Source: Acidobacteriota bacterium (lineage in GTDB: Bacteria > Acidobacteriota > Blastocatellia > Pyrinomonadales > Pyrinomonadaceae). From it: a stretch of DNA of 64,000 bases. Positions 1 to 64,000 of the stretch are shown piece by piece. The first letter of the stretch is position 1. Every line of letters begins with the position of its first letter. The stretch spans positions 1 to 64,000 of the forward strand of contig JAIVJI010000063.1 in NCBI GenBank assembly GCA_020200135.1. The letters run 5' to 3'. The notes under the pieces were generated by a model. That model ran no database searches, had not been told where the DNA came from, and worked only from the letters and a program-made list of their open reading frames with translations. The translations under genes and the position numbers were made by a program.

Positions 1-10
1 CCCTTTCCCC

Positions 11-739
11 TTACAGCAATCTATCCAGCCAGTACGGGAGCATCTTGCGCCACCAGGGCCAGTCGTGGTCTACGTCGTGCCCCCAGACGTCGAGCGTGTG
101 CGGGATGCCTTTGGAGTGGAGGATGGCCGAGAGCTGTCGGCTGCGGTCGGGCGCCTCGTAGGCGCCCTGCCCCGTCAGGATGACGATGGCGTCGGCCGCG
201 CGCAGCCGCGGCAGGAAGTACTCGTCGCCGAGGTTCGGCAGGTACTCGACGGGGTTGTTGAAGTAGACGTTGTCGTCGTGGTAGCCGTCGAACCAGGGGC
301 GCACGTCGTAGCTCCCGCTCATCGGGATGGCGCCGCGCAGCACGTCCGGGTGGCGGAAGTAGGCGTTGGCCGCGAGGTACGCGCCCAGGCTCGCGCCGGT
401 GGTGAGCGGCGCCTGCCCGCCCGTCTCGTGGCGGACGAGCGGCAGCACCTCGTCCGTGATGTAGCGGTCGTAGCGCGCGAGCAGCTCGGACTTGAGGGGC
501 GGCGGCGCCTGTTCGTTCATCAGGCTGTAGCGGTTGACGCTGTTGATCGAGTAGGCGCGCAAACGGCCGGCGTCGATGTGGTGGCGGATGGAGTCCACGA
601 GGTGGAAGCGCTCGTATTCGAGGAAGTCGGCCGCGGCGGTCGGGAACATCAGCAGCGGGTAGCCGGAGTGCCCGTAGGCGACCAGCGGCATCTCCATCCC
701 CAGCGCGGGGCTGTGCCACGAAGTGATCCGACGCTCCAT
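11..739 (-). CDS. putative esterase, alpha/beta-hydrolase fold
   Basis: The product is a 242-residue soluble protein resembling the putative esterase (esterase D-like) family. A nucleophile-elbow motif G-A-S-L-G lies near residues 115-119, with Ser117 as the likely nucleophile. A late H-D-V-D-H-D-W segment could supply the catalytic His. No signal peptide is seen, so it is probably cytoplasmic. The ATG at 739 is preferred over the upstream start at 763 because similarity to the family begins at MERRITSW. The substrate is not predictable. It stands alone on the minus strand, divergent from tRNA-Asn, and lies outside the tRNA-bounded hydrogenase region. Confidence 0.8.
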   Translation of the reverse strand: MERRITSWHSPALGMEMPLVAYGHSGYPLLMFPTAAADFLEYERFHLVDSIRHHIDAGRLRAYSINSVNRYSLMNEQAPPPLKSELLARYDRYITDEVLPLVRHETGGQAPLTTGASLGAYLAANAYFRHPDVLRGAIPMSGSYDVRPWFDGYHDDNVYFNNPVEYLPNLGDEYFLPRLRAADAIVILTGQGAYEAPDRSRQLSAILHSKGIPHTLDVWGHDVDHDWPWWRKMLPYWLDRLL

Positions 740-863
740 ACAGAAAAGAACCCTCCTCCGCAAAGTTTGCGCGGCGCGGCCGGTAAAGCGATTTGAAGGT
801 ATTGCCCGGTGACCGACAGATAATCCCCCAACCCGCCCCCGCGCGCAAGGCCGACCCCGCGGT

Positions 864-893
864 TTGACACCCCGCCGACCCCTCTGCTATAAA
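864..893 (+). promoter_or_regulatory. sigma-70 type promoter of tRNA-Asn
   Basis: A TTGACA hexamer at 864-869 and a TATAAA hexamer at 888-893 are separated by 18 bp, about 45 bp upstream of the mature tRNA. Both hexamers are close to consensus, and the -10 region is an AT-rich patch in GC-rich surroundings. Confidence 0.65.
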
Positions 894-937
894 AATTTCC
901 GCCCGCGCGGGACACTCCGTACGCGCGGGCGTTGCAA

Positions 938-1014
<77 letters not shown>

Positions 1015-1028
1015 CAAATCAACAACAT

Positions 1029-1055
1029 GCGGGAGGCCAAGTGCCTCCCGCTTTG
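1029..1055 (+). terminator. terminator after tRNA-Asn
   Basis: A perfect 9-bp stem GCGGGAGGC/GCCTCCCGC encloses a 5-nt loop and is followed by CTTT. It starts 20 bp after the tRNA. Confidence 0.6.
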
Positions 1056-1116
1056 CTTGACTCACACTCTGACTCGGGCTTGTACTCAGCGCCCAAGCCG
1101 AGACGGCACCGCGTGA

Positions 1117-1395
1117 CCTAGCGCCGTCTCGCAGCCTTTCTTCTCGCGGGAGGGGCGCGCCTATACCGTGGCGGGCGAGAACATTCGGGTCTTCCGCTAG
1201 AAGAGCGTCCGGGCTATAGAGACCGAGGCGAAGCAGGTCAACGCGGAAGGCACGACGGTTGGCACTAACTCGGCCATGTGGGTCGGGCCGCCCCACTTTT
1301 TCAAAAAAGGTAGGCTGCTGGTCCTGTACACCGGGGGCAATGCGGGCGTGCTGAAAGCGCTCTCTTCCGTGCTCGGCCCGCAGTTCGCTGGCAAG
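1117..1395 (+). pseudogene. decayed gene fragment, small conserved protein
   Basis: In one frame the translation reads as a coherent protein segment of about 90 residues. It contains QPFFS, then VAGENIRVFR, then an in-frame TAG at 1198-1200, then a stretch with GTNSAMWVGPPHF and ending VLGPQFAGK. The pattern (QPFF, V.GE.I.VF, VGPPHF, a beta-strand LLVLYTG, then LGPQF) is internally consistent. It resembles small conserved proteins I recall from Acidobacteriota, but I cannot assign a family name. A TGA at 1114-1116 closes the frame upstream and no start codon is intact. After the TAG the frame runs open into the following transporter gene. It is a remnant lying directly beside the tRNA. Confidence 0.5.
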
Positions 1396-1446
1396 CAGGC
1401 CGAAGTCACACCCGCCCGTCCGAGAGCCGTGGAGCAGCCTCTCGTA

Positions 1447-1452
1447 TATAAT
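1447..1452 (+). promoter_or_regulatory. possible -10 box upstream of solute-binding protein
   Basis: A perfect TATAAT lies 48 bp before the ATG at 1501. No recognisable -35 hexamer sits 16-18 bp upstream, so this is only suggestive. Confidence 0.3.
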
Positions 1453-1500
1453 CCCCGCCGCACTTTCACGACGGTCAAACAAAACTTACGCTGCCGGCGG

Positions 1501-3219
1501 ATGATGAATATACGCATGAAGGCTTGGGCCGCGCTCGCGGCCGTCGTCCTCCCGATCATGGTCACGTCTCACGCCGCGGGCGAGGGCGGCGTGCCCGCGC
1601 GCGGAGGAAGCGTCGTCGTCGCGATCTCTTCCGACCCCGGCGGCCTTAACCCGGCGGTCACGACACAGGGCGGGGTGCATCTCGTCTGCGGCTCCATCTT
1701 CAGCGGGCTCGTCGCACACGACTTCCAGCTCAACCCCGTGCCCGACCTGGCAGAGAGCTGGGACGTGTCGCCGGACGCGAAAGTCTACACGTTCCGCCTC
1801 GCGCCGGGGGCGCTGTTCCACGACGGCGAGCCGGTCACCTCGGAGGACGTGCGGTTCACGTTCGAAGAGATGCTGTTGAAGTTCCACTCGCGGACGCGCG
1901 CCTCCATCGGCGTCAACCTGCGCCGCGTCCTGACGCCCGACCGGCATACCGTCGTCTTCGAGTTCGAGAGGCCCTACGCGGCCTTCCTGCAACTGGCCGA
2001 CGTGACGAACGCGCCCGTCATGCCGAAGCACCTGTACGAGGGGACCGACCCGCTCGCCAACCCGCACAACACGAAGCCCGTCGGCAGTGGCCCGTTTAAG
2101 TTCCAGGAGTGGCTGAAGGGCGACCACATCACGCTCACCAGGAACGAGAGATATTTCAAGCCGGGCAAGCCCTACCTCGAACGCGTCGTCTACAGGGTCA
2201 TGCCGAGCGCGTCGGCGGCGGCCATCGCTTTCGAGAAGGGGGAGGTGGATTACTTCCTTAACCCCACCCCGCTCGACGTGGCCCGCCTCAAGGACTTGCC
2301 CGGTGTCGTTGTCACGGACAAGGGGCGTGAAGGCTTCGCCACGGTCGAGACGCTGATCCCGAACCTCGCGCGCGCGCCGCTCTCGGACCCACGCGTCCGG
2401 CGCGCGATGGCGCACGCGATAGACAAAGACTTTCTGGTTGATAAGGTTCTGTTCGGGATGGGCGCGCCCGCGACCGGGCCTATCTCTCGACTGCTCGCGT
2501 GGGCTTACAACCCGAACGTGGAGGCGTACGCGAATGACACCGCGCTCGCCGAACGTCTGCTCGACGAGGCCGGGCATGTGCGGGGCGCCGACGGCGTGCG
2601 GTTCCGTTTGAAGTTCGTCCACGCGTCCAGTTACTCGAAAGTGGCCGAGGCCGTCCGCGACCAACTGCGTGAAGTGGGCATCGCCGTCGAGCTGCAACAG
2701 ATGGAGTTCGGCGCGGCGGTCGAATCCGTCTACGTCAGGAAGGACTTCGACCTCGCATTCGCCTCCTTCGAGAACGGCCCCGACCCCGACATCGGCGTCA
2801 AGCGCACGGTCGTCTCCACCAACATCGGCCCGATCCCTTTCTCCAACGGAGCCGGCTACCGCAACCCGAGGGTTGACGAGCTATTCGCGCGCGCGGCCTC
2901 GGAACTCGACAGGCAGAAGCGCGCCTCACTTTACTTCGAGGCGCAGGACATCCTCGCCAGAGACATCGCCTACTTCTGGCTCTACGAGCCGAAGACAGCC
3001 GCGGCCTACAAAGCCGGACTGCGCGGGATGTACGAGTGGAGCGCCAAGTCGAACGTCTACTTCTCCCAGGACGCCTGGTGGGCCGACGGCGGGCGCGGTG
3101 CTGAGGAGTCGAACTCACTAAAGCGCCGGGGCATTTACACGCTGCTCGCAGTTCTCCTGCTCGCTTCTGTCGCCGGGGGTGCGTTCCTCCTCCTGCGCCG
3201 TAGGAGAGGAGGTGTGTAA
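1501..3219 (+). CDS. ABC transporter substrate-binding protein, family 5 (Dpp/Opp/Nik type)
   Basis: The 572-residue protein has an N-terminal signal peptide (charged start, then AALAAVVLPIMV). The bacterial extracellular family-5 solute-binding fold follows, from about GGSVVVAISSDPGGLNPA through DLAESWDVSPD and FHDGEPVTSEDV to the C-terminal lobe. It would bind peptide or nickel complexes outside the membrane. Unusually, the protein ends in a hydrophobic helix of about 20 residues followed by RRRR, so it may be membrane-anchored at the C-terminus instead of diffusible. The open frame extends upstream to 1276, but that part belongs to the neighbouring pseudogene; the signal peptide fixes the start at 1501 (or 1504/1516). 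It converges on the permease genes with a 14-bp gap. A role in nickel supply to the hydrogenase is inference from context. Confidence 0.85.
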   Translation: MMNIRMKAWAALAAVVLPIMVTSHAAGEGGVPARGGSVVVAISSDPGGLNPAVTTQGGVHLVCGSIFSGLVAHDFQLNPVPDLAESWDVSPDAKVYTFRLAPGALFHDGEPVTSEDVRFTFEEMLLKFHSRTRASIGVNLRRVLTPDRHTVVFEFERPYAAFLQLADVTNAPVMPKHLYEGTDPLANPHNTKPVGSGPFKFQEWLKGDHITLTRNERYFKPGKPYLERVVYRVMPSASAAAIAFEKGEVDYFLNPTPLDVARLKDLPGVVVTDKGREGFATVETLIPNLARAPLSDPRVRRAMAHAIDKDFLVDKVLFGMGAPATGPISRLLAWAYNPNVEAYANDTALAERLLDEAGHVRGADGVRFRLKFVHASSYSKVAEAVRDQLREVGIAVELQQMEFGAAVESVYVRKDFDLAFASFENGPDPDIGVKRTVVSTNIGPIPFSNGAGYRNPRVDELFARAASELDRQKRASLYFEAQDILARDIAYFWLYEPKTAAAYKAGLRGMYEWSAKSNVYFSQDAWWADGGRGAEESNSLKRRGIYTLLAVLLLASVAGGAFLLLRRRRGGV

Positions 3220-3233
3220 GCATTTTCCCGGCC

Positions 3234-4115
3234 TCAAGTGGCTTTACCGGGCTGGGCGATCCGTGTTTTGGGGTCGAGCGCGCGGTTGAGCGCGTCGCCG
3301 ACGGCGTTGAGCGCGAGGACGAGGAGGGAGATGGCGAGGGCCGGGAAGAACATCATCCACCAGGCGTCGCGCATGAAGTGCTCGCCGTTGTGGAGCATGT
3401 AGCCCCAGCTGACGTGGCTGCTGTCGCCGAGGCCGACGAACGACAGCCCCGCCTCGACGAGCACCACCATGCCCACCATCATCACGAAGTTGGTGACGAT
3501 GAGCGGCGAGGCGTTGGGGAGGATTGCGTGAAAGAGCAGCCGCGCGTGTCCCGCCCCGAGGGCGCGCGCCGCCTCGACGTAGCCCCTCTCCTTGAGCGAG
3601 AGGACTTCGGCGCGAACTAACCGGGCCGTCGAAGGCCAGTAGGTAACGACGAGGACGGCGGCCAGGTTGACATAGTTCGAGCCGAAGAGCGCGGCGACCA
3701 CGAGCGCCAGGAAGAACCTCGGGGGGATGATGAAGACCTCGGTGAGCCTCATCAGGAGGTCGTCCGCGAGGCCGCCCGCGTAACCGGCGGCCGAGCCGAC
3801 GAGCACGCCGACGAGCACGCTCAACAACGCGACGGCGAAACCCATCACGAGCGACACCCTCGCGCCGTGGACGACGCCGCTAAAAACGTCTCTGCCCAGG
3901 TCGTCCGTGCCGAAGAGGTGTTCCGCTGACGGCGGCCGGAAAGACTCGCGGGAGGTCTTCTGCGGGTCGCGCGGCGCGATGAGTCCCGCGAACACGGCGG
4001 CTAAGAAATAAACGGCCAGCACGACGACGCCCACCGCCGTCACGGGGTTCCGCCCGAAGCTGCTCAAGGCCGCCCAACCCGCCGGCGCGTTTTTGTCGTC
4101 CCTCTCTTCACTCAT
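3234..4115 (-). CDS. ABC transporter permease, DppC/NikC type
   Basis: The 293-residue inner-membrane permease has about six helices. It shows the DppC N-terminal pattern (helix, then IAPRDP and LFGTDDLGRDVFSGVVHGARVS) and the EAA loop EAARALGAGHARLLFHAILPN that contacts the ATPase. The start is the ATG at 4115, which overlaps the stop of the upstream permease by 4 bp (ATGA), so the two are translationally coupled. The longer open frame to 4673 is not used. Its partner ATPases (DppD/F type) are absent from this window. The substrate may be peptide or nickel; the position next to a hydrogenase protease favours nickel, by inference. Confidence 0.88.
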   Translation of the reverse strand: MSEERDDKNAPAGWAALSSFGRNPVTAVGVVVLAVYFLAAVFAGLIAPRDPQKTSRESFRPPSAEHLFGTDDLGRDVFSGVVHGARVSLVMGFAVALLSVLVGVLVGSAAGYAGGLADDLLMRLTEVFIIPPRFFLALVVAALFGSNYVNLAAVLVVTYWPSTARLVRAEVLSLKERGYVEAARALGAGHARLLFHAILPNASPLIVTNFVMMVGMVVLVEAGLSFVGLGDSSHVSWGYMLHNGEHFMRDAWWMMFFPALAISLLVLALNAVGDALNRALDPKTRIAQPGKAT

Positions 4116-5119
4116 CCGCTTCGCCGTCCGTAGCCGATTCGCGGGTCGAGCGCGGAGTAGGTCAGGTCGGTGATGAAGTTCACCACCACGACGCCGACCG
4201 AGACCGCGAGGAACAGGCCCATCAGGACCGGGTAGTCCCGCATGGCGAGCGAGTCGATCATCAGCCTGCCGAGGCCGGGCCACGCGAACACCGTCTCGAC
4301 GAACACCGCGCCGCTCAAGAGCATCCCGAAGTCGTAACCTACCACCGTGACGACCGGCAGCAGTGCGTTCCTGAGCGCGTGCCCGTACAGCACGCGCCTC
4401 TCTTCCAGACCTTTGGCGCGGGCCGTGGTGATGAAGTTCTCGCCGAGCACATTCAGCATTGCCGTCCGCGTCAGTCGAAGAACCTGCGCGAGGTAGACGG
4501 CCGTCAGCGTCGCGACGGGCAAGGTCAGGTGTTCGAGCACGTCGAGCAGGTGGGCGACGCCTTCCGTCTCCTGGCCGGCCGAGGACATGTTCTGCGCCGG
4601 GAAGAGGCCGAGGCGGAGCGCGAAGACGATGAGCAGCAGGTGGCCGACGGAGAAGGAGGGCACCGAGTAGCACACGAGTGCGAAGGTGTTGACGGCGCGG
4701 TCGAGGAAGGAATTCTCGCGTCGCGCGGCCTCGACGCCGAGCACGACGCCGGCGGCGGACGAGAGCGTCACCGCGGTCAGCACCAGCAGGAGCGTCGCCG
4801 GGACGCGCTCGAAGATGACGCTCAAAACGGGCTGCTGGTAGCCGAGCGAGTAACCGAAGTCTCCGCGCAGCACGCCGGAAAGGTAAATCCAGAGCTGCGC
4901 GCCGAGCGGCTGGTCGAGCCCGAACCTGGCGCGTATGAACTGGAGGTATTGTTCGTCGCCGCTCTGGCCCGCGAGGATTTGCGCCGGGTCGCCGGGCGCG
5001 AGGTGGATGAGCAGGAAGTTGATGACGACGAGGACTAAAATCAGGAACACCGATTGGACGGCGCGCCCGAAGAGGAGTCTGCCGCTGTAGGCGGGTAAGA
5101 GTTTTCGCCGGGGCCTCAC
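4112..5119 (-). CDS. ABC transporter permease, DppB/NikB type
   Basis: The 335-residue inner-membrane permease has the DppB/OppB signature: an N-terminal helix followed by HLAPGDPA, then RFGLDQPL, an EAA-type loop around TTARAKGLEERRVLYGHALRN, and the C-terminal TYSALDPRIGYG. The start codon is GTG at 5119, overlapping the stop of the protease gene by 4 bp (GTGA). Protease, DppB and DppC therefore form one coupled unit. This direct coupling to a hydrogenase maturation protease is the main argument that the transporter serves hydrogenase assembly. Confidence 0.9.
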   Translation of the reverse strand: MRPRRKLLPAYSGRLLFGRAVQSVFLILVLVVINFLLIHLAPGDPAQILAGQSGDEQYLQFIRARFGLDQPLGAQLWIYLSGVLRGDFGYSLGYQQPVLSVIFERVPATLLLVLTAVTLSSAAGVVLGVEAARRENSFLDRAVNTFALVCYSVPSFSVGHLLLIVFALRLGLFPAQNMSSAGQETEGVAHLLDVLEHLTLPVATLTAVYLAQVLRLTRTAMLNVLGENFITTARAKGLEERRVLYGHALRNALLPVVTVVGYDFGMLLSGAVFVETVFAWPGLGRLMIDSLAMRDYPVLMGLFLAVSVGVVVVNFITDLTYSALDPRIGYGRRSG

Positions 5120-5616
5120 GTCTGCTCTTGAATGTTTAAGCTCGCGACCAGAGATTCGATTCGCCGGGCGGCCACTTCGACGGCGCCCCTGACCGCCTCG
5201 CTCAACTCCGCCCCCAACTCGTCGTAACCCGCAGGCTGGCAGCCGACCAGGAACACCTTGGGCGGCAACACCTCCAGCGCACGCGCCAGCGTCAGCACCT
5301 TCGACGGCTCCGTGTAGTGCGCGTCGGCCAGCGATGAGTGGAAGGCGGCCGGGTCGAGCCGGGCGGGGTCGGCCACGTCGGGCTCGATGACGTAGACGGT
5401 GCCGGGGGCGCCGTCGCGCTCGACCGCGTCGGCGAGGATGAGGGCGTCGTAGCCGTCCATCAGCTCCTGCACCAGCGCGACGCCCGCGATGCCGGCTTCG
5501 AAGACCGTGACGCCTTCGGGCAGGCCGCCGCGCCGCGCGAGCGCCTGCGCGACCTCGACGCCGAAGCCGTCGTCGCCCCGCAGCACGTTGCCGACGCCGG
5601 CGATCAGTATTCTCAT
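5116..5616 (-). CDS. [NiFe]-hydrogenase maturation protease, peptidase M52
   Basis: The 166-residue endopeptidase belongs to the HycI/HybD/HoxM family, which removes the C-terminal peptide of the hydrogenase large subunit after nickel insertion. The N-terminal motif GVGNVLRGDDGFG and all three expected nickel ligands are present: Asp16, Asp63 (in LILADAVERDG) and His100 (in ADAHYTEPSK). The likely substrate is the large subunit at 15095-16966, which keeps a tail of about 21 residues after its final DPCxxCxxH motif. It is first in a minus-strand unit with the DppB and DppC permeases and is divergent from hypF, with a shared 139-bp promoter region at 5617-5755. Confidence 0.92.
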   Translation of the reverse strand: MRILIAGVGNVLRGDDGFGVEVAQALARRGGLPEGVTVFEAGIAGVALVQELMDGYDALILADAVERDGAPGTVYVIEPDVADPARLDPAAFHSSLADAHYTEPSKVLTLARALEVLPPKVFLVGCQPAGYDELGAELSEAVRGAVEVAARRIESLVASLNIQEQT

Positions 5617-5755
5617 GAAAGTTGCGGAGCCCTCGTGGCTAATGCCGATCGCGTGTTAAGGCCATTTGGTGGACGGGCCGCGACTTCCGGAACCCGCGTC
5701 CCGCATTCTACAATCCGCCGTCGACAAATCTGCAATCCTTTATTCGCTTTAAGCA

Positions 5756-8056
5756 ATGATCGAACGCGTCCAGATTACAGTGCGGGGGGTCGTGCAGGGC
5801 GTCGGGTTCCGCCCCTTCGTCTACGCGCTGGCCGTCCGGCGGTCGCTCCACGGCAGGGTGCTTAACACCGCCGGCGGCGTTCTCATCGACGTCGAAGGCG
5901 CGCCCGATACGTTGGAACAGTTCGAAAGCGAAATAAGCTCCTACCCGCCGCCGCTGGCGAGAATCGATTCGGTTAGCAGCAGAGGGGGCTTTGCCCTGGC
6001 GCGGTACACCGACTTCCGCATCGTCGAGAGCGACACGGGCGGTGAGTCGCTCGTACCCGTCCCGCCCGATGTCGCCACGTGCGCGGACTGTCTGAGGGAG
6101 TTGTTCGACCCGGGCGACCGGCGTCACCGCTACCCCTTCATTAACTGCACCAACTGCGGCCCGCGCTTCACCATCGTCGAGGCCACGCCTTACGACCGCG
6201 CGCGGACGACGATGCGCGACTTCGGGGTGTGCGAGGCGTGTAGGGCTGAGTACGAGAACCCGCTCGACCGCCGCTTCCACGCCGAGCCGAACGCCTGCCC
6301 GACCTGCGGCCCCCGGCTCACGCTCGCGGACGCCGACGGCCGCCCCGTCAGTCCGGGCAGCAAGCCCGGCGACGATGTGGTCAGCCGGGCGCGGGAACTG
6401 CTCTCGCGCGGCGCCATCATCGCCGTCAAAGGCGTCGGCGGGTTCCACCTGGCCTGTGACGCGCTGAACGCCGAAGCGGTCGGGCGGCTGCGTGGAAGGA
6501 AGCACAGGGAGGACAAGCCTTTCGCCCTGATGGCCTCCTCCGTCGAGACGGTTAAAGAATACTGTCTGGTTTCCGAAGCAGAGAGTCGCCTGCTGCTGTC
6601 CGGCGCGCGCCCCGTCGTGCTTCTCGAAAGAAAGGCCGGCGCGACGCTTCCCGCGGCCGTCGCCCCGCGCGTGGGCACACTCGGCTTCATGCTCCCCTAC
6701 GCGCCGCCGCACCACCTGCTGCTGGAGGGCTCAGACCGCCCGCTGGTCTTCACGAGCGGCAACGTCTCGGACGAGCCGATCTGCTACGAAGACGAAGAGG
6801 CCGTGCTGCGTCTGCGCGGCATCGCCGACTACTTTCTGCTCCACGACCGGCGCATACACGTCCGCGCCGACGACTCGGTCACGCGCCTGGTCGAAGGCCG
6901 CGAGACGGTCGTGCGTCGCTCGCGAGGGTATGCCCCCGCGCCCCTGCACGTGGCCTTCGAGTTCGGCCGGCAGATTCTCGCCTGCGGGGCGGAATTGAAG
7001 AACACTTTCTGCCTCGCGAGGGGCCGCCAAGCCTACGTCAGTCACCACGTCGGCGACCTGGAAAACCTCGAAACCTTCCGCTCGTACGAGCGGGGTATCG
7101 AGCACTACCGGCGGCTCTTCGACCTTCACCCGGAGGCGGTCGCACACGACCTGCACCCGGAATACCTCTCGACGAAGTATGCCCGTGCGATAGACGAAAG
7201 CCTCCTCAAGATCGGCGTCCAGCACCACCACGCGCACGTCGCGAGCTGCATGGCCGATAACGACATCGAAGGCGAGGTCATCGGCGTGGCGATGGACGGG
7301 CTCGGCTTCGGCGCGGACGGCCGCATGTGGGGCGGAGAGTTCTTCGTCGCCGACTTCGCCGAGGCGGAGCGCGTCGCGCACCTCGACTACGTCCCGATGC
7401 CCGGCGGCGCGAAGGCCGTCCGCGAGCCCTGGCGCATGGCCGCCGTCTACCTGAGCCGCGCGCTCGGAGAAGACTTCCTGAACTCGGGCCTGCCGTTCGT
7501 CAGGAGCATGGACGCGCGCGCCTGGGCGACGCTCAGCCGCATGGCCACGACCGGCACCAACAGTCCCGAGACTTCGAGCATGGGCCGGCTCTTCGACGCC
7601 GTGTCGAGCCTGCTCGGCCTGCGCGGCGTGGCCAACTACGAGGGGCAGGCGGCAGTCGAGCTGGAGACCATCGCCGACCGGAGCCACGGCGAAAGATATG
7701 AGTTTGAGCTTGCGGGAAACGGCGGTATCATCAAAGCAGAGCCGGTAATTATACGGGCGGCGGAAGACGTGCTGGCCGGCGTCGCCCCGGAAGTCATTTC
7801 CGCCAGGTTCCACCTCGCCGTGGCGCACCTGATCGCCGCGGTCGCCCGACGAATCGGGGACGAGCGAAAGCTCGACCGCGTCGTCCTGTCCGGGGGAGTG
7901 TTCCAGAACGTGTTTTTACTCCGGCACGCCGGCCGGCTTCTGAAGTCCTCGGGCTTAAAGGTCTACACGCACGGCCGCGTGCCTACGAACGACGGCGGCA
8001 TCTCGCTCGGGCAGGCGGCCGTCGCCAACGCGCTCATCCTGCGGGGGAAAGTCTGA
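5756..8056 (+). CDS. hypF: carbamoyltransferase HypF
   Basis: The 766-residue protein makes the thiocarboxamide on HypE that becomes the CN ligands of the NiFe site. Domains in order are: acylphosphatase-like (residues 1-90, VRGVVQGVGFRPFVYALA); two zinc-finger motifs, CADC...CTNCG and CEAC...CPTCG (about 105-185); a YrdC/Sua5-like nucleotide-binding domain (about 200-385, with KGVGGFHLACDA); and a Kae1-like carbamoyl-transfer domain with the metal motif HHHAHVASCM and the late SGGVFQN. Length is normal for HypF. It opens the plus-strand maturation unit hypF-hypC-SIS-hypD-hypE; hypC follows after 4 bp. Confidence 0.97.
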   Translation: MIERVQITVRGVVQGVGFRPFVYALAVRRSLHGRVLNTAGGVLIDVEGAPDTLEQFESEISSYPPPLARIDSVSSRGGFALARYTDFRIVESDTGGESLVPVPPDVATCADCLRELFDPGDRRHRYPFINCTNCGPRFTIVEATPYDRARTTMRDFGVCEACRAEYENPLDRRFHAEPNACPTCGPRLTLADADGRPVSPGSKPGDDVVSRARELLSRGAIIAVKGVGGFHLACDALNAEAVGRLRGRKHREDKPFALMASSVETVKEYCLVSEAESRLLLSGARPVVLLERKAGATLPAAVAPRVGTLGFMLPYAPPHHLLLEGSDRPLVFTSGNVSDEPICYEDEEAVLRLRGIADYFLLHDRRIHVRADDSVTRLVEGRETVVRRSRGYAPAPLHVAFEFGRQILACGAELKNTFCLARGRQAYVSHHVGDLENLETFRSYERGIEHYRRLFDLHPEAVAHDLHPEYLSTKYARAIDESLLKIGVQHHHAHVASCMADNDIEGEVIGVAMDGLGFGADGRMWGGEFFVADFAEAERVAHLDYVPMPGGAKAVREPWRMAAVYLSRALGEDFLNSGLPFVRSMDARAWATLSRMATTGTNSPETSSMGRLFDAVSSLLGLRGVANYEGQAAVELETIADRSHGERYEFELAGNGGIIKAEPVIIRAAEDVLAGVAPEVISARFHLAVAHLIAAVARRIGDERKLDRVVLSGGVFQNVFLLRHAGRLLKSSGLKVYTHGRVPTNDGGISLGQAAVANALILRGKV

Positions 8057-8060
8057 ACGC

Positions 8061-8327
8061 ATGTGTCTCGCGATACCCGGTAAGGTCGTCGAAATCGTCG
8101 ACGCGGAGAACCACATCGCCAAGGCCGACGTGGGCGGCGTGAGGCGCAACGTCAACATAGGCATGTTTGACGAAGGCGAGGTCACCGTCGGGGACTACGT
8201 CCTGATCCACGTCGGCTTCGCGATGAGCAAGATCGACGAGCACGAAGCCGAAGAGACGCTCCGCGTGCTCAAAGAAATCGGCGAGTACGAGCCGGAGGTC
8301 GAGCAGTTCAAGACGACCCTGCAATAA
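8061..8327 (+). CDS. hypC: hydrogenase maturation chaperone HypC
   Basis: The 88-residue protein begins MCLAIPGKV, the invariant HypC start in which Cys2 holds the iron site while CN and CO ligands are assembled with HypD. A conserved HVGFAMSKIDEHEAEET segment completes the family pattern. It shuttles the Fe(CN)2CO unit to the large-subunit precursor. The gene is tightly packed after hypF. Confidence 0.96.
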   Translation: MCLAIPGKVVEIVDAENHIAKADVGGVRRNVNIGMFDEGEVTVGDYVLIHVGFAMSKIDEHEAEETLRVLKEIGEYEPEVEQFKTTLQ

Positions 8328-8342
8328 CTATTGTCTACCGCG

Positions 8343-9101
8343 ATGGCCAACTCCGCCGACGACTTTTCGCGCTCCTTCTACCCGTTCCTGCACGGGGACG
8401 AGGCCGAGTCGCAGGCAGGAATCTCCGACGCGTCGGCGCGGGAGGGGGCTCCTCCGGGTCTGTTGGAAGGTTTGCGGTTCTCGCTGGTGGAGAAGGCGCG
8501 AGAGAGCGCGGAGGTCAAGGCCAAATTCTTTGAGGAGAATAAGGACGCGATTCTCGCCGCCTCCTTCGACATGGCAGGGGCATTCCGGCGGGGCCGCAAG
8601 ATGCTCGTCTGCGGCAACGGCGGGTCGGCGACCGACGCGCAGCACGTCGCCGTAGAGTTCATGCACCCCCTCACGGTCGGGCGCAGGGCACTGCCCGCCG
8701 TCTGCCTCTCGAACGACATGGCGATGGTCACCGCGGTCGCCAACGACGTCGGCTTCGACGACGTGTACACGCGGCAGGTCATCGCGCTCGGGGCCGAGGG
8801 CGACGTCCTGCTCGGCATCTCGACCAGCGGGAACTCCGAAAACATTTTGCACGCCTTCGCGACCGCGCGGCGGATGAAGCTCCTCACAGTGGGATTGGCC
8901 GGGGGCGACGGGGGCCGGATGGCGGCGATGCGCTCCGAGGGGCTTATAGATCACTGCCTCACGGTTTCGACTTCGAGCATCCACCGGGTACAGGAGACGC
9001 ACGTCACCCTCTACCACGTCATGTGGGACATGGTGCACACCTTCCTCCAACACGGGGCGACGGCCGGGGCGACGGGCGGCGAAAAGGACAAGCATCCGTA
9101 A
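8343..9101 (+). CDS. SIS-domain protein, phosphoheptose-isomerase (GmhA) like
   Basis: The protein of about 252 residues has a SIS fold close to GmhA/DiaA: VCGNGGSATDAQH, a middle LSNDMAMVTAVANDVGFDDVYTRQV, GISTSGNSENI and a C-terminal QETHVTLYHVMWDMVH. GmhA isomerises sedoheptulose-7-phosphate, but nothing else for heptose synthesis is nearby. Its place between hypC and hypD, with its stop overlapping the hypD ATG (TAATG), points to a job linked to hydrogenase maturation that I cannot name. An in-frame TTG at 8331 is an alternative start; neither has a clear Shine-Dalgarno. The first 55 residues or so are an N-terminal extension. Confidence 0.85.
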   Translation: MANSADDFSRSFYPFLHGDEAESQAGISDASAREGAPPGLLEGLRFSLVEKARESAEVKAKFFEENKDAILAASFDMAGAFRRGRKMLVCGNGGSATDAQHVAVEFMHPLTVGRRALPAVCLSNDMAMVTAVANDVGFDDVYTRQVIALGAEGDVLLGISTSGNSENILHAFATARRMKLLTVGLAGGDGGRMAAMRSEGLIDHCLTVSTSSIHRVQETHVTLYHVMWDMVHTFLQHGATAGATGGEKDKHP

Positions 9102-10213
9102 TGAGATTCATCGACGAATACCGGCGAGGCGACGTCGCGCAGAAGCTGGCCGAGCAGATAGCACGCCTGACGGCGCGGCCGCTCAAGATCATGGAGGTGT
9201 GCGGCGGGCACACGCACGCCATCTTCAAGTACGGCATCGAGGACCTGCTGCCCGAACAGATCACGATGATCCACGGACCGGGCTGCCCGGTCTGCGTCAT
9301 CCCGCTGGGCCGCGTCGACGACTCCATCTCCATCGCGCTGCGCCCGGGCGTCATCTTCACCACTTTCGGCGACATGATGAGGGTTCCCGGCTCCCGCACG
9401 AACCTGCTCGACGCGAAGGCCGTGGGCGCGGACGTGCGGATGGTCTACTCGCCGCTCGACGCCCTGAAGATTGCGAAGAACAACCCCGGCCGCGAGGTCG
9501 TCTTTCTCGCCCTCGGCTTCGAGACGACCGCGCCCTCGACGGCAATGACCGTCCTCCAGGCGGCCAGGGACGGCGTCAAAAACTTCAGCGTCTTCTGCAA
9601 CCACATCACCATCGTGCCGGCCTTGAAGGCCATGCTCGATTCGCCTGACTTACAACTCGACGGCTTCATTGGCCCCGGCCACGTCAGCACGGTCATCGGC
9701 ACGCGGCCCTACGAGTTCGTCGCGCGCGAGTACGGCAAGCCCGTCGCCGTCTCCGGCTTCGAGCCGCTCGACGTGTTGCAGTCCGTCTACATGGTCGTCA
9801 GGCAGGCCACGGAAGGGCGCGCCGAGGTCGAGAATCAGTACGGGCGCTGTGTGAGCAGGGACGGCAACCGGAAGGCGCTGGAGGCCATATTCGAGGTCTT
9901 CGAGCCGCGCGAGTATTTCGAGTGGCGCGGCCTCGGCTCCATCGCGCACAGCGGGATGAGGCTGAAGTCGAAGTACGCCGCCTTCGACGCCGAATTGAAG
10001 TTCGAGGTGCCGGGACTGCGCGTGGCCGACCCGAAGGCGTGCCAGTGCGGCGAGATCCTCAAGGGCGTGAAGAAGCCCTGGGAGTGTAAGGTCTTCGGAA
10101 CGGCCTGCACGCCGGAGACGCCCATCGGCTCCTGCATGGTTTCCTCGGAGGGCGCCTGCGCCGCCTACTACAACTACGGGCGGCTCTCGAAGATAGTCGA
10201 GCGCTCGGCGTGA
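9101..10213 (+). CDS. hypD: hydrogenase iron-ligand assembly protein HypD
   Basis: The 370-residue Fe-S protein acts with HypC and HypE as scaffold for Fe(CN)2CO synthesis. Diagnostic motifs are present in order: CGGHTHAIFKYG (about residue 34), GPGCPVCV (about 66), GFETTAPST, and the C-terminal cysteine cluster CQCGEILKG...CKVFGTACTPETPIGSCMVSSEGAC, which carries the 4Fe-4S and redox cysteines. The start at 9101 overlaps the stop of the SIS gene, so the pair is probably coupled. The open frame begins earlier (9023), but similarity starts at MRFIDEYRRGD. Confidence 0.96.
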   Translation: MRFIDEYRRGDVAQKLAEQIARLTARPLKIMEVCGGHTHAIFKYGIEDLLPEQITMIHGPGCPVCVIPLGRVDDSISIALRPGVIFTTFGDMMRVPGSRTNLLDAKAVGADVRMVYSPLDALKIAKNNPGREVVFLALGFETTAPSTAMTVLQAARDGVKNFSVFCNHITIVPALKAMLDSPDLQLDGFIGPGHVSTVIGTRPYEFVAREYGKPVAVSGFEPLDVLQSVYMVVRQATEGRAEVENQYGRCVSRDGNRKALEAIFEVFEPREYFEWRGLGSIAHSGMRLKSKYAAFDAELKFEVPGLRVADPKACQCGEILKGVKKPWECKVFGTACTPETPIGSCMVSSEGACAAYYNYGRLSKIVERSA

Positions 10214-10259
10214 TTTTGCGAAAAGGTCGCCGGAAGACCGGGGCCCCCGTCAAAGAATA

Positions 10260-11387
10260 ATGGCCGAACCGTTTACTCCCAGCCCGCTGTTTCAAAGGGT
10301 GGAGCGGGCGCGGAGAAGAAAACCGCACGTCAGGGACACGCACATCACGCTCGCGCACGGCAGCGGCGGCCGTGCCATGCACGACCTGGTCGAGGGTCTG
10401 TTCCTCGAATACCTGAAAAGCCCCCTCCAAGAGCAGCTTGAGGACCAAGCCGTCTTCGAGATCGTCCGCCAAGACTACGAAGGATACTCGGACAGTCCCC
10501 TGCGGCTGGCCTTCACCACTGACTCCTACGTGGTTGACCCCATCTTCTTTCCCGGCGGCGACATCGGCCGCCTCGCCGTCTGCGGCACGGTCAACGACCT
10601 GGCGATGGGCGGCGCGCGGCCGCTCTACCTCTCCGCCGGCTTCATTCTGGAAGAAGGGTTCCCCGTCGAAGACCTCCGCCGCGTACTCACCTCCATGCGC
10701 GACGCCGCGGACGAGGCGGGCGTCCACGTCGTCACGGGAGACACCAAGGTCGTCCAGAGGGGCGGCGCGGACAAAATTTTCATCAACACGTCCGGCGTCG
10801 GAGTCGTCGGGTCGGGCGTGCTCATCTCCTCAACCCGCGCGGAGGTTGGGGACAAAATCATCCTGAGCGGCACCGCCGGCGACCACGGCACGACCATCAT
10901 GATCGCGCGCGGCGAGTTGGAGCTTGAGACCGAGATAGAGAGCGACACCGCGCCGCTCAACTCTTTAGTCCGGGAGATGCTGGAAGCGGCAGGGCGCGCC
11001 GGCGGCGCCTCCGACATCCACTGCCTGCGCGACCCCACGCGCGGCGGGGTCGCGACGACCCTCAACGAGATCGCCCTCGGCTCGGAAGTCTGCATCGAGA
11101 TTCTGGAAGACCGAGTCCCGGTGCGCGAGGAGGTGAAGGGCGCGTGCGAGATTCTGGGCCTCGACCCGCTCTACGTCGCCAACGAGGGGAAGCTGCTGGC
11201 GGTGGTTTCGCCGGGCGTGGCGGACGCCGTCGTCGCGCGGATGAGAGAGAACCCTTACGGGCGCGACGCCTGCGTCATCGGCGAGGTGCGGGCCGAGCCG
11301 CAGGGCATCGTCGCCATGCGTACCGGCTTCGGCGGCACGCGCATCGTCGACATGCTCGTCGGCGAGCAGTTGCCACGGATATGTTGA
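10260..11387 (+). CDS. hypE: hydrogenase cyanide-synthesis protein HypE
   Basis: The 375-residue protein of the PurM/SelD-like ATPase family dehydrates the carbamoyl group received from HypF on its C-terminal cysteine to thiocyanate. The protein ends in PRIC, so the essential terminal Cys375 is present. Other motifs are ITLAHGSGGRAMHDLV, FTTDSYVVDPIFFPGGDIGRLAVCGTVNDLAMGGA and DPTRGGVATTLNEIA. The N-terminus is about 25 residues longer than usual, so a downstream start is possible. It is the last gene of the hypFCDE unit and is followed by a strong terminator. Confidence 0.95.
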   Translation: MAEPFTPSPLFQRVERARRRKPHVRDTHITLAHGSGGRAMHDLVEGLFLEYLKSPLQEQLEDQAVFEIVRQDYEGYSDSPLRLAFTTDSYVVDPIFFPGGDIGRLAVCGTVNDLAMGGARPLYLSAGFILEEGFPVEDLRRVLTSMRDAADEAGVHVVTGDTKVVQRGGADKIFINTSGVGVVGSGVLISSTRAEVGDKIILSGTAGDHGTTIMIARGELELETEIESDTAPLNSLVREMLEAAGRAGGASDIHCLRDPTRGGVATTLNEIALGSEVCIEILEDRVPVREEVKGACEILGLDPLYVANEGKLLAVVSPGVADAVVARMRENPYGRDACVIGEVRAEPQGIVAMRTGFGGTRIVDMLVGEQLPRIC

Positions 11388-11433
11388 AACCGGCGGGCGG
11401 GCTACGGCTTACAGCGGCATCCGGCTTCACCTC

Positions 11434-11477
11434 GCGCCCGTCGCTTCGGTAAATCGAAGTGACGGGCGCACTCTTTT
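11434..11477 (+). terminator. intrinsic terminator after hypE
   Basis: A 15-bp stem pairs 11434-11448 with 11455-11469 (one G-T pair) around a 6-nt loop and is followed by ACTCTTTT. It separates the hyp unit from the structural operon that starts at 11619. Confidence 0.8.
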
Positions 11478-11618
11478 CATAAGGTAGGCCCGGTAGTATG
11501 ATGCCGACAGAGCGACATCACTTCCCCCGTCTTTTGAGTCCTGCTTTTAAGAAGTCCGTCAAGTTTTGAGGGCGGCGTTTAGCGCGCCGCGCTCCCACGT
11601 CAACGGAGGAGTCAGCCG

Positions 11619-12416
11619 ATGAAGATTGCCATCAGCGGCAAAGGCGGTTCCGGTAAAACTACCATCTCGGCGACCCTCACGCGCCTCATCGCACGCCGCG
11701 GCCTGTCGGTGCTCGCCATCGACGGCGACCCCAACCCCAATCTCATCCAGGCGCTCGGCCTCGGCCCGGGCGTGGAGGCGGAGGCCGTCCCGCGCAGCGT
11801 CGTCGAGCGCCGCGAGGACGAGGCCGGCAAGACCCGCCACGTTCTCACCTCGTCCGTCTCCGAAATCGTCGGCCGCTACGGGCTGAAAGCGCCCGACGGC
11901 GTGACGGTGCTGGTCGGCACCAAAGTAGACCACGCGGGCGCGGGTTGACTCTGCGGCGCTCACGCTGCCGTGCGCAGCATCGTCGGCGAGATCGTGAACA
12001 GTTCGGACGGCGTCACCGTGATGGACATGGAAGCCTCCATCGAGCACCTGAGCCGGGGCACGCTCAGGTACGTGGACGCCCTGCTCGTGGTGCTGGAGCC
12101 CTACTACCGCTCGATGGAGACGGCCGGCCGCACGGTGCCGCTCGCGCGCGGCCTCGGGATAGAGCGCATCTACGGCGTCGCCAACAAACTGCGGAGTCCC
12201 GAGGACGCCGAGGCCGTCGAGGCGTACTGCCGCAACCACGATTTAGAACTCATCGCCAGAATCCCGTTCGACGAGAACGTGGTCGAGGCCGACCGGGTAG
12301 GCCGCGCGGTCATCGATTACGACGCGGCCTCTCCGATCGTCGAAGAGTTGTCGCGCGCGGCCGATTTCCTGCTGCGCGAAGTCCGAGTCGGAGGCAACGG
12401 CGCCGGGAGGAATTGA
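11619..12416 (+). CDS. CooC-like P-loop ATPase with in-frame TGA at CxC motif (candidate selenoprotein)
   Basis: Read through the TGA at 11946-11948, the frame encodes a 265-residue MinD/CooC-type ATPase. It has a deviant Walker A GKGGSGKTT (residues 7-15), the IDGDPNPNL switch, TKVDHAGAG-(TGA)-LCGAHAAVR, Walker-B-like VTVMDMEA, and a C-terminal half open to 12416 in the same frame. CooC-type proteins carry a CxC pair in this position that binds metal; here the first Cys codon (TGC/TGT) is TGA and the second Cys (112) is intact. Such ATPases insert nickel into CODH, and hypA/hypB are missing here, so nickel delivery to the hydrogenase is a reasonable inference. A good GGAGGAG Shine-Dalgarno lies at 11604-11610. 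Alternatives are a nonsense mutation, which would give a 109-residue product, or a sequencing error. Confidence 0.75.
11951..11977 (+). promoter_or_regulatory. hairpin just downstream of the in-frame TGA (possible bacterial SECIS)
   Basis: Starting 2 nt after the TGA, CTGCG (11951-11955) can pair with CGCAG (11973-11977). A bulged upper stem has G-C pairs around a UCAC tetraloop. An alternative fold pairs 11953-11957 with 11964-11968. Bacterial SECIS hairpins lie in this position, but GC-rich DNA forms hairpins easily, so function is unproven. Confidence 0.3.
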
Positions 12417-12417
12417 G

Positions 12418-12726
12418 ATGCTCGACAACATGGACACCATGACGCTCTGGACCTACTCGCTCATCGCCGGCGCGGTGGTGATCGTGATCGTCGCCGTCCT
12501 GCTGATCATGCTCATCGCCGCCGCGAACCGCGTGAACAAGAGCGCGAGCAACATCTGGGACGCCGGAAAGCAGATCGCGGGCAACACCGTCTCGATCTGG
12601 ATGCTGAACGTGACCAACCGAGTCGCGGGGCAGATACTCGAAGGGGCGCAGTCCATCGACGCGCGGGCGGCCGCCATCGACGAGAAGATCACGGCGCTGG
12701 CGGGGGCGCTCGGGCCAAAGGGGTGA
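12418..12726 (+). CDS. small single-helix membrane protein (A-type)
   Basis: The 102-residue protein has one long hydrophobic helix at about residues 12-35, then a polar helical tail rich in Ala, Asn and acidic residues. The tail segment around TNRVAGQILEGAQSIDA matches TKGVAGRILGAAAAIEG in the third protein of this group, so the two are paralogues. I recognise no named family. It follows the CooC-like gene with a 1-bp gap and a GGGAGG Shine-Dalgarno. It is the first of four small membrane proteins between the ATPase and the hydrogenase subunits; membrane tethering or a quinone-side partner is inference. Confidence 0.85.
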   Translation: MLDNMDTMTLWTYSLIAGAVVIVIVAVLLIMLIAAANRVNKSASNIWDAGKQIAGNTVSIWMLNVTNRVAGQILEGAQSIDARAAAIDEKITALAGALGPKG

Positions 12727-12729
12727 GCG

Positions 12730-13032
12730 ATGCGCCTGTTAACCTGGCTGACAGTCATCTACCTCGTGGTGCTGGTGCTGGCGCTGGCCGCCAGCCTGAT
12801 TACGATTTTTGTCTACCTCTGGCGCATCGGCAGCGCGCTCGCCCTGGTCGAGGGCGCGCTCGGGCAGGCCGAGAGAAACACCGCGCCGCTCAAGGGCCAC
12901 GTCGAGGCCATCAACGGCGGGCTCACGAGCGTCGGCGAGGGACTGACGGCGGTGGACGCGCACCTGGCGTCGGCGGACATGAGCCTGGGTGCAGTCGCCA
13001 AGCGCCTCGGCATCGGCGAGACCGTCGGCTGA
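12730..13032 (+). CDS. small single-helix membrane protein (B-type)
   Basis: The 100-residue protein has an N-terminal hydrophobic helix (about residues 5-32) and a polar amphipathic tail. The tail motif around INGGLTSVGEGLTAVDAHL matches LNGGLTALAGGLESVAGHF in the fourth protein, so these two form the second paralogous pair. There is no metal motif and no cysteine, so it is not itself an electron carrier. It starts 3 bp after the preceding stop and is probably co-translated. The function is unknown; see the A-B-A'-B' finding. Confidence 0.85.
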   Translation: MRLLTWLTVIYLVVLVLALAASLITIFVYLWRIGSALALVEGALGQAERNTAPLKGHVEAINGGLTSVGEGLTAVDAHLASADMSLGAVAKRLGIGETVG

Positions 13033-13059
13033 GTTTGTGCGCGGGGAGGGAGGTGTCGT

Positions 13060-13353
13060 ATGGAGACCACAATCATCGTCGTCTGGTCGTTGGCGCTCGT
13101 CGTGGCGCTCGTCCTGACGCTCGTCATACTCAAGCTGGTCTTTCTGATCGTGCAGACCGAGCGGGACATACTCCGGCTCGCGCACATCACGCTCCGCGCC
13201 GCGCGCGGCATCGAGTCCAACACCGCCCTGATCTCGAAGCTCGAAACGACCAAAGGCGTGGCCGGTAGGATTCTGGGCGCCGCCGCCGCCATCGAGGGGG
13301 GCACGTCGTCCGTCGAGAAGAAGCTGCGCGCCGTCTGGCAGGCGCTCGCTTAA
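13060..13353 (+). CDS. small single-helix membrane protein (A'-type)
   Basis: The 97-residue protein has one N-terminal hydrophobic helix (about residues 5-31) and a charged tail. Its tail is paralogous to the first protein of the group (GVAGRILGAAAAIEGG...SVEKKL against RVAGQILEGAQSIDAR...AIDEKI). A very strong GGGAGGGAGG Shine-Dalgarno precedes the ATG. There are no cysteines or haem-type histidine pairs. The function is unknown. Confidence 0.85.
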   Translation: METTIIVVWSLALVVALVLTLVILKLVFLIVQTERDILRLAHITLRAARGIESNTALISKLETTKGVAGRILGAAAAIEGGTSSVEKKLRAVWQALA

Positions 13354-13366
13354 AGGGGGCCGGGGG

Positions 13367-13657
13367 ATGGAACTGTTATTGACCATACTGACCGCGCTGG
13401 CGGGCGCCGTCCTGCTCGTCGCGCTCGTCGTCTCCCTCTTTCTCATCCTGAGGACGCTCCAGTCCGTGAGGAAGTACATCGAGAAGATCAACTGGGGCGT
13501 TCGCGCGATTGAGAAGGAGACGGAGATGCTCGGCGGGGTGGAAACGCTCAACGGGGGCCTGACTGCTTTGGCAGGCGGGCTGGAGTCCGTCGCCGGGCAT
13601 TTCGCTAACATCGACAGTAACGTGGGCACCGTCGGTGAGGCGTTACTCCAGAGGTGA
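13367..13657 (+). CDS. small single-helix membrane protein (B'-type)
   Basis: The 96-residue protein has an N-terminal hydrophobic helix (about residues 5-29) and a tail with regularly spaced Gly/Leu (LNGGLTALAGGLESVAG). It is paralogous to the second protein of the group. It lies immediately upstream of the hydrogenase small subunit (22-bp gap). With the three preceding genes it appears to come from duplication of a two-gene unit. The function is unknown. Confidence 0.85.
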   Translation: MELLLTILTALAGAVLLVALVVSLFLILRTLQSVRKYIEKINWGVRAIEKETEMLGGVETLNGGLTALAGGLESVAGHFANIDSNVGTVGEALLQR

Positions 13658-13679
13658 GCGTCGGCGAGATAAGGGGAGA

Positions 13680-15068
13680 ATGATGGGCGAGATTCCCGAG
13701 AAACACGTCGGCCAAGCCGGCAGCCATGAGCAGCGCGCCTCCTCGACCGCGGGGCTGCCGGACCAGGTGGGCAACGTCGCGCGCCGGACGATGGAGGAAC
13801 TGGCCGAAGACATCGTCGCCTCGCAGGGCAAGAGCAAGTTCAGTCTCGGGCCGCTTGAGAAGGTGTACGTCTTCTGGCTCGCGGGGATGAGCTGCGACGG
13901 GTGCACCGTCTCGGTGAGCGGCGCGACCGAGCCGGCACTGGAAGATTTGCTGACCGGCTCGATTCCCGGCGTGCCGCTCGTCGTGCTGCACCACTACGTC
14001 CTCCAGCTCGAATCGGGCGACCACTACATCCAGACGCTCGTCAACGCCGAGCAGGGCAAACTCGACGGCCCGTACGTCCTCGTCTACGAGGGCTCCATCC
14101 CGGACGAGAACCTTTCGGCCGGGGGCGAGCCGTTCGCGGGCGAGGGGTCGCTCCCGCTCTGGGCCGGGAGCACGGAGCGTAGGCGCGTCTCGACCGCCGA
14201 ATGGATGAAGCGGCTCGGGCCGGGCGCGGCGGCGTCCATCGCCATCGGGACGTGCGCGACGTGGGGCGGCATCCCCGCCGCCTACGGCAACATCACCGGC
14301 TCGATGAGCCTGATGGACTGGATGGGCAAGGATTACCGCTCGGCTTTGGGCCTCCCCGTCATCAACATCCCGGGGTGCGCCCCCGTGGGCGATAACTTCA
14401 CCGACGCCGTGCAGGCGATTCTCCTCTTCCTGCAAGGTCTAGGCCCGCTCCCCGAGTTCGACGAGCTGGGACGTCCCGCGTGGCAGTTCTCGGAGACGGT
14501 TCACACGCACTGCGTGCGCGCGGGCTTCTACGAGGAGGGGACTTTCGCGCGGGAGTACGGCGACAAGGAATGCCTCGTCGAGATCGGCTGCTGGGGGCCG
14601 GTCGTGCAGTGCAACATCACGGAGAAGGGCGCCATCGCGCACATGGGCGGGTGCATGAACTCGGGCGCGCCCTGCATCGGCTGCACGATGCCGGGCTTCC
14701 CCGACAAGTTCTCGCCATTCTACAAGGCCCCGCCCGGCTCGCTCCTGTCGAGCAACGCCTCGCGCCTGCTCGGCTCGGTCGTGCGCAACCTGCGCCGCAT
14801 CAGCCAGCGCGAGCGCAACCGCGAAATCCGCTGGCACGACTCGGTGCCTTCGGGGTGGGCGATGGAGAAGGGTGGCACCTCGATCACGCACAAGATTCTC
14901 GAAGTCTTCTACGAGGCGTTACAGTTCCAGGGCGCGAAACGCCCCGAGCGAGACCCGCAGAAGAAGTTTCCGGCCGGGTACCGGAGCCTCCCGGAGCGCG
15001 TCTACGGCGACCAGGACTATCAGGTGCTGCCCGAGGACCGGGCGAAGAAGGCCGAGAAGAGAGCCTAA
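13680..15068 (+). CDS. hhyS: [NiFe]-hydrogenase small subunit, group 1h
   Basis: The 462-residue electron-transfer subunit carries three Fe-S clusters. The proximal-cluster region has CDGC (residues 72-75), GTCATWGG and GCAPVG. The medial and distal region has HTHC, CLVEIGCWGPVVQC, and GGCMNSGAPCIGC. The C-x-G-C motif with Asp in second position is typical of the oxygen-insensitive actinobacterial-type enzymes, where an Asp ligand of the proximal cluster has been reported. There is no Tat signal peptide and no C-terminal anchor helix; a disordered N-terminus of about 55 residues precedes the flavodoxin-like domain. It therefore stays cytoplasmic or peripheral. A strong AAGGGGAG Shine-Dalgarno supports ATG 13680; ATG 13683 is equally possible. 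Confidence 0.95.
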   Translation: MMGEIPEKHVGQAGSHEQRASSTAGLPDQVGNVARRTMEELAEDIVASQGKSKFSLGPLEKVYVFWLAGMSCDGCTVSVSGATEPALEDLLTGSIPGVPLVVLHHYVLQLESGDHYIQTLVNAEQGKLDGPYVLVYEGSIPDENLSAGGEPFAGEGSLPLWAGSTERRRVSTAEWMKRLGPGAAASIAIGTCATWGGIPAAYGNITGSMSLMDWMGKDYRSALGLPVINIPGCAPVGDNFTDAVQAILLFLQGLGPLPEFDELGRPAWQFSETVHTHCVRAGFYEEGTFAREYGDKECLVEIGCWGPVVQCNITEKGAIAHMGGCMNSGAPCIGCTMPGFPDKFSPFYKAPPGSLLSSNASRLLGSVVRNLRRISQRERNREIRWHDSVPSGWAMEKGGTSITHKILEVFYEALQFQGAKRPERDPQKKFPAGYRSLPERVYGDQDYQVLPEDRAKKAEKRA

Positions 15069-15094
15069 GGCCGAGCAACGGAGAACCCCTTTTA

Positions 15095-16966
15095 ATGTGC
15101 TTCAAGAATCTTCCGGTCGAGTTCGACGCGCAGGGTAACGCGCACCTCAAGGGCGGCGTCGCCGACCCCTACGCCTACCAGCCGCGAGAGATAAAGCGCG
15201 ACAAATTAGAAGAACTGCTCGCGCGCAACGGGCACATTAAGGACGTGAGCATCTCGCCGGTGACGCGCGTGGCCGGCGCGCTCTCGTTCCACGCCGTGGC
15301 CGACTTGCAGGAGCGCAAGTTCCTCGACGCCAACTCCATCGCCACCATCTTCCGCGGCTACGAAGTGATCCTGAAGGGGCGCGACCCGCGCGACGCCATC
15401 TACATCTCCAGCCGCGCCTGCGGCGTCTGCGGCGGTGTCCACTCGACGGCCGCCTGCGAAGCTATCGAGATGGCCTTCGGGATTTCGCCGCCGCCGCTCG
15501 GCACGGTGCTCCGCAACCTGGCGCTCGCGCTCGACTTCCTCTACGACCACCCGCTGCATCTCTTCCTGCTCGCAGGGCCGGACTACTCCCAGGTCGTGGT
15601 GCAGGCGACGAGCCCCGCGATGTGGGAGAAGGCGCAGGTGACGGAGGCCCCGAACGCCGAGGTTCACCAGTTCAAGACCATCGGCGACATCATGAAGGGC
15701 CTTAACCCGCTCTCGGGCAAACTGTACCTGGATGGGCTGAAGATGACGCGCACGCCGCGCGAGGCTTACTCGGTGCTCTTCGGCAAGTACCCGCACCCGC
15801 AGACGGTCGTGCCCGGCGGCATGTCTTCGACCGTGACCATCACGGACTTCAACGAGACGTACACGCGGCTCCAGAAGATGATCGACTGGACGAAGCGGAT
15901 GATTCTCCTGTGGGACGACCTGACGGAGTTCTTCTACGAGTACAACCCCGAATACAAGAAGGTCGGGGCGCGGGACGCTAACCTGATCGACCTCGGCATG
16001 TGGGACGACGAGGTCTCTTACGACGCGTCCTACGCGCGCTGCAACGAGTGGGGCGAGGCGCGCTGGGCGACGCCGGGCGTCGTCATGAACGGCGAACTGG
16101 TGACGACGAAACTCCAGCAGATCAACCTCGGCCTCGAAGAGTTCGTCGAGCACTCCTACTACGAGAACTGGACCCAGAACGGCAACCAGCGATTCAGGAC
16201 GGACCCTTCGGGCGCGCCGCTCTCGCCGAACCACCCCTGGAACAAGGAGACGATGCCGAAGCCGTCGAAGGAGAGCTGGAAAGACCGCTACACGTGGGAC
16301 ACCGCGCCGCGCTGGGACAGGCAGGTCGTCGAGGCCGGCTGCTACGCGCGCATCTGGACGACCGCCGCGGCCGGGCTGATGCCGAAGAACGACTTCATGG
16401 AGGCGACCGGGCACAGCCTCAAGTTCCACATGCCGAAGACGATGCTGCGCGAGATGGACTTCGAGTGGCAGATACCCGCCATCTGGAACGCCTTCGAGCG
16501 CAACCGGGCGCGCGCCTACTGCATGGGCTACAACCTGATGATGGCCTACACGATGGTGCTGAAGGCGTTCGACTATTTGCGCAAGGGTGAAGACAAGGTC
16601 AGCACGAAGTTCGAGGTGCCGATGGGCGAGAGGGTCGGCGTCGGCTTCTGGGGCGCGGGGCGCGGTTACCTCTCGCACCACCTCGTTCTCGACAAGGGGG
16701 CGATTGTTAATTATCAGATCGTCACGCCGTCCACCTTCAACGCCTCGCCGAAAGACCCGTTCGGCAACCCCGGCCCGTACGAGGAGGCGGTGCTGAACAC
16801 GCCCATCCTGGAAGACTTCGACAAGCCTTCGGAGTTCACCGGCGTGGACATGCTCCGCGCGATTCGCAGCTTCGACCCGTGCATGCCCTGCACGACCCAC
16901 ATCTACGGCGGCGAGCGCGAGATTGTGCGAGAGGTCAACACCTGCGCCTGCTCCGCCGAAGGCTAA
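15095..16966 (+). CDS. hhyL: [NiFe]-hydrogenase large subunit, group 1h
   Basis: The 623-residue catalytic subunit splits H2 at the NiFe site, probably as a high-affinity uptake enzyme (group inference). The N-terminal L1 region ISPVTRVAG is followed by the first Cys pair in RACGVCGGVH (Cys109, Cys112, His116). The C-terminal pair is in DPCMPCTTH (Cys596, Cys599, His602). About 21 residues follow His602, the peptide expected to be removed by the M52 protease at 5116-5616. Both Cys pairs are true cysteines, so this is not a NiFeSe enzyme. ATG 15095 gives the expected N-terminus; the open frame extends upstream without coding similarity. Confidence 0.96.
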   Translation: MCFKNLPVEFDAQGNAHLKGGVADPYAYQPREIKRDKLEELLARNGHIKDVSISPVTRVAGALSFHAVADLQERKFLDANSIATIFRGYEVILKGRDPRDAIYISSRACGVCGGVHSTAACEAIEMAFGISPPPLGTVLRNLALALDFLYDHPLHLFLLAGPDYSQVVVQATSPAMWEKAQVTEAPNAEVHQFKTIGDIMKGLNPLSGKLYLDGLKMTRTPREAYSVLFGKYPHPQTVVPGGMSSTVTITDFNETYTRLQKMIDWTKRMILLWDDLTEFFYEYNPEYKKVGARDANLIDLGMWDDEVSYDASYARCNEWGEARWATPGVVMNGELVTTKLQQINLGLEEFVEHSYYENWTQNGNQRFRTDPSGAPLSPNHPWNKETMPKPSKESWKDRYTWDTAPRWDRQVVEAGCYARIWTTAAAGLMPKNDFMEATGHSLKFHMPKTMLREMDFEWQIPAIWNAFERNRARAYCMGYNLMMAYTMVLKAFDYLRKGEDKVSTKFEVPMGERVGVGFWGAGRGYLSHHLVLDKGAIVNYQIVTPSTFNASPKDPFGNPGPYEEAVLNTPILEDFDKPSEFTGVDMLRAIRSFDPCMPCTTHIYGGEREIVREVNTCACSAEG

Positions 16967-17007
16967 GTCTGGGGCGGCGGGTCAAAGTTTAACGGGCTTC
17001 AGTCCTC

Positions 17008-17499
17008 ATGATGGTCTTAGTTTCGGGCATCGGCTATTCGAACCAGAGCGACCTCTCCTTCGGCCGCGTGCTGTACGGGCAGATGGCCGAGATGAGTTGG
17101 CCCGAACACGTCCACGTCGAAGACCTGAACTTCGGCCCCATCATGATCTACCAGTGGCTCGAAGAGTCTCCAGTCAAATACGACAGGATGGTGCTGGTCG
17201 GCGCCGCCGACCGCGGGCGGGAGCCGGGGACGCTTGAGGTCTACACCTGGGACGGGGTGTTGCCGGACGCGGCCGGAGTACAGAGGTGCGTCGAGGAGGC
17301 GATCACCGGGGTCATCAGCATGGAGAACCTTCTGGTCGTCTGCAAGCACTTCGGCGTCCTCCCCGAAGACGTGACGATCATCGAGATCGAGCCACAGAAG
17401 GAGGACTTCGGCCTCGAGTTCAGCCCTGCCGTGGCCGCCAGGGCCGGGGAAGCCATCGAACTCGTCAGGGCCGAAGTGATGAAGGCCGAACGCCGATGA
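17008..17499 (+). CDS. M52-family hydrogenase protease homologue lacking nickel ligands
   Basis: The 163-residue protein aligns along its length with hydrogenase maturation proteases: GIGYSNQSDLSFG corresponds to GVGNVLRGDDGFG, LVGAADRG to LADAVERDG, and GVLPEDVTIIEIEPQ to the C-terminal strand. The three nickel ligands of the active protease in this cluster (Asp16, Asp63, His100) correspond here to Leu16, Gly65 and about Gly101. It is therefore probably not a peptidase; a chaperone or scaffold role for the large subunit is a reasonable inference. It lies directly after hhyL, and its stop overlaps the next start (ATGA). Confidence 0.8.
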   Translation: MMVLVSGIGYSNQSDLSFGRVLYGQMAEMSWPEHVHVEDLNFGPIMIYQWLEESPVKYDRMVLVGAADRGREPGTLEVYTWDGVLPDAAGVQRCVEEAITGVISMENLLVVCKHFGVLPEDVTIIEIEPQKEDFGLEFSPAVAARAGEAIELVRAEVMKAERR

Positions 17500-18434
17500 G
17501 TGAAGTGCAGGCCAAGGACGGTGACGCGGAGGAACTGCTCGGGCGGTTGGGCGCGCTCGCGGAGGAACTAGAACAGTACCCGGACGAGGAAGTGCGCGAG
17601 AAGGCGCTCGACCTCCTACAGATCATCCTCAAACTTCACGGCGAGGCGCTGCGCCGCACGCTGGCGACTTTCGAGTCGCTGCCGATGAAAAGCGAGATAT
17701 ACTCGCGGATGCTGGCCGACGAGTTCATCCGAGCCATCCTGACCGTTCACGACCTCCTGCCGGAAGGGCTGGAGACGAGGGTGGCTAAGGCGGTAGAAGA
17801 GATTCGCCCCTTTCTGATCTCGCAGGGCTGCGACGTGAAACTGGTCGGCGTGGAGGGGGGGCGGGCACGCATGCGTTTGATGCGCAGCGGCAGCGGCGCC
17901 CCGCCGGTTGCGGCGCTCAAACTGGAAATCGAAAAGGTGCTCGACGTGGCCGCGCCCGACCTCCTCGGCATAGACATCGAGGGCTTGGCCCAACAGGTCG
18001 AAGCGACCGCGAGGGCCGCGGAGATGCTGGGCGCGCTGATTACGCCCGCGCGCGGCGAGGCGCAGCAGCCCGCCCGGCTGGTGCAGATTAAAAGACCGAG
18101 GCCCGACCCGGCCGGGGCGGCGGGCCCGTGGGTCTCGGTCGTGCGCGCCCTGGTGTTCGAGGACGGGCAGCTCGAGGTCATCGACTACGCCGGGATCAAC
18201 GTGCTGGTCTGCAAACTCGACGGCGAGTTCTACGCCTACCGCAACGCATGCGCGGCCGAGCCCGCGCGACAGCTCGACGACGCGCGGTACGACCCGCCGT
18301 TGCTCACCTGCGCCTGTCACGGGTACGGTTACGACCTCGGTCGCGGGGGCGCATGCGCTGGAAGACCCGAGCTGCGGCTTGAGTCCCTGCCGTCGAAGGT
18401 CGAAGACGATAAGGTGAAGGTAGCTCTCTCTTAG
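17496..18434 (+). CDS. NifU-like/Rieske-type fusion protein of hydrogenase operon
   Basis: The 312-residue soluble protein has three parts. Residues 1-90 are helical. Residues about 93-170 resemble the NifU C-terminal domain (RPFLISQGCDVKLVGVEGGRARMRL), but the usual CxxC is replaced by SGSG. Residues about 212-312 are Rieske-like. The Rieske motif is altered: Cys252 is present but the His two residues later is Ala254, whereas the second half Cys272-x-x-His275 is intact and an extra Cys274 is present. A Rieske-type protein (HucE) occurs with the Mycobacterium Huc hydrogenase, so an electron-transfer or cluster-delivery role is likely. It overlaps the previous gene by 4 bp. Confidence 0.85.
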   Translation: MSEVQAKDGDAEELLGRLGALAEELEQYPDEEVREKALDLLQIILKLHGEALRRTLATFESLPMKSEIYSRMLADEFIRAILTVHDLLPEGLETRVAKAVEEIRPFLISQGCDVKLVGVEGGRARMRLMRSGSGAPPVAALKLEIEKVLDVAAPDLLGIDIEGLAQQVEATARAAEMLGALITPARGEAQQPARLVQIKRPRPDPAGAAGPWVSVVRALVFEDGQLEVIDYAGINVLVCKLDGEFYAYRNACAAEPARQLDDARYDPPLLTCACHGYGYDLGRGGACAGRPELRLESLPSKVEDDKVKVALS

Positions 18435-18445
18435 GGTGGTGTTTT

Positions 18446-18856
18446 ATGGCGGAGCGGGAACGAGACGAGGCGGACGACGGGGTCGGCGGCGTCTACTGGC
18501 GCGACGAAATCTTGCAGGTGATGTACTGGATGGCGGGTGAGGGGTTCGGCCAGGAGTTCACCCCTTCAGACCTGCGGAAGTTCATCAGCGCCGGCGACGA
18601 CGTGCTGGAAGAGAACCTTGGGCGGATGGTGGGCACCGGGCTGCTCGAACGGACAGGCGGCGGCAGATATGCGCTGACGGCCGAGGGAAAGAGGGAGGGC
18701 GGGCGGCGGTTCGCCGACGAGTTCGAGGAGATGCTCAAGCCCGGCCACTTCGAGTGCGACGAGCCGGACTGCGATTGCCACGACCCGAACTCCATCGAGG
18801 CGGTGTGTAAACATTTTTCGCCCGCGCACGAGCCGCAGCCGAACTCGGTGAATTGA
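18446..18856 (+). CDS. winged-helix protein with C-terminal Cys cluster
   Basis: The 136-residue protein has a winged-helix-like domain at about residues 20-95 (FTPSDLRKFI, then GRMVGTGLLERTGGGRYALTAEGKREG). The tail contains Cys104, Cys109, Cys111, His112 and Cys121 (CDEPDCDCHDP), which could bind zinc or an Fe-S cluster. It lies 11 bp after the NifU/Rieske gene in the hydrogenase operon, so it may be a local regulator or an assembly factor that senses metal or redox state. I do not recognise a named family. Confidence 0.8.
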   Translation: MAERERDEADDGVGGVYWRDEILQVMYWMAGEGFGQEFTPSDLRKFISAGDDVLEENLGRMVGTGLLERTGGGRYALTAEGKREGGRRFADEFEEMLKPGHFECDEPDCDCHDPNSIEAVCKHFSPAHEPQPNSVN

Positions 18857-18902
18857 CGCGGCGCGAGACGGGCGACGTCGGCGTGACGGTCTCGGACAAT
18901 TT

Positions 18903-19283
18903 ATGGGACTGCCGATACTCAGCGTGCCGGAAGAGAACGCGTGCGGCTGCGTGGACGGGGGCGCGGACGGCCGAGTCGAGTGCATCTGCTCGGCGGCCGG
19001 CCTCGTGCAGATCATCGGCCGCAAGTACGCACTGAGGCTACTCTTCCTGATCGGCGAGCGTGGGAGGATACGCTTCGGCGACCTCCGCGGCGAGATGGAC
19101 GAGATGAGCTCATCAACCCTGTCGATAAGGCTCGCCGAGTTGGAAGGGGCCGGGCTGATCCACCGGGAGATGTTCGCGGAAATCCCTCCGCGGGTGGAGT
19201 ACACGTTGACTGACGGCGGCAAGGAGTTGCGCAAAAGACTCTTCTCCCTCTCAAAGTTCGCCGCCCGGAAAAAGAGCGAGTGA
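18903..19283 (+). CDS. HxlR-family winged-helix regulator with N-terminal CxC pairs
   Basis: The 126-residue DNA-binding protein shows the HxlR pattern: IIGRKYALRLLFLIGERGRIRFGDLRGEMDEMSSSTLSIRLAELEGAGLI, then a wing ending VEYTLTDGGKELRK. Before the domain are two CxC pairs (Cys14/16 and Cys27/29), more cysteine than is usual for this family and suitable for metal or redox sensing. It is the last gene of the hydrogenase operon, before a strong terminator. Control of the hydrogenase operon is the obvious hypothesis; no operator was identified. Confidence 0.88.
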   Translation: MGLPILSVPEENACGCVDGGADGRVECICSAAGLVQIIGRKYALRLLFLIGERGRIRFGDLRGEMDEMSSSTLSIRLAELEGAGLIHREMFAEIPPRVEYTLTDGGKELRKRLFSLSKFAARKKSE

Positions 19284-19341
19284 AGGTCGCGTTCGGAGGG
19301 GCCGGCCCCGCGTAACGGCCCGACAAAGTGCGAGATAAACA

Positions 19342-19380
19342 CGAGGCCCGGATTCACCCCACAGGTGAATCCGGGCCTCG
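19342..19380. terminator. bidirectional terminator between hydrogenase operon and receptor gene
   Basis: A perfect 17-bp stem (19342-19358 with 19364-19380) encloses a 5-nt loop. It lies between two convergent genes. There is no long T tract on either side, but the stem is exceptionally stable. Confidence 0.75.
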
Positions 19381-19427
19381 GCGTTGAGCAGTTGAATAAG
19401 CCCTGTAACGTGCCGGCCTATCCCCCT

Positions 19428-22400
19428 TCAGTAAGAAATCTTCAGCCCGAACTGTATCTCACGAGCGCGCTGCGCCGAGAAGATTCTGCCGAACTGCGGC
19501 GAGTCGAAAGTAGTGTTCGGCAAGTTGAAGTTAGGGCGGTTGAAGAGGTTGAAGAACTCGGCGCGGAACTGGACGTTGCCGCTCTCGCCGAAGCGGTTAT
19601 TCTTCATCAGCCCGACGTCGAAGGAGTTGAAGCCGGGGCCTGTGATTATGTCCCGCCCGGCGTTCCCGAAGGTGAAGTTGGCGGGGCGCGCGAAGGCCGC
19701 GGTGTTGAACCAGAGGGAGGGGTCGGGGTTGTCCAGCCGCGGGTCGCCGACGAGGTTGGGCCTGTCCTGAAACTGCCCCGTGTTGCTCACGTCCGCGCTC
19801 AGGCGCGGGGTGATGGGCCGTCCCGTTTGCAGGGCCGTGATGCCGGAGAGCTGCCAGCCGCCCGTCACATTGGAGAGCAGCCCCGAAGCGAACGGGCTCG
19901 GCACCTCGTAGATGTAGCTGAGGACGAAGCGGTGTCTCACGTCGAAGTCGGAGAGGCCGCGCTCGGCGCGCAGGTCGCGGCTGTTTTGCGGCGAGTTGGT
20001 GGAGCCGGCGCTGCCGACGGCGGCCGAGGCGTTGTCGACGGACTTGGAGAAGGTGTAGGAGGCGAGGAGCGTGAGGTCGGAGAACCTGCGCTCGGCGCGC
20101 ATCTGGAGGGAGTTGAACGAGGAGTTCCCCGAGGAATCGCGGAAGTCGATGTTGCCGAAGGCCGGGTAGGGTCTTCTCGACGCGATGGCGCCGGGGCCCG
20201 GCAGCGGCTGGTTGACGTTCCTCGTCCTGATGAGCTTCGTCCCCTTGCTCCCGACGTAGGCGACCTCGACGAGGAAGTTACGGAAGAGTTCCCGCTGCAC
20301 GCCGAGGCTGTACTGCTGGAGGTAGCTCGTGCGCAGGTTGCGGGGCACGCCGCGCGGCGAGGTGGTCGAGGTCCCGCTCCCGCCGAAGGGGTTGGCGAGC
20401 GGGAGCGGGCTCGCCGCCGTGCCGTTGTAGACCTGCGTGCTGATGAAGGGGGCGTTGAAAATTATCGCGCCCAGCTCGTTACTCACGAGGAGCAGGTCGT
20501 AGTAGACGCCGTAGCCGCCGCGGAGGACGGTCCTGTCGCCGCCGAACGGCCTCCACGCGAAGCCCGCGCGCGGGGCGAAGTTGTTCTTGTCGAGGTTGAA
20601 GATGCCGCGCGGCACCCCGTTCCGGTTCGCGATGAGGATCGTGCCGCTCGCGGGGTCGAAGGACGAGACGCGGTCGAGCACGTCGTAGGTCGGATAGTTC
20701 AGCTCGTAACGCAGCCCGAGGTTCAGGGTAAGGGCGTGGGAGACGTTCCAGTCGTCCTGGAAGTAAAAGTCCGATGACGACTGGCGCCGCTGTCGCGTCG
20801 GGTCGCCCACGCCCCGCGTCGCCTGGATGGGCACGTCGAGGAGCAGGTCGGCCAGGCCGAAGCCGGTGACGGCGCCCGTGAAGCGGAAGTCTCCGCGCGG
20901 CGTGATGCTCGTGAGGTTGTTCGACTGGAAGTGCCGCATGTCGAGCCCGGCCTTCAGCGTGTGTCCGCCCGTCACGAACGAGACGTTGTCCACGAAGTGG
21001 AAGGTGTTGTCGGCTCGGCCCTGTGGCAGTTGCGTGCCGTCGCCGATGCTGTCGAAGCCGGTGACGCGGAAGGCCGGGAAGGCCGCGTCGCGCGGGTTCG
21101 TAGAGATGCCGCGGATGCCCAGCCCCCCGCCGACGTCTTCGCCGGCGTTCTCCGTCGCGCGAAGCTGGCGCAGGCGGTTGTAGCCGAAGCGGAACTCGTT
21201 GACCGCGCGCGGGCTGAAGACGTGCGTGAGGTTGACCGAGAGGCTCTGCGTCCGCTGGTTGTCCACGCGGCCGTAGCCGGGGAGGTTGGTGCCGACGGTG
21301 CCGACGAGGGAGTCGAACGGCTCAAGCAGCTCGTCCTCGTTGAAGCCGTAGCGCACGAAGAAGGTGTCTCTCTTCGACAGTCGGTGATCGACCCTGATGG
21401 AATACTGGTTGATGTCCTGCGGCTGCGAGGGGGCGGAGACGAAGTTGCTGACGGGGTCGTTGGTGTTCGGGTCGGGGAAGAAGGCAGCCACGCGCGCGCC
21501 TATGGTGTTGGCGAGCCGCGCGGTCGGGATGATGTTTCCCGGGAAGGGCTGCCGCGTCACCGGGTCGCGGATGATGATGGGCGTCGGGCGGCTGAGCAGA
21601 GCCGAGAAGTCGCCGCGCCTCATCGCGGCCGTCGGGACGGCGGCGCGGCGCGTGACCGAGCGGCGCTCCCTCAGGCCTTCGTAGCCGAAGAAGAAGAACG
21701 TCCGGTGACGCCCGTCGAAAACTGCCGGCCCCCCCTCACCGAAGCGCGGGAGCGAGAGCGGCCCGCCGACCGTCCCGCCGAAGAGGTTGCGCTTGAAGGG
21801 GGGAATTTTGCCCGGCGCGTCGAAGAAGTTCTTGGCGTTGAGGGCGGAGTTGCCGTGGAACTCGAAGAGGTTGCCGTGGAAGTCGTTCGCCCCCGACTTG
21901 GTGACGACGTTGATCTGCGCGCCCGCGCCGCGCCCGAACTCGGCCGAGTAGGTGCTCGACTGCACCTTGAACTCGCGGATGGTCTCGACGGAGGGGCGGA
22001 AGACGTACTGGTTGGTGGACGAGTTCAGGTTGTCTATGCCGTCGAGGAGGAAGTAGTTGGCCGTCTCCCTCGCGCCCGCGGCGTTGAAGCCGCCGCGCGA
22101 CGCCAGCGAAGACCCCTGCGCGGGCTGGAACGTCCCCGGCACTAAGAGGGCCAACTGCTGAAACTCCCGCCCGCCGCTCGTGTTCAGAGGCAGCTCAACG
22201 ATCTTCCTCTGATCGATGACCTGGCCGAAGTCTGACGTGCCGGTCTGCAACATGGAAACGTCGGCGGTAACGTCCACGCGCTCCTTGAGCTCCCCGACCG
22301 CGAGGGTCAGGTCGGCGCCGGCCTTCTGGGCCACCTGTAGCGTCAGACGCTCCCTGACTACCCTCTGAAACCCCTGGCGCTCGGCGGAGAGGGTGTACTC

Positions 22401-22652
22401 GCCCGCCGGCACGAGCAGGAACGTGTAATCGCCGGAGTCGTTGGTCGTGGCGGTGTACGGACGTCCCGTGGCCCGTTCGGTGAGGGTGACGGTGACGCCG
22501 GGCACGGCCGCGCCCGTCCCGTCCAGTACCCTGCCCGAAAGCGAGGCCGTGAAGGTCTGTGCGAGCGCCGCGTTGCAGAGTAATGAAAGCAACAGCGTCA
22601 GCATGGACACCGACTGCACCACGGTCAAAAACCTTTGCGCGTGCTTACTCAT
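19428..22652 (-). CDS. Oar-like TonB-dependent receptor with carboxypeptidase-regulatory domain
   Basis: The 1074-residue outer-membrane protein has a signal peptide ending near LCNAALAQ. A carboxypeptidase-regulatory-like beta-sandwich follows at about residues 35-115 (GRVLDGTGAAVPGVTVTLTE...TNDSGDYTFLLVPAGEYTL). The plug region (about 125-260) contains DGIDNLNSSTNQYVFRPSVETIREF, and the large beta-barrel ends in FGLKISY. This architecture is expanded in Acidobacteriota and is usually associated with uptake of large or complexed substrates; the ligand cannot be predicted. It converges on the hydrogenase operon and lies inside the tRNA-Asn direct repeats. Confidence 0.9.
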   Translation of the reverse strand: MSKHAQRFLTVVQSVSMLTLLLSLLCNAALAQTFTASLSGRVLDGTGAAVPGVTVTLTERATGRPYTATTNDSGDYTFLLVPAGEYTLSAERQGFQRVVRERLTLQVAQKAGADLTLAVGELKERVDVTADVSMLQTGTSDFGQVIDQRKIVELPLNTSGGREFQQLALLVPGTFQPAQGSSLASRGGFNAAGARETANYFLLDGIDNLNSSTNQYVFRPSVETIREFKVQSSTYSAEFGRGAGAQINVVTKSGANDFHGNLFEFHGNSALNAKNFFDAPGKIPPFKRNLFGGTVGGPLSLPRFGEGGPAVFDGRHRTFFFFGYEGLRERRSVTRRAAVPTAAMRRGDFSALLSRPTPIIIRDPVTRQPFPGNIIPTARLANTIGARVAAFFPDPNTNDPVSNFVSAPSQPQDINQYSIRVDHRLSKRDTFFVRYGFNEDELLEPFDSLVGTVGTNLPGYGRVDNQRTQSLSVNLTHVFSPRAVNEFRFGYNRLRQLRATENAGEDVGGGLGIRGISTNPRDAAFPAFRVTGFDSIGDGTQLPQGRADNTFHFVDNVSFVTGGHTLKAGLDMRHFQSNNLTSITPRGDFRFTGAVTGFGLADLLLDVPIQATRGVGDPTRQRRQSSSDFYFQDDWNVSHALTLNLGLRYELNYPTYDVLDRVSSFDPASGTILIANRNGVPRGIFNLDKNNFAPRAGFAWRPFGGDRTVLRGGYGVYYDLLLVSNELGAIIFNAPFISTQVYNGTAASPLPLANPFGGSGTSTTSPRGVPRNLRTSYLQQYSLGVQRELFRNFLVEVAYVGSKGTKLIRTRNVNQPLPGPGAIASRRPYPAFGNIDFRDSSGNSSFNSLQMRAERRFSDLTLLASYTFSKSVDNASAAVGSAGSTNSPQNSRDLRAERGLSDFDVRHRFVLSYIYEVPSPFASGLLSNVTGGWQLSGITALQTGRPITPRLSADVSNTGQFQDRPNLVGDPRLDNPDPSLWFNTAAFARPANFTFGNAGRDIITGPGFNSFDVGLMKNNRFGESGNVQFRAEFFNLFNRPNFNLPNTTFDSPQFGRIFSAQRAREIQFGLKISY

Positions 22653-23421
22653 GATTGAGTTTCCTTACCTGCCCGGGGGCGGTCGCCGGGCTGGACGTTT
22701 ACAGATTCAATACGAGCGACGAGAAGTTATCGGGCGCTGACGCCGGGTGTGGGAACCGGCGGTCGAGCGGCGCGCCCCGGTGGTTAATCTTTGACCGGGG
22801 CGCCGGAAAAGCTAGTACGAAAAAAGAGAGATGGTGCCGGCCTGCGAACCTGGTTCGATGAACCGAAGTGAGGTTCTTATATCTTGTAAGCGTGCGGCGG
22901 TCAATAGATAAGGCGTAACGAGTTTTTCGGGTGCGGCGGGGGCCGGACTGTTGGAGCCTCTGGCCCGCATGTTCCGCCGAAACTCCCGCTGGAGCACGAC
23001 CGATCAGATGAGGGGGCCGCGTCTCTGGCACGCGCCTCTGGTCTCGGCCGCGACCTCGTTAGCCGCCGGCTGTAACCAGGGTGGGACGAACACACTTCAG
23101 CCTCAGGGGCGTCGAGCCCTTAGCTCCGGAGGAAGAATTGAGCGCCGAGGAGACTGCGCCGGCGGCGACTAATCTCGTCAGCCTACCTGTTAAGAATCTG
23201 CCGGATTCGTTCTGGAAGGTGTTACCGCCGTGAACTCGGGGCGCGGCGAAGCGCGACGTCCCGTCTAAATCGGCGCCCCCCACGACTGACTACGTCGCGC
23301 TACCATGGAATACGGGGGCGCGGAAGGCGGTGACCAGTGGAGGGAATTTGGAGGATTATTATCCCGGCGTCCAAAACACTTGATTTCCCGGCCAAAAACG
23401 TGGTGAATTTCCTGTGCTCGC
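22653..23421. other. 769-bp region without a confident gene
   Basis: It holds the upstream region of the receptor gene and lower-GC patches. A structured element at 22846-22876 can pair GAACC/GGTTC in two alternative ways. One short plus-strand frame at 23138-23233 has a TTG start behind GGAGGAAG and encodes 31 residues ending NLPDSFWKVLPP; it reads like protein but is too short to call. No integrase remnant could be read. Confidence 0.5.
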
Positions 23422-23441
23422 GTCCTACCTGCGGAGTTAAT
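23422..23441 (+). repeat. direct repeat of tRNA-Asn 3' end (candidate attR)
   Basis: Identical over 20 bp to 995-1014, with three further matches (TCG) upstream across one mismatch. The rest of the tRNA is absent. It is followed 13 bp later by an intrinsic terminator, as expected for the original downstream flank of a tRNA gene. Confidence 0.7.
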
Positions 23442-23454
23442 ATCAAAAGACTTA

Positions 23455-23483
23455 GGGCATCAACGCGATGCCCTTTTCCTTTT
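23455..23483 (+). terminator. intrinsic terminator downstream of the tRNA 3'-end repeat
   Basis: The stem GGGCATC/GATGCCC (23455-23461 with 23467-23473) encloses a 5-nt loop and is followed by TTTTCCTTTT. It may be the ancestral terminator of tRNA-Asn, now separated from it by 22.4 kb. Confidence 0.65.
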
Positions 23484-23663
23484 CATACCCACTTTCACGC
23501 TCGGAGATGCGACCTCCCGCACCGCCAACGCCGCCAACGCCGCCTCGGCCGGCGAAGGACTCGGCGCCGCGCCGCGCTCAGCCACCCCGCCGCCCTGCCG
23601 CACGCAACCCTGAGCCAGCAACGCCGCCGCCGGAACTGCCCACACAAGAACGCGCCTCTTCAT
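23460..23663 (-). CDS. small putative lipoprotein
   Basis: The 67-residue protein begins MKRRVLVWAVPAAALLAQGC, a basic start, hydrophobic stretch and lipobox LAQG-Cys20, followed by a low-complexity Pro/Ala-rich tail ending in basic residues. An upstream GGAGGGAGGACGG Shine-Dalgarno supports ATG 23663. Its 3' end runs into the terminator hairpin of the opposite strand. The function is unknown, and the tail looks poorly conserved. Confidence 0.5.
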   Translation of the reverse strand: MKRRVLVWAVPAAALLAQGCVRQGGGVAERGAAPSPSPAEAALAALAVREVASPSVKVGMKRKRASR

Positions 23664-23802
23664 CAACCGTCCTCCCTCCTTCAAGCGCGGCAGTCTATCA
23701 CGCCACGGCAGAGGCCGAGGGCTTTGCGCGCGGTTGCGGACGCCCGGGGGCGGGGCGCTTGACCGTGCGGGCGGCCGGTGCGACCCTTGCCTGCAAAACG
23801 CG

Positions 23803-25383
23803 ATGAGTGAAACACGGTCTTCCACCTGGAGCCCGCTGCGGCTCCCGCTGTTCCGCGCGCTGTGGCTGGCGGCGGTGGCGTCGAACGTCGGGACGTGGAT
23901 GCACAACGTCGGCGCCGAGTGGCTGATGACGACGCTGGCGCCGACGCCTTTCGTCGTCGCGTTGATGCAGACGGCCGAGACGGCGCCGACCTTCCTGCTC
24001 GCGCTCCCGGCGGGCGCGCTCGCCGACATCGTAGACCGCCGCCGGCTCCTGCTCGTCTCTCAGGGGTTGATGCTCTGCGCGGCGGTCGCGCTCGCGGCCT
24101 CGGCGCTCGCGGGGCTGACGAGCCCGGCGGCGCTGCTCCTGCTCACCTTCGCGCTGGGCCTCGGCGCGGCGCTGAACGGGCCCGCGTGGCAGGCCATCGT
24201 TCCCGAGCTGGTCCCGCGCGGTGAGATGGCGGCGGCCGTCTCGCTCAACGGCGTCGCCTTCAACATCGCGCGTGCCGTCGGGCCGGCGCTCGGCGGGCTG
24301 GTCGTCGCGGCGGCCGGGCCGTGGGCCGTCTTCCTGCTCAACTCACTCTCGTTCGTCGGCGTCATCATCGTGCTCTACCGCTGGCGGCGCGAGCGGGTCG
24401 AGAGCATCTCGCCGGCCGAGCGCGTCGTGGGCGCGATGCGCGCGGGCGTTCGCTACGCGCGCCACGCGCCGGAGCTGAGGAACGTGCTGGCGCGCACCGG
24501 CGTCTTCGCGCTGTGCGCGAGCGCGCTGTGGGCGTTGATGCCGCTGGTGGCGCGCGCGGAGCTGGGGCTCGGGGCGTTCGAGTACGGGCTGCTGCTCGGG
24601 TGTCTGGGCGCGGGGGCCGTGGCGGGCGTGTTCGTCATCTCGTGGGCGAAGCGCGCCGTCCCGGTCAACCTGCTGGTCGTGCTCGGGACGCTCGTCTTCG
24701 CGGGCGCGACGGCCGCGCTCGGGTACGTGCGGGACTACTGGCTGCTGTGCGCGGCGATGCTCTGCGGCGGCGTGGCGTGGATGACGACGGTGTCGAGCTT
24801 GAACGTCAGCGTCCAGACGGTGGTGCCCGAGTGGGTGAGGGCGCGCGCGCTGGCGCTCTACCTGCTGGTCTTCTTCGGCTCGCTGGCGGCGGGGAGCGCG
24901 GCGTGGGGAGCGACGGCCGAGAGCGCGGGGCTGACGGCGACGCTCCTGGCGGCCTCGGCGGCGCTCGTGTTGGGACTCGCCGCCGCGCCGCTCTTCCCGC
25001 TGCGCGGCGGCGAGGGGCTCGACCTCAACCCCTCGCTCCACTGGTCCGAGCCGACCTTCGTCCACGAGCCGCCGCCGGACGACGGCCCCGTGCTGGTGAC
25101 GGTCGAATACTTCATCGACCCGGAGCGCGCCTTCGAGTTCGCGCGCGCGATGCGTGAGTCGAAGCGCATCGCGCGGCGCGACGGGGCGACGCGCTGGGGT
25201 CTCTTCGCCGACACGGCGCGACCCGGCCGCTACCTCGAAACCTTCCTCGTCGAGTCGTGGGCCGAGCACATGCGCCAGCACGCGCGCGTCACCAACGAAG
25301 ACCGCGCCGCCCACGAACTCCTGCGCTCGTTCCACACGGGCGCCGCGCCGCCCGTCGTCACGCACCTCATCGCGGAGAATTGA
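23803..25383 (+). CDS. MFS transporter with C-terminal antibiotic-monooxygenase-like domain
   Basis: The 526-residue inner-membrane protein resembles the EntS/DUF894 group of major-facilitator exporters. About 11-12 helices cover residues 12-400, with the loop-2/3 motif GALADIVDRRRLL and a repeated GNV/GPALGG pattern. After about residue 415 a soluble domain (VLVTVEYFIDPERAFEFARAMRESKRIARRDGA...ESWAEHMRQHARVT) resembles ABM-type ferredoxin-like folds. This MFS+ABM arrangement is known in this exporter group. The likely role is efflux of siderophores or small toxic molecules. ATG 23803 is chosen by similarity; the frame is open further upstream. Confidence 0.88.
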   Translation: MSETRSSTWSPLRLPLFRALWLAAVASNVGTWMHNVGAEWLMTTLAPTPFVVALMQTAETAPTFLLALPAGALADIVDRRRLLLVSQGLMLCAAVALAASALAGLTSPAALLLLTFALGLGAALNGPAWQAIVPELVPRGEMAAAVSLNGVAFNIARAVGPALGGLVVAAAGPWAVFLLNSLSFVGVIIVLYRWRRERVESISPAERVVGAMRAGVRYARHAPELRNVLARTGVFALCASALWALMPLVARAELGLGAFEYGLLLGCLGAGAVAGVFVISWAKRAVPVNLLVVLGTLVFAGATAALGYVRDYWLLCAAMLCGGVAWMTTVSSLNVSVQTVVPEWVRARALALYLLVFFGSLAAGSAAWGATAESAGLTATLLAASAALVLGLAAAPLFPLRGGEGLDLNPSLHWSEPTFVHEPPPDDGPVLVTVEYFIDPERAFEFARAMRESKRIARRDGATRWGLFADTARPGRYLETFLVESWAEHMRQHARVTNEDRAAHELLRSFHTGAAPPVVTHLIAEN

Positions 25384-25390
25384 GTGGACG

Positions 25391-25446
25391 GTTATCAGTT
25401 TTCAGCATGAGTGGGCGCCCTTACCGAAAACTGAAAACTGATAACT
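25391..25446. repeat. heptamer-based inverted repeat
   Basis: GTTATCAGTTTTCAG at 25391-25405 is perfectly inverted at 25431-25445 (15 bp). The right arm consists of 7-bp units GAAAACT, GAAAACT, GATAACT. It sits between two convergent genes and can also act as a terminator-like hairpin. Confidence 0.75.
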
Positions 25447-25448
25447 GT

Positions 25449-25847
25449 TTACTTCTCTTCCCCGTCGCGGCGTGCGTCCTTCTCGGCGACGCGGGCGTCG
25501 AAGCGCTTCTGCTGTTCGGGGCTGAGGAGCGCGCGGATGCGCGTGCGCGCAGACTGTCGGATGGCGTCGAAGCGCGGGCGCGCCTCGGAGCGCAGCGAGC
25601 GGTACTCGTTGCGCGTCTCGTCGAGTATCCTGCGCACCTCGCCCGACTGCCGCTCGTCGAGGTCGAGGTCGCGCCGCATCTTCTCGAACATCTGCTCGTG
25701 GTGGCGGCGGCCGCCGCCGCGCCCGCCCTCGCGCGCCGCGTCGACGCGCAGGCGGTAGGCGCTGTCGAGCAGCGCGCCCGTCGCGCAGCCCGTGACGAAG
25801 ATGGCCGCCACCGCCAGCCAGAGCTTGAGCCGCGTGATGTTCTTCAT
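25449..25847 (-). CDS. periplasmic metal-sensor-like protein (CnrX/Spy type)
   Basis: The 132-residue protein has an N-terminal hydrophobic segment ending in a lipobox-like VTG-Cys21. It is followed by a helical, charged domain with a His pair (RRHHEQMFEKMRRDLDLDERQ) and the LSPEQQKRFDA motif of the Spy/CpxP/CnrX superfamily. These are periplasmic helical hairpins that sense metal or misfolding. The start overlaps the stop of the preceding gene by 4 bp (ATGA). Sigma factor, membrane protein and this sensor together look like a Cnr-type HYX module. Confidence 0.75.
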   Translation of the reverse strand: MKNITRLKLWLAVAAIFVTGCATGALLDSAYRLRVDAAREGGRGGGRRHHEQMFEKMRRDLDLDERQSGEVRRILDETRNEYRSLRSEARPRFDAIRQSARTRIRALLSPEQQKRFDARVAEKDARRDGEEK

Positions 25848-26281
25848 CTCGCGGCCTCGCTTTCCCCGCCGCCGATGATGGTCGAGAGCACGTCGTCGCT
25901 CGAAGGCGTGCGCGCGTCGGCGAAGACGACCTGCTCGATGTCCCCGTCGCGCTCGGCCAGCAGCGCCTCGCCGAGCCCGAAGCCCGAGACCGGCGCCCGC
26001 TCGGCCGCGCCCGACGAGAGGAACAGCCCGAGCGCCAGCACGGCCGCGAGCCCCATCGCCGGAGCCGCGCGCAGGGCGACGGCCAGGAGCCCAAGCCAGC
26101 CGTCGCCCTCCTCGCGCCGGCGCCTCTCCTCGTCGATGCGCGCGCGGACGCGCGCGTAGAGGAAGGGCGACGCCGAAACCCGCTCGGCCTCGTCCGCGCC
26201 CGCCGCCGAGGCGCGGACGACCTCGCCTGCAAAACGTTCGAGCCTCTCCGAGCGGGCGCGGTCTCTCTTTTCGCCTGCCAT
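25844..26281 (-). CDS. single-helix membrane protein, probable anti-sigma factor
   Basis: The 145-residue protein has a charged N-terminal part (SPFLYARVRARIDEERRRRE), one helix at about residues 67-87 (LLAVALRAAPAMGLAAVLALGLF), and an acidic periplasmic tail. It follows an ECF sigma gene and overlaps a CnrX-like sensor, so an anti-sigma role is inferred from context; the zinc-binding HxxxCxxC motif is absent. ATG 26281 is chosen over GTG 26290 because AGGTGAAAGAG is well placed as a Shine-Dalgarno. Confidence 0.7.
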   Translation of the reverse strand: MAGEKRDRARSERLERFAGEVVRASAAGADEAERVSASPFLYARVRARIDEERRRREEGDGWLGLLAVALRAAPAMGLAAVLALGLFLSSGAAERAPVSGFGLGEALLAERDGDIEQVVFADARTPSSDDVLSTIIGGGESEAAR

Positions 26282-26383
26282 CTCTTTCACCTGCCTTCGA
26301 CGCCGCCGTCCGTCCGTGCCGGCACCGGCGGCGCTTCCGTATCACCCCGGTCACGTTTAAAGACGCGCGCGCGTGCGCGCGGG

Positions 26384-26986
26384 TTACAGAAACCTTTCCA
26401 GCACGCGGCGCAGGTGCGCGCGCGCCCGGTGCGCGCGCACCTTGACCTTCGACGCCGTCCAGCCGTTGACGGCGGCGATCTCCGCCACCGACAGCCCCTC
26501 GACGTCGAGCATGACGAGCACCAGCCTGTCCTCCGGGCTCAGGCGCGCGAGCAGCTTCGCGGCGAGGTCGCGCGAGACGGCCTGCCCCTCGGCGTCGCCG
26601 CGCAGCCGGCCGCGCAGCCGGTCGGCCTCCTCTTCGGTCATCTCTTCGAGCGCGCCCTCGGGGCGGCGCTTCTGCCGGCGCAGCTCGTCGTAACAGGCGT
26701 TGAAGCTGATGCGTGCGAGCCAGGCGGCGAACGAGGCGTCGCGGCGGCCCGTGAACTCGCCGAGGGCGAAGAAGGCTTTGGTGAAGCTCTCCTGGACGAC
26801 CTCCTCGACCTGCCGCCGGTCGCGGAAGAAGCGCGCGGCGATGAGAGCCACCCGGCGGCGGTGGCGCACGAACAGCTCCTCGAAGGCCGGCTCGTCGCCG
26901 TCGCGCGCGCGCGCGGCCAGCTCGGCGTCCGGCAGCTCCGGCTCGCGGGTCGGCGCGTGGCCGGAGTTGTCCGCCGTCTCTTCCAT
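26384..26986 (-). CDS. ECF RNA polymerase sigma factor
   Basis: The 200-residue sigma-70-family protein has region 2 at about residues 35-100 (FVRHRRRVALIAARFFRDRRQVEEVVQESFTKAFFAL) and region 4 at about 140-195 (LSPEDRLVLVMLDVEGLSVAEIAAVNGWTASKVKVRAHRARAHLR). Region 3 is absent, as in ECF factors. It is the first gene of a minus-strand trio with a membrane protein and a periplasmic sensor-like protein, so an envelope or metal signal is likely. The 102-bp gap to the next gene lacks an obvious terminator. Confidence 0.93.
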   Translation of the reverse strand: MEETADNSGHAPTREPELPDAELAARARDGDEPAFEELFVRHRRRVALIAARFFRDRRQVEEVVQESFTKAFFALGEFTGRRDASFAAWLARISFNACYDELRRQKRRPEGALEEMTEEEADRLRGRLRGDAEGQAVSRDLAAKLLARLSPEDRLVLVMLDVEGLSVAEIAAVNGWTASKVKVRAHRARAHLRRVLERFL

Positions 26987-27050
26987 ACCTAGGGGTCAGA
27001 AACTATCACACCGTCACGCAGGAAAAAAAAGCGGGAAAGCGGGAATGAAA

Positions 27051-27080
27051 GTGGCGGCCCCTGATTTCCGGGGCCGCCAC
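27051..27080 (-). terminator. terminator hairpin after the LTxxQ gene
   Basis: The 11-bp stem GTGGCGGCCCC/GGGGCCGCCAC encloses an 8-nt loop. On the minus strand it is followed by TTTCATTCCC and further T-rich sequence. Confidence 0.65.
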
Positions 27081-27115
27081 TCGACCGTCTTCGTTTATCC
27101 CGGACACGCGCCGGG

Positions 27116-27685
27116 CTACTGGAGCTGCGTCTGGCCCTGGCGCGGGCCGCGGCGCGTGCGGAACTCGCCACGCCCGCGCCCTTCGCGCCGCTCGCGGATG
27201 GTTTCGAGCTGCGCCTTCTGCTCGGCCGTCAGGACGTTGTACATCTCGTGCATCATGCGCGCCTGCGCCACCTCGCGCTCGACCTGCGCGTTGGCGCGCG
27301 CCTGCGCGGCCGCGCGCACGGCCGCCTCGTCGAAGGCGCCGCCCGCGAACGGGCCCACGCGGCGCTCGCCGCCGGCGTTGCGTTCGTGCTGCGCCTTGAA
27401 GGTGGCGCGGTAGCGCTCCTCGATCTGGCTCATCTGCGCGCGCTGCGCGTCGGTCAGGTTGAGCCGCTCGGCGAAGCGCCCGAACGGGCCGAAGCCTTCG
27501 CGCCGGCCGCCGCCACGGCGACCCTTGCCGCCCTCCTGACCCCACGGGCGCTCGGCGCGTCCCTGGCCGCCGCCCTGCGCCGGCTCCTGCTGCTGCTGCT
27601 GCGCGACGGCGACGACGCCCGTCAGCGCGAACGACGCGGCCAGAGCCAGGCCGCCCACGATTCTCATCGAACCCTTGAATCTCAT
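27116..27685 (-). CDS. secreted LTxxQ/Spy-like protein
   Basis: The 189-residue protein has an N-terminal signal peptide (SMRIVGGLALAASFALTGVVAVAQ) and a Gln/Gly-rich linker. Two LTxxQ-type motifs (LNLTDAQRAQMSQIEERY at about residue 75 and LTAEQKAQLETIRERR at about 150) define the CpxP/Spy group of periplasmic chaperones and sensors. The C-terminus is Arg/Gly/Gln rich and probably disordered. ATG 27685 is chosen because the signal peptide starts there; the frame is open to 27760. It is a single-gene unit. Confidence 0.78.
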   Translation of the reverse strand: MRFKGSMRIVGGLALAASFALTGVVAVAQQQQQEPAQGGGQGRAERPWGQEGGKGRRGGGRREGFGPFGRFAERLNLTDAQRAQMSQIEERYRATFKAQHERNAGGERRVGPFAGGAFDEAAVRAAAQARANAQVEREVAQARMMHEMYNVLTAEQKAQLETIRERREGRGRGEFRTRRGPRQGQTQLQ

Positions 27686-27944
27686 CTCTTTTTCTTTCTC
27701 CGTGCTGAGTGAATTACGGCGGGCCGTAAGTCGGGACGCGGGGGAGAATGAACCCTTCAATCGGCCATTCGGGACTAAGACGCGCGGGCCGGCCCTTCGG
27801 TTACCTTTTTTTCGGCCGCGCGCGGCCGCGAAATTTACAGGGGGGCGAAATTGATAAGGCGGCGCGCGGTCGTTTATACTTCGGGCGCGTGCCGAAGAAG
27901 TTCGAGGACCGTGCCGTTCTGTGGGTGAGAGTTCCCCTGTGACT

Positions 27945-28511
27945 ATGGCCTCACAGCAAGATGTGACCAGACTGCTCGTCCGCCTGACGGACGGCGACCG
28001 CGGGGTGCTCGACGACCTCCTGCCCGTCGTCTACGGCGAGCTGCGCCGGCTGGCCGCGAGCTACCTGCGCAAGGAGCGGGTCGGGCACACGCTCCAGCCC
28101 ACCGCGCTCGTCCACGAAGCCTACATGCGGCTCGTCGACCAGACGCAGGTGCAGTGGCAGAACCGCGCTCACTTCTTCGGCGTCGCGGCGCAGATGATGC
28201 GCCGCATCCTCGTCGACCACGCCCGCGCGCACGAGGCCGAGAAGCGCGGCGGCGAGTTCCAGAAGCTCTCGCTCGACGAGAACCTCGACGCCGCGGGCGG
28301 CGAGCGCGACGTGAACCTCGTGGCGCTCGACGACGCGCTCAACCGGCTGGCCGAGATGGACCCGCAGAAGTCGAAGATCGTCGAGCTGCGCTTCTTCGGC
28401 GGCCTCTCGGTCGAGGAGACGGCCGAGGTCCTGGGCGTCAGCGCCCCGACCGTCAAGCGGCAGTGGCGGATGGCCAAGGCGTGGCTCTACGGCCAGGTCA
28501 AGAGCGACTGA
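27945..28511 (+). CDS. ECF sigma factor, TIGR02999-like, linked to Ser/Thr kinase
   Basis: The 188-residue sigma factor has the features of the ECF group common in Acidobacteriota and Planctomycetes: LLPVVYGELRRLAASYLRKER, the TLQPTALVHEAYMRL core, HFFGVAAQMMRRILVDHARA, and region 4 with LSVEETAEVLGVSAPTVKRQWRMAKAWL. Members commonly sit next to Ser/Thr kinases, and here the next gene is one. The start is uncertain: ATG 27945 fits the family, while GTG 27921 would add eight residues. Confidence 0.92.
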   Translation: MASQQDVTRLLVRLTDGDRGVLDDLLPVVYGELRRLAASYLRKERVGHTLQPTALVHEAYMRLVDQTQVQWQNRAHFFGVAAQMMRRILVDHARAHEAEKRGGEFQKLSLDENLDAAGGERDVNLVALDDALNRLAEMDPQKSKIVELRFFGGLSVEETAEVLGVSAPTVKRQWRMAKAWLYGQVKSD

Positions 28512-28654
28512 GTGGCGAACAGCCGGTAAGCGGTAAGTCTCGAATGGTAGATCGTAAGTAGTCCCGCCCCTCCCCGGACTCGGGCTCGCCTCACGCGTCG
28601 CGCAACTTTCAAATCGCCGTTCGCCATCTAGCTATCGCAATCGGCCGGGCGCTT

Positions 28655-28689
28655 ATTCACCATCAACCATTCGCCGTTGACCATTCACC
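28655..28689 (+). repeat. five degenerate heptamers upstream of kinase gene
   Basis: Five consecutive 7-bp units run ATTCACC, ATCAACC, ATTCGCC, GTTGACC, ATTCACC and end 7 bp before the kinase ATG. They occupy the place of a Shine-Dalgarno. Related units on the other strand (GAATGGT, GGTAAGC) occur near 28510-28560. Confidence 0.75.
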
Positions 28690-28696
28690 ACACCCG

Positions 28697-31600
28697 ATGA
28701 ACCCCGAGCGCTGGCGGCAGATCGAGGAGTTGTTCCAGGAGGCGGTTGACCTGCCGGCCGAGGAGCGCCCGCGCTTCGTCGCGCACGCCTGCGCCGGCGA
28801 CGACACGCTCCGCGAGCAGGTCATCGCGCTCGTCGAGCAGTTCGAGGCCGCCGGCGACTTCATCGAGGAGCCCGCGCTCGGCGCCACTCCGCTCCGGCAG
28901 CCGACCGACCCCTACGCCGCCTCGCCCGTCACCGGCCCGGACATCGAGGACCCGGCCATCGGCCGCCGCATCGGCGCCTACCGCGTCGTGCGCGAGATAG
29001 GCCGGGGCGGGATGGGCGCCGTCTACCTCGCCGAGCGCGCCGACGGCGAGTTCCGCCAGAGGGTCGCCGTCAAGCTCATCAAGCGCGGGATGGACACCGA
29101 CTTCATCCTCCGGCGCTTCCGCAACGAGCGGCAAATCCTCGCCACGCTCGACCACCCGTACATCGCGCGCCTCCTCGACGGCGGGACGACCGAAGACGGG
29201 CTGCCCTACTTCGTCATGGAGTACATCGAGGGGCTGCCCCTCTACCGCTACTCGGACGAGCGGCAGTTGACGGTGGCCGAGCGGCTGCGCCTCTTCTCGA
29301 TGGTCTGCGACGCGGTCAACTACGCGCACCAGAAGCTCGTCATCCACCGCGACATCAAGCCCTCGAACATCCTCGTCGCGTCGGGCGGCGTGCCGAAGCT
29401 GCTCGACTTCGGCATCGCCAAGCTCCTCAACCCCGAGTTCGCCGGCGAGATCACGCTCGACCCGACGGCGACCGCGATGCGCCTGATGACGCCCGAGTAC
29501 GCCGCGCCCGAGCAGGTGCGCGGCGAGCCGGTCTCGCCCGCCACCGACGTCTACTCGCTGGGCGTCCTGCTCTACGAGCTGCTGACGGGTCACCGCCCGT
29601 ACCGCCTGCGCAACCGCTCGCCGCACGAGGTGGCGCGCGTCATCTGCGAGGAGGAGCCGCCGCACCCGAGTGTGCGCATCACGAGCCCGGAAGACCTGCT
29701 GCCCGCGAACCAGCCCGCCGAGTCCTCCGGCGCCGGCGAGTCCGACACGCTCGGCTACCTCTACTGGTGTCGCGGCGCGACGGTCGAGACGCTGCGGCGC
29801 GAGCTGGCCGGCGACCTCGACAACGTCGTGATGAAGGCGCTGCGGAAGGAGCCCGCCGAGCGCTACCGGACGGCCGAGGAGTTGCGCGAAGACATCGCGC
29901 GCTTCGTCGAGGGGCGCCCCGTCGAGGCGCCGCCCTTCTTCCCGGCCGCGCCCCAAGACCGCGAGCGCGACGAGCGCCGCGCCCCGCGCGACGAGACCTC
30001 GCTCGCCGTCCTCCCGCTCAAGGTTCACGAATCGACCGGCGGGCTCGAAGCCGGCGGCGAGTACCTCGGCGTCGGACTCGCCGACGCGCTCATCACGCGG
30101 CTCGGGAGCCTGCGCCGCTTCACGCTGCGCCCCACGTCATCGGTGCTGCGCTACCGGGGGCCGGAGTCCGACCCGCTCGCGGCGGGGCGCGAGCTGGGCG
30201 TCTCGTTCGTCCTCGAAGGCCGCGTCCGCCGCGCGGGCCAGACCCTGCGCGTGACGATGCAGCTCCTGGACGTGCGCGCCGGCTCGGCCGTCTGGGCCGG
30301 GCAGTTCGACGAGGCGACCGCCGACGTGCTCCAGCTCGAAGACTCCATCTCCGAGCAGGTGGCCGAGGCGCTCGTCCCGCAGCTCACCGGCGGCGAGCGG
30401 CTCAAGCTCCAGAAGCGCGGCACCGACAACGCCGGCGCCTACGAAGAGTACATGCGCGGGCGCTTCCACTGGAACACCTTCAACGAGGAGGGCTTCGCGC
30501 GCGCGCTCGTCCACTTCAGCCGCGCCGTCTCGCTCGACCCGGACTACGCGCTCGCCTACGCCGGCATCAGCGACTACTACAACGTGCTCGGCGTCTACGC
30601 CGTCCTCCCCTTCTCCGAGACCTCGGCCGCCGCGCTCGAAGCCGCGCGCAAGTCGGTGGGGCTCGACCCCGCGCTGGCCGAGGGCTGGGCCGCGCTCGGC
30701 TTCGCCACGCTCACGCACGACCTCCACTGGGAGGAGGCCGAGCGCCACCTGCGCCGCGCGATGGAGCTGAACCCGAACTACGTCACGGGGCGGCTCTGGC
30801 TCTCGTTCTTCCTCGGCATGGAGGGGCGCTTCGAGGAGGCGCTCGCGGGCGCGCGCCGCGCGCTCGAGATCGCGCCCATGACGCCGCTCGTCCGCCACAC
30901 GCTCAACTGGAACCTCTACCACGCGCGCCGCTACGAGGAGGCCGTCGCCTCGGCGCGCGTGCTCGTCTCGAACGAGCCCGACTACGGGCTCGGCCACATG
31001 CTCTTGAGCCTCGCGCTCTCGCAGGTCGGCCGTCACGAAGAGGCCGTCGAGGCGTGCGAGAGGGCGGTCGAGCTTTTGGGGCGCAGCCCCTACTCGCTCT
31101 GCTTCCTCGCGGCGCTCAGCGCGTCGGCGCGGCGCACCGACGAGGCGCTCGAAATCCTCCGCGAGGTCGCGCGCCTCAGCGAGACGCGCTACATCTCGCC
31201 CTACATGCTCGCGGCGGCCTACAGCCGCCTGGGCGAGGCCGACTCCGCGCTCTCGGAGCTCGAGCGCGCGCTGGAGATAGGCGACTCGCGGCTGGCGTGG
31301 CTCGGCGTCGACCCGCTGTTCGACCCGCTGCGCCACCTGCCCGCCTTCCAGGACATCTTCCGCCGGACGAAGAACCCGCTCGCCGAGCGCCCGCTGAACG
31401 TCTTCGCGGGCGAGGCCGTCACGGGGCAGAAGTCTCTCGCCGTCCTCCCGCTCAAGGTCGTCGCCGCGCCGGGCGCCGAAGGGACGGGCGACGAGTACCT
31501 CGGCGTCGGACTCGCGGACGCGCTCGTCACGCGGCTCTCGAACGTCCACCGCTTCATCGTCCGCCCCACGTCCTCGGTGCTCCGCTACCAGGGCGCGCAG

Positions 31601-33931
31601 TCCGACCCGCTCGCCGCCGGCCGCGAGCTGGGAGTCGACTTCGTCGTCGACGGCACCATCCGCCGCGCCGGCCAGACCCTGCGCGTGACCGCGCAACTGC
31701 TCGACGTCGAGGGAGGCGCGACGCGCTGGTCGGGGCGCTTCGACGAGGAGTACACCGACGTGCTCCAGCTCGAAGACGTGCTCTCCGAGCAGGTGGCCGC
31801 CGCGCTCCTGCCGCACCTGACGGGCGACGAGCTGCGGCTGCTGTCGAAGCGCGGCACCGACGACGTCGAGGCTTACGAGGCTTACCTGCGCGGGCGCTAC
31901 CACTGGTACACGATGAGCGCCGACGGCTTCGCCAAGTCTTACGCCTGCTACCGCCGCGCCGTCACGCTCGACCCGCGCTTCGCCGCCGCGCACGCCGGCA
32001 TCGCCGAGTACCACTGCTGGCTCGCCGTCTACGGCCTCGCCCCCCCGGCCGAGCAGCTCGCCGCCGGGCGCGAGGAGGCGCGCCGCGCCATCCACCTCGA
32101 CGACAGCTTAGCCGAGGCGCACACCTCGCACGGGCTCGCGCTGCTGACGCACCCGTCGCAGTGGGGGGAGGCCGAGGTTCACTTCCGCCGCGCCATCGAG
32201 CTCAACCCGAACTACACGCAGTCGCACGCGCACTACGTCTGCCAGCTCGCGATGGAGGCGCGCTTCGACGAGTCGGTCGCGGAGGCGCGCCGCGCCTGCG
32301 AGCTCGACCCGCTCAACCCCTTCAACTTCTACTTCCTCGCGTGGTGCCTCTACCAGGCGCGACGCTTCGACGAGTCGACGGCCGAGGCGCGCAAACTCCT
32401 CCAGGGCGAGCCGCGCTACGGCTCGGCGCGCTTCCTGCTGAGCTGGAACCTGCGGCGAGCGGGCGCCTTCGACGAGGCAATCGGCGAGGCGCGGCGCGCC
32501 TGCGAGCTGCTCGGCGAGATACCGATGCTCACGGCCAGCCTCGCCTGCGCCTTCGCCGCCGCCGGCCGCGAAGGCGAGGCGCGCTCGCTGCTCTCGAAGA
32601 TGCGCGCGATGGCCGACGAGGAGCACTTCGTCACGCCCTACCACCGCGCGCTCGTCCACCTCCAGCTCGGCGAGCACGCCACCGCGCTCGACCTGCTCGA
32701 AGAGGCGGTCGAGGTCCAGGACCCGTGGATCGTCTGGCTCGGCACCGAGCCGCAGCTCGACCCGCTGCGCGCGCACCCGCGCTTCCGCGAGCTGCTCGTC
32801 AGGACGAAGAACCCGGCGGCCGCGCGCCCGCCCGCGGCGGCCGCGGGACCCGCGGCTTCCATCGCCCCGCGCGCCGTGAACACCGGGGGCACCGGCGGCG
32901 CACCCATACACGGGCGCGACGCGACGCCCTCAGGGCGCCAGGCCGTCGAGTCGGGCCCCATCCACTCTTCGCGCGGCGACGAGGACGAGGCGCACAAGCT
33001 CTACAAGGCCGGCCGCTACTTCGTGACGCGCAGGACGGCCGAGGGCCTGCGCCAGGCCATCGAGCGGTTCGAGCGCGCCGTCACGCTCGCCCCCGACTAC
33101 GCGCTGGCGTGGGCCGAGATGGCCGACTCCTACTCGCTCCTGAACTGGTACGTCGAGCCGCCGCCCGCCGGCGCCTGGGCCGACGCGAGGCGCGCGGCGC
33201 TGCGCGCGGTCGAGGCCGACGACGCCTGCTCGGAGGCGCACGCCTCGCTCGGCTTCGTCCTCTTCAACTACGAGCGCGACTTCGCGGCCGCCGAGCGGGA
33301 GCTGGCGCGCGCCATCGAGTTGAACCGCGAGAACGCGGTCGCGCGCCGCTGGCACGCCTTCAACCTCTCGGCGATGGGGCGGCACGACGAGGCGGTCGCC
33401 GAGATTCGCAAGGCGCGAGAGCTGGCGCCGCGCTCGCCCGTCATCGCCACCGCGCTCGCCAACATCCTCCTCAACGCGCGCCGCTTCGACGAGGCCGAGG
33501 GCGCGTGCCGCGACGCGCTCGACCTCGACCCCGGCTCCATCTCCGCGCACATCATCCTGCGCTGGTCTTTCGAGATGCGCGGGATGTGCGACGACGCGCT
33601 CGCCGTCTTCGAGCAGGAGCGCGCGTTCGCCGGGGACACGCCGACGACGCGCGCCAAGCAGGCGCACGTCCTCGCCTCGTGCGGCAACGCCTCGGAGGCG
33701 CGCGCCGCCCTCGAAGAGCTGGTCGCCAACCGCGAGCGCGAGTGGGTGACGGCCTACGAGATCGGCGTCATCAACTCCCTGCTCGGCGACGCGGACGCGG
33801 CCTTCACCTGGCTCGGGCGCGCCGAAGAAGAACACTCGGTCGGCCTCACCTACCTGCGGGTGGACCCGCGCCTCGACAACCTGCGCGCCGACCCGCGCTT
33901 CCCCAAGCTCCTCCGCCGCTTCCCCGCGTAA
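28697..33931 (+). CDS. Ser/Thr protein kinase with duplicated TolB-like/TPR modules
   Basis: The very large 1744-residue protein has a Hanks-type kinase domain at about residues 95-400: glycine loop GRGGMGAVYLAE (about 101), catalytic HRDIKPSN (about 217), DFG and a PEYAAPEQ activation segment. A module of a TolB-like FlgO-type domain (about 432-560, beginning SLAVLPLKV) plus TPRs (about 575-895) follows. A second TolB-like domain (about 910-1040) plus TPRs (to about 1390) follows that, and a third TPR block runs from about 1430 to 1744 without a TolB-like domain. No membrane helix is seen, so it is probably cytoplasmic, unlike many kinases of this type. It follows an ECF sigma gene and ends before a strong terminator. 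The target is unknown. Confidence 0.92.
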   Translation: MNPERWRQIEELFQEAVDLPAEERPRFVAHACAGDDTLREQVIALVEQFEAAGDFIEEPALGATPLRQPTDPYAASPVTGPDIEDPAIGRRIGAYRVVREIGRGGMGAVYLAERADGEFRQRVAVKLIKRGMDTDFILRRFRNERQILATLDHPYIARLLDGGTTEDGLPYFVMEYIEGLPLYRYSDERQLTVAERLRLFSMVCDAVNYAHQKLVIHRDIKPSNILVASGGVPKLLDFGIAKLLNPEFAGEITLDPTATAMRLMTPEYAAPEQVRGEPVSPATDVYSLGVLLYELLTGHRPYRLRNRSPHEVARVICEEEPPHPSVRITSPEDLLPANQPAESSGAGESDTLGYLYWCRGATVETLRRELAGDLDNVVMKALRKEPAERYRTAEELREDIARFVEGRPVEAPPFFPAAPQDRERDERRAPRDETSLAVLPLKVHESTGGLEAGGEYLGVGLADALITRLGSLRRFTLRPTSSVLRYRGPESDPLAAGRELGVSFVLEGRVRRAGQTLRVTMQLLDVRAGSAVWAGQFDEATADVLQLEDSISEQVAEALVPQLTGGERLKLQKRGTDNAGAYEEYMRGRFHWNTFNEEGFARALVHFSRAVSLDPDYALAYAGISDYYNVLGVYAVLPFSETSAAALEAARKSVGLDPALAEGWAALGFATLTHDLHWEEAERHLRRAMELNPNYVTGRLWLSFFLGMEGRFEEALAGARRALEIAPMTPLVRHTLNWNLYHARRYEEAVASARVLVSNEPDYGLGHMLLSLALSQVGRHEEAVEACERAVELLGRSPYSLCFLAALSASARRTDEALEILREVARLSETRYISPYMLAAAYSRLGEADSALSELERALEIGDSRLAWLGVDPLFDPLRHLPAFQDIFRRTKNPLAERPLNVFAGEAVTGQKSLAVLPLKVVAAPGAEGTGDEYLGVGLADALVTRLSNVHRFIVRPTSSVLRYQGAQSDPLAAGRELGVDFVVDGTIRRAGQTLRVTAQLLDVEGGATRWSGRFDEEYTDVLQLEDVLSEQVAAALLPHLTGDELRLLSKRGTDDVEAYEAYLRGRYHWYTMSADGFAKSYACYRRAVTLDPRFAAAHAGIAEYHCWLAVYGLAPPAEQLAAGREEARRAIHLDDSLAEAHTSHGLALLTHPSQWGEAEVHFRRAIELNPNYTQSHAHYVCQLAMEARFDESVAEARRACELDPLNPFNFYFLAWCLYQARRFDESTAEARKLLQGEPRYGSARFLLSWNLRRAGAFDEAIGEARRACELLGEIPMLTASLACAFAAAGREGEARSLLSKMRAMADEEHFVTPYHRALVHLQLGEHATALDLLEEAVEVQDPWIVWLGTEPQLDPLRAHPRFRELLVRTKNPAAARPPAAAAGPAASIAPRAVNTGGTGGAPIHGRDATPSGRQAVESGPIHSSRGDEDEAHKLYKAGRYFVTRRTAEGLRQAIERFERAVTLAPDYALAWAEMADSYSLLNWYVEPPPAGAWADARRAALRAVEADDACSEAHASLGFVLFNYERDFAAAERELARAIELNRENAVARRWHAFNLSAMGRHDEAVAEIRKARELAPRSPVIATALANILLNARRFDEAEGACRDALDLDPGSISAHIILRWSFEMRGMCDDALAVFEQERAFAGDTPTTRAKQAHVLASCGNASEARAALEELVANREREWVTAYEIGVINSLLGDADAAFTWLGRAEEEHSVGLTYLRVDPRLDNLRADPRFPKLLRRFPA

Positions 33932-33948
33932 GCGCCTTTCCCCGAAAA

Positions 33949-33991
33949 GCGCGAAGGGGGGCGGAGTGATGAACTCCGCCCCCCTTCGCGC
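33949..33991 (+). terminator. terminator after the giant kinase gene
   Basis: A perfect 18-bp stem (33949-33966 with 33974-33991) encloses a 7-nt loop, 18 bp after the stop codon. Confidence 0.8.
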
Positions 33992-34021
33992 CTGGACGCC
34001 CCTCTTCAGGGGGCTGTAACT

Positions 34022-34276
34022 TCAGCCGGCGTGCGACAGGTAGGCTTCGGCGGGCGCGAGGCGCCCGGCGCGTGCGGCGCGGCGGCGCTCCTCGCGGCGG
34101 CGCGACTTGAGCCGCTCGGCGCGGCTGCGCGCCCTGAGCGCGAGCGCCACCTCGGCGCGGTCGAACGCGGCCTCCATCACACGCGACACGGCGAGGGCGA
34201 ATCCCTCGGACGTGATGGTCAACACCACACCGGACACCAGGACTAACGCGGCGATCTGAATCACACTCGTCAACAC
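34022..34276 (-). CDS. small membrane protein, unknown
   Basis: The 84-residue protein starts at GTG 34276 behind GGGAGGGAGG. It has an N-terminal hydrophobic segment (VIQIAALVLVSGVVLTITSEGFAL) and a highly basic helical tail (RARSRAERLKSRRREERRRAARAG). The longer open frame to 34576 is not supported. I recognise no family. It may form a two-gene unit with the next small gene upstream. Confidence 0.55.
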   Translation of the reverse strand: MLTSVIQIAALVLVSGVVLTITSEGFALAVSRVMEAAFDRAEVALALRARSRAERLKSRRREERRRAARAGRLAPAEAYLSHAG

Positions 34277-34356
34277 TTTCGACCTCCCTCCCCGCGCCGC
34301 GAACCTCTCTGCCCCGCGCGGCCCGACAGAACTTTTCTTCCCCCTCGTGCCCCGGC

Positions 34357-34542
34357 TCAGGCGATGCCGCCGCCGAAGCTCGGGAGCTTGAAGCCGACCT
34401 CGCCCAGCAGGGCCGAGTAGTTGCGGCGGAACTCTTCGGAGCGGCGCCGGTGGTCGCGCACCCAGTCGGAGACGACGTCCCTGGCCAGTAACGCGTAAAA
34501 AACGAACGGAGAGGGATAAAGTTTTTTGCGCCCCGACGCCAT
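34357..34542 (-). CDS. small hypothetical protein
   Basis: The 61-residue protein MASGRKK...SFGGGIA contains aromatic and charged residues in a pattern that looks coding (FVFYALLARDVVSDWVRDHRRRSEEFRRNY). The start is ATG 34542; the Shine-Dalgarno is poor. It lies 80 bp upstream of the small membrane-protein gene on the same strand. No family was recognised. Confidence 0.4.
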   Translation of the reverse strand: MASGRKKLYPSPFVFYALLARDVVSDWVRDHRRRSEEFRRNYSALLGEVGFKLPSFGGGIA

Positions 34543-34639
34543 TTTTTTTCGCCCCGCCCGAAAACCCCGCGCGCACGCCCCGGGACGCGCCCCTTGTCTC
34601 GCCCCGCGCCCGGTGCTAACGTGCCGACCGGAGGAAAAG

Positions 34640-35764
34640 ATGAGCCGAGACACGCCCCGCCCCCTTCCGCCGACGTTGGCCGCCGCCGCGCTGGCCTTCG
34701 CGCTGGCCCTCGCCGCCGCGCTGCCGCCGTGGGCGCGCGCGCAGGGCGGCCCGGGCAAACCGCCCCCCGTCCTCGCAGACCCCGCGCCCGCGGCGACGAC
34801 GGCCGCCACCGCCGTGAGCTGGAAGCTCAGACACACGCTGCGCGGGCACGAGGGCGCGGTCTACTCGGCCTCGTTCGTTCCGGGCGGCGCGCGCGTCGTC
34901 ACCTCGGGCGACGACGGCCGCGTGCGCGTCTGGGACGTGCGGACGGGGAAGCTGCTGCGGACGATGGAAGGCCCGGGCGGGACTATCAGCGACACGGCCG
35001 TCTCGCCCGACGGCCGCCTCATCGCCTACTGCACGGACGGCGGTGACGTGGCGCAGGTGAGGCTCGTGGACGCGCGGACGTTCCGTCTGCGCCGCGCGCT
35101 CCGGGGGCACGCGGGCGGCGTCTTCGAGGTCGTCTTCTCTCCCGACGGGCGGCTGCTCGCCAGCGGCGGGCGCGACCGCGTCATCCGCCTGTGGGACGTG
35201 GCGACGGGCCGGCTCGTGCGCAAGCTGGTCGGGCACGACGACGCGGTGACGGCGCTCGCCTTCACGCGCGACGGGCGGCGGCTGGCGAGCGCCAGCGCCG
35301 AGCGCGACAACACGGTGCGCGTCTGGGACGTGCGGACGGGCGAGGCGCTACACACGCTGGCGGGGCACGACGAGTGGGTGACCTCCGTCGCGTTCGCGCC
35401 CGACGGCGTGACCCTGGCGAGCGGCGGGCGCGACCACAAGCTCATCACATGGGACGTGCGCGCCGGGAGAAAGCTGCGCGAGCAGCGGCAGCCCCAGATG
35501 GTCTACGAGATGGAGTTCTCGCCCGACGGCCGCGTGCTGGCCGAGGCGGGCGGCGGCGGCCTCGTCCGCATCCACGACGCGCGGACGGGCAAGCTCCTCA
35601 CGAGCATCAGGGCGCACACCGAAGAGATCAACGAGGTCAAGTTCTCGCCCGCCGGCTCTCTCCTGCTCACGGCCAGCTACGACGCCACCGTCAAACTCTG
35701 GGAGCCGGCCCCGCGCGCCGCGGGCGCCGACGGCAAGAAGCCCCCCGCGAAGTGGATGGAGTAG
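34640..35764 (+). CDS. exported WD40-repeat protein
   Basis: The 374-residue protein has a signal peptide (AAALAFALALAAALPPWARAQ) and about seven WD40 blades from residue 65. Recurrent LRGHEGAVYS...VWDVRTGKLLRT, LRGHAGGVFEVVFSPDGRLLASGG and ATVKLWEP motifs define a beta-propeller. It would act as a periplasmic protein-interaction scaffold; the partner is unknown. The start is ATG 34640 behind GGAGGAAAAG. It stands alone on the plus strand and ends just before a heptamer repeat tract. Confidence 0.88.
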   Translation: MSRDTPRPLPPTLAAAALAFALALAAALPPWARAQGGPGKPPPVLADPAPAATTAATAVSWKLRHTLRGHEGAVYSASFVPGGARVVTSGDDGRVRVWDVRTGKLLRTMEGPGGTISDTAVSPDGRLIAYCTDGGDVAQVRLVDARTFRLRRALRGHAGGVFEVVFSPDGRLLASGGRDRVIRLWDVATGRLVRKLVGHDDAVTALAFTRDGRRLASASAERDNTVRVWDVRTGEALHTLAGHDEWVTSVAFAPDGVTLASGGRDHKLITWDVRAGRKLREQRQPQMVYEMEFSPDGRVLAEAGGGGLVRIHDARTGKLLTSIRAHTEEINEVKFSPAGSLLLTASYDATVKLWEPAPRAAGADGKKPPAKWME

Positions 35765-35768
35765 AGGA

Positions 35769-35815
35769 AGTAGACAGGAGTCAGTAGACAGTAGTCAGTA
35801 GTCAGTAGTCAGTAG
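35769..35815 (+). repeat. heptamer tract (GTAGTCA family)
   Basis: Seven-bp units related to GTAGTCA/GTAGACA run in tandem, the last three perfect. Related inverse units (ACTGCCTACTG) lie near 35880. It occupies the gap between convergent genes. Confidence 0.75.
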
Positions 35816-35885
35816 AATGGACGGGCGGCGCGTCCCGGCTGATGGCCGAAGACGCGCCGCCCATTCTTCATCTAGTGACCACTGC

Positions 35886-36557
35886 CTACTGTTCCTGACC
35901 GACGACCCAGCCGTCGGCGAGCTGGACGACGCGGTTGCCGTAGGAGGCGTTCACCTCGGAGTGTGTGACCTGGATGATGGTGGTGCCCTGGTCGTTGAGC
36001 CGCTTGAAGAGTTCCATGATCTCGCGCCCCTGGCTGGAGTGGAGGTTGCCCGTCGGCTCGTCGGCGAGGATGAGTTTGGGGCCGTGGATGACGGCGCGGG
36101 CGACGGCGACGAGCTGCTGCTGGCCGCCCGAGAGCTGGTTGGGGAAGAGGTCTTTCTTGCCGACGATCTGGAACTGGTCGAGCGTGTCGGCGACGGCGGC
36201 CTCGGCCTCGGCGCGCTTCACGTCGCGGTACGAGAGCGGCACCTCGAGGTTCTCTTTGACGGTGAGGCCGTCGATGAGGTGGTAGCTCTGGAAGACGAAG
36301 CCGACGTGGTGCTTGTGCAGTGCCGCGCGCTCCTTGTGGTTCATCTTGTGGACGGCCGCGCCCGCGAAGTAGTACTCGCCGCCCCACGCGCTGTCGAGGA
36401 AGCCGAGGATGGAGAGCAGCGTCGTCTTGCCCGACCCCGACGGCCCCATGATCGAGACGAACTCGCCCTCGCGCACCTCAAGGTTGACGCGGCGCAGGAC
36501 GTAGGTGCGCCCCGCGCCCGTCTCGTAGAACTTCTCGACGTTCCTCAGTTCAATCAT
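35886..36557 (-). CDS. ABC transporter ATP-binding protein, LolD/MacB type
   Basis: The 223-residue ATPase has Walker [10 protein letters not shown] (about residue 39), a Q-loop [14 protein letters not shown], signature [14 protein letters not shown], Walker [11 protein letters not shown] and H-loop VTHSE. This type powers MacB/LolCE-like permeases, which here means the ADOP array at 39952-54510. It is the last gene of the minus-strand block, behind the NtrC/NtrY pair, and is separated from them by a large hairpin and a possible sigma-54 site. A second such ATPase lies at 55064. Confidence 0.92.
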
Positions 36558-36584
36558 TCGGCTGTGACCTCGACGGAAAAAATA

Positions 36585-36647
36585 GCCCCGGGGGCGACGA
36601 CGGCCGGGGCTGGGCGCCTCCGGCCGCTGGCACCGCGCCCCCGGGGC
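36585..36647. other. large nested hairpin upstream of ABC ATPase gene
   Basis: A 12-bp outer stem (36585-36596 with 36636-36647) encloses an inner CGGCCGG/CCGGCCG stem. It lies in the leader between the kinase gene and the ATPase gene and may attenuate or terminate transcription. Confidence 0.5.
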
Positions 36648-36686
36648 ATAAAGACAACGGAACTACGCTTTACCGCCCTTCGCTCA

Positions 36687-36702
36687 GGGAAACGGCGTGC
36701 CA
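36687..36702 (-). promoter_or_regulatory. possible sigma-54 (-24/-12) promoter
   Basis: Read on the minus strand, the site is TGGCACG-N4-TTTCCC. The -24 element is a full match, but the -12 GC doublet of TTGC is CC. It lies about 130 bp before the ATPase start, in a cluster with an NtrC-type regulator. Confidence 0.3.
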
Positions 36703-36791
36703 CTTCGGAAAGCCGCGGATTTCGCGGGGGCGCGGGGCGCGCGGGGCCGAGTCTGCCCGCTTGCGGGATTGGCGCGTCCCAAAAGCGGGAT

Positions 36792-38366
<1,575 letters not shown>

Positions 38367-38456
38367 AACCTGGGTCAGCGTACCCGCCGCGTGGGTGGAC
38401 TTCAAGGTCGGGCGGGTCGGCCGGGCCGTCGCGGGACGCGGCGGTCGGCGGCGGTC

Positions 38457-39827
38457 TTAAATCTCGTACTTCTGCATCCGGCGGTAGAGGGCGCTGCGGC
38501 TGAGGCCGAGGGCTTCGGCGGCCTGGCTGACGTTGCCGCCGAAGCGGCGGAGCGCCTTCTGGATGAGGAGGCGCTCGACCTCCTCGAGGCTCATCTCTTC
38601 GAGCCGGCGCTCGCCGCCCTCGCCGCGCGCCGACTGGAGGAGCCCGAGGTCGGCGGCCTTCACCTCCGCGCCGCGCGCTAGCAGCACCGCGCGCTGGACG
38701 ACGTGATCCAGCTCGCGCACGTTGCCGGGCCAGGCGTAGGAGGCGAGCGCTTCGAGCGCCGCCGGCTCGAACCCCGACAGCTCCTTGCGGTAGCGGTGCG
38801 CGTGGCGGCCGAGGAAGTGCGCGGCGAGCGCGGGGATGTCCTCGGGGCGCTCGCGCAAAGGCGGCAGGTGTATCTCGACCGTGTTGAGGCGGAAGAAGAG
38901 GTCGCGGCGGAAGCGACCCGAGGCGGCGTCCTCCTTGAGGTCGGCGTTGGTCGCCGAGAGCACGCGCACGTCCACGCGGCGCGTCCGGGACGAGCCGACG
39001 GGCTCGAACTCGCCGGTCTCGAGCACGCGCAAAAGCTTCGTCTGGAGGTTGACGGGGACGTTGGCTATCTCGTCGAGGAAGAGCGTGCCGCCGTCGGCCA
39101 GCTCGAAGCGCCCGACGCGGTCGCTCTTGGCGTCGGTGAAGGCGCCGCGGACGTGTCCGAACAGCTCGGACTCGAAGGTGCCTTCGGCGAGCGCGCCGGC
39201 GTTGACGGCGACCATCGGCTTCGGGGCGCGCGCCGAGAGCGTGTGGAGCGTGCGCGCGACGACCTCCTTGCCGGTGCCGTTCTCGCCGGTGATGAGGACG
39301 TTGGCGTCCGAGGGGCCGACGTGTCGCAACAGCTCGAGCACCGGCTGCATCGCGGCCGACCGCGCGACGAGCAGAGGGCGCTCGCCGCCGTTGCCGTCCT
39401 CGCGCAGCATCTTGTTCTCGGCTTCGAGCCGCTCGCCCTTGCGCAGCGCGCGCGCCAGCTCCGACTGCGTGCGCAGGATGGTGAGGAGCCGAGCGTTGTC
39501 CCACGGCTTCTGCACGAAGTCGCTCGCGCCGCGCTGCATCGCCCCGACCGCCAGCTCGACGCTGCCCCACGCGGTCATCACGACGACGGGGAGCGTCGGG
39601 TCCAGCTCGCGCAGCTTCGCCAGGAGGTCTAAGCCCTCCTGCCCCGACGTGGTGTCTCGCGTGTAGTTGAGGTCGATGAGCGCCACGTCGAACGCCTGGC
39701 GCGCGAGCGCCTCGGCGGCGTCCAGAGGCGACGCCACCGTCCGCGTCTCGAAGCCTTCGCCCTTGAGCAACAGGCGCAGCGCCTCGATCACGGCCGGCTG
39801 GTCATCTGCGATAAGTACGCGCGGCAT
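38457..39827 (-). CDS. sigma-54-dependent response regulator, NtrC family
   Basis: The 456-residue regulator has a receiver domain with phospho-acceptor Asp52 (DVALIDLNY). Its AAA+ domain carries Walker A GENGTGKE, the sigma-54 contact loop GAFTDA and the LFLDEIANVP Walker B. The C-terminal Fis-type helix-turn-helix is GNVSQAAEALGLSRSALYRRMQKYEI. It activates sigma-54 promoters, so targets should carry -24/-12 sites. It is paired with the NtrY-like kinase downstream and sits directly after the ADOP permease array, which it probably controls (inference). Confidence 0.95.
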   Translation of the reverse strand: MPRVLIADDQPAVIEALRLLLKGEGFETRTVASPLDAAEALARQAFDVALIDLNYTRDTTSGQEGLDLLAKLRELDPTLPVVVMTAWGSVELAVGAMQRGASDFVQKPWDNARLLTILRTQSELARALRKGERLEAENKMLREDGNGGERPLLVARSAAMQPVLELLRHVGPSDANVLITGENGTGKEVVARTLHTLSARAPKPMVAVNAGALAEGTFESELFGHVRGAFTDAKSDRVGRFELADGGTLFLDEIANVPVNLQTKLLRVLETGEFEPVGSSRTRRVDVRVLSATNADLKEDAASGRFRRDLFFRLNTVEIHLPPLRERPEDIPALAAHFLGRHAHRYRKELSGFEPAALEALASYAWPGNVRELDHVVQRAVLLARGAEVKAADLGLLQSARGEGGERRLEEMSLEEVERLLIQKALRRFGGNVSQAAEALGLSRSALYRRMQKYEI

Positions 39828-39917
39828 AATTTTGAGGAGTCAGGAGTCAGAAGTCACCAGGGCTCCGCCCGGCGGGAGTGGCCGCTTACGATTCGGGCGA
39901 TTCGCCGCCGACAGATT

Positions 39918-39945
39918 GTCTACTGTCTACTGTCTACTGTCTACT
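39918..39945 (+). repeat. four tandem GTCTACT heptamers
   Basis: Four perfect copies of GTCTACT run head to tail. Related units (GGAGTCA, GAAGTCA) in inverse sense lie at 39836-39858. They fill the gap between the regulator gene and the first ADOP gene. Confidence 0.8.
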
Positions 39946-39951
39946 CCCCTT

Positions 39952-42363
39952 TCATTCGTAGCGGAGCGCGACCATCGGGTCCACCTTCGTCGCGCGGCGC
40001 GCGGGGACGAGGCAGGCGACGAGCGCCACGGCGGCGAGCAGCAGCGAGACGAGGGCGTAGACCGCCGGGTCGGCGGCCGAGACGCCGTAGAGCAGACCCG
40101 TCATCAGGCGCGTTAGCAGGAGCGCCACCGCCAGCCCAACCCCAAGCCCCGCGAGAGTGAGCAGCATCCCCTGACGCACGACGAGGCGCAGCACGTCGCG
40201 CCCCTGCGCGCCGAGCGCCATGCGGATGCCTATCTCGTGCGTGCGCTGCGCGACCGTGTAACTGAGGACGCCGTAGAGCCCGACGCCCGCGAGCAGCAGC
40301 GCGGCGGCGGCGAAGCCCGCCATCAGGAACATCGTCACGCGGCGGTAGGCGGTCGAGTCCGCCCAGACCTTACCCATCGTCTTCACGTCGTAGACGGGAA
40401 GCTGGCGGTCGAGCGCGCGCACCTCCTCGCGTAACAGCGGCGCGAGCGCCGAAGGGTCTCCGCCGCGCGCGCGCACGGCCACCGAGAGGCCGCCCCACCC
40501 GGCGTCCTGCGCGTGCGGCACGTACATCTGCGGCGCGCCCTCGGCGTCGAGCGACGAGGGCTTCGTGTCGCCCACGACGCCGACTATCTGGCGCGGGAAT
40601 TCCTCGTCGCGCCAGATGGTGACGTGCCTGCCCAGCGGCTCCTGCCCGCCGAAGACCTTGCGCGCCAGCGTCTCGTTGATGACGATCACCTTCGGCGAGT
40701 TCGCGTCGTCGCGCTCGTCGAAGACGCGCCCGGCGCGCAGGGGGATGCGCATCGTGCGGAAGTAGCCCGGCGTGACGACCGCGTAGGCGGCCGGCGCGTC
40801 CGACTCGGGCGTCGCGGGCCGCCCCTCGGGGATGAGCCCGCGCCAGACAGAGAGGTTGCTGCCGCCGAGCGGGAGCGAGACGGTCGCGCCCGCGGCCTCG
40901 ACGCCCGGGAGCGCGCCCAGCCGCTCGGTCAGCGCGCGATAGAACTCGGCCTTCTGCGCCGGCTCCTTGTAGCGCGCGCCCGGCAGCGACACCCTCGCCG
41001 TCAGCACGCCCTCGGAGTCGAAGCCGGGGCTGACGGCCTGCAAACGCGCGAAGCTCTTGACGAGCAGCCCGGCCCCCGCGAGCAGCAACAGCGAGAGCGC
41101 GACCTCCGCGACGACGAGCGCCGAGCGCACGCGGCTGCGCCCGCCGGACGACCCGCGCCCGCCCTCCTTGAGCGTCTCGCCGAGGTCGGCCCGCGACGCC
41201 TGGAGCGCGGGAACGATGCCGAAGGCGAGCCCGGTCAGGAGCGTCGCGCCGGCGGCGAACAGCAGCACGCGCGCGTCGAGCGAAGCCTCCGCGAGGCGCG
41301 GCGTGTTCTCCGGCGCGAGCGCCACGAGCAGGTCGGTCAGCCACACGCCCAGGCCCGCGCCGAGCGCGCCGCCCGCGAGCGCGAGCAGCAGACTCTCCGT
41401 CAACATCTGCCGCGCGACGCGCCAGCGCCCCGCCCCGAGCGCGAGCCGCAGCGCGACCTCCCTGCGCCGCCCCGCCGCGCGGGCGAGCAGAAGGTTCGCC
41501 ACGTTCGCGCACGCGATGAGGAGCACGAGCGCCACCGCCGCGAGCAGCAGCAGGAGCGCCGACCTCATCTCGCCGACCGTCTCTTCCTTGAGCGGGTCGA
41601 GGTCCACGCCCCAGCCGGTGTTCGTGACGGGGTAGCCCTCGGCGAGCCGCGCCGTGATGGTGTCGAGTTCCGCCTGCGCCTGCGCGAGCGAGACGCCCTC
41701 GCGGAGGCGTCCGAGGACCTGGTAGGAGCGGTTGTCGCGCGGCTCCTTGGCGACCTCCAACTGGAGCGCCCCCCACAGCTCAGCCCGGCGGGGGAAGTCG
41801 AAGCCAGGCGGCATGACGCCGACCACCTCGCGGCTGCGCCCGCCGAGCTCGACGGTGCGCCCGACCGCGCCCGGGTCCGAGCCGAAGCGTCGCTGCCAGA
41901 GGCCGTGGCTGATGACGACGACGAGCGCCGCGCCCGGGTCTTCGTCCTCGGGCAGCAGCGCGCGCCCGCGGGCCGCGCCCACGCCGATGGCGCGGAAGAA
42001 GTCGGGGCCGACCCACGCGGCCGTGACGCGCTCGGGCTCGCCCGCCCCGGTCAGGTTCGAGCCGCCCTCGGTGTAAATCGACAGCGCCTCGAAGGAGCGC
42101 GCCTGCGCCTTCCAGTCCGCGAAGTCGGGCGCGGACATGTTGCTCTCCTCGACGCCCTTCGACGGGTTGATTCCGTCGAAGGCGACGACGCGCTCAGAGC
42201 CGGGGTAGGGCAGCGGCCGCAGGAGCACCGCGTTGACGACCGAGAAGATGGCCGTGTTCGCCCCCACGCCCAGCGCCAGCACCGCCAGCGCCACCGCCGT
42301 AAACCCCGGCCGCTTCCAAAGCACCCTCAGCCCGAAACGCACGTCCTGAAGTAAAGTCCTCAT
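39952..42363 (-). CDS. ADOP-type ABC permease (fused MacB/FtsX), copy 1
   Basis: The 803-residue protein begins MRTLLQDVRFGLRVLWKRPGF. It has TM1 at about residues 20-45, a MacB-type periplasmic domain, three helices from [18 protein letters not shown], a second periplasmic domain and three final helices, ending in the family tail [10 protein letters not shown]. Two FtsX halves are thus fused in one chain. ABC permeases of this type use an external LolD/MacB ATPase; two lie in this block. It is the last of six in the order of transcription. Its last 66 coding bases are identical to those of copy 2. Confidence 0.93.
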   Translation of the reverse strand: MRTLLQDVRFGLRVLWKRPGFTAVALAVLALGVGANTAIFSVVNAVLLRPLPYPGSERVVAFDGINPSKGVEESNMSAPDFADWKAQARSFEALSIYTEGGSNLTGAGEPERVTAAWVGPDFFRAIGVGAARGRALLPEDEDPGAALVVVISHGLWQRRFGSDPGAVGRTVELGGRSREVVGVMPPGFDFPRRAELWGALQLEVAKEPRDNRSYQVLGRLREGVSLAQAQAELDTITARLAEGYPVTNTGWGVDLDPLKEETVGEMRSALLLLLAAVALVLLIACANVANLLLARAAGRRREVALRLALGAGRWRVARQMLTESLLLALAGGALGAGLGVWLTDLLVALAPENTPRLAEASLDARVLLFAAGATLLTGLAFGIVPALQASRADLGETLKEGGRGSSGGRSRVRSALVVAEVALSLLLLAGAGLLVKSFARLQAVSPGFDSEGVLTARVSLPGARYKEPAQKAEFYRALTERLGALPGVEAAGATVSLPLGGSNLSVWRGLIPEGRPATPESDAPAAYAVVTPGYFRTMRIPLRAGRVFDERDDANSPKVIVINETLARKVFGGQEPLGRHVTIWRDEEFPRQIVGVVGDTKPSSLDAEGAPQMYVPHAQDAGWGGLSVAVRARGGDPSALAPLLREEVRALDRQLPVYDVKTMGKVWADSTAYRRVTMFLMAGFAAAALLLAGVGLYGVLSYTVAQRTHEIGIRMALGAQGRDVLRLVVRQGMLLTLAGLGVGLAVALLLTRLMTGLLYGVSAADPAVYALVSLLLAAVALVACLVPARRATKVDPMVALRYE

Positions 42364-42372
42364 TACCCCTCC

Positions 42373-44793
<2,421 letters not shown>

Positions 44794-44811
44794 AGCTCGC
44801 TCCGTTCGCGT

Positions 44812-44883
44812 GAATGGCGAATAGTGAGTCGTTAATGGTAAGAACCCGTTTTAACTATTCACTATTTACCATTCACCATTCAC
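44812..44883. repeat. heptamer inverted repeat between ADOP copies 2 and 3
   Basis: The right arm is made of 7-bp units (TTCACTA, TTTACCA, TTCACCA, TTCACTC). The left arm carries the complementary units GAATGGC, GAATAGT, AATGGTA. The repeat overlaps the stop codon region of copy 3 and fills the only wide gap (86 bp) in the permease array. Confidence 0.75.
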
Positions 44884-47315
44884 TCGTATCTGAGCGCCAC
44901 CATCGGGTCCACCTTGGTCGCGCGCAGCGCCGGGACGAGGCAGGCGAGGAGCGCGACGACGAGGAGGAAGCCCGTGAGCGTGGCGTAGGTCGCGAGGTCG
45001 GTCGCGCTCACCTCGAAGAGGAGGCTGGAGAGCAGGCGCGTCAGCGCGAACGCGCCGAGCAGTCCGGCCGCCAGCCCCGCGCCCGCGAGCGCCATCCCGT
45101 GCCCGACGACGAGCCGCAGCACGTCCCTTCCCTGCGCGCCCAGGGCGACGCGGACGCCTATCTCGTGCGTCCGCTGCGCCACCGCGTAAGACATCACGCC
45201 GTAGACGCCGACGCCCGCCAGCACCAGCGCCAGCACCGCGAAGACGCCGAGCATCGTCGCGGCGAAGCGCGCGCGCGCCACCGACTCCGCGAGGAAATGG
45301 TTCATCGTCCGCAGGTCGGCCACCGGCTGGTCGGCGTCGACGGATTGAATCGCCGCGCGCGCCGCGCCCGCGAGCGCCGCCGGGTCGCCCGACGTGCGCA
45401 CGACGAAGGTCATGTTCGAGTAGACCAGCTCGGCGTGCGGCCAGTAGACGGTCGGCTGCGGCTGCTCGTCGAGCGAGTCGAGCTTCAGGTCGCCGACGAC
45501 GCCGACGATCTCGGTCGGGTTCGGCTCGTCCTTCATGTTGACGACGAGCCGCTTGCCGATGGGGTCTTCGCCGGGGAAATACTTCTCGGCGAACGAGCGC
45601 GTGACGACCGCCACCCGGCCGCGCTCGGCCGACTCCTGCGCGGTGTACATACGGCCGCCCAGGAGGGGCACGCCCATCGCGCGGAAGTAGTTCTCGTCGG
45701 TGACGCGCACGTCCGTGTCGGGCTCCTCGCCCGGCGGCGGGTCGGGGCGCCCGACGATCTTGAAGTCGGTCGCCGCGCCCGGGCCCGCGAACGGCAGGTA
45801 GTTGACCGCGCCGGCGGCGGTCACGCCGGGCAGGGCCGCGAGGCGCTCGGTCGCCTGACGCGTGAAGGCGATGACCTGCGCGTCCTCCGTGTACTTCCTG
45901 GCGGGCAGATTAACGCGCATCGTCAGGAGGTGGTCGGGCTCGAAACCGGGGTCTACCGAGCGCAGCCGCGCGAAGCTCTTGAGCATCAGCCCGGCGCCGA
46001 CGAGCAGCACCAGCGCCAGCGCTATCTCGGCGACGACGAACGCGCCGCGCAGGCGCCCGCCGCGCTTGCCGGCGGTCGTCCCCTTCGTGCCGTCCTTCAG
46101 GCTCTCGCTCGTCGAGACGCGCGACGCCTCGAACGCGGGCACGACGCCGAAGACGACGCCGGTCAGAAGCGACACGCCGAGCGTGAAGACGAGCACGGGG
46201 ACGTTCACGCCCACGCCGCCGAGGTCGAGCACGTCGCGCGGGCTCATCGCCACCAGCAGCTCGACGCCCCACCACGCGAGCAGCAGCCCGAGCGCGCCGC
46301 CGGCGACGGCCAGCAGCAGGCTCTCGGTCAAAAGCTGCCGCACGACGCGCGCGCGCCCCGCGCCCAGAGCCGTGCGTATCGCAATCTCCTTCTGCCGCGT
46401 CGCGCCGCGCGCGAGCAGGAGGTTGGCGACGTTCGCGCACGCTATCAGCAGCAGGAAGCCGACCGCGCCGAGCAGGACCCAGAGCACGGGACGGATGGGC
46501 CCCGCGAACTGGTCGCGCAGCAGCACGACTTCGGCGCCCCAGCCCTTGTTGAACTCGGGGTACTGCGCTTCGAGCCGCGCCGCGATATGGTTCAACTCCA
46601 GCTCGGCGCGCTCGCGCGTCACGCCCTCTTTGAGCCGCGCGACCGCAGACATGTAGCGCCCCTGCCGCTTCCTGTGCGCGTCTGTGAGCGCGAAGGGCGA
46701 CCACATCTCGGGCGGCGCGGCCGTGCGCGAGCCCCTGCGTATGAACCACTGGAAGCGCGCCGGCATCACGCCGACGACCGTGACGGGGGCGCCGCTCAGG
46801 TTGAAGGTCTTGCCGACTACGCCCGGGTCGGAGCCGAAGCGCCGCCGCCAGAGGCCGTGGCTCAAGACGACGGTGCGCGCCGCGCCGGGCTCGGCGTCGT
46901 CGGGCGAGAAGCCGCGCCCCTTGATGGGCTCGGCGCCGAGCAGCGGGAAGAGGTTCGGCGTGACGTACCCGACGACGACCTCCTCGGGGTCGCCGCCGCC
47001 GGTCATGTTGGCCGCGCCGTCCGTGAAGGCGGCCACGTCCTCGAAGACGCCCGATTGCTCCTTCCAGTCGATGAGGTTGGCCGGGCTCAGGACGTTCTGC
47101 CGTGCGTCGCGCGCCCTGTTCATCTCCCACAGCGAGACGAGCCGCCCCGGCTCCGTGTAAGGCAGCGGCTCAAGCAGCACCGCGTTGATGACCGAGAAGA
47201 TGGCGGTGTTGGCCGCCACGCCGAGCGCGATGGCCAGCACCGCCACGGCCGTGAACCCCGGCGCCTTCGCCAGCACGCGCAACCCGTACCGAACGTCCCG
47301 CAGGATTGTCCTCAT
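44880..47315 (-). CDS. ADOP-type ABC permease, copy 3
   Basis: The 811-residue fused MacB/FtsX permease begins [21 protein letters not shown]. The usual TM1, the MacB-type domain ([16 protein letters not shown]), the central [30 protein letters not shown] helices and the second FtsX half ([37 protein letters not shown]) are all present. It ends [15 protein letters not shown], a variant tail shared with copy 5 (LRATK instead of RRATK). It is followed downstream by the heptamer inverted repeat. Confidence 0.93.
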
Positions 47316-47334
47316 GTCCTCACTCCGTCCTTCT

Positions 47335-49581
47335 TTACTCGTACCTCAGCGCGACCATCGGGTCTACTTTCGTCGCGCGGCGAGCGGGCAGGAGGCAGGC
47401 GACGAGCGCCGCGCAGGCGAGCAGCAGCGTCACGCACGCGAACGTCGCGGGGTCTGTGGCCGAGACGCCGTAGAGCGCGCCCTCGACGGCGCGCGTCGCG
47501 GCGAGCGCGATCAGCAGGCCGGCCGCGAGCCCGATTGCCACCAGCGACATCCCCTCGGAGAGCACCAGCCGCACCACGTCCGGCGCGCGCGCGCCGAGCG
47601 CCATCCGCACGCCTATCTCGTGCGTGCGGCGCGACACCGTGTAGGCCACGACGCCGTAGACGCCGAAGGTCGCGAGCAGGAGCGCGAGCAGCCCGAAGAC
47701 GCCGAAGAGCCCCGCCGCCACCTGCGAAGGGACGAGCGCCGCCGCGAGGTGCTCGCCCATCATCGCCTGACCCGCGAGCGCCTCCGCGTCGAGCGACTCG
47801 ACGGCGCCGCGCACGACCGAAGCGACCGCCGCCGGGTCGCCTTCGGTGCGCACCAGCAGCGTCGCCGCCGGCGAGTAGCTCTGCGAGAAGGGCAGATAGA
47901 GGAACGGGACGCGCTCGTCGCCGAGGCTGCGGTACTTGCTGTCGGCGACCACGCCGACTATCTCGACGGGCGGCCCTTCGGAGTCCGCGAGCACGCGCCG
48001 CCCGACGGGGTCGGCGTCGCCGAAGGCGCGCCGCGCCACCGTCTCGTTGACGACGGCGACCGGCGGCGAGCCTTCGCCGTCCTGCTCGGCGAAGCCGCGC
48101 CCGCGCAGCAGCGTGATGCCCATCGTCTCGAAGTAGCGCGCGCCGACGTACGCGCGGTCGACTTCGACGCCCGCGTAGGGCTGAGCCTCCGCGCCGTCTA
48201 TCAGGAGCGTCCCGCGCTGACCGCCGTTGCCGAGCGGGACGCTCGTCGCGAGCGCGGCCGAGCGCACGCCCGGGAGCGCAGAGGCGCGCTCCAAAGCCTG
48301 CCTGTAGAACTCGCGGCCGCGCGTCCTGCTGTGGCTGCTCGGGTCGAGGTAGAGGTGCGAGAGGAGCACTTTGCTCGTCTCGAAACCCGTCTCGACGGTC
48401 GCGGCCTCGCGGAGGCTGCGCAGGAAGAGACCCGCGCCGACTAAGAGCACGAGCGAGCCGGCGACCTGCGCGACGACGAGCGCGCCGCGCAGCGTGAAGC
48501 GGCGGCGGCGTCCCCCGCCCGCCGCGCGCTCGTCCTTGAGCGCGGGCAGCAGGTCGGGGCTCGACGCGCGCAGCGCGGGCGCGAGCCCGAACGCCACGCC
48601 CGTCAACAGCGACAGCCCCGTCGCGAAAGCGAAGACGCGCGCGTCCGGCGCGAAGTCGAGCGCCGAGGTGTCTTCGGGCATCAGGCGGAAGAGTCGCGCG
48701 AGCAGGTCGGAAGTCCACAGCGTCAACAGCGACGCGACCGCCCCGCCCGCGAGCGCGAGCAGGAGGCTCTCGGCGAGCAACTGCCTGGCGACGCGCCACC
48801 GGCTCGCGCCGAGCGCGAGCCACTCGGCGCGGCGCGCGAGCATCGCGTCCAGCTCGGCGCGCGCCTGCTCGCGGCTCACGCCGCGCCTTACGCGCCCGAA
48901 GACTTGCAGCCAGCTCGACTTGTCGTTCGCCAGCTCCGACGTCCTGACGCCGGCCGCGCCCGCCGCGCGCAGCGGCACCCAGAGCGCGGGCGACTTGGGC
49001 AGACTCGTCCCCTGGAACTCTTTCGACGCGACGCCGACCACCGTGAAGGCGCGCTCGTTGAGGACGAGCTGACGGCCGACAATCCCGGGGTCCGCGCCGA
49101 AGCGCCGCACCCAGAAGCGGTGCCCGAGGACGACCACGGGCTCGGGCGCGCCGCCCTCCTCTTCGCCGGCGGCGAACAGGCGCCCATGCTCCGCGCGCAC
49201 GCCGAGCGTCGAGAAGTAGTTACCCGAGACGAGCTGCGCCGCGACGTGCTCCGCCCGCCCGCCGTCCCTCATCGTGAGGCCGCTGCCCGCGAAGGCCGCC
49301 AGCCCGTCGAAGGATTTCGCGTGCGCGGCGTACTCGCGGAAGTGGCCGTAGGAGAAAGTGCCGGACAGCCTGCCGCCCGCGTCGGTCGGGTAGACGAGCG
49401 CCAGCGCTTCGGGGTCGCTCACGCCCGGCAGCGGGCGCAGCAGGACGGCGTTCACGCCGCTGAAGATGGAGGTGTTCGCGCCGATGCCGAGCGCGAGCGT
49501 CAGCACCGCGACGAACGCGAGGCCCGGCCGCCTCGCCAGCGCGCGCGCGCCGTAGCGCACGTCCTTGAATAAGTTTCTCAT
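47335..49581 (-). CDS. ADOP-type ABC permease, copy 4, with internal in-frame deletion
   Basis: At 748 residues this copy is about 60 shorter than its neighbours. The N-terminus ([20 protein letters not shown]) and C-terminus are normal. Where the others have a stretch from the end of the first periplasmic domain through the second helix ([15 protein letters not shown]), this copy jumps from [12 protein letters not shown] to [18 protein letters not shown]. The reading frame is kept. Losing one helix would invert the topology of everything after it, so the protein may be inactive or act differently. The frame is open upstream to 49995, but ATG 49581 matches the family start. It is spaced 19 bp from copy 3. 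Confidence 0.88.
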
Positions 49582-49589
49582 CGTTAAAG

Positions 49590-52052
49590 TCACTCGTAGC
49601 GGAGCGCCACCATCGGGTCCACCTTGGTCGCGCGCAGCGCCGGGATGAGACAGGAGACGAGCGCGACCGCCGCGAGCAGGAGCGAGACGGCGGCGAAGAC
49701 GAGCGGGTCGGTCGGCGAGACGCCGTAGAGCAGACCCGACATCAGCCGCGTCAGCGCCAGCGCCCCCACGAGCCCCAGCCCGAGCCCCGCGAGCGTGAGC
49801 ACCATCCCCTGCCGCACGACCATCGCGAGCACGTCGCGCGCGCGCGCGCCGAGCGCCATGCGGATGCCTATCTCGTGCGTCCGCTGCGTCACCGTGTAGC
49901 TCATCACGCCGTAGACCCCGACCGCCGCGAGCAGCAGCGCGAGCGCCGCGAACAGACCCAACAGCGCGACGTTGAAGCGGCGCGGCGCCGTCCAACGCCC
50001 GACCAGCTCGTCCATCGTCCGCGTCTCCCAGATGAGCAGGTTCGGGTCGACGCCCTTCAGCGCCGCGCGCACCGACGCCGAGAGGCCGGCCGCGTCCTCG
50101 CCCCGCGCGCGCACGACGACCTCGGAGACCGCCGACGGCGCCTGCTCGAACGGGACGTAGAACTCGGGCACCTCGTCGGCGTTGAACGCCTCGAAGCGGA
50201 CGTTGCCGACGACGCCGACTATCTCGCGCTCGACCGACTTCCCGTCCAGGCTGTTGAAGACGAGGTGCCGGCCGAGCGGCTCCTGGGCGGGGAAGTGCTG
50301 GCGCGCGAGCGCCTCGTTGATGAGGATGACGGGCGGCGAATTTTTCACGTCGGACGCCTGGAAGGCGCGCCCCTTCCTCAGGGGAATCCCGAGCACGCGG
50401 AAGTACTCGGGGCTGGCGGTGTAGCTGCGCGCGCCGTTGCGCTCGCCGGGCGCGAACGGCGGGCGCCCCGCGATCTCGAAGTCGTTCCAGATGTCGCTGC
50501 GCCCGAGCGGGAGCAGGCGCGTCAGCCCCGCCGCCTCGACGCCGGGAAGCTGCGAGATGCGCGCGACGGCCTCGCGGAAGTAGGTGGCGCGGCTGGCGTC
50601 GTCGGCGAAACGCTGCGTGTTGAGCGCCACGGTGACGGCGAGCACGCGCGCGGGCGAGTAGCCGGGGTCGGTCGTCAGAAGCTGCCGGAAGCTCTTGACC
50701 AGGAGCCCCGCGCCGACCAGAAGCACGAGCGAGAGCGCGACCTCCGAGACGACGAGGACGGCGCGCAGCGCAGCGCTCCTCGTGCCGGCCGAGCCGCCGC
50801 GCCCGCCTTCCTTGAGCGACGACGCGAGGTCGGTCTTCGACGCCTGCAATGCCGGCACGAGCCCGAAGACGATTCCCGTCAACGCCGAGATGCCGAGCGC
50901 GAAGAGGAAGACGCGCCCGTCAATCGAAGTCTCGGCGAGACGCGGGAGCGTCGCCGGGCTGAGCTTGACGATGGCCTCGACGCCCCACACCGCGAGCAGC
51001 AGCCCCGCGCCCCCGCCCGCCAGCGAGAGCAACATGCTCTCGGTCAGAAGCTGCCGCACGACGCGCCCGCGGCTCGCGCCGAGCGCGGTGCGCACCGCCA
51101 TCTCGCGCGAGCGCGAGGCCGCTCGCGCGAGCAGGAGGTTGGCGACGTTGGCGCACGCGATGAGCAGCACCAGCCCGACCGCGCCGAGCAGGATGAGCAG
51201 CGCCGGGCGGACGGGGCCGACCAGGTCTTCGTGCAGCGAGACGGCGCGCGCGCGCCGCCGCGTGTTCGAGGCCGGGTACTGCGCTTCGAGCCGCGCGGCG
51301 ACCGTCGCCACCTCCGCCGCCGCCTGCTCCAGGCTGACGCCCTCGCGGACCTTCGCCACCGTGTTGATGAAGACCGAGTCGCGGTCCGCCATCTGGTCGG
51401 CGCCGCGCCGCGTGTTCTCCGTGACGAAGGGGATGTAGTAGTCGACGGCGTCGGACTCGCCCGGCGGGAACTTGAAGCCGGGCGGCATCACGCCGAGGAC
51501 GGTCGCGGTGCGACCCGAGAGCCCCATCCGAACCTCGCGGCCGACGGCGTCGGGCATCGCGCCGAAGCGGCGCCGCCACATCCCGTCGCTGATGACGATG
51601 ACGGAGGGGCCGCCCGCCACGTCCTCCTCGCGCGTGAAGACGCGCCCCTTCGCGGCCTGCACGCCGAGCGCCGGGAAGAGGTCGGCCGACACCTCGACGC
51701 CGCGCACGCGCTCGGGCTCGTCGCCCGGCCCCGTGCTCAGAACCGTGCCGACGCCCTGGTAGGCGGCGACGTATTCGAGCGACTCGGCCTGCTCGCGGAA
51801 GTCGAGCAGGTCGGGGTACGAGAGCGGCCCGCGCGGCTCGGGCGCGGCCGGGTCGCTACCCGTGTAGATGGCCACCAGCCGCGAAGAGTTCTCGTACGGC
51901 AGCGCGCGCAGCAGGACCGTGTTGACGGCCGAGAAGATGGCCGTGTTCGCCCCCACCCCGAGCGCCAGCGCGACCACCGCGACGAGAGTGAACCCCGGGC
52001 TCTTCGACAGCGTCCGCAGCCCGAAGCGTATGTCATTGAGCAGAGTCCTCAT
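49590..52052 (-). CDS. ADOP-type ABC permease, copy 5
   Basis: The 820-residue fused MacB/FtsX permease begins MRTLLNDIRFGLRTLSKSPGF. It has the full helix set: the central block [44 protein letters not shown] and the second half [33 protein letters not shown]. The tail [15 protein letters not shown] is shared with copy 3. It lies 8 bp upstream of copy 4 and 10 bp after copy 6, so translation is probably coupled along the array. Confidence 0.93.
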   Translation of the reverse strand: MRTLLNDIRFGLRTLSKSPGFTLVAVVALALGVGANTAIFSAVNTVLLRALPYENSSRLVAIYTGSDPAAPEPRGPLSYPDLLDFREQAESLEYVAAYQGVGTVLSTGPGDEPERVRGVEVSADLFPALGVQAAKGRVFTREEDVAGGPSVIVISDGMWRRRFGAMPDAVGREVRMGLSGRTATVLGVMPPGFKFPPGESDAVDYYIPFVTENTRRGADQMADRDSVFINTVAKVREGVSLEQAAAEVATVAARLEAQYPASNTRRRARAVSLHEDLVGPVRPALLILLGAVGLVLLIACANVANLLLARAASRSREMAVRTALGASRGRVVRQLLTESMLLSLAGGGAGLLLAVWGVEAIVKLSPATLPRLAETSIDGRVFLFALGISALTGIVFGLVPALQASKTDLASSLKEGGRGGSAGTRSAALRAVLVVSEVALSLVLLVGAGLLVKSFRQLLTTDPGYSPARVLAVTVALNTQRFADDASRATYFREAVARISQLPGVEAAGLTRLLPLGRSDIWNDFEIAGRPPFAPGERNGARSYTASPEYFRVLGIPLRKGRAFQASDVKNSPPVILINEALARQHFPAQEPLGRHLVFNSLDGKSVEREIVGVVGNVRFEAFNADEVPEFYVPFEQAPSAVSEVVVRARGEDAAGLSASVRAALKGVDPNLLIWETRTMDELVGRWTAPRRFNVALLGLFAALALLLAAVGVYGVMSYTVTQRTHEIGIRMALGARARDVLAMVVRQGMVLTLAGLGLGLVGALALTRLMSGLLYGVSPTDPLVFAAVSLLLAAVALVSCLIPALRATKVDPMVALRYE

Positions 52053-52062
52053 CGCTCCCTCC

Positions 52063-54510
52063 TCATTCGTATCTGAGCGCGACCATCGGGTCCACCTTCG
52101 TCGCGCGGCGCGCGGGGATGTAGGAGGCGAGCAGGGCGACGGCGCCGAGCAGCAGCGCGATGCCGCCGTAGGTCAGGGGGTCGGCGGGCGAGACTTCGTA
52201 GAGCAGGCTCGACATCCACCGCGTGAGCGCGAGCGCGCCGAGGAGCCCCAGCACGAGCCCCACCGCGACGAGCAGCATCCCCTGACCGACGACCATCTTC
52301 AGCACGTCGCTCGCCTGCGCGCCCAGCGCCATCCGCAACCCCAACTCGTGCGTCCGCTGCGCCACCGCGTACGACATCACGCCGTAGAGCCCGACCACCG
52401 CCAGCGCGAGCGCCAGCGCCGCGAAGACGCCGAAGAGGAAGAGCGAGAAGCGCCGCTGCGCCATCGAGTCCGCCACCAGCCGCTCCATCGTCGTCACGCG
52501 GAAGACCGGCAGGTCGCGGTCTACGGACGCGACCGCGCCGCGCACCGAAGGGGCGAGCGACGCGGGGTCGCCGTCGGCGCGCACCACGACGAACAGTTCG
52601 GGGCTGTTCGGCCGCTGCGCGTAGGGCACATAGTACTGCCCGCGCGACTCGCCTTCGAGCCCCTCGTTGCGGACGTGGCGGACGACGCCGACTATCTCGC
52701 GCCACTGCGGGTCCTGCGTGTTGGGGATGCGGCTGAACGTGATGCGCTTGCCGACGGGGTCTTCGTTGGGCCAGTACTTGCGCGCCAGCGCCTCGCTGAC
52801 GATGACGACGGGCGGAGAGTCGGCCGTGTCGCGCGCGTCGAAGTAGCGCCCCTTGACGAGCGGGATGCCCATCGTCTGGAAGTAGTCGTCCGACGGCATC
52901 CAGCGGTCGCCGTGCGGCGAGCTTTCGCCGGGCGCGAGCTGGCGCCCCTCGATCTGGAAGCTGCCGCTCTGGTTGTTGCCGCTCATCGGCAGCGTCGTCG
53001 TGGTCGCGGCCGTGCGCACCCCCGGGAGCGCGCGCACGGCTTCGAGCAGCTGGCGTTGGAAGGCCACGCGCGCCGGGCCGTCCTTGTACTTGGTGCCGGG
53101 CAGCGAGACCTGCATGGCCAGCACCCCGCGCGGCTCGAAGCCGGGGCTGACCTGCTGGAGGCGCACGAAGCTGCGTATGAGGAGTCCCGCGCCGACGAGG
53201 AGGATGACGGCGAGCGTCATCTCGACGACGACCAGCGCGTCGCGCACGCCGCGCCGCACGCCGCCGCGCCCGCTCCGGCCCCCCTCCTTGAGCGTGTCGT
53301 GGAGGTTGACGTTCGAGCTCTGGAAGGCGGGCGCGAGCCCGAACACGATGCCCGTCAGCACCGAGACGCCGAGCGTGAAGAGCAGCACGTTGCGGTCGAG
53401 CCCGACCTCGGCCGCGCGCGGAATCTTGTTGTCGCTGAGCCGGAGCAGGAGGTCCACGCCCCACATCGCCAGCAGCAGCCCCACGCCGCCGCCCGCGAGC
53501 GAGAGCAGCACGCTCTCGGTCAGGAGCTGCCGCACCACCCGCCAGCGGCTCGCGCCGAGCGCGGTGCGCACCGCTATCTCCTTCTGGCGGACGGCCGAGC
53601 GCGCGAGCATCAGGTTGGCGACGTTGGCGCACGCGATGAGCAGCACGAACAGGACCGCGCCGAGCAGGATCATCAGCGGCTTGCGAATCTTCCCGACGAC
53701 GAACTCGTCGTAGCGCGTCAGCAGCAAGCCCCAGTTGTTCGCGTCCGCGCCCGGCATGTACTGGCGGCGCAGGTCGGCGGCCATCCCGTCCAGCTCGGCC
53801 TGCGCCCGCGCGAAGTCCGTGCCGGGCTTGAGGCGCGCGACCACGCCGAGGTACTCGCTCGTCAGGCCGGTGCTCGCGTCGAGCTGCTGCGGCGTGAAGG
53901 CGATGGGCGACCAGAGGTCGGGCGTCTGCCCGCCGAACTCGCGCCCGAAGGTGAAGTCGGCCGGCATCACGCCGACGACCGTGTACGGCTCGCCGTTGAG
54001 CGTGACGGTCTTGTCGACGACGGGGAGGCCCGCGAAGCGGCGCCGCCAGAAGCCGTCGGAGAAGACGACGACCTTGTTGTTGCCGGGCTGGCCCTCCTCC
54101 TCGGCGAAGGTGCGCCCGGCCGCCGCGCGCGCGCCGAGCGTCTGGAAGACGTTGGGCGTGACCGACATGCCCTGCAGGCGCTCGGGCTCGCCCTCGCCGG
54201 TGAGGTTGACGTTCCAGCCGGTGAGCGCCGCGACGGTTGAGAACGACCCGGCGTTGTCGCGGTAGTAGTGATAGCCGGGCGCGGAGACCGAAGCCTTGAG
54301 GTCTATCTTCGGGTAGTTGTGGTTGATGAGGACGAGTTGGTCCGGCTGCTCGTAGTTGAGCGGCTTGAGCAGCACGGCGTTGACGACCGAGAAGATGGCC
54401 GTGTTCGCGCCCACGCCGAGCGCGACCGCCAGCACCGCCACGGCCGTGAAGCCGGGGCTCTTGAGCAGCACGCGCGCCGCGTACCGGAGGTCTTTCAGAA
54501 ACGTTCCCAT
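52063..54510 (-). CDS. ADOP-type ABC permease, copy 6
   Basis: The 815-residue fused MacB/FtsX permease begins [21 protein letters not shown]. It has the central block [41 protein letters not shown], the second-half [33 protein letters not shown], and the tail [18 protein letters not shown] 54510 is preferred to the TTG just upstream at 54513. It is the first permease to be transcribed, 19 bp after the small secreted-protein gene, and it directly follows the adaptor and ATPase genes. Confidence 0.93.
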
Positions 54511-54529
54511 CAACGCATCCCCCTTCCCT

Positions 54530-54928
54530 TCACGGCAGGTCGTTCGTCCAGGCGTACTCGTAGCTGCCGGTCGCCTCCTCGAACTCGAACTCGACCGTCC
54601 ACTCGCCGGCGGCGGCGCGCTCCTCGTCGGTGCTCACGTCATACGTGTTGGGCTTCGCGCCGGCGGGGCGCAGGCGCGCGTCCTGCCGCACGCGCCCCTT
54701 CGAGTCGCGCACGACGAGCCTGACCTCGCCGCCGCTCACGACGGCCTTCACGCGGATGCTCACGCGCCGGCCGGCGGAGCGCACCGGCAGCACGACCCGC
54801 TTCTTCTCGGTGGTCCTGTGTTCGAGGGTGTGCGACCCGCGAGTCTGGTGGATGCGCTCGTCGGCGTGCGCGGCCGTCGCGGCGAGCAGCAGGAGGAGCG
54901 CGGCGGCCTGGAGCGTTCTTCTTCTCAT
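54530..54928 (-). CDS. small secreted protein, unknown
   Basis: The 132-residue protein has a clear signal peptide ([17 protein letters not shown]). A beta-rich domain follows ([33 protein letters not shown]...[20 protein letters not shown]) that reads like a small beta-sandwich. It lies between the ABC ATPase and the first ADOP permease in the same direction, so it is likely a periplasmic accessory of the transporter. No family was recognised. Confidence 0.78.
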
Positions 54929-55063
54929 CTCGAAAACTTCCTTCGGGCGAAGGGCGGCGCGCGGGCGGCGCGGCGGGCCGGGAAATGCGGGTGCGCCGCG
55001 ACCGCGGCGCGGGGCCGGGGGGCGCGGGGACTTGAAGGCCGACGGACGGAGGCCGCCGGCTGC

Positions 55064-55801
55064 TCAGAGCTCGAAGCCGCTCTCTTCCAGGACCTCTTCG
55101 GCCTTCGGCTCGTGCGTCTCCTCGACGACCTGGCCGTCGAAGAGGTGGAAGGTGCGGTCGGCGTAGCGCGCGTAGCGCGGGTCGTGCGTGACCATGCAGA
55201 CGGTCGCGCCGCCGGCGTGCAGCTCGCGCAGGAGGTTCATCACCGCCTCGCCGTTGGTGGAGTCGAGGTTGCCCGTCGGCTCGTCGGCGAGGAGGATGGA
55301 GGGGTTGCCCGCCACCGCGCGCGCGACGGCGACCCTCTGCTGCTGGCCGCCCGAGAGCTGCGAGGGGTAGTGCTTCATGCGGTGCGACATGCCGACCTTC
55401 AAGAGCGCCTCCTCGACGCGGTCGCGCCGCTCCTTGGCGTTCATGTCGCGGTAGGTCAGCGGCAGCTCGACGTTCTCGTAGACGTTCAGGTCGCCGATGA
55501 GGTTGAACGCCTGGAAGATGAAGCCGATCTCGCGGTTGCGGATGCGCGCGCGCTCCGAGAGCGAGAGGTTGGTGACGGGGGTGCCGTTCAGGATGTATTC
55601 GCCGTCGGTCGGCGTGTCGAGCAGCCCGAGGATGGAGAGCAGCGTCGACTTCCCGCAGCCCGACGGGCCCGCCATCGAGATGTACTCGCCCTTCTTGATG
55701 TCGAGGTGGATGCCGGAGAGCGCGTGCGTCTCGACCTCGTCGGTGTAGAAAACCTTGCGCACGCCGTCCAGCTTCACCAGCGGTTCGCTTGTAGCGCTCA
55801 T
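55064..55801 (-). CDS. ABC transporter ATP-binding protein, MacB/LolD type
   Basis: The 245-residue ATPase has Walker A GPSGCGKSTLLSILG (about residue 44), Q-loop FIFQAFNLIGDLNV, signature LSGGQQQRVAVARAVA, Walker [14 protein letters not shown] and H-loop VTHDP. It should energise the ADOP permeases, which lack their own nucleotide-binding domains. ATG 55801 has GAAAGGAAAAG upstream; the frame is open to 55840. It lies 42 bp after the adaptor gene and before the secreted-protein gene. Confidence 0.93.
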   Translation of the reverse strand: MSATSEPLVKLDGVRKVFYTDEVETHALSGIHLDIKKGEYISMAGPSGCGKSTLLSILGLLDTPTDGEYILNGTPVTNLSLSERARIRNREIGFIFQAFNLIGDLNVYENVELPLTYRDMNAKERRDRVEEALLKVGMSHRMKHYPSQLSGGQQQRVAVARAVAGNPSILLADEPTGNLDSTNGEAVMNLLRELHAGGATVCMVTHDPRYARYADRTFHLFDGQVVEETHEPKAEEVLEESGFEL

Positions 55802-55843
55802 CTCTTTTCCTTTCGAGTGTGGTCTGGGGTCCGGGGTCAAATC

Positions 55844-57211
55844 TCAGTCGAGCCGGAGCGTGTCCACGCCGTCCCACTGCGAGGTGTCGGAGAGGATGAC
55901 GGTGTCGCCCTCGCGCAGGCCCTCGACGACCTCGACGGTGTTGACCGAGGTGCGGCCGAGTTTGACGGGGACGCGCGTGGCGGTGCGCCCGTCCGCCTCG
56001 ACGCGGAAGAGCGTGACGCTGGCCTGCGCCGCGCCTCCCGTCGCGGGGCGCCCGACGTAGAGCACGTTGTCGAGTCGTTCGAGCTCGATGGTGCCGTCCA
56101 CGCTCAGGTCGACGCGCGCGCCCTGCGGCATCGCGCCTTCGAGCCGCACGTCGACGGTGAAGGTGCCGTTGCGCGCCGCCGGGTCGATGCGCTGGACGAC
56201 GCCGCTGACCACGCCGCCGCCGCGCGTGTCGATGGTGGCGGGCTGGCCGAGCGTGATGTCCTTGATCTGCGTCTCGGGAATCTGGAGCGCGGCCTTGAGG
56301 CTCGAGGGGTCGGCGACGCGCGCGATGTTGGTGCCGGGCGTTATCTGCTGTCCGACCTCGACGGTCACCTCCTGCAACACGCCGTAGGTGCCGGCGCGCA
56401 CCTGGAGCGAGGCGACCTGCTCCCGGTTGAGGCGGAGCTGCGCGCGCAACTGCTCGACGCGCGCCTGCTGCGCGGCGATCTGCGCGGCGGTCTGCGACTG
56501 GCTCGTCCCTATCCGCTTCTTCTCGATCTCGAGGCGGTTGGCGAGCTGCTCGACCCTCACGCGCGAGATGCGCAGCGTGAGCGCGGGGACCAGACCCTCC
56601 TTGGCGAGCTGCTCGTCGGTGTCGAGCTGAATCTTGGCCTGGCTGTACTCGGACTGTATCTGCGCGGTCGCGGCCTGCTGGCTCATGCGCTCGCTCTCGA
56701 GCCGCGCGCGCAGGTTGTTCATGTCGGCCTCGGCGGACTTGATCTGGTACTCGACGTCGACGGCGGCCTGCTTGAGCGTCGGGTTGGAGAGTTCGACGAG
56801 CACGGTGCCGGCGTGGACGGTCTCGCCGGGCTTGACGAACTTCTGCTCGACGCGCCCCTCGACGGGGGCGGCGATCTGCCGAATCTCCTCGGGGATGAGC
56901 GTGCCGAGGCCCCGCACGTTGCGGAGCATCTGCCCGCGCTTGACCGTGTCGGTCAGCACCGTGGCGCGCGCGACGCTCGGCGCCGCCTTCGGCAGCCGCG
57001 AGAGCCCGTAGGTGATGAGCGCAATCGCCAGCACGCCCAGCGTCGCGTACACGGCCAGCTTCACGCGCCGCCGGTTCTTCCTCTGGGGCCGCTTGATGTC
57101 CATGGCGGAGCGCGGCGTGTCAAAAGCGGGGCGCTTCACATCCGCGGCGGGGCGCGGCGCGTCCGTAGAGGGGCGTTTTACATCCATAGCGAGTTGCGTT
57201 ACATCCCTCAT
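55844..57211 (-). CDS. MacA/HlyD-type periplasmic adaptor with repeated N-terminus
   Basis: The 455-residue membrane-fusion protein has a cytoplasmic N-terminus of about 45 residues with three related DVKRP/DIKRP units (at about 8, 22 and 36, 14 residues apart) and then a single helix at about residues 50-68. A lipoyl half (GTLIPEEIRQIAAPVEGRVEQKFVKPGETV), a long coiled-coil hairpin (about 125-255) and beta-barrel domains (ending GLREGDTVILSDTSQWDGVDTLRLD) follow. Adaptors of this type bridge MacB-like permeases to an outer-membrane channel. It is the first gene of the minus-strand block. No outer-membrane factor is seen nearby. Confidence 0.92.
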   Translation of the reverse strand: MRDVTQLAMDVKRPSTDAPRPAADVKRPAFDTPRSAMDIKRPQRKNRRRVKLAVYATLGVLAIALITYGLSRLPKAAPSVARATVLTDTVKRGQMLRNVRGLGTLIPEEIRQIAAPVEGRVEQKFVKPGETVHAGTVLVELSNPTLKQAAVDVEYQIKSAEADMNNLRARLESERMSQQAATAQIQSEYSQAKIQLDTDEQLAKEGLVPALTLRISRVRVEQLANRLEIEKKRIGTSQSQTAAQIAAQQARVEQLRAQLRLNREQVASLQVRAGTYGVLQEVTVEVGQQITPGTNIARVADPSSLKAALQIPETQIKDITLGQPATIDTRGGGVVSGVVQRIDPAARNGTFTVDVRLEGAMPQGARVDLSVDGTIELERLDNVLYVGRPATGGAAQASVTLFRVEADGRTATRVPVKLGRTSVNTVEVVEGLREGDTVILSDTSQWDGVDTLRLD

Positions 57212-57523
57212 AGGGGTTGCTTTAAGTCCACAGAGACAATTCCACTGGCGATGCACCTCAACAACCCCCGTACCACTGCCACACACCGCCGCGCCCGCCC
57301 GTTTTTCAGGACTTTTCCCCGGGAACGAACACGCGCGCCCCGGGCCGGTGTCCGTTTCCGAAAACCCAAATCCCAAAATCGCAAAAGCGTGGGCGCATTC
57401 GTGAGGAACCGCCGGCGGCGGCGCGTCGAAAATTTACGCACAAAGTCCGAATCCGCGTATCATGCGGGGGCCGCTTCAATGGTGCAGTAGCTGTTCACCA
57501 CCTGATGCGCGAAGGCCAAACAG
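57212..57523. other. 312-bp upstream region of the adaptor operon
   Basis: This stretch separates the divergent adaptor operon from the rightward genes and presumably holds the operon promoter. I looked for a -24/-12 sigma-54 pair in the adaptor direction and did not find one. No gene is seen in it. Confidence 0.4.
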
Positions 57524-57688
57524 ATGAAAAGAACCTTGCCCGCGATTCTCATATGCGGCCTCGAGGTGAGCTTCGCCGAGCTGCTCTACAACATGCGACA
57601 CGTGCGGCACCACGCGGGGCGGTTGAACCTCATGCTCCGCCGGGAGATTGACGCCGCGCCCGGCTGGGTCTGCGCGGCGGCGGACTGA
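57524..57688 (+). pseudogene. C-terminal fragment of a DinB-like protein
   Basis: The 54-codon open frame contains ELLYNMRHVRHHAGRLNLMLRREIDAAPGW, which matches the C-terminal helix and HxxxH metal motif region of DinB/DUF664-type four-helix proteins (normally about 150-170 residues). The N-terminal three helices are missing upstream. The ATG at 57524 is probably accidental. It is a remnant of a truncated gene. Confidence 0.6.
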
Positions 57689-57728
57689 AGGCGGGGCTTA
57701 CCTTTGGCTTACTACAAGGAGGGGACAC

Positions 57729-58433
57729 ATGGGCATACTCGTGGGCGGGAAGCGCCGCGGCGCCGCGGCGTCGGGGGCGGAGGCTTGCCGGCGGAAGTTT
57801 CTGCGTTACTTCCCCGGCGGCTTCGAGGACGAGACTTATCTCGACTGGGAGCGCGACTACAAGTGGGAGGCGCACGAACGCTGGGAGGAGGCGCTGGGGC
57901 GCTCGGAGTACAGGCGGCTGCTGCGCGCGGGCGAGTTCTCGGAGGTCGCGGCGCGCGCCGTGCGCGTCGAGCAGCGCACGCGCCACAGCATGATCTTCTC
58001 GTTCGAGAAGATGGCGCTGCGCGACGCGGTGAAGACGGAGGCCGGCGCGCGCACGTTCGCCGAAGGGCTCTACGAGATGCTGCACGGCGCGGGGTCGCTC
58101 GAACGGCGTTTCAACAACTGGGTCGAGGCCGTGGCCTCGCTCCCGCGCCGGCAGACGCGCGTGCTGACGTGGCCGATGGTGACGGTCTGGGGCTTCCTGG
58201 CGCAGCCCCGTAGGCACATCTTCCTCAAGCCGACGGTCACGCGCGCGGCCGCCGAGAAGTACGGCTTCGAGTTCCGCTACAAGTCGCGCCCGGACTGGGC
58301 CACCTACTCCGGCCTGCTCGACTTCGCCGGGCGCGTGCTCGCCGACAATCAGGACCTCCGCCCCCGCGACATGATAGACGCGCAGTCGTTCATGTGGGTG
58401 CAGGGCTCGGACGAGTACCCTGACCGAAGCTAG
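57729..58433 (+). CDS. hypothetical protein
   Basis: The 234-residue soluble protein is rich in charged and aromatic residues (YFPGGFEDETYLDWERDYKWEAHERWEEALG near residue 30; RRFNNWVEAVASLPRRQTRVLTWPMVTVWGFLAQP near 135). A strong AAGGAGGGG Shine-Dalgarno precedes ATG 57729. There is no signal peptide or membrane segment. I recognise no family, but the composition and spacing look like a real conserved protein. Confidence 0.75.
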   Translation: MGILVGGKRRGAAASGAEACRRKFLRYFPGGFEDETYLDWERDYKWEAHERWEEALGRSEYRRLLRAGEFSEVAARAVRVEQRTRHSMIFSFEKMALRDAVKTEAGARTFAEGLYEMLHGAGSLERRFNNWVEAVASLPRRQTRVLTWPMVTVWGFLAQPRRHIFLKPTVTRAAAEKYGFEFRYKSRPDWATYSGLLDFAGRVLADNQDLRPRDMIDAQSFMWVQGSDEYPDRS

Positions 58434-58553
58434 CCCGCGCCCCGAAAAGTCTTGTGCGCCGCGCCGAAAGGTGATTCAATGCGCGCCCGGCGGTCGGGGC
58501 GGCCGCGGCCGCCGCGCCCCGCCTTACCTTCCCTTGACGAGAGGAGTCAGACG

Positions 58554-59015
58554 ATGAGGTTATCCACCGGGCGGAAGGCCGCGACATTCCTGGCCCTCGC
58601 GGCCCTCGCGTGCGCCGCGGGCGACGCGGCCTCTTACGCGCAGCGGCCCGCGCTGCCCAACCCCGTCCTCTACCTTCAGCACGTGGAGTACGTCGCGACC
58701 GGCGGCAAGGAGTTCACGCGCTACTATTTCGGGGTCGAGAACTCGGCCAGCTACCCCGACACGATGTTCGCCCCCGCGCCCGAACTCCCGCCCTGCGGAC
58801 AGAACACGAAGTCTTCGCGCACGTGGGTCGACATCTACGGGCAGGACGGCAAGCGCCTCAACGGCTTCTGCGCCCTCGGCAAGGCGTCCAGCCTCAACGG
58901 CATCTGGTTCGCGCTGGAGACCGCCACCGTCCCGCCGAGCTGGGTCTACATCGAGATGAACGACCGCGCCACCAGCACCAAGTACAAGTCCAACCTCGCC
59001 GACACCTCGCAATAA
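58554..59015 (+). CDS. secreted hypothetical protein
   Basis: The 153-residue protein has a signal peptide (TFLALAALACAAGDAASYAQ) and a probable beta-rich domain (PVLYLQHVEYVATGGKEFTRYYFGVEN...WVDIYGQDGKRLNGFCAL...WVYIEMNDR). Two cysteines, in ELPPCGQ and GFCAL, could form a disulfide. GAGAGGAG lies 6-7 bp before ATG 58554. The function is unknown. Confidence 0.75.
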   Translation: MRLSTGRKAATFLALAALACAAGDAASYAQRPALPNPVLYLQHVEYVATGGKEFTRYYFGVENSASYPDTMFAPAPELPPCGQNTKSSRTWVDIYGQDGKRLNGFCALGKASSLNGIWFALETATVPPSWVYIEMNDRATSTKYKSNLADTSQ

Positions 59016-59060
59016 GCCCGCGCGCGCGGTGGGCGCGTCCCGTCCGTAACGCCTCCGAGG

Positions 59061-59086
59061 CGCCCCGGCCGCGCGCGGCCGGGGCG
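59061..59086 (+). terminator. palindromic terminator-like hairpin
   Basis: CGCCCCGGCCGC (59061-59072) pairs with GCGGCCGGGGCG (59075-59086). It lies 46 bp after the secreted-protein stop. Confidence 0.55.
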
Positions 59087-59240
59087 CCCGGCGGGCGAGG
59101 CGGCGCGCGCGGGCCGCATCTTTTTATTTACTATTTCACCCCGATAAAATAAACTCCCCGCCGCAGCCTGCTTATCTGCACTTCCCTGTCATGTTCATAC
59201 ATTCCTTCGGCACCTTCAACCTTCCCAAGGGGGTTCAGGC

Positions 59241-61493
<2,253 letters not shown>

Positions 61494-61575
61494 AGACGTA
61501 ACCCCAGCGTCGGCTTCTTGCCCCGGACGGCCCAACGCTTCCACGGCGCGGCCACCCTAAACGAAAGGGAACTCT

Positions 61576-61711
61576 ATGAGGGTCTTCAGGCTAGTCGGCC
61601 CCTTCTGCGCCCTCAAAGACGGGGCCTATGAATTCACGGTCACCGCCAAACTCGATAACGGGCGCACATTCAATGGTTGACCCCGAGATGGCCGTCGACG
61701 GCGGCAATTAA
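61576..61711 (+). pseudogene. frameshifted remnant paralogous to the 61827 gene
   Basis: From 61576 the frame reads VGPFCALKDGAYEFTVTAKLDNGRTF and then stops. One base-frame over it continues VDPEMAVDGGN and ends at TAA 61709-61711. This matches the C-terminus of the next gene (CGPFTVGTFKGQRFEITINV...FSVDPEMVVDGGNP). It is therefore the decayed tail of a tandem duplicate, with its 5' part lost. Confidence 0.7.
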
Positions 61712-61766
61712 AGTGAAGACAGAAGGGTGAAGGATAAATCGCGCGTCCACCTCGCCCCAATCAACG

Positions 61767-61811
61767 CCGGCGCCCCCAGACAAAAAGACCCCGGCGCCCC
61801 CAGACAAGAAG
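61767..61811 (+). repeat. two-copy 24-bp-period tandem repeat
   Basis: CCGGCGCCCCCAGACAAAAAG at 61767-61787 recurs at 61791-61811 with one mismatch. It lies directly upstream of the Shine-Dalgarno of the next gene. Confidence 0.7.
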
Positions 61812-61826
61812 AAGGAGGACTGTACG

Positions 61827-62378
61827 ATGCCCACACCTGTTACGACTACGACCAACCTGGAGGTCGCCTTTTCGTCGGACGTTACCCCCGCCCAGCCGAC
61901 CCAGCCCGTCGCGATGGCCTACGGCTACTCCGACAACTCGAGCGGAGTCAATTCGGGAAAGGGGCAGAGGGAGGAGACTGTCTGGGAAGGCTCCTCGGTC
62001 TATTTCCTCGTCTTCGACACGGCGGCGTCGCCGACCTACAGCGTCAGCTCGGTCACGATATCCGCCGCCAACACGCGGCCGGGCACGGGCGCGGCCAACT
62101 CGCCGTTCACCGACGCTGCGTGGTCTACGGGCACGGTCGTCGCAACGAGCAGCCCGACCGGCCCGAACGGCGTCCAGCTCAGCGGGCCTACCTCGAACGT
62201 CGACAGCGTCGGGTGCAACGTCGTGGGCAAGGGCTGGTCCTGCGGGCCCTTCACGGTCGGGACTTTCAAGGGGCAGAGGTTCGAGATCACCATCAACGTT
62301 CTCACCAGTGACAGCCAGAGCCACCAGAAGACGTTCTCCGTAGACCCCGAGATGGTCGTCGACGGCGGCAACCCGTGA
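61827..62378 (+). CDS. hypothetical beta-rich protein
   Basis: The 183-residue protein is rich in Thr, Ser and Val with alternating hydrophobic residues, suggesting an all-beta fold (VYFLVFDTAASPTYSVSSVTISAAN; FEITINVLTSDSQSHQKTFSVDPEMVVDGG). Two cysteines lie in VGCNVV and WSCGPF. No signal peptide is present. A perfect AAGGAGGA Shine-Dalgarno sits before ATG 61827. A partial paralogue lies immediately upstream. No family was recognised. Confidence 0.75.
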   Translation: MPTPVTTTTNLEVAFSSDVTPAQPTQPVAMAYGYSDNSSGVNSGKGQREETVWEGSSVYFLVFDTAASPTYSVSSVTISAANTRPGTGAANSPFTDAAWSTGTVVATSSPTGPNGVQLSGPTSNVDSVGCNVVGKGWSCGPFTVGTFKGQRFEITINVLTSDSQSHQKTFSVDPEMVVDGGNP

Positions 62379-62397
62379 AGCGTTGAAGGGAGAGGGA

Positions 62398-62429
62398 CGA
62401 AGGGGCGGCCCCGCGGGGCCGCCCCTTCG
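62398..62429. terminator. bidirectional terminator hairpin
   Basis: The 15-bp palindromic stem CGAAGGGGCGGCCCC/GGGGCCGCCCCTTCG lies between convergent genes. Confidence 0.75.
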
Positions 62430-62454
62430 TCCCCCGCCCCTTATTCTTCCGCCT

Positions 62455-63492
62455 TCATCCCTCCAACGCTTCCCTGATGGCGGCGGCCAGCTCGCGCACG
62501 TCCTCCTCGGTCGTGTCGTAGGAGCACATCAGGCGCACCTCCGAGGTCTGTTCGTTCCACACGTAGAAGAAGAAGCGCTCCTGCACGCGCGCGATGGCGT
62601 CGCGCGGGAGGACGGCGAAGACCGCGTTCGACTCGACGGGCTGCGTGAGGCGGACTTGCGGAATCGCGCGCAGCTCCGCGGCGAGCTGCCGCGCGCGGCT
62701 GTTGGCGTGCGCCGCCGTCTCGCGCCAGAGGTCTCCTTCGAGGAGGGCCGCGAACTGCGCGGCGATGAAGCGCGTCTTCGACGGGAGCTGCGCGCACTGC
62801 TTGCGCACGAAGCGGAAGTCTTCGGCCAGCGCCGGGTCGAAGAAGACGACCGCCTCGCCGTACATCATCCCGTTCTTCGCCCCGCCGAAGCTCAGCACGT
62901 CCACCCCCGCCCCGGCCGTCAACTCCTCCAGCGAGACGCCGAGGTGCGCCGCCGCGTTCGCCAGCCGCGCGCCGTCCACGTGCAAAAGCATCCCCTCGCG
63001 GTGCGCGAACTCGGCCAAGCCCTTCAGCTCCTCGACCGTGTAGACCGTCCCCAGCTCGGTCGCCTGCGCGACCGAGACGACGCGCGGCTGCGAGTGGTGC
63101 TGGTCGCCGCGCCGCGCGAGCAGCGGCTCGACCTGTTCGGGGCGCAGCTTCCCGCCGGCGCCCGCCAGCGGCAGGAGCTTGCAGCCCGCCAGCCGCTCGA
63201 CCGCGCCGCACTCGTCCACGTTGACGTGAGAGGTCTCGGCGCAGACGACCGCGTGGTGCGGGCGCGTGACGGCGGCGAGCGCCGCGACGTTGGCGCCCGT
63301 CCCGCCGAAGACGAAGAAGACCTCCGCCCGTTCGCCGAACCGCTCGCGGAAGAGGCCGACCGCGCGCACGGTGTACGCGTCGTCGCCGTAGGCCACGGCG
63401 TGCCCGACGTTCGCCGCGCCGAGCGCCTCCATCACGCGCGGGTGGACGCCCGCGTTGTTGTCGCTCGCGAACCCTCGCTTCGGTCTCGTCAT
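62455..63492 (-). CDS. ltaE: low-specificity L-threonine aldolase
   Basis: The 345-residue PLP enzyme cleaves L-threonine (and allo-threonine) to glycine and acetaldehyde. It shows the family N-terminus FASDNNAGVHPRVMEAL, YGDD, FVFGGTGANVAAL, the AETSHVNVDECGA segment, LHVDGARLANAAAHLG and the PLP lysine in LSFGGAKNGMMYGEAVVF. Length is normal. ATG 63492 is the natural start. It is separated from the recQ gene by 62 bp and transcribed in the same direction. Confidence 0.93.
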   Translation of the reverse strand: MTRPKRGFASDNNAGVHPRVMEALGAANVGHAVAYGDDAYTVRAVGLFRERFGERAEVFFVFGGTGANVAALAAVTRPHHAVVCAETSHVNVDECGAVERLAGCKLLPLAGAGGKLRPEQVEPLLARRGDQHHSQPRVVSVAQATELGTVYTVEELKGLAEFAHREGMLLHVDGARLANAAAHLGVSLEELTAGAGVDVLSFGGAKNGMMYGEAVVFFDPALAEDFRFVRKQCAQLPSKTRFIAAQFAALLEGDLWRETAAHANSRARQLAAELRAIPQVRLTQPVESNAVFAVLPRDAIARVQERFFFYVWNEQTSEVRLMCSYDTTEEDVRELAAAIREALEG

Positions 63493-63554
63493 CAGCGCAG
63501 AGTTTGGACCGGTCGCCTTTTTTCGTCAAAGGCGCGTGTGGGGTGGGGGTCGGC

Positions 63555-64000
63555 CTAGCCGCGCCGGACGAACTCGCGTTTGAAGGTGCGCGTCTCGCCG
63601 TCGGGTAACTCGACGGCGACCTTGTCGTCTTCGAGCGAGGCGACGCGCCCGCGCCCGTACTTCGGCACGCGCACCGCGTCCCCTTCGGAGACTTCCAAGA
63701 CCTTCTTCATCCTCTTCGCGCCGCTCACGTCGGGCGGCCCTTCTCGCGGCGCGGGCGCTTCCGCCTCCGGCGTCGAAAGCCCGAGCCGCTCTTCGAGCGG
63801 GTGCAGGCAGTTGTCGCAGTGGCCGCAAGCCCCCGGCGCGAGCTCCTCGCCGAAGTATTCGTGCAGGAGCTTCCAGCGACACTCCGCGCTCTGGCCGTAG
63901 AGCATCACGCGCTCCAGCTTCTCGCGGTCGCCCTCGCCGCGCGTGGCGCACACGTCGGCGGCGCGCTCGACCTCCTCGCGCGTCACCCCGGGTCGCAGGA
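63555..64000 (-). CDS. recQ: ATP-dependent DNA helicase RecQ, C-terminal part (cut by window edge)
   Basis: The visible 148 residues or so include the RecQ zinc-binding region: a Cys in AECRWKLLHEYFGE followed by CGHCDNC, the typical four-cysteine site after the helicase core. The HRDC domain normally found at the C-terminus is absent. Instead a short tail VPKYGRGRVASLEDDKVAVELPDGETRTFKREFV resembles the small beta-barrel tail of UvrD/PcrA helicases. The open frame continues past position 64000 without a start, so the helicase domain lies outside the window. Confidence 0.8.
   Translation of the reverse strand, partial: LRPGVTREEVERAADVCATRGEGDREKLERVMLYGQSAECRWKLLHEYFGEELAPGACGHCDNCLHPLEERLGLSTPEAEAPAPREGPPDVSGAKRMKKVLEVSEGDAVRVPKYGRGRVASLEDDKVAVELPDGETRTFKREFVRRG

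What the first reader, a model, noticed from the sequence alone, without database searches (positions are those of the whole stretch)
12418..13657. Four small membrane proteins in A-B-A'-B' order between a nickel ATPase and a group 1h hydrogenase
Four consecutive ~100-residue proteins each have one N-terminal helix and a polar tail. Tails 1 and 3 share RVAGQIL/GVAGRIL...ID/IE...EKI/EKKL. Tails 2 and 4 share NGGLT(S/A)(V/L)...GL..V..H. So a two-gene unit was duplicated and kept, which suggests a hetero-oligomeric membrane assembly. The hydrogenase has no Tat signal, no anchor helix and no cytochrome b. These proteins are good candidates for a new tether or quinone-access module, by analogy with the membrane-associating HucM of Mycobacterium but not homologous to it as far as I can see.
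Basis: partly seen in the sequence, partly recalled or inferred. Interest (0 to 1): 0.82.

Follow-up and report, generated by a model that had tools for sequence, protein, structure and literature searches.

The report
Membrane coiled-coil module of trace-gas oxidases
The four small proteins are a four-gene version of a little-studied membrane module that accompanies one class of air-breathing hydrogenase, and relatives of the same module, in the same gene order, sit directly in front of carbon monoxide dehydrogenase genes in other bacteria, so it is probably a general adaptor that connects cytosolic gas-oxidising enzymes to the membrane.

Summary
In detail: four ORFs (12418-13657), each one transmembrane helix plus a polar tail, arranged A-B-A'-B'. 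Tail similarity within A and within B is far above chance, and A and B are themselves paralogues. The label needs correcting. The hydrogenase is about 40% identical to group 1h enzymes but groups with Hymenobacter roseosalivarius in the clade whose loci show the published group 1l layout. The four proteins are a 4-gene form of the HylTM1-5 proteins already noted for group 1l.

[quoted passage not shown] None occurs in four group 1h loci, nor in 17 Acidobacteriota genomes with other related hydrogenases. New here: in Solirubrobacteraceae, colinear orthologous five-gene arrays lie directly upstream of form I CO dehydrogenase (coxMSL) in about 20 genomes, seven of them without any related hydrogenase. 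A hydrogenase-only role is therefore unlikely. A membrane docking and quinone-access stalk, working like HucM but unrelated to it in sequence, fits best; this is inferred, not shown.

In the same operon, the CooC-type ATPase has a UGA codon at its metal-motif cysteine: a strong, apparently uncatalogued selenoprotein.

The parts
12418..12726 (+). A1: small bitopic membrane protein (102 aa), orthologue of the HylTM2 position of five-gene arrays
   Evidence: nearest reference array position p2; AF2 one helix 4-98, mean pLDDT 91
12730..13032 (+). B1: small bitopic membrane protein (100 aa), B-type (HylTM3/5-like) heptad coiled-coil tail
13060..13353 (+). A2: small bitopic membrane protein (97 aa), orthologue of the HylTM4 position
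   Evidence: nearest reference array position p4
13367..13657 (+). B2: small bitopic membrane protein (96 aa), B-type (nearest to HylTM3)
   Evidence: AF2 one helix 2-95, mean pLDDT 89
13680..15068 (+). [NiFe]-hydrogenase small subunit (HylS-like); no Tat motif, no TM helix
   Evidence: Pfam/NCBIfam
15095..16966 (+). [NiFe]-hydrogenase large subunit (HylL-like, not group 1h)
17008..17499 (+). hydrogenase maturation protease (HycI/HyaD type)
   Evidence: TIGR00072 over cut-off
17496..18434 (+). NifU-like plus Rieske-like protein; possible electron-relay partner
   Evidence: Pfam PF00355 over cut-off, PF01106 just below cut-off
18446..18856 (+). conserved cysteine-rich small protein of unknown function
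   Evidence: homologues in most hyl loci
11619..12416 (+). CooC/MinD-type nickel ATPase with in-frame UGA at 11946-11948 (U-L-C in place of C-x-C), candidate selenoprotein
11961..11981 (+). candidate bacterial SECIS hairpin just downstream of the UGA
9101..11387 (+). hypD and hypE maturation genes (hypF 5756-8056 and hypC 8061-8327 lie further upstream)
   Evidence: translations, named from established knowledge of the families; homology used

Best explanation
The four proteins are one hetero-oligomeric membrane module of the HylTM family. Each protein is a single long alpha-helix: the N-terminal part crosses the membrane with the tail in the cytosol, and the 60-65-residue tail is an amphipathic, heptad-patterned helix. 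Products of the different genes probably bundle through these tails into a membrane-anchored coiled-coil stalk. The stalk docks the soluble, cytosolic hydrogenase on the membrane and lets it reach the quinone pool. It works like the HucM stalk of Mycobacterium Huc but is built from four or five different anchored chains instead of four copies of one peripheral chain. The same module, in the same gene order, has been joined to form I CO dehydrogenase, which suggests a general adaptor between cytosolic trace-gas oxidases and the respiratory membrane. Shown here: family, paralogy, order, linkage, predicted helix, heptad pattern, charge bias. Inferred: bundling, docking, quinone access.
For: Linkage: 316 family members in 75 loci, mostly adjacent to or between S and L genes; loci without them are contig-truncated or group 1h. 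In 34 hyl genomes essentially all hits lie in the hyl array; four Actinobacteriota have further arrays and one genome has one extra weak hit. Absent from 17 other Acidobacteriota genomes that carry related hydrogenases of 41-47% identity. Topology: net charge is more positive after the TM helix than before it in 91% of A and 66% of B, the reverse in 3% and 9%. Helix: AF2 predicts one unbroken helix for A1 and B2. Heptad pattern: period 3.4 (A) and 3.5 (B), p < 0.0005 against column shuffles. Partner enzymes lack any anchor. CO dehydrogenase linkage: 16 of 42 arrays lie within 12 kb upstream, same strand, of form I coxL, and 6 more are next to coxM, coxS or coxL on short contigs. CODH-array positions 1-4 have the matching hydrogenase-array position as nearest reference in 36 of 36 cases. 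Precedent: HucM forms a hydrophobic coiled-coil tube to the membrane (PMC10017518).
Against: No direct evidence for binding, oligomer size, docking or quinone. Multimer prediction could not be run, and a single long helix says little about assembly. Profiles of coiled coils can match unrelated coiled coils, although only 2 weak stray hits arose in 396 genomes. CO dehydrogenase linkage was seen in one bacterial family only. CoxG, itself a membrane-linked CODH partner, is still present in 15 of the 16 CODH-array genomes, so the array does not simply replace it. At least two arrays (L110, L139) have neither enzyme nearby. Group 1h enzymes are reported as membrane-associated (PMC7174314), and the four 1h loci read here lack these proteins.
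Confidence: 0.6

Rival explanations
1. The proteins are a membrane-bound assembly or maturation platform for the hydrogenase (insertion of metal clusters or S-L assembly), not part of the working enzyme.
For: They sit beside hyp genes, the CooC ATPase and the maturation protease.
Against: Colinear orthologues accompany CO dehydrogenase, whose cofactor is made by a different pathway, and group 1h enzymes with a similar maturation set lack them.
Confidence: 0.14
2. They are redox subunits that carry electrons from the enzyme to quinone through their own cofactors.
For: The HylTM2 position of five-gene arrays carries a C-x2-C-x2-C motif in 25 of 35 loci.
Against: The motif is absent from the window array and from nearly all other array positions; no conserved cysteine appears in the A or B consensus, and the one recurrent histidine in B is not invariant.
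Confidence: 0.08
3. They form an anchor only: they hold the enzyme at the membrane, while the NifU/Rieske protein or another partner passes the electrons.
For: A Rieske-like protein is encoded in this and many other hyl loci, and anchoring alone would explain linkage to two enzyme types.
Against: A strict, conserved set of four or five different chains is more than a simple anchor needs; no Rieske-like protein was named among the CODH-locus genes examined.
Confidence: 0.18

Closest known systems
HylTM1-5 of group 1l [NiFe]-hydrogenase clusters (PMC9561532)
   Same: [quoted passage not shown] homologous array found in Hymenobacter roseosalivarius (L087)
   Different: window has four genes, not five (no HylTM1 counterpart), placed before the small subunit gene rather than between small and large; paralogy, positional orthology and the CODH connection are not in the sources I could read
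HucM stalk of group 2a Huc (PMC10017518)
   Same: small protein encoded upstream of the small subunit gene; amphipathic coiled-coil helix linking a cytosolic hydrogenase with the membrane
   Different: no sequence match in profile searches of PDB chains; HucM is one gene, a homotetramer, peripherally associated with the membrane
Two small single-TM proteins of group 1m clusters (PMC9561532)
   Same: small, single TM helix, next to adjacent S and L genes and a CooC-type ATPase, as in the window and in actinobacterial loci L108, L109, L113
   Different: reported as two; the loci L108 and L109, which fit that layout, have five, split three and two
Pfam DUF948 (PF06103)
   Same: B2 matches at E 2e-5 over its helix and tail
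   Different: below the gathering score (25.1 against 37.2 bits); A1, A2 and B1 do not match

Membership tests
HylTM proteins of group 1l clusters | short proteins with one predicted TM helix | tested here: met
HylTM proteins of group 1l clusters | homologous to the array proteins of a group 1l type organism (H. roseosalivarius) | tested here: met
   one profile family recovers both, and tree clades follow array position; that this organism is the 1l type is from memory
HylTM proteins of group 1l clusters | five genes | tested here: not met
   four in the window and in its relatives
HylTM proteins of group 1l clusters | located between small and large subunit genes | tested here: not met
   window order is array, S, L; 17 of the 4-gene loci share this, 11 have S, array, L
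Group 1h [NiFe]-hydrogenase | large subunit clusters with group 1h references | tested here: not met
   about 40% identity; separated from the 1h rows by long branches with support 100
Group 1h [NiFe]-hydrogenase | cluster order S, L, NifU, DUF5947, DUF6084 | tested here: not met
   present in L092-L095, absent from the window
Group 1l [NiFe]-hydrogenase | large subunit in the clade whose loci show S, five TM genes, L | tested here: met
   tree with arrangements
Group 1l [NiFe]-hydrogenase | HydDB subgroup call | not testable with these tools
   HydDB not available; the boundary to group 1m could not be drawn
HucM | detectable sequence homology | tested here: not met
   profile searches of PDB sequences return designed and natural coiled coils but not HucM among the listed hits
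HucM | oligomeric coiled-coil tube that admits quinone | not testable with these tools
   multimer prediction and biochemistry needed
Selenoprotein (CooC-type ATPase) | in-frame UGA aligned with Cys in homologues | tested here: met
   27 TGA, 24 Cys codons, no TAA or TAG at the site
Selenoprotein (CooC-type ATPase) | Sec machinery in the genome | tested here: met
   SelA and SelB over cut-off, tRNA-Sec with anticodon TCA
Selenoprotein (CooC-type ATPase) | SECIS-like hairpin at fixed distance | tested here: met
   covarying stem in the UGA set, not kept in the Cys set

The most novel reading that the evidence does not exclude
HylTM arrays are a portable adaptor: a hetero-oligomeric, membrane-anchored coiled-coil stalk that evolution has attached to unrelated cytosolic trace-gas oxidases ([NiFe]-hydrogenases and Mo-CO dehydrogenases), giving each access to the membrane quinone pool.
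Probability: 0.5. Interest if true: 0.87.

Novelty: new variant of a known kind. Interest (0 to 1): 0.72.

Why it matters
How cytosolic high-affinity hydrogenases and CO dehydrogenases, which remove trace H2 and CO from air, pass electrons to the membrane is understood for very few enzymes. A shared module that is linked to both enzyme types makes the question testable by deletion and pull-down in one system, and it gives a genomic marker for membrane-coupled trace-gas oxidation.

Tried and rejected
Group 1h assignment: rejected. HucM homology: no match. Foldseek of the A1 model: no hits, as expected for a lone helix. DUF948 membership: below cut-off. Redox role by conserved Cys: motif is limited to the HylTM2 position of five-gene arrays. 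Replacement of CoxG by the array: CoxG is still present in 15 of 16 genomes. In-frame TGA in CooC as pseudogene or sequencing error: rejected, because TGA recurs at the same codon in 27 loci, with Cys in 24. Group 1m as the name for the window enzyme could not be settled. The original HylTM paper (PNAS 2021) and the CoxG paper I looked for were not held, so novelty claims are limited to the papers read. A first attempt to tell A from B with iterated profiles failed because the two families merged; a tree was used instead.

Full report
Observation. Four consecutive + strand ORFs (A1 12418-12726, B1 12730-13032, A2 13060-13353, B2 13367-13657) each encode about 100 residues with a single N-terminal transmembrane stretch. 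Tail-only alignments exceed 1000 shuffles for A1-A2 (z 9.6) and B1-B2 (z 12.7), and also for A2-B2 (z 6.1). Profile comparison of A tails with B tails aligns 64 columns (P 1.3e-7). All four are therefore one family with two branches.

The enzyme. The large subunit is about 40% identical to group 1h references: the best PDB hit is 5AA5, and plasmid-borne enzymes of Cupriavidus necator H16 and Streptomyces are the best plasmid hits. It is 57-68% identical to the sampled loci outside its own Acidobacteriota clade, from Chloroflexota, Gemmatimonadota, Bacteroidota (including Hymenobacter roseosalivarius), Actinobacteriota, Armatimonadota, SAR324 and others. A tree puts all of these in one clade, away from the four 1h rows. 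Many of these loci show small subunit, five TM genes, large subunit, which is the published group 1l layout with HylTM1-5 (PMC9561532). I therefore call the enzyme group 1l-like. HydDB could not be run, and the boundary with group 1m, whose clusters also hold small TM proteins and a CooC-type ATPase, stays open.

Distribution of the small proteins. A profile search of the 80 loci (plus the window and four 1h loci) found 316 members in 75 loci: 35 loci with five, 29 with four, and the rest fewer. Loci without members are contig-truncated or are the four group 1h loci L092-L095. The tree of 257 proteins follows array position: five-gene arrays read A-A-B-A-B, four-gene arrays A-B-A-B, and two loci (L025, L042) have a two-gene A-B array between S and L. 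The window genes group with HylTM2, a B type, HylTM4 and a B type, so the window array looks like the five-gene set without HylTM1. The A-B duplication is old and not local. Whole-genome scans of 34 hyl genomes place nearly all hits in the hyl array. Among 396 Acidobacteriota genomes only the window's own has an array, while 17 others carry related hydrogenases of 41-47% identity and no array.

Anatomy. Net charge is more positive behind the TM helix than before it in most members, so the tail is probably cytosolic. Tails show a hydrophobic period of 3.4-3.5 residues, p < 0.0005; in the B profile the a/d pattern runs through almost the whole tail. AlphaFold2 gives one unbroken helix for A1 (residues 4-98, pLDDT 91) and B2 (2-95, pLDDT 89). 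The partner small subunits have no Tat motif and no TM helix in 74 of 74 loci. A C-x2-C-x2-C motif occurs in HylTM2 of 25 of 35 five-gene arrays and almost nowhere else.

Beyond hydrogenase. Four Actinobacteriota genomes had further arrays. One, in a Solirubrobacteraceae genome, precedes a CO dehydrogenase operon whose large subunit passes the TIGR02416 cut-off. In 146 genomes of that family, 36 have array hits. Of 42 arrays, 16 lie within 12 kb upstream and on the same strand of form I coxL. Six more turned out to be next to coxM, coxS or coxL on short contigs, making 22 genomes. By my count about 13 lie by 1l/1m-like hydrogenases or their accessory genes and 7 have neither, mostly at contig ends. 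Seven of the first 16 CODH-linked genomes have no related hydrogenase at all. In most of these loci the five genes abut coxM, and the last overlaps its start in several. The CoxL active-site motif AYRCSFR is present in 12 of 13 checked, AYACSFR in the other. The proteins are positional orthologues: for nine arrays, positions 1, 2, 3 and 4 have the same hydrogenase-array position as nearest reference in 36 of 36 cases, position 5 falls with another B type, and the position-1 clade joins both enzyme classes with support 0.90. Within several loci a second coxL copy of 63-66% identity has no array directly in front. These genomes are one family, so they count as few independent events.

Mechanism. 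An element shared by two unrelated cytosolic enzymes that both feed electrons from trace gases to the respiratory chain is unlikely to serve hydrogenase maturation. Anchored heptad helices in a fixed set of four or five point to a hetero-oligomeric stalk. HucM gives the precedent: a coiled-coil tube, hydrophobic inside, proposed to carry menaquinone to Huc (PMC10017518). Membrane association of group 1h enzymes is reported to matter for affinity, with an unknown partner (PMC7174314). Bundling, docking and quinone transfer remain inferences.

A second finding in the same operon. The CooC-type ATPase 11619-12416 has an in-frame TGA at 11946-11948, at the first cysteine of its C-x-C motif. Across 51 homologues at this site there are 27 TGA, 17 TGC, 7 TGT and no TAA or TAG. 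The window's genome has SelA, SelB and tRNA-Sec. A hairpin 15-35 bases behind the start of the TGA covaries in the UGA set (one pair is A-T in 12 and G-C in 11 of 26) and is not kept in the Cys set (mean 6.7 against 4.4 of 8 pairs). CooC is not in the 2022 catalogue of prokaryotic selenoproteins and was not found by keyword in a 2026 review. This looks like a new selenoprotein family involved in nickel insertion.

Limits. Loci were sampled with window-derived patterns and many are metagenome bins. The A profile was used for whole-genome scans, so B-only arrays could be missed. The original HylTM paper was not held.

Noticed in passing
window 11619-12416 (UGA at 11946-11948): CooC-type nickel ATPase with a UGA codon at the first Cys of C-x-C; UGA/Cys exchange across 51 homologues, covarying SECIS-like hairpin, SelA/SelB/tRNA-Sec in the genome; not in two selenoprotein reviews consulted. 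Probably a new selenoprotein family.
   Followed up: yes
L112/L114 and L115-L129, L133-L137 (Solirubrobacteraceae): Five-gene HylTM-like arrays, same order as in hydrogenase loci, directly upstream of form I coxMSL in about 20 genomes.
   Followed up: yes
L108, L109, L113 (Actinobacteriota): Second, 1m-like hydrogenase loci with the small TM genes split (three and two in L108 and L109) on either side of the enzyme genes.
   Followed up: partly
HylTM2 of five-gene arrays, e.g. L087:6790-7125: Conserved C-terminal C-P-x-C-P-x-C motif, nearly absent from four-gene arrays; possible metal or Fe-S site.
   Followed up: partly
window 18446-18856: Cysteine-rich small protein (CDEPDCDCHD) of unknown function, conserved in most hyl loci.
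   Followed up: no
L112:8033-9677, L124, L125, L131: Long (about 250-350 aa) relatives with extended coiled-coil repeats precede some of the Solirubrobacteraceae arrays.
   Followed up: no
L110:8385-10008 and L139:8862-10244: Arrays with neither hydrogenase nor CODH nearby (next to clpX/trigger factor and uvrA).
   Followed up: partly
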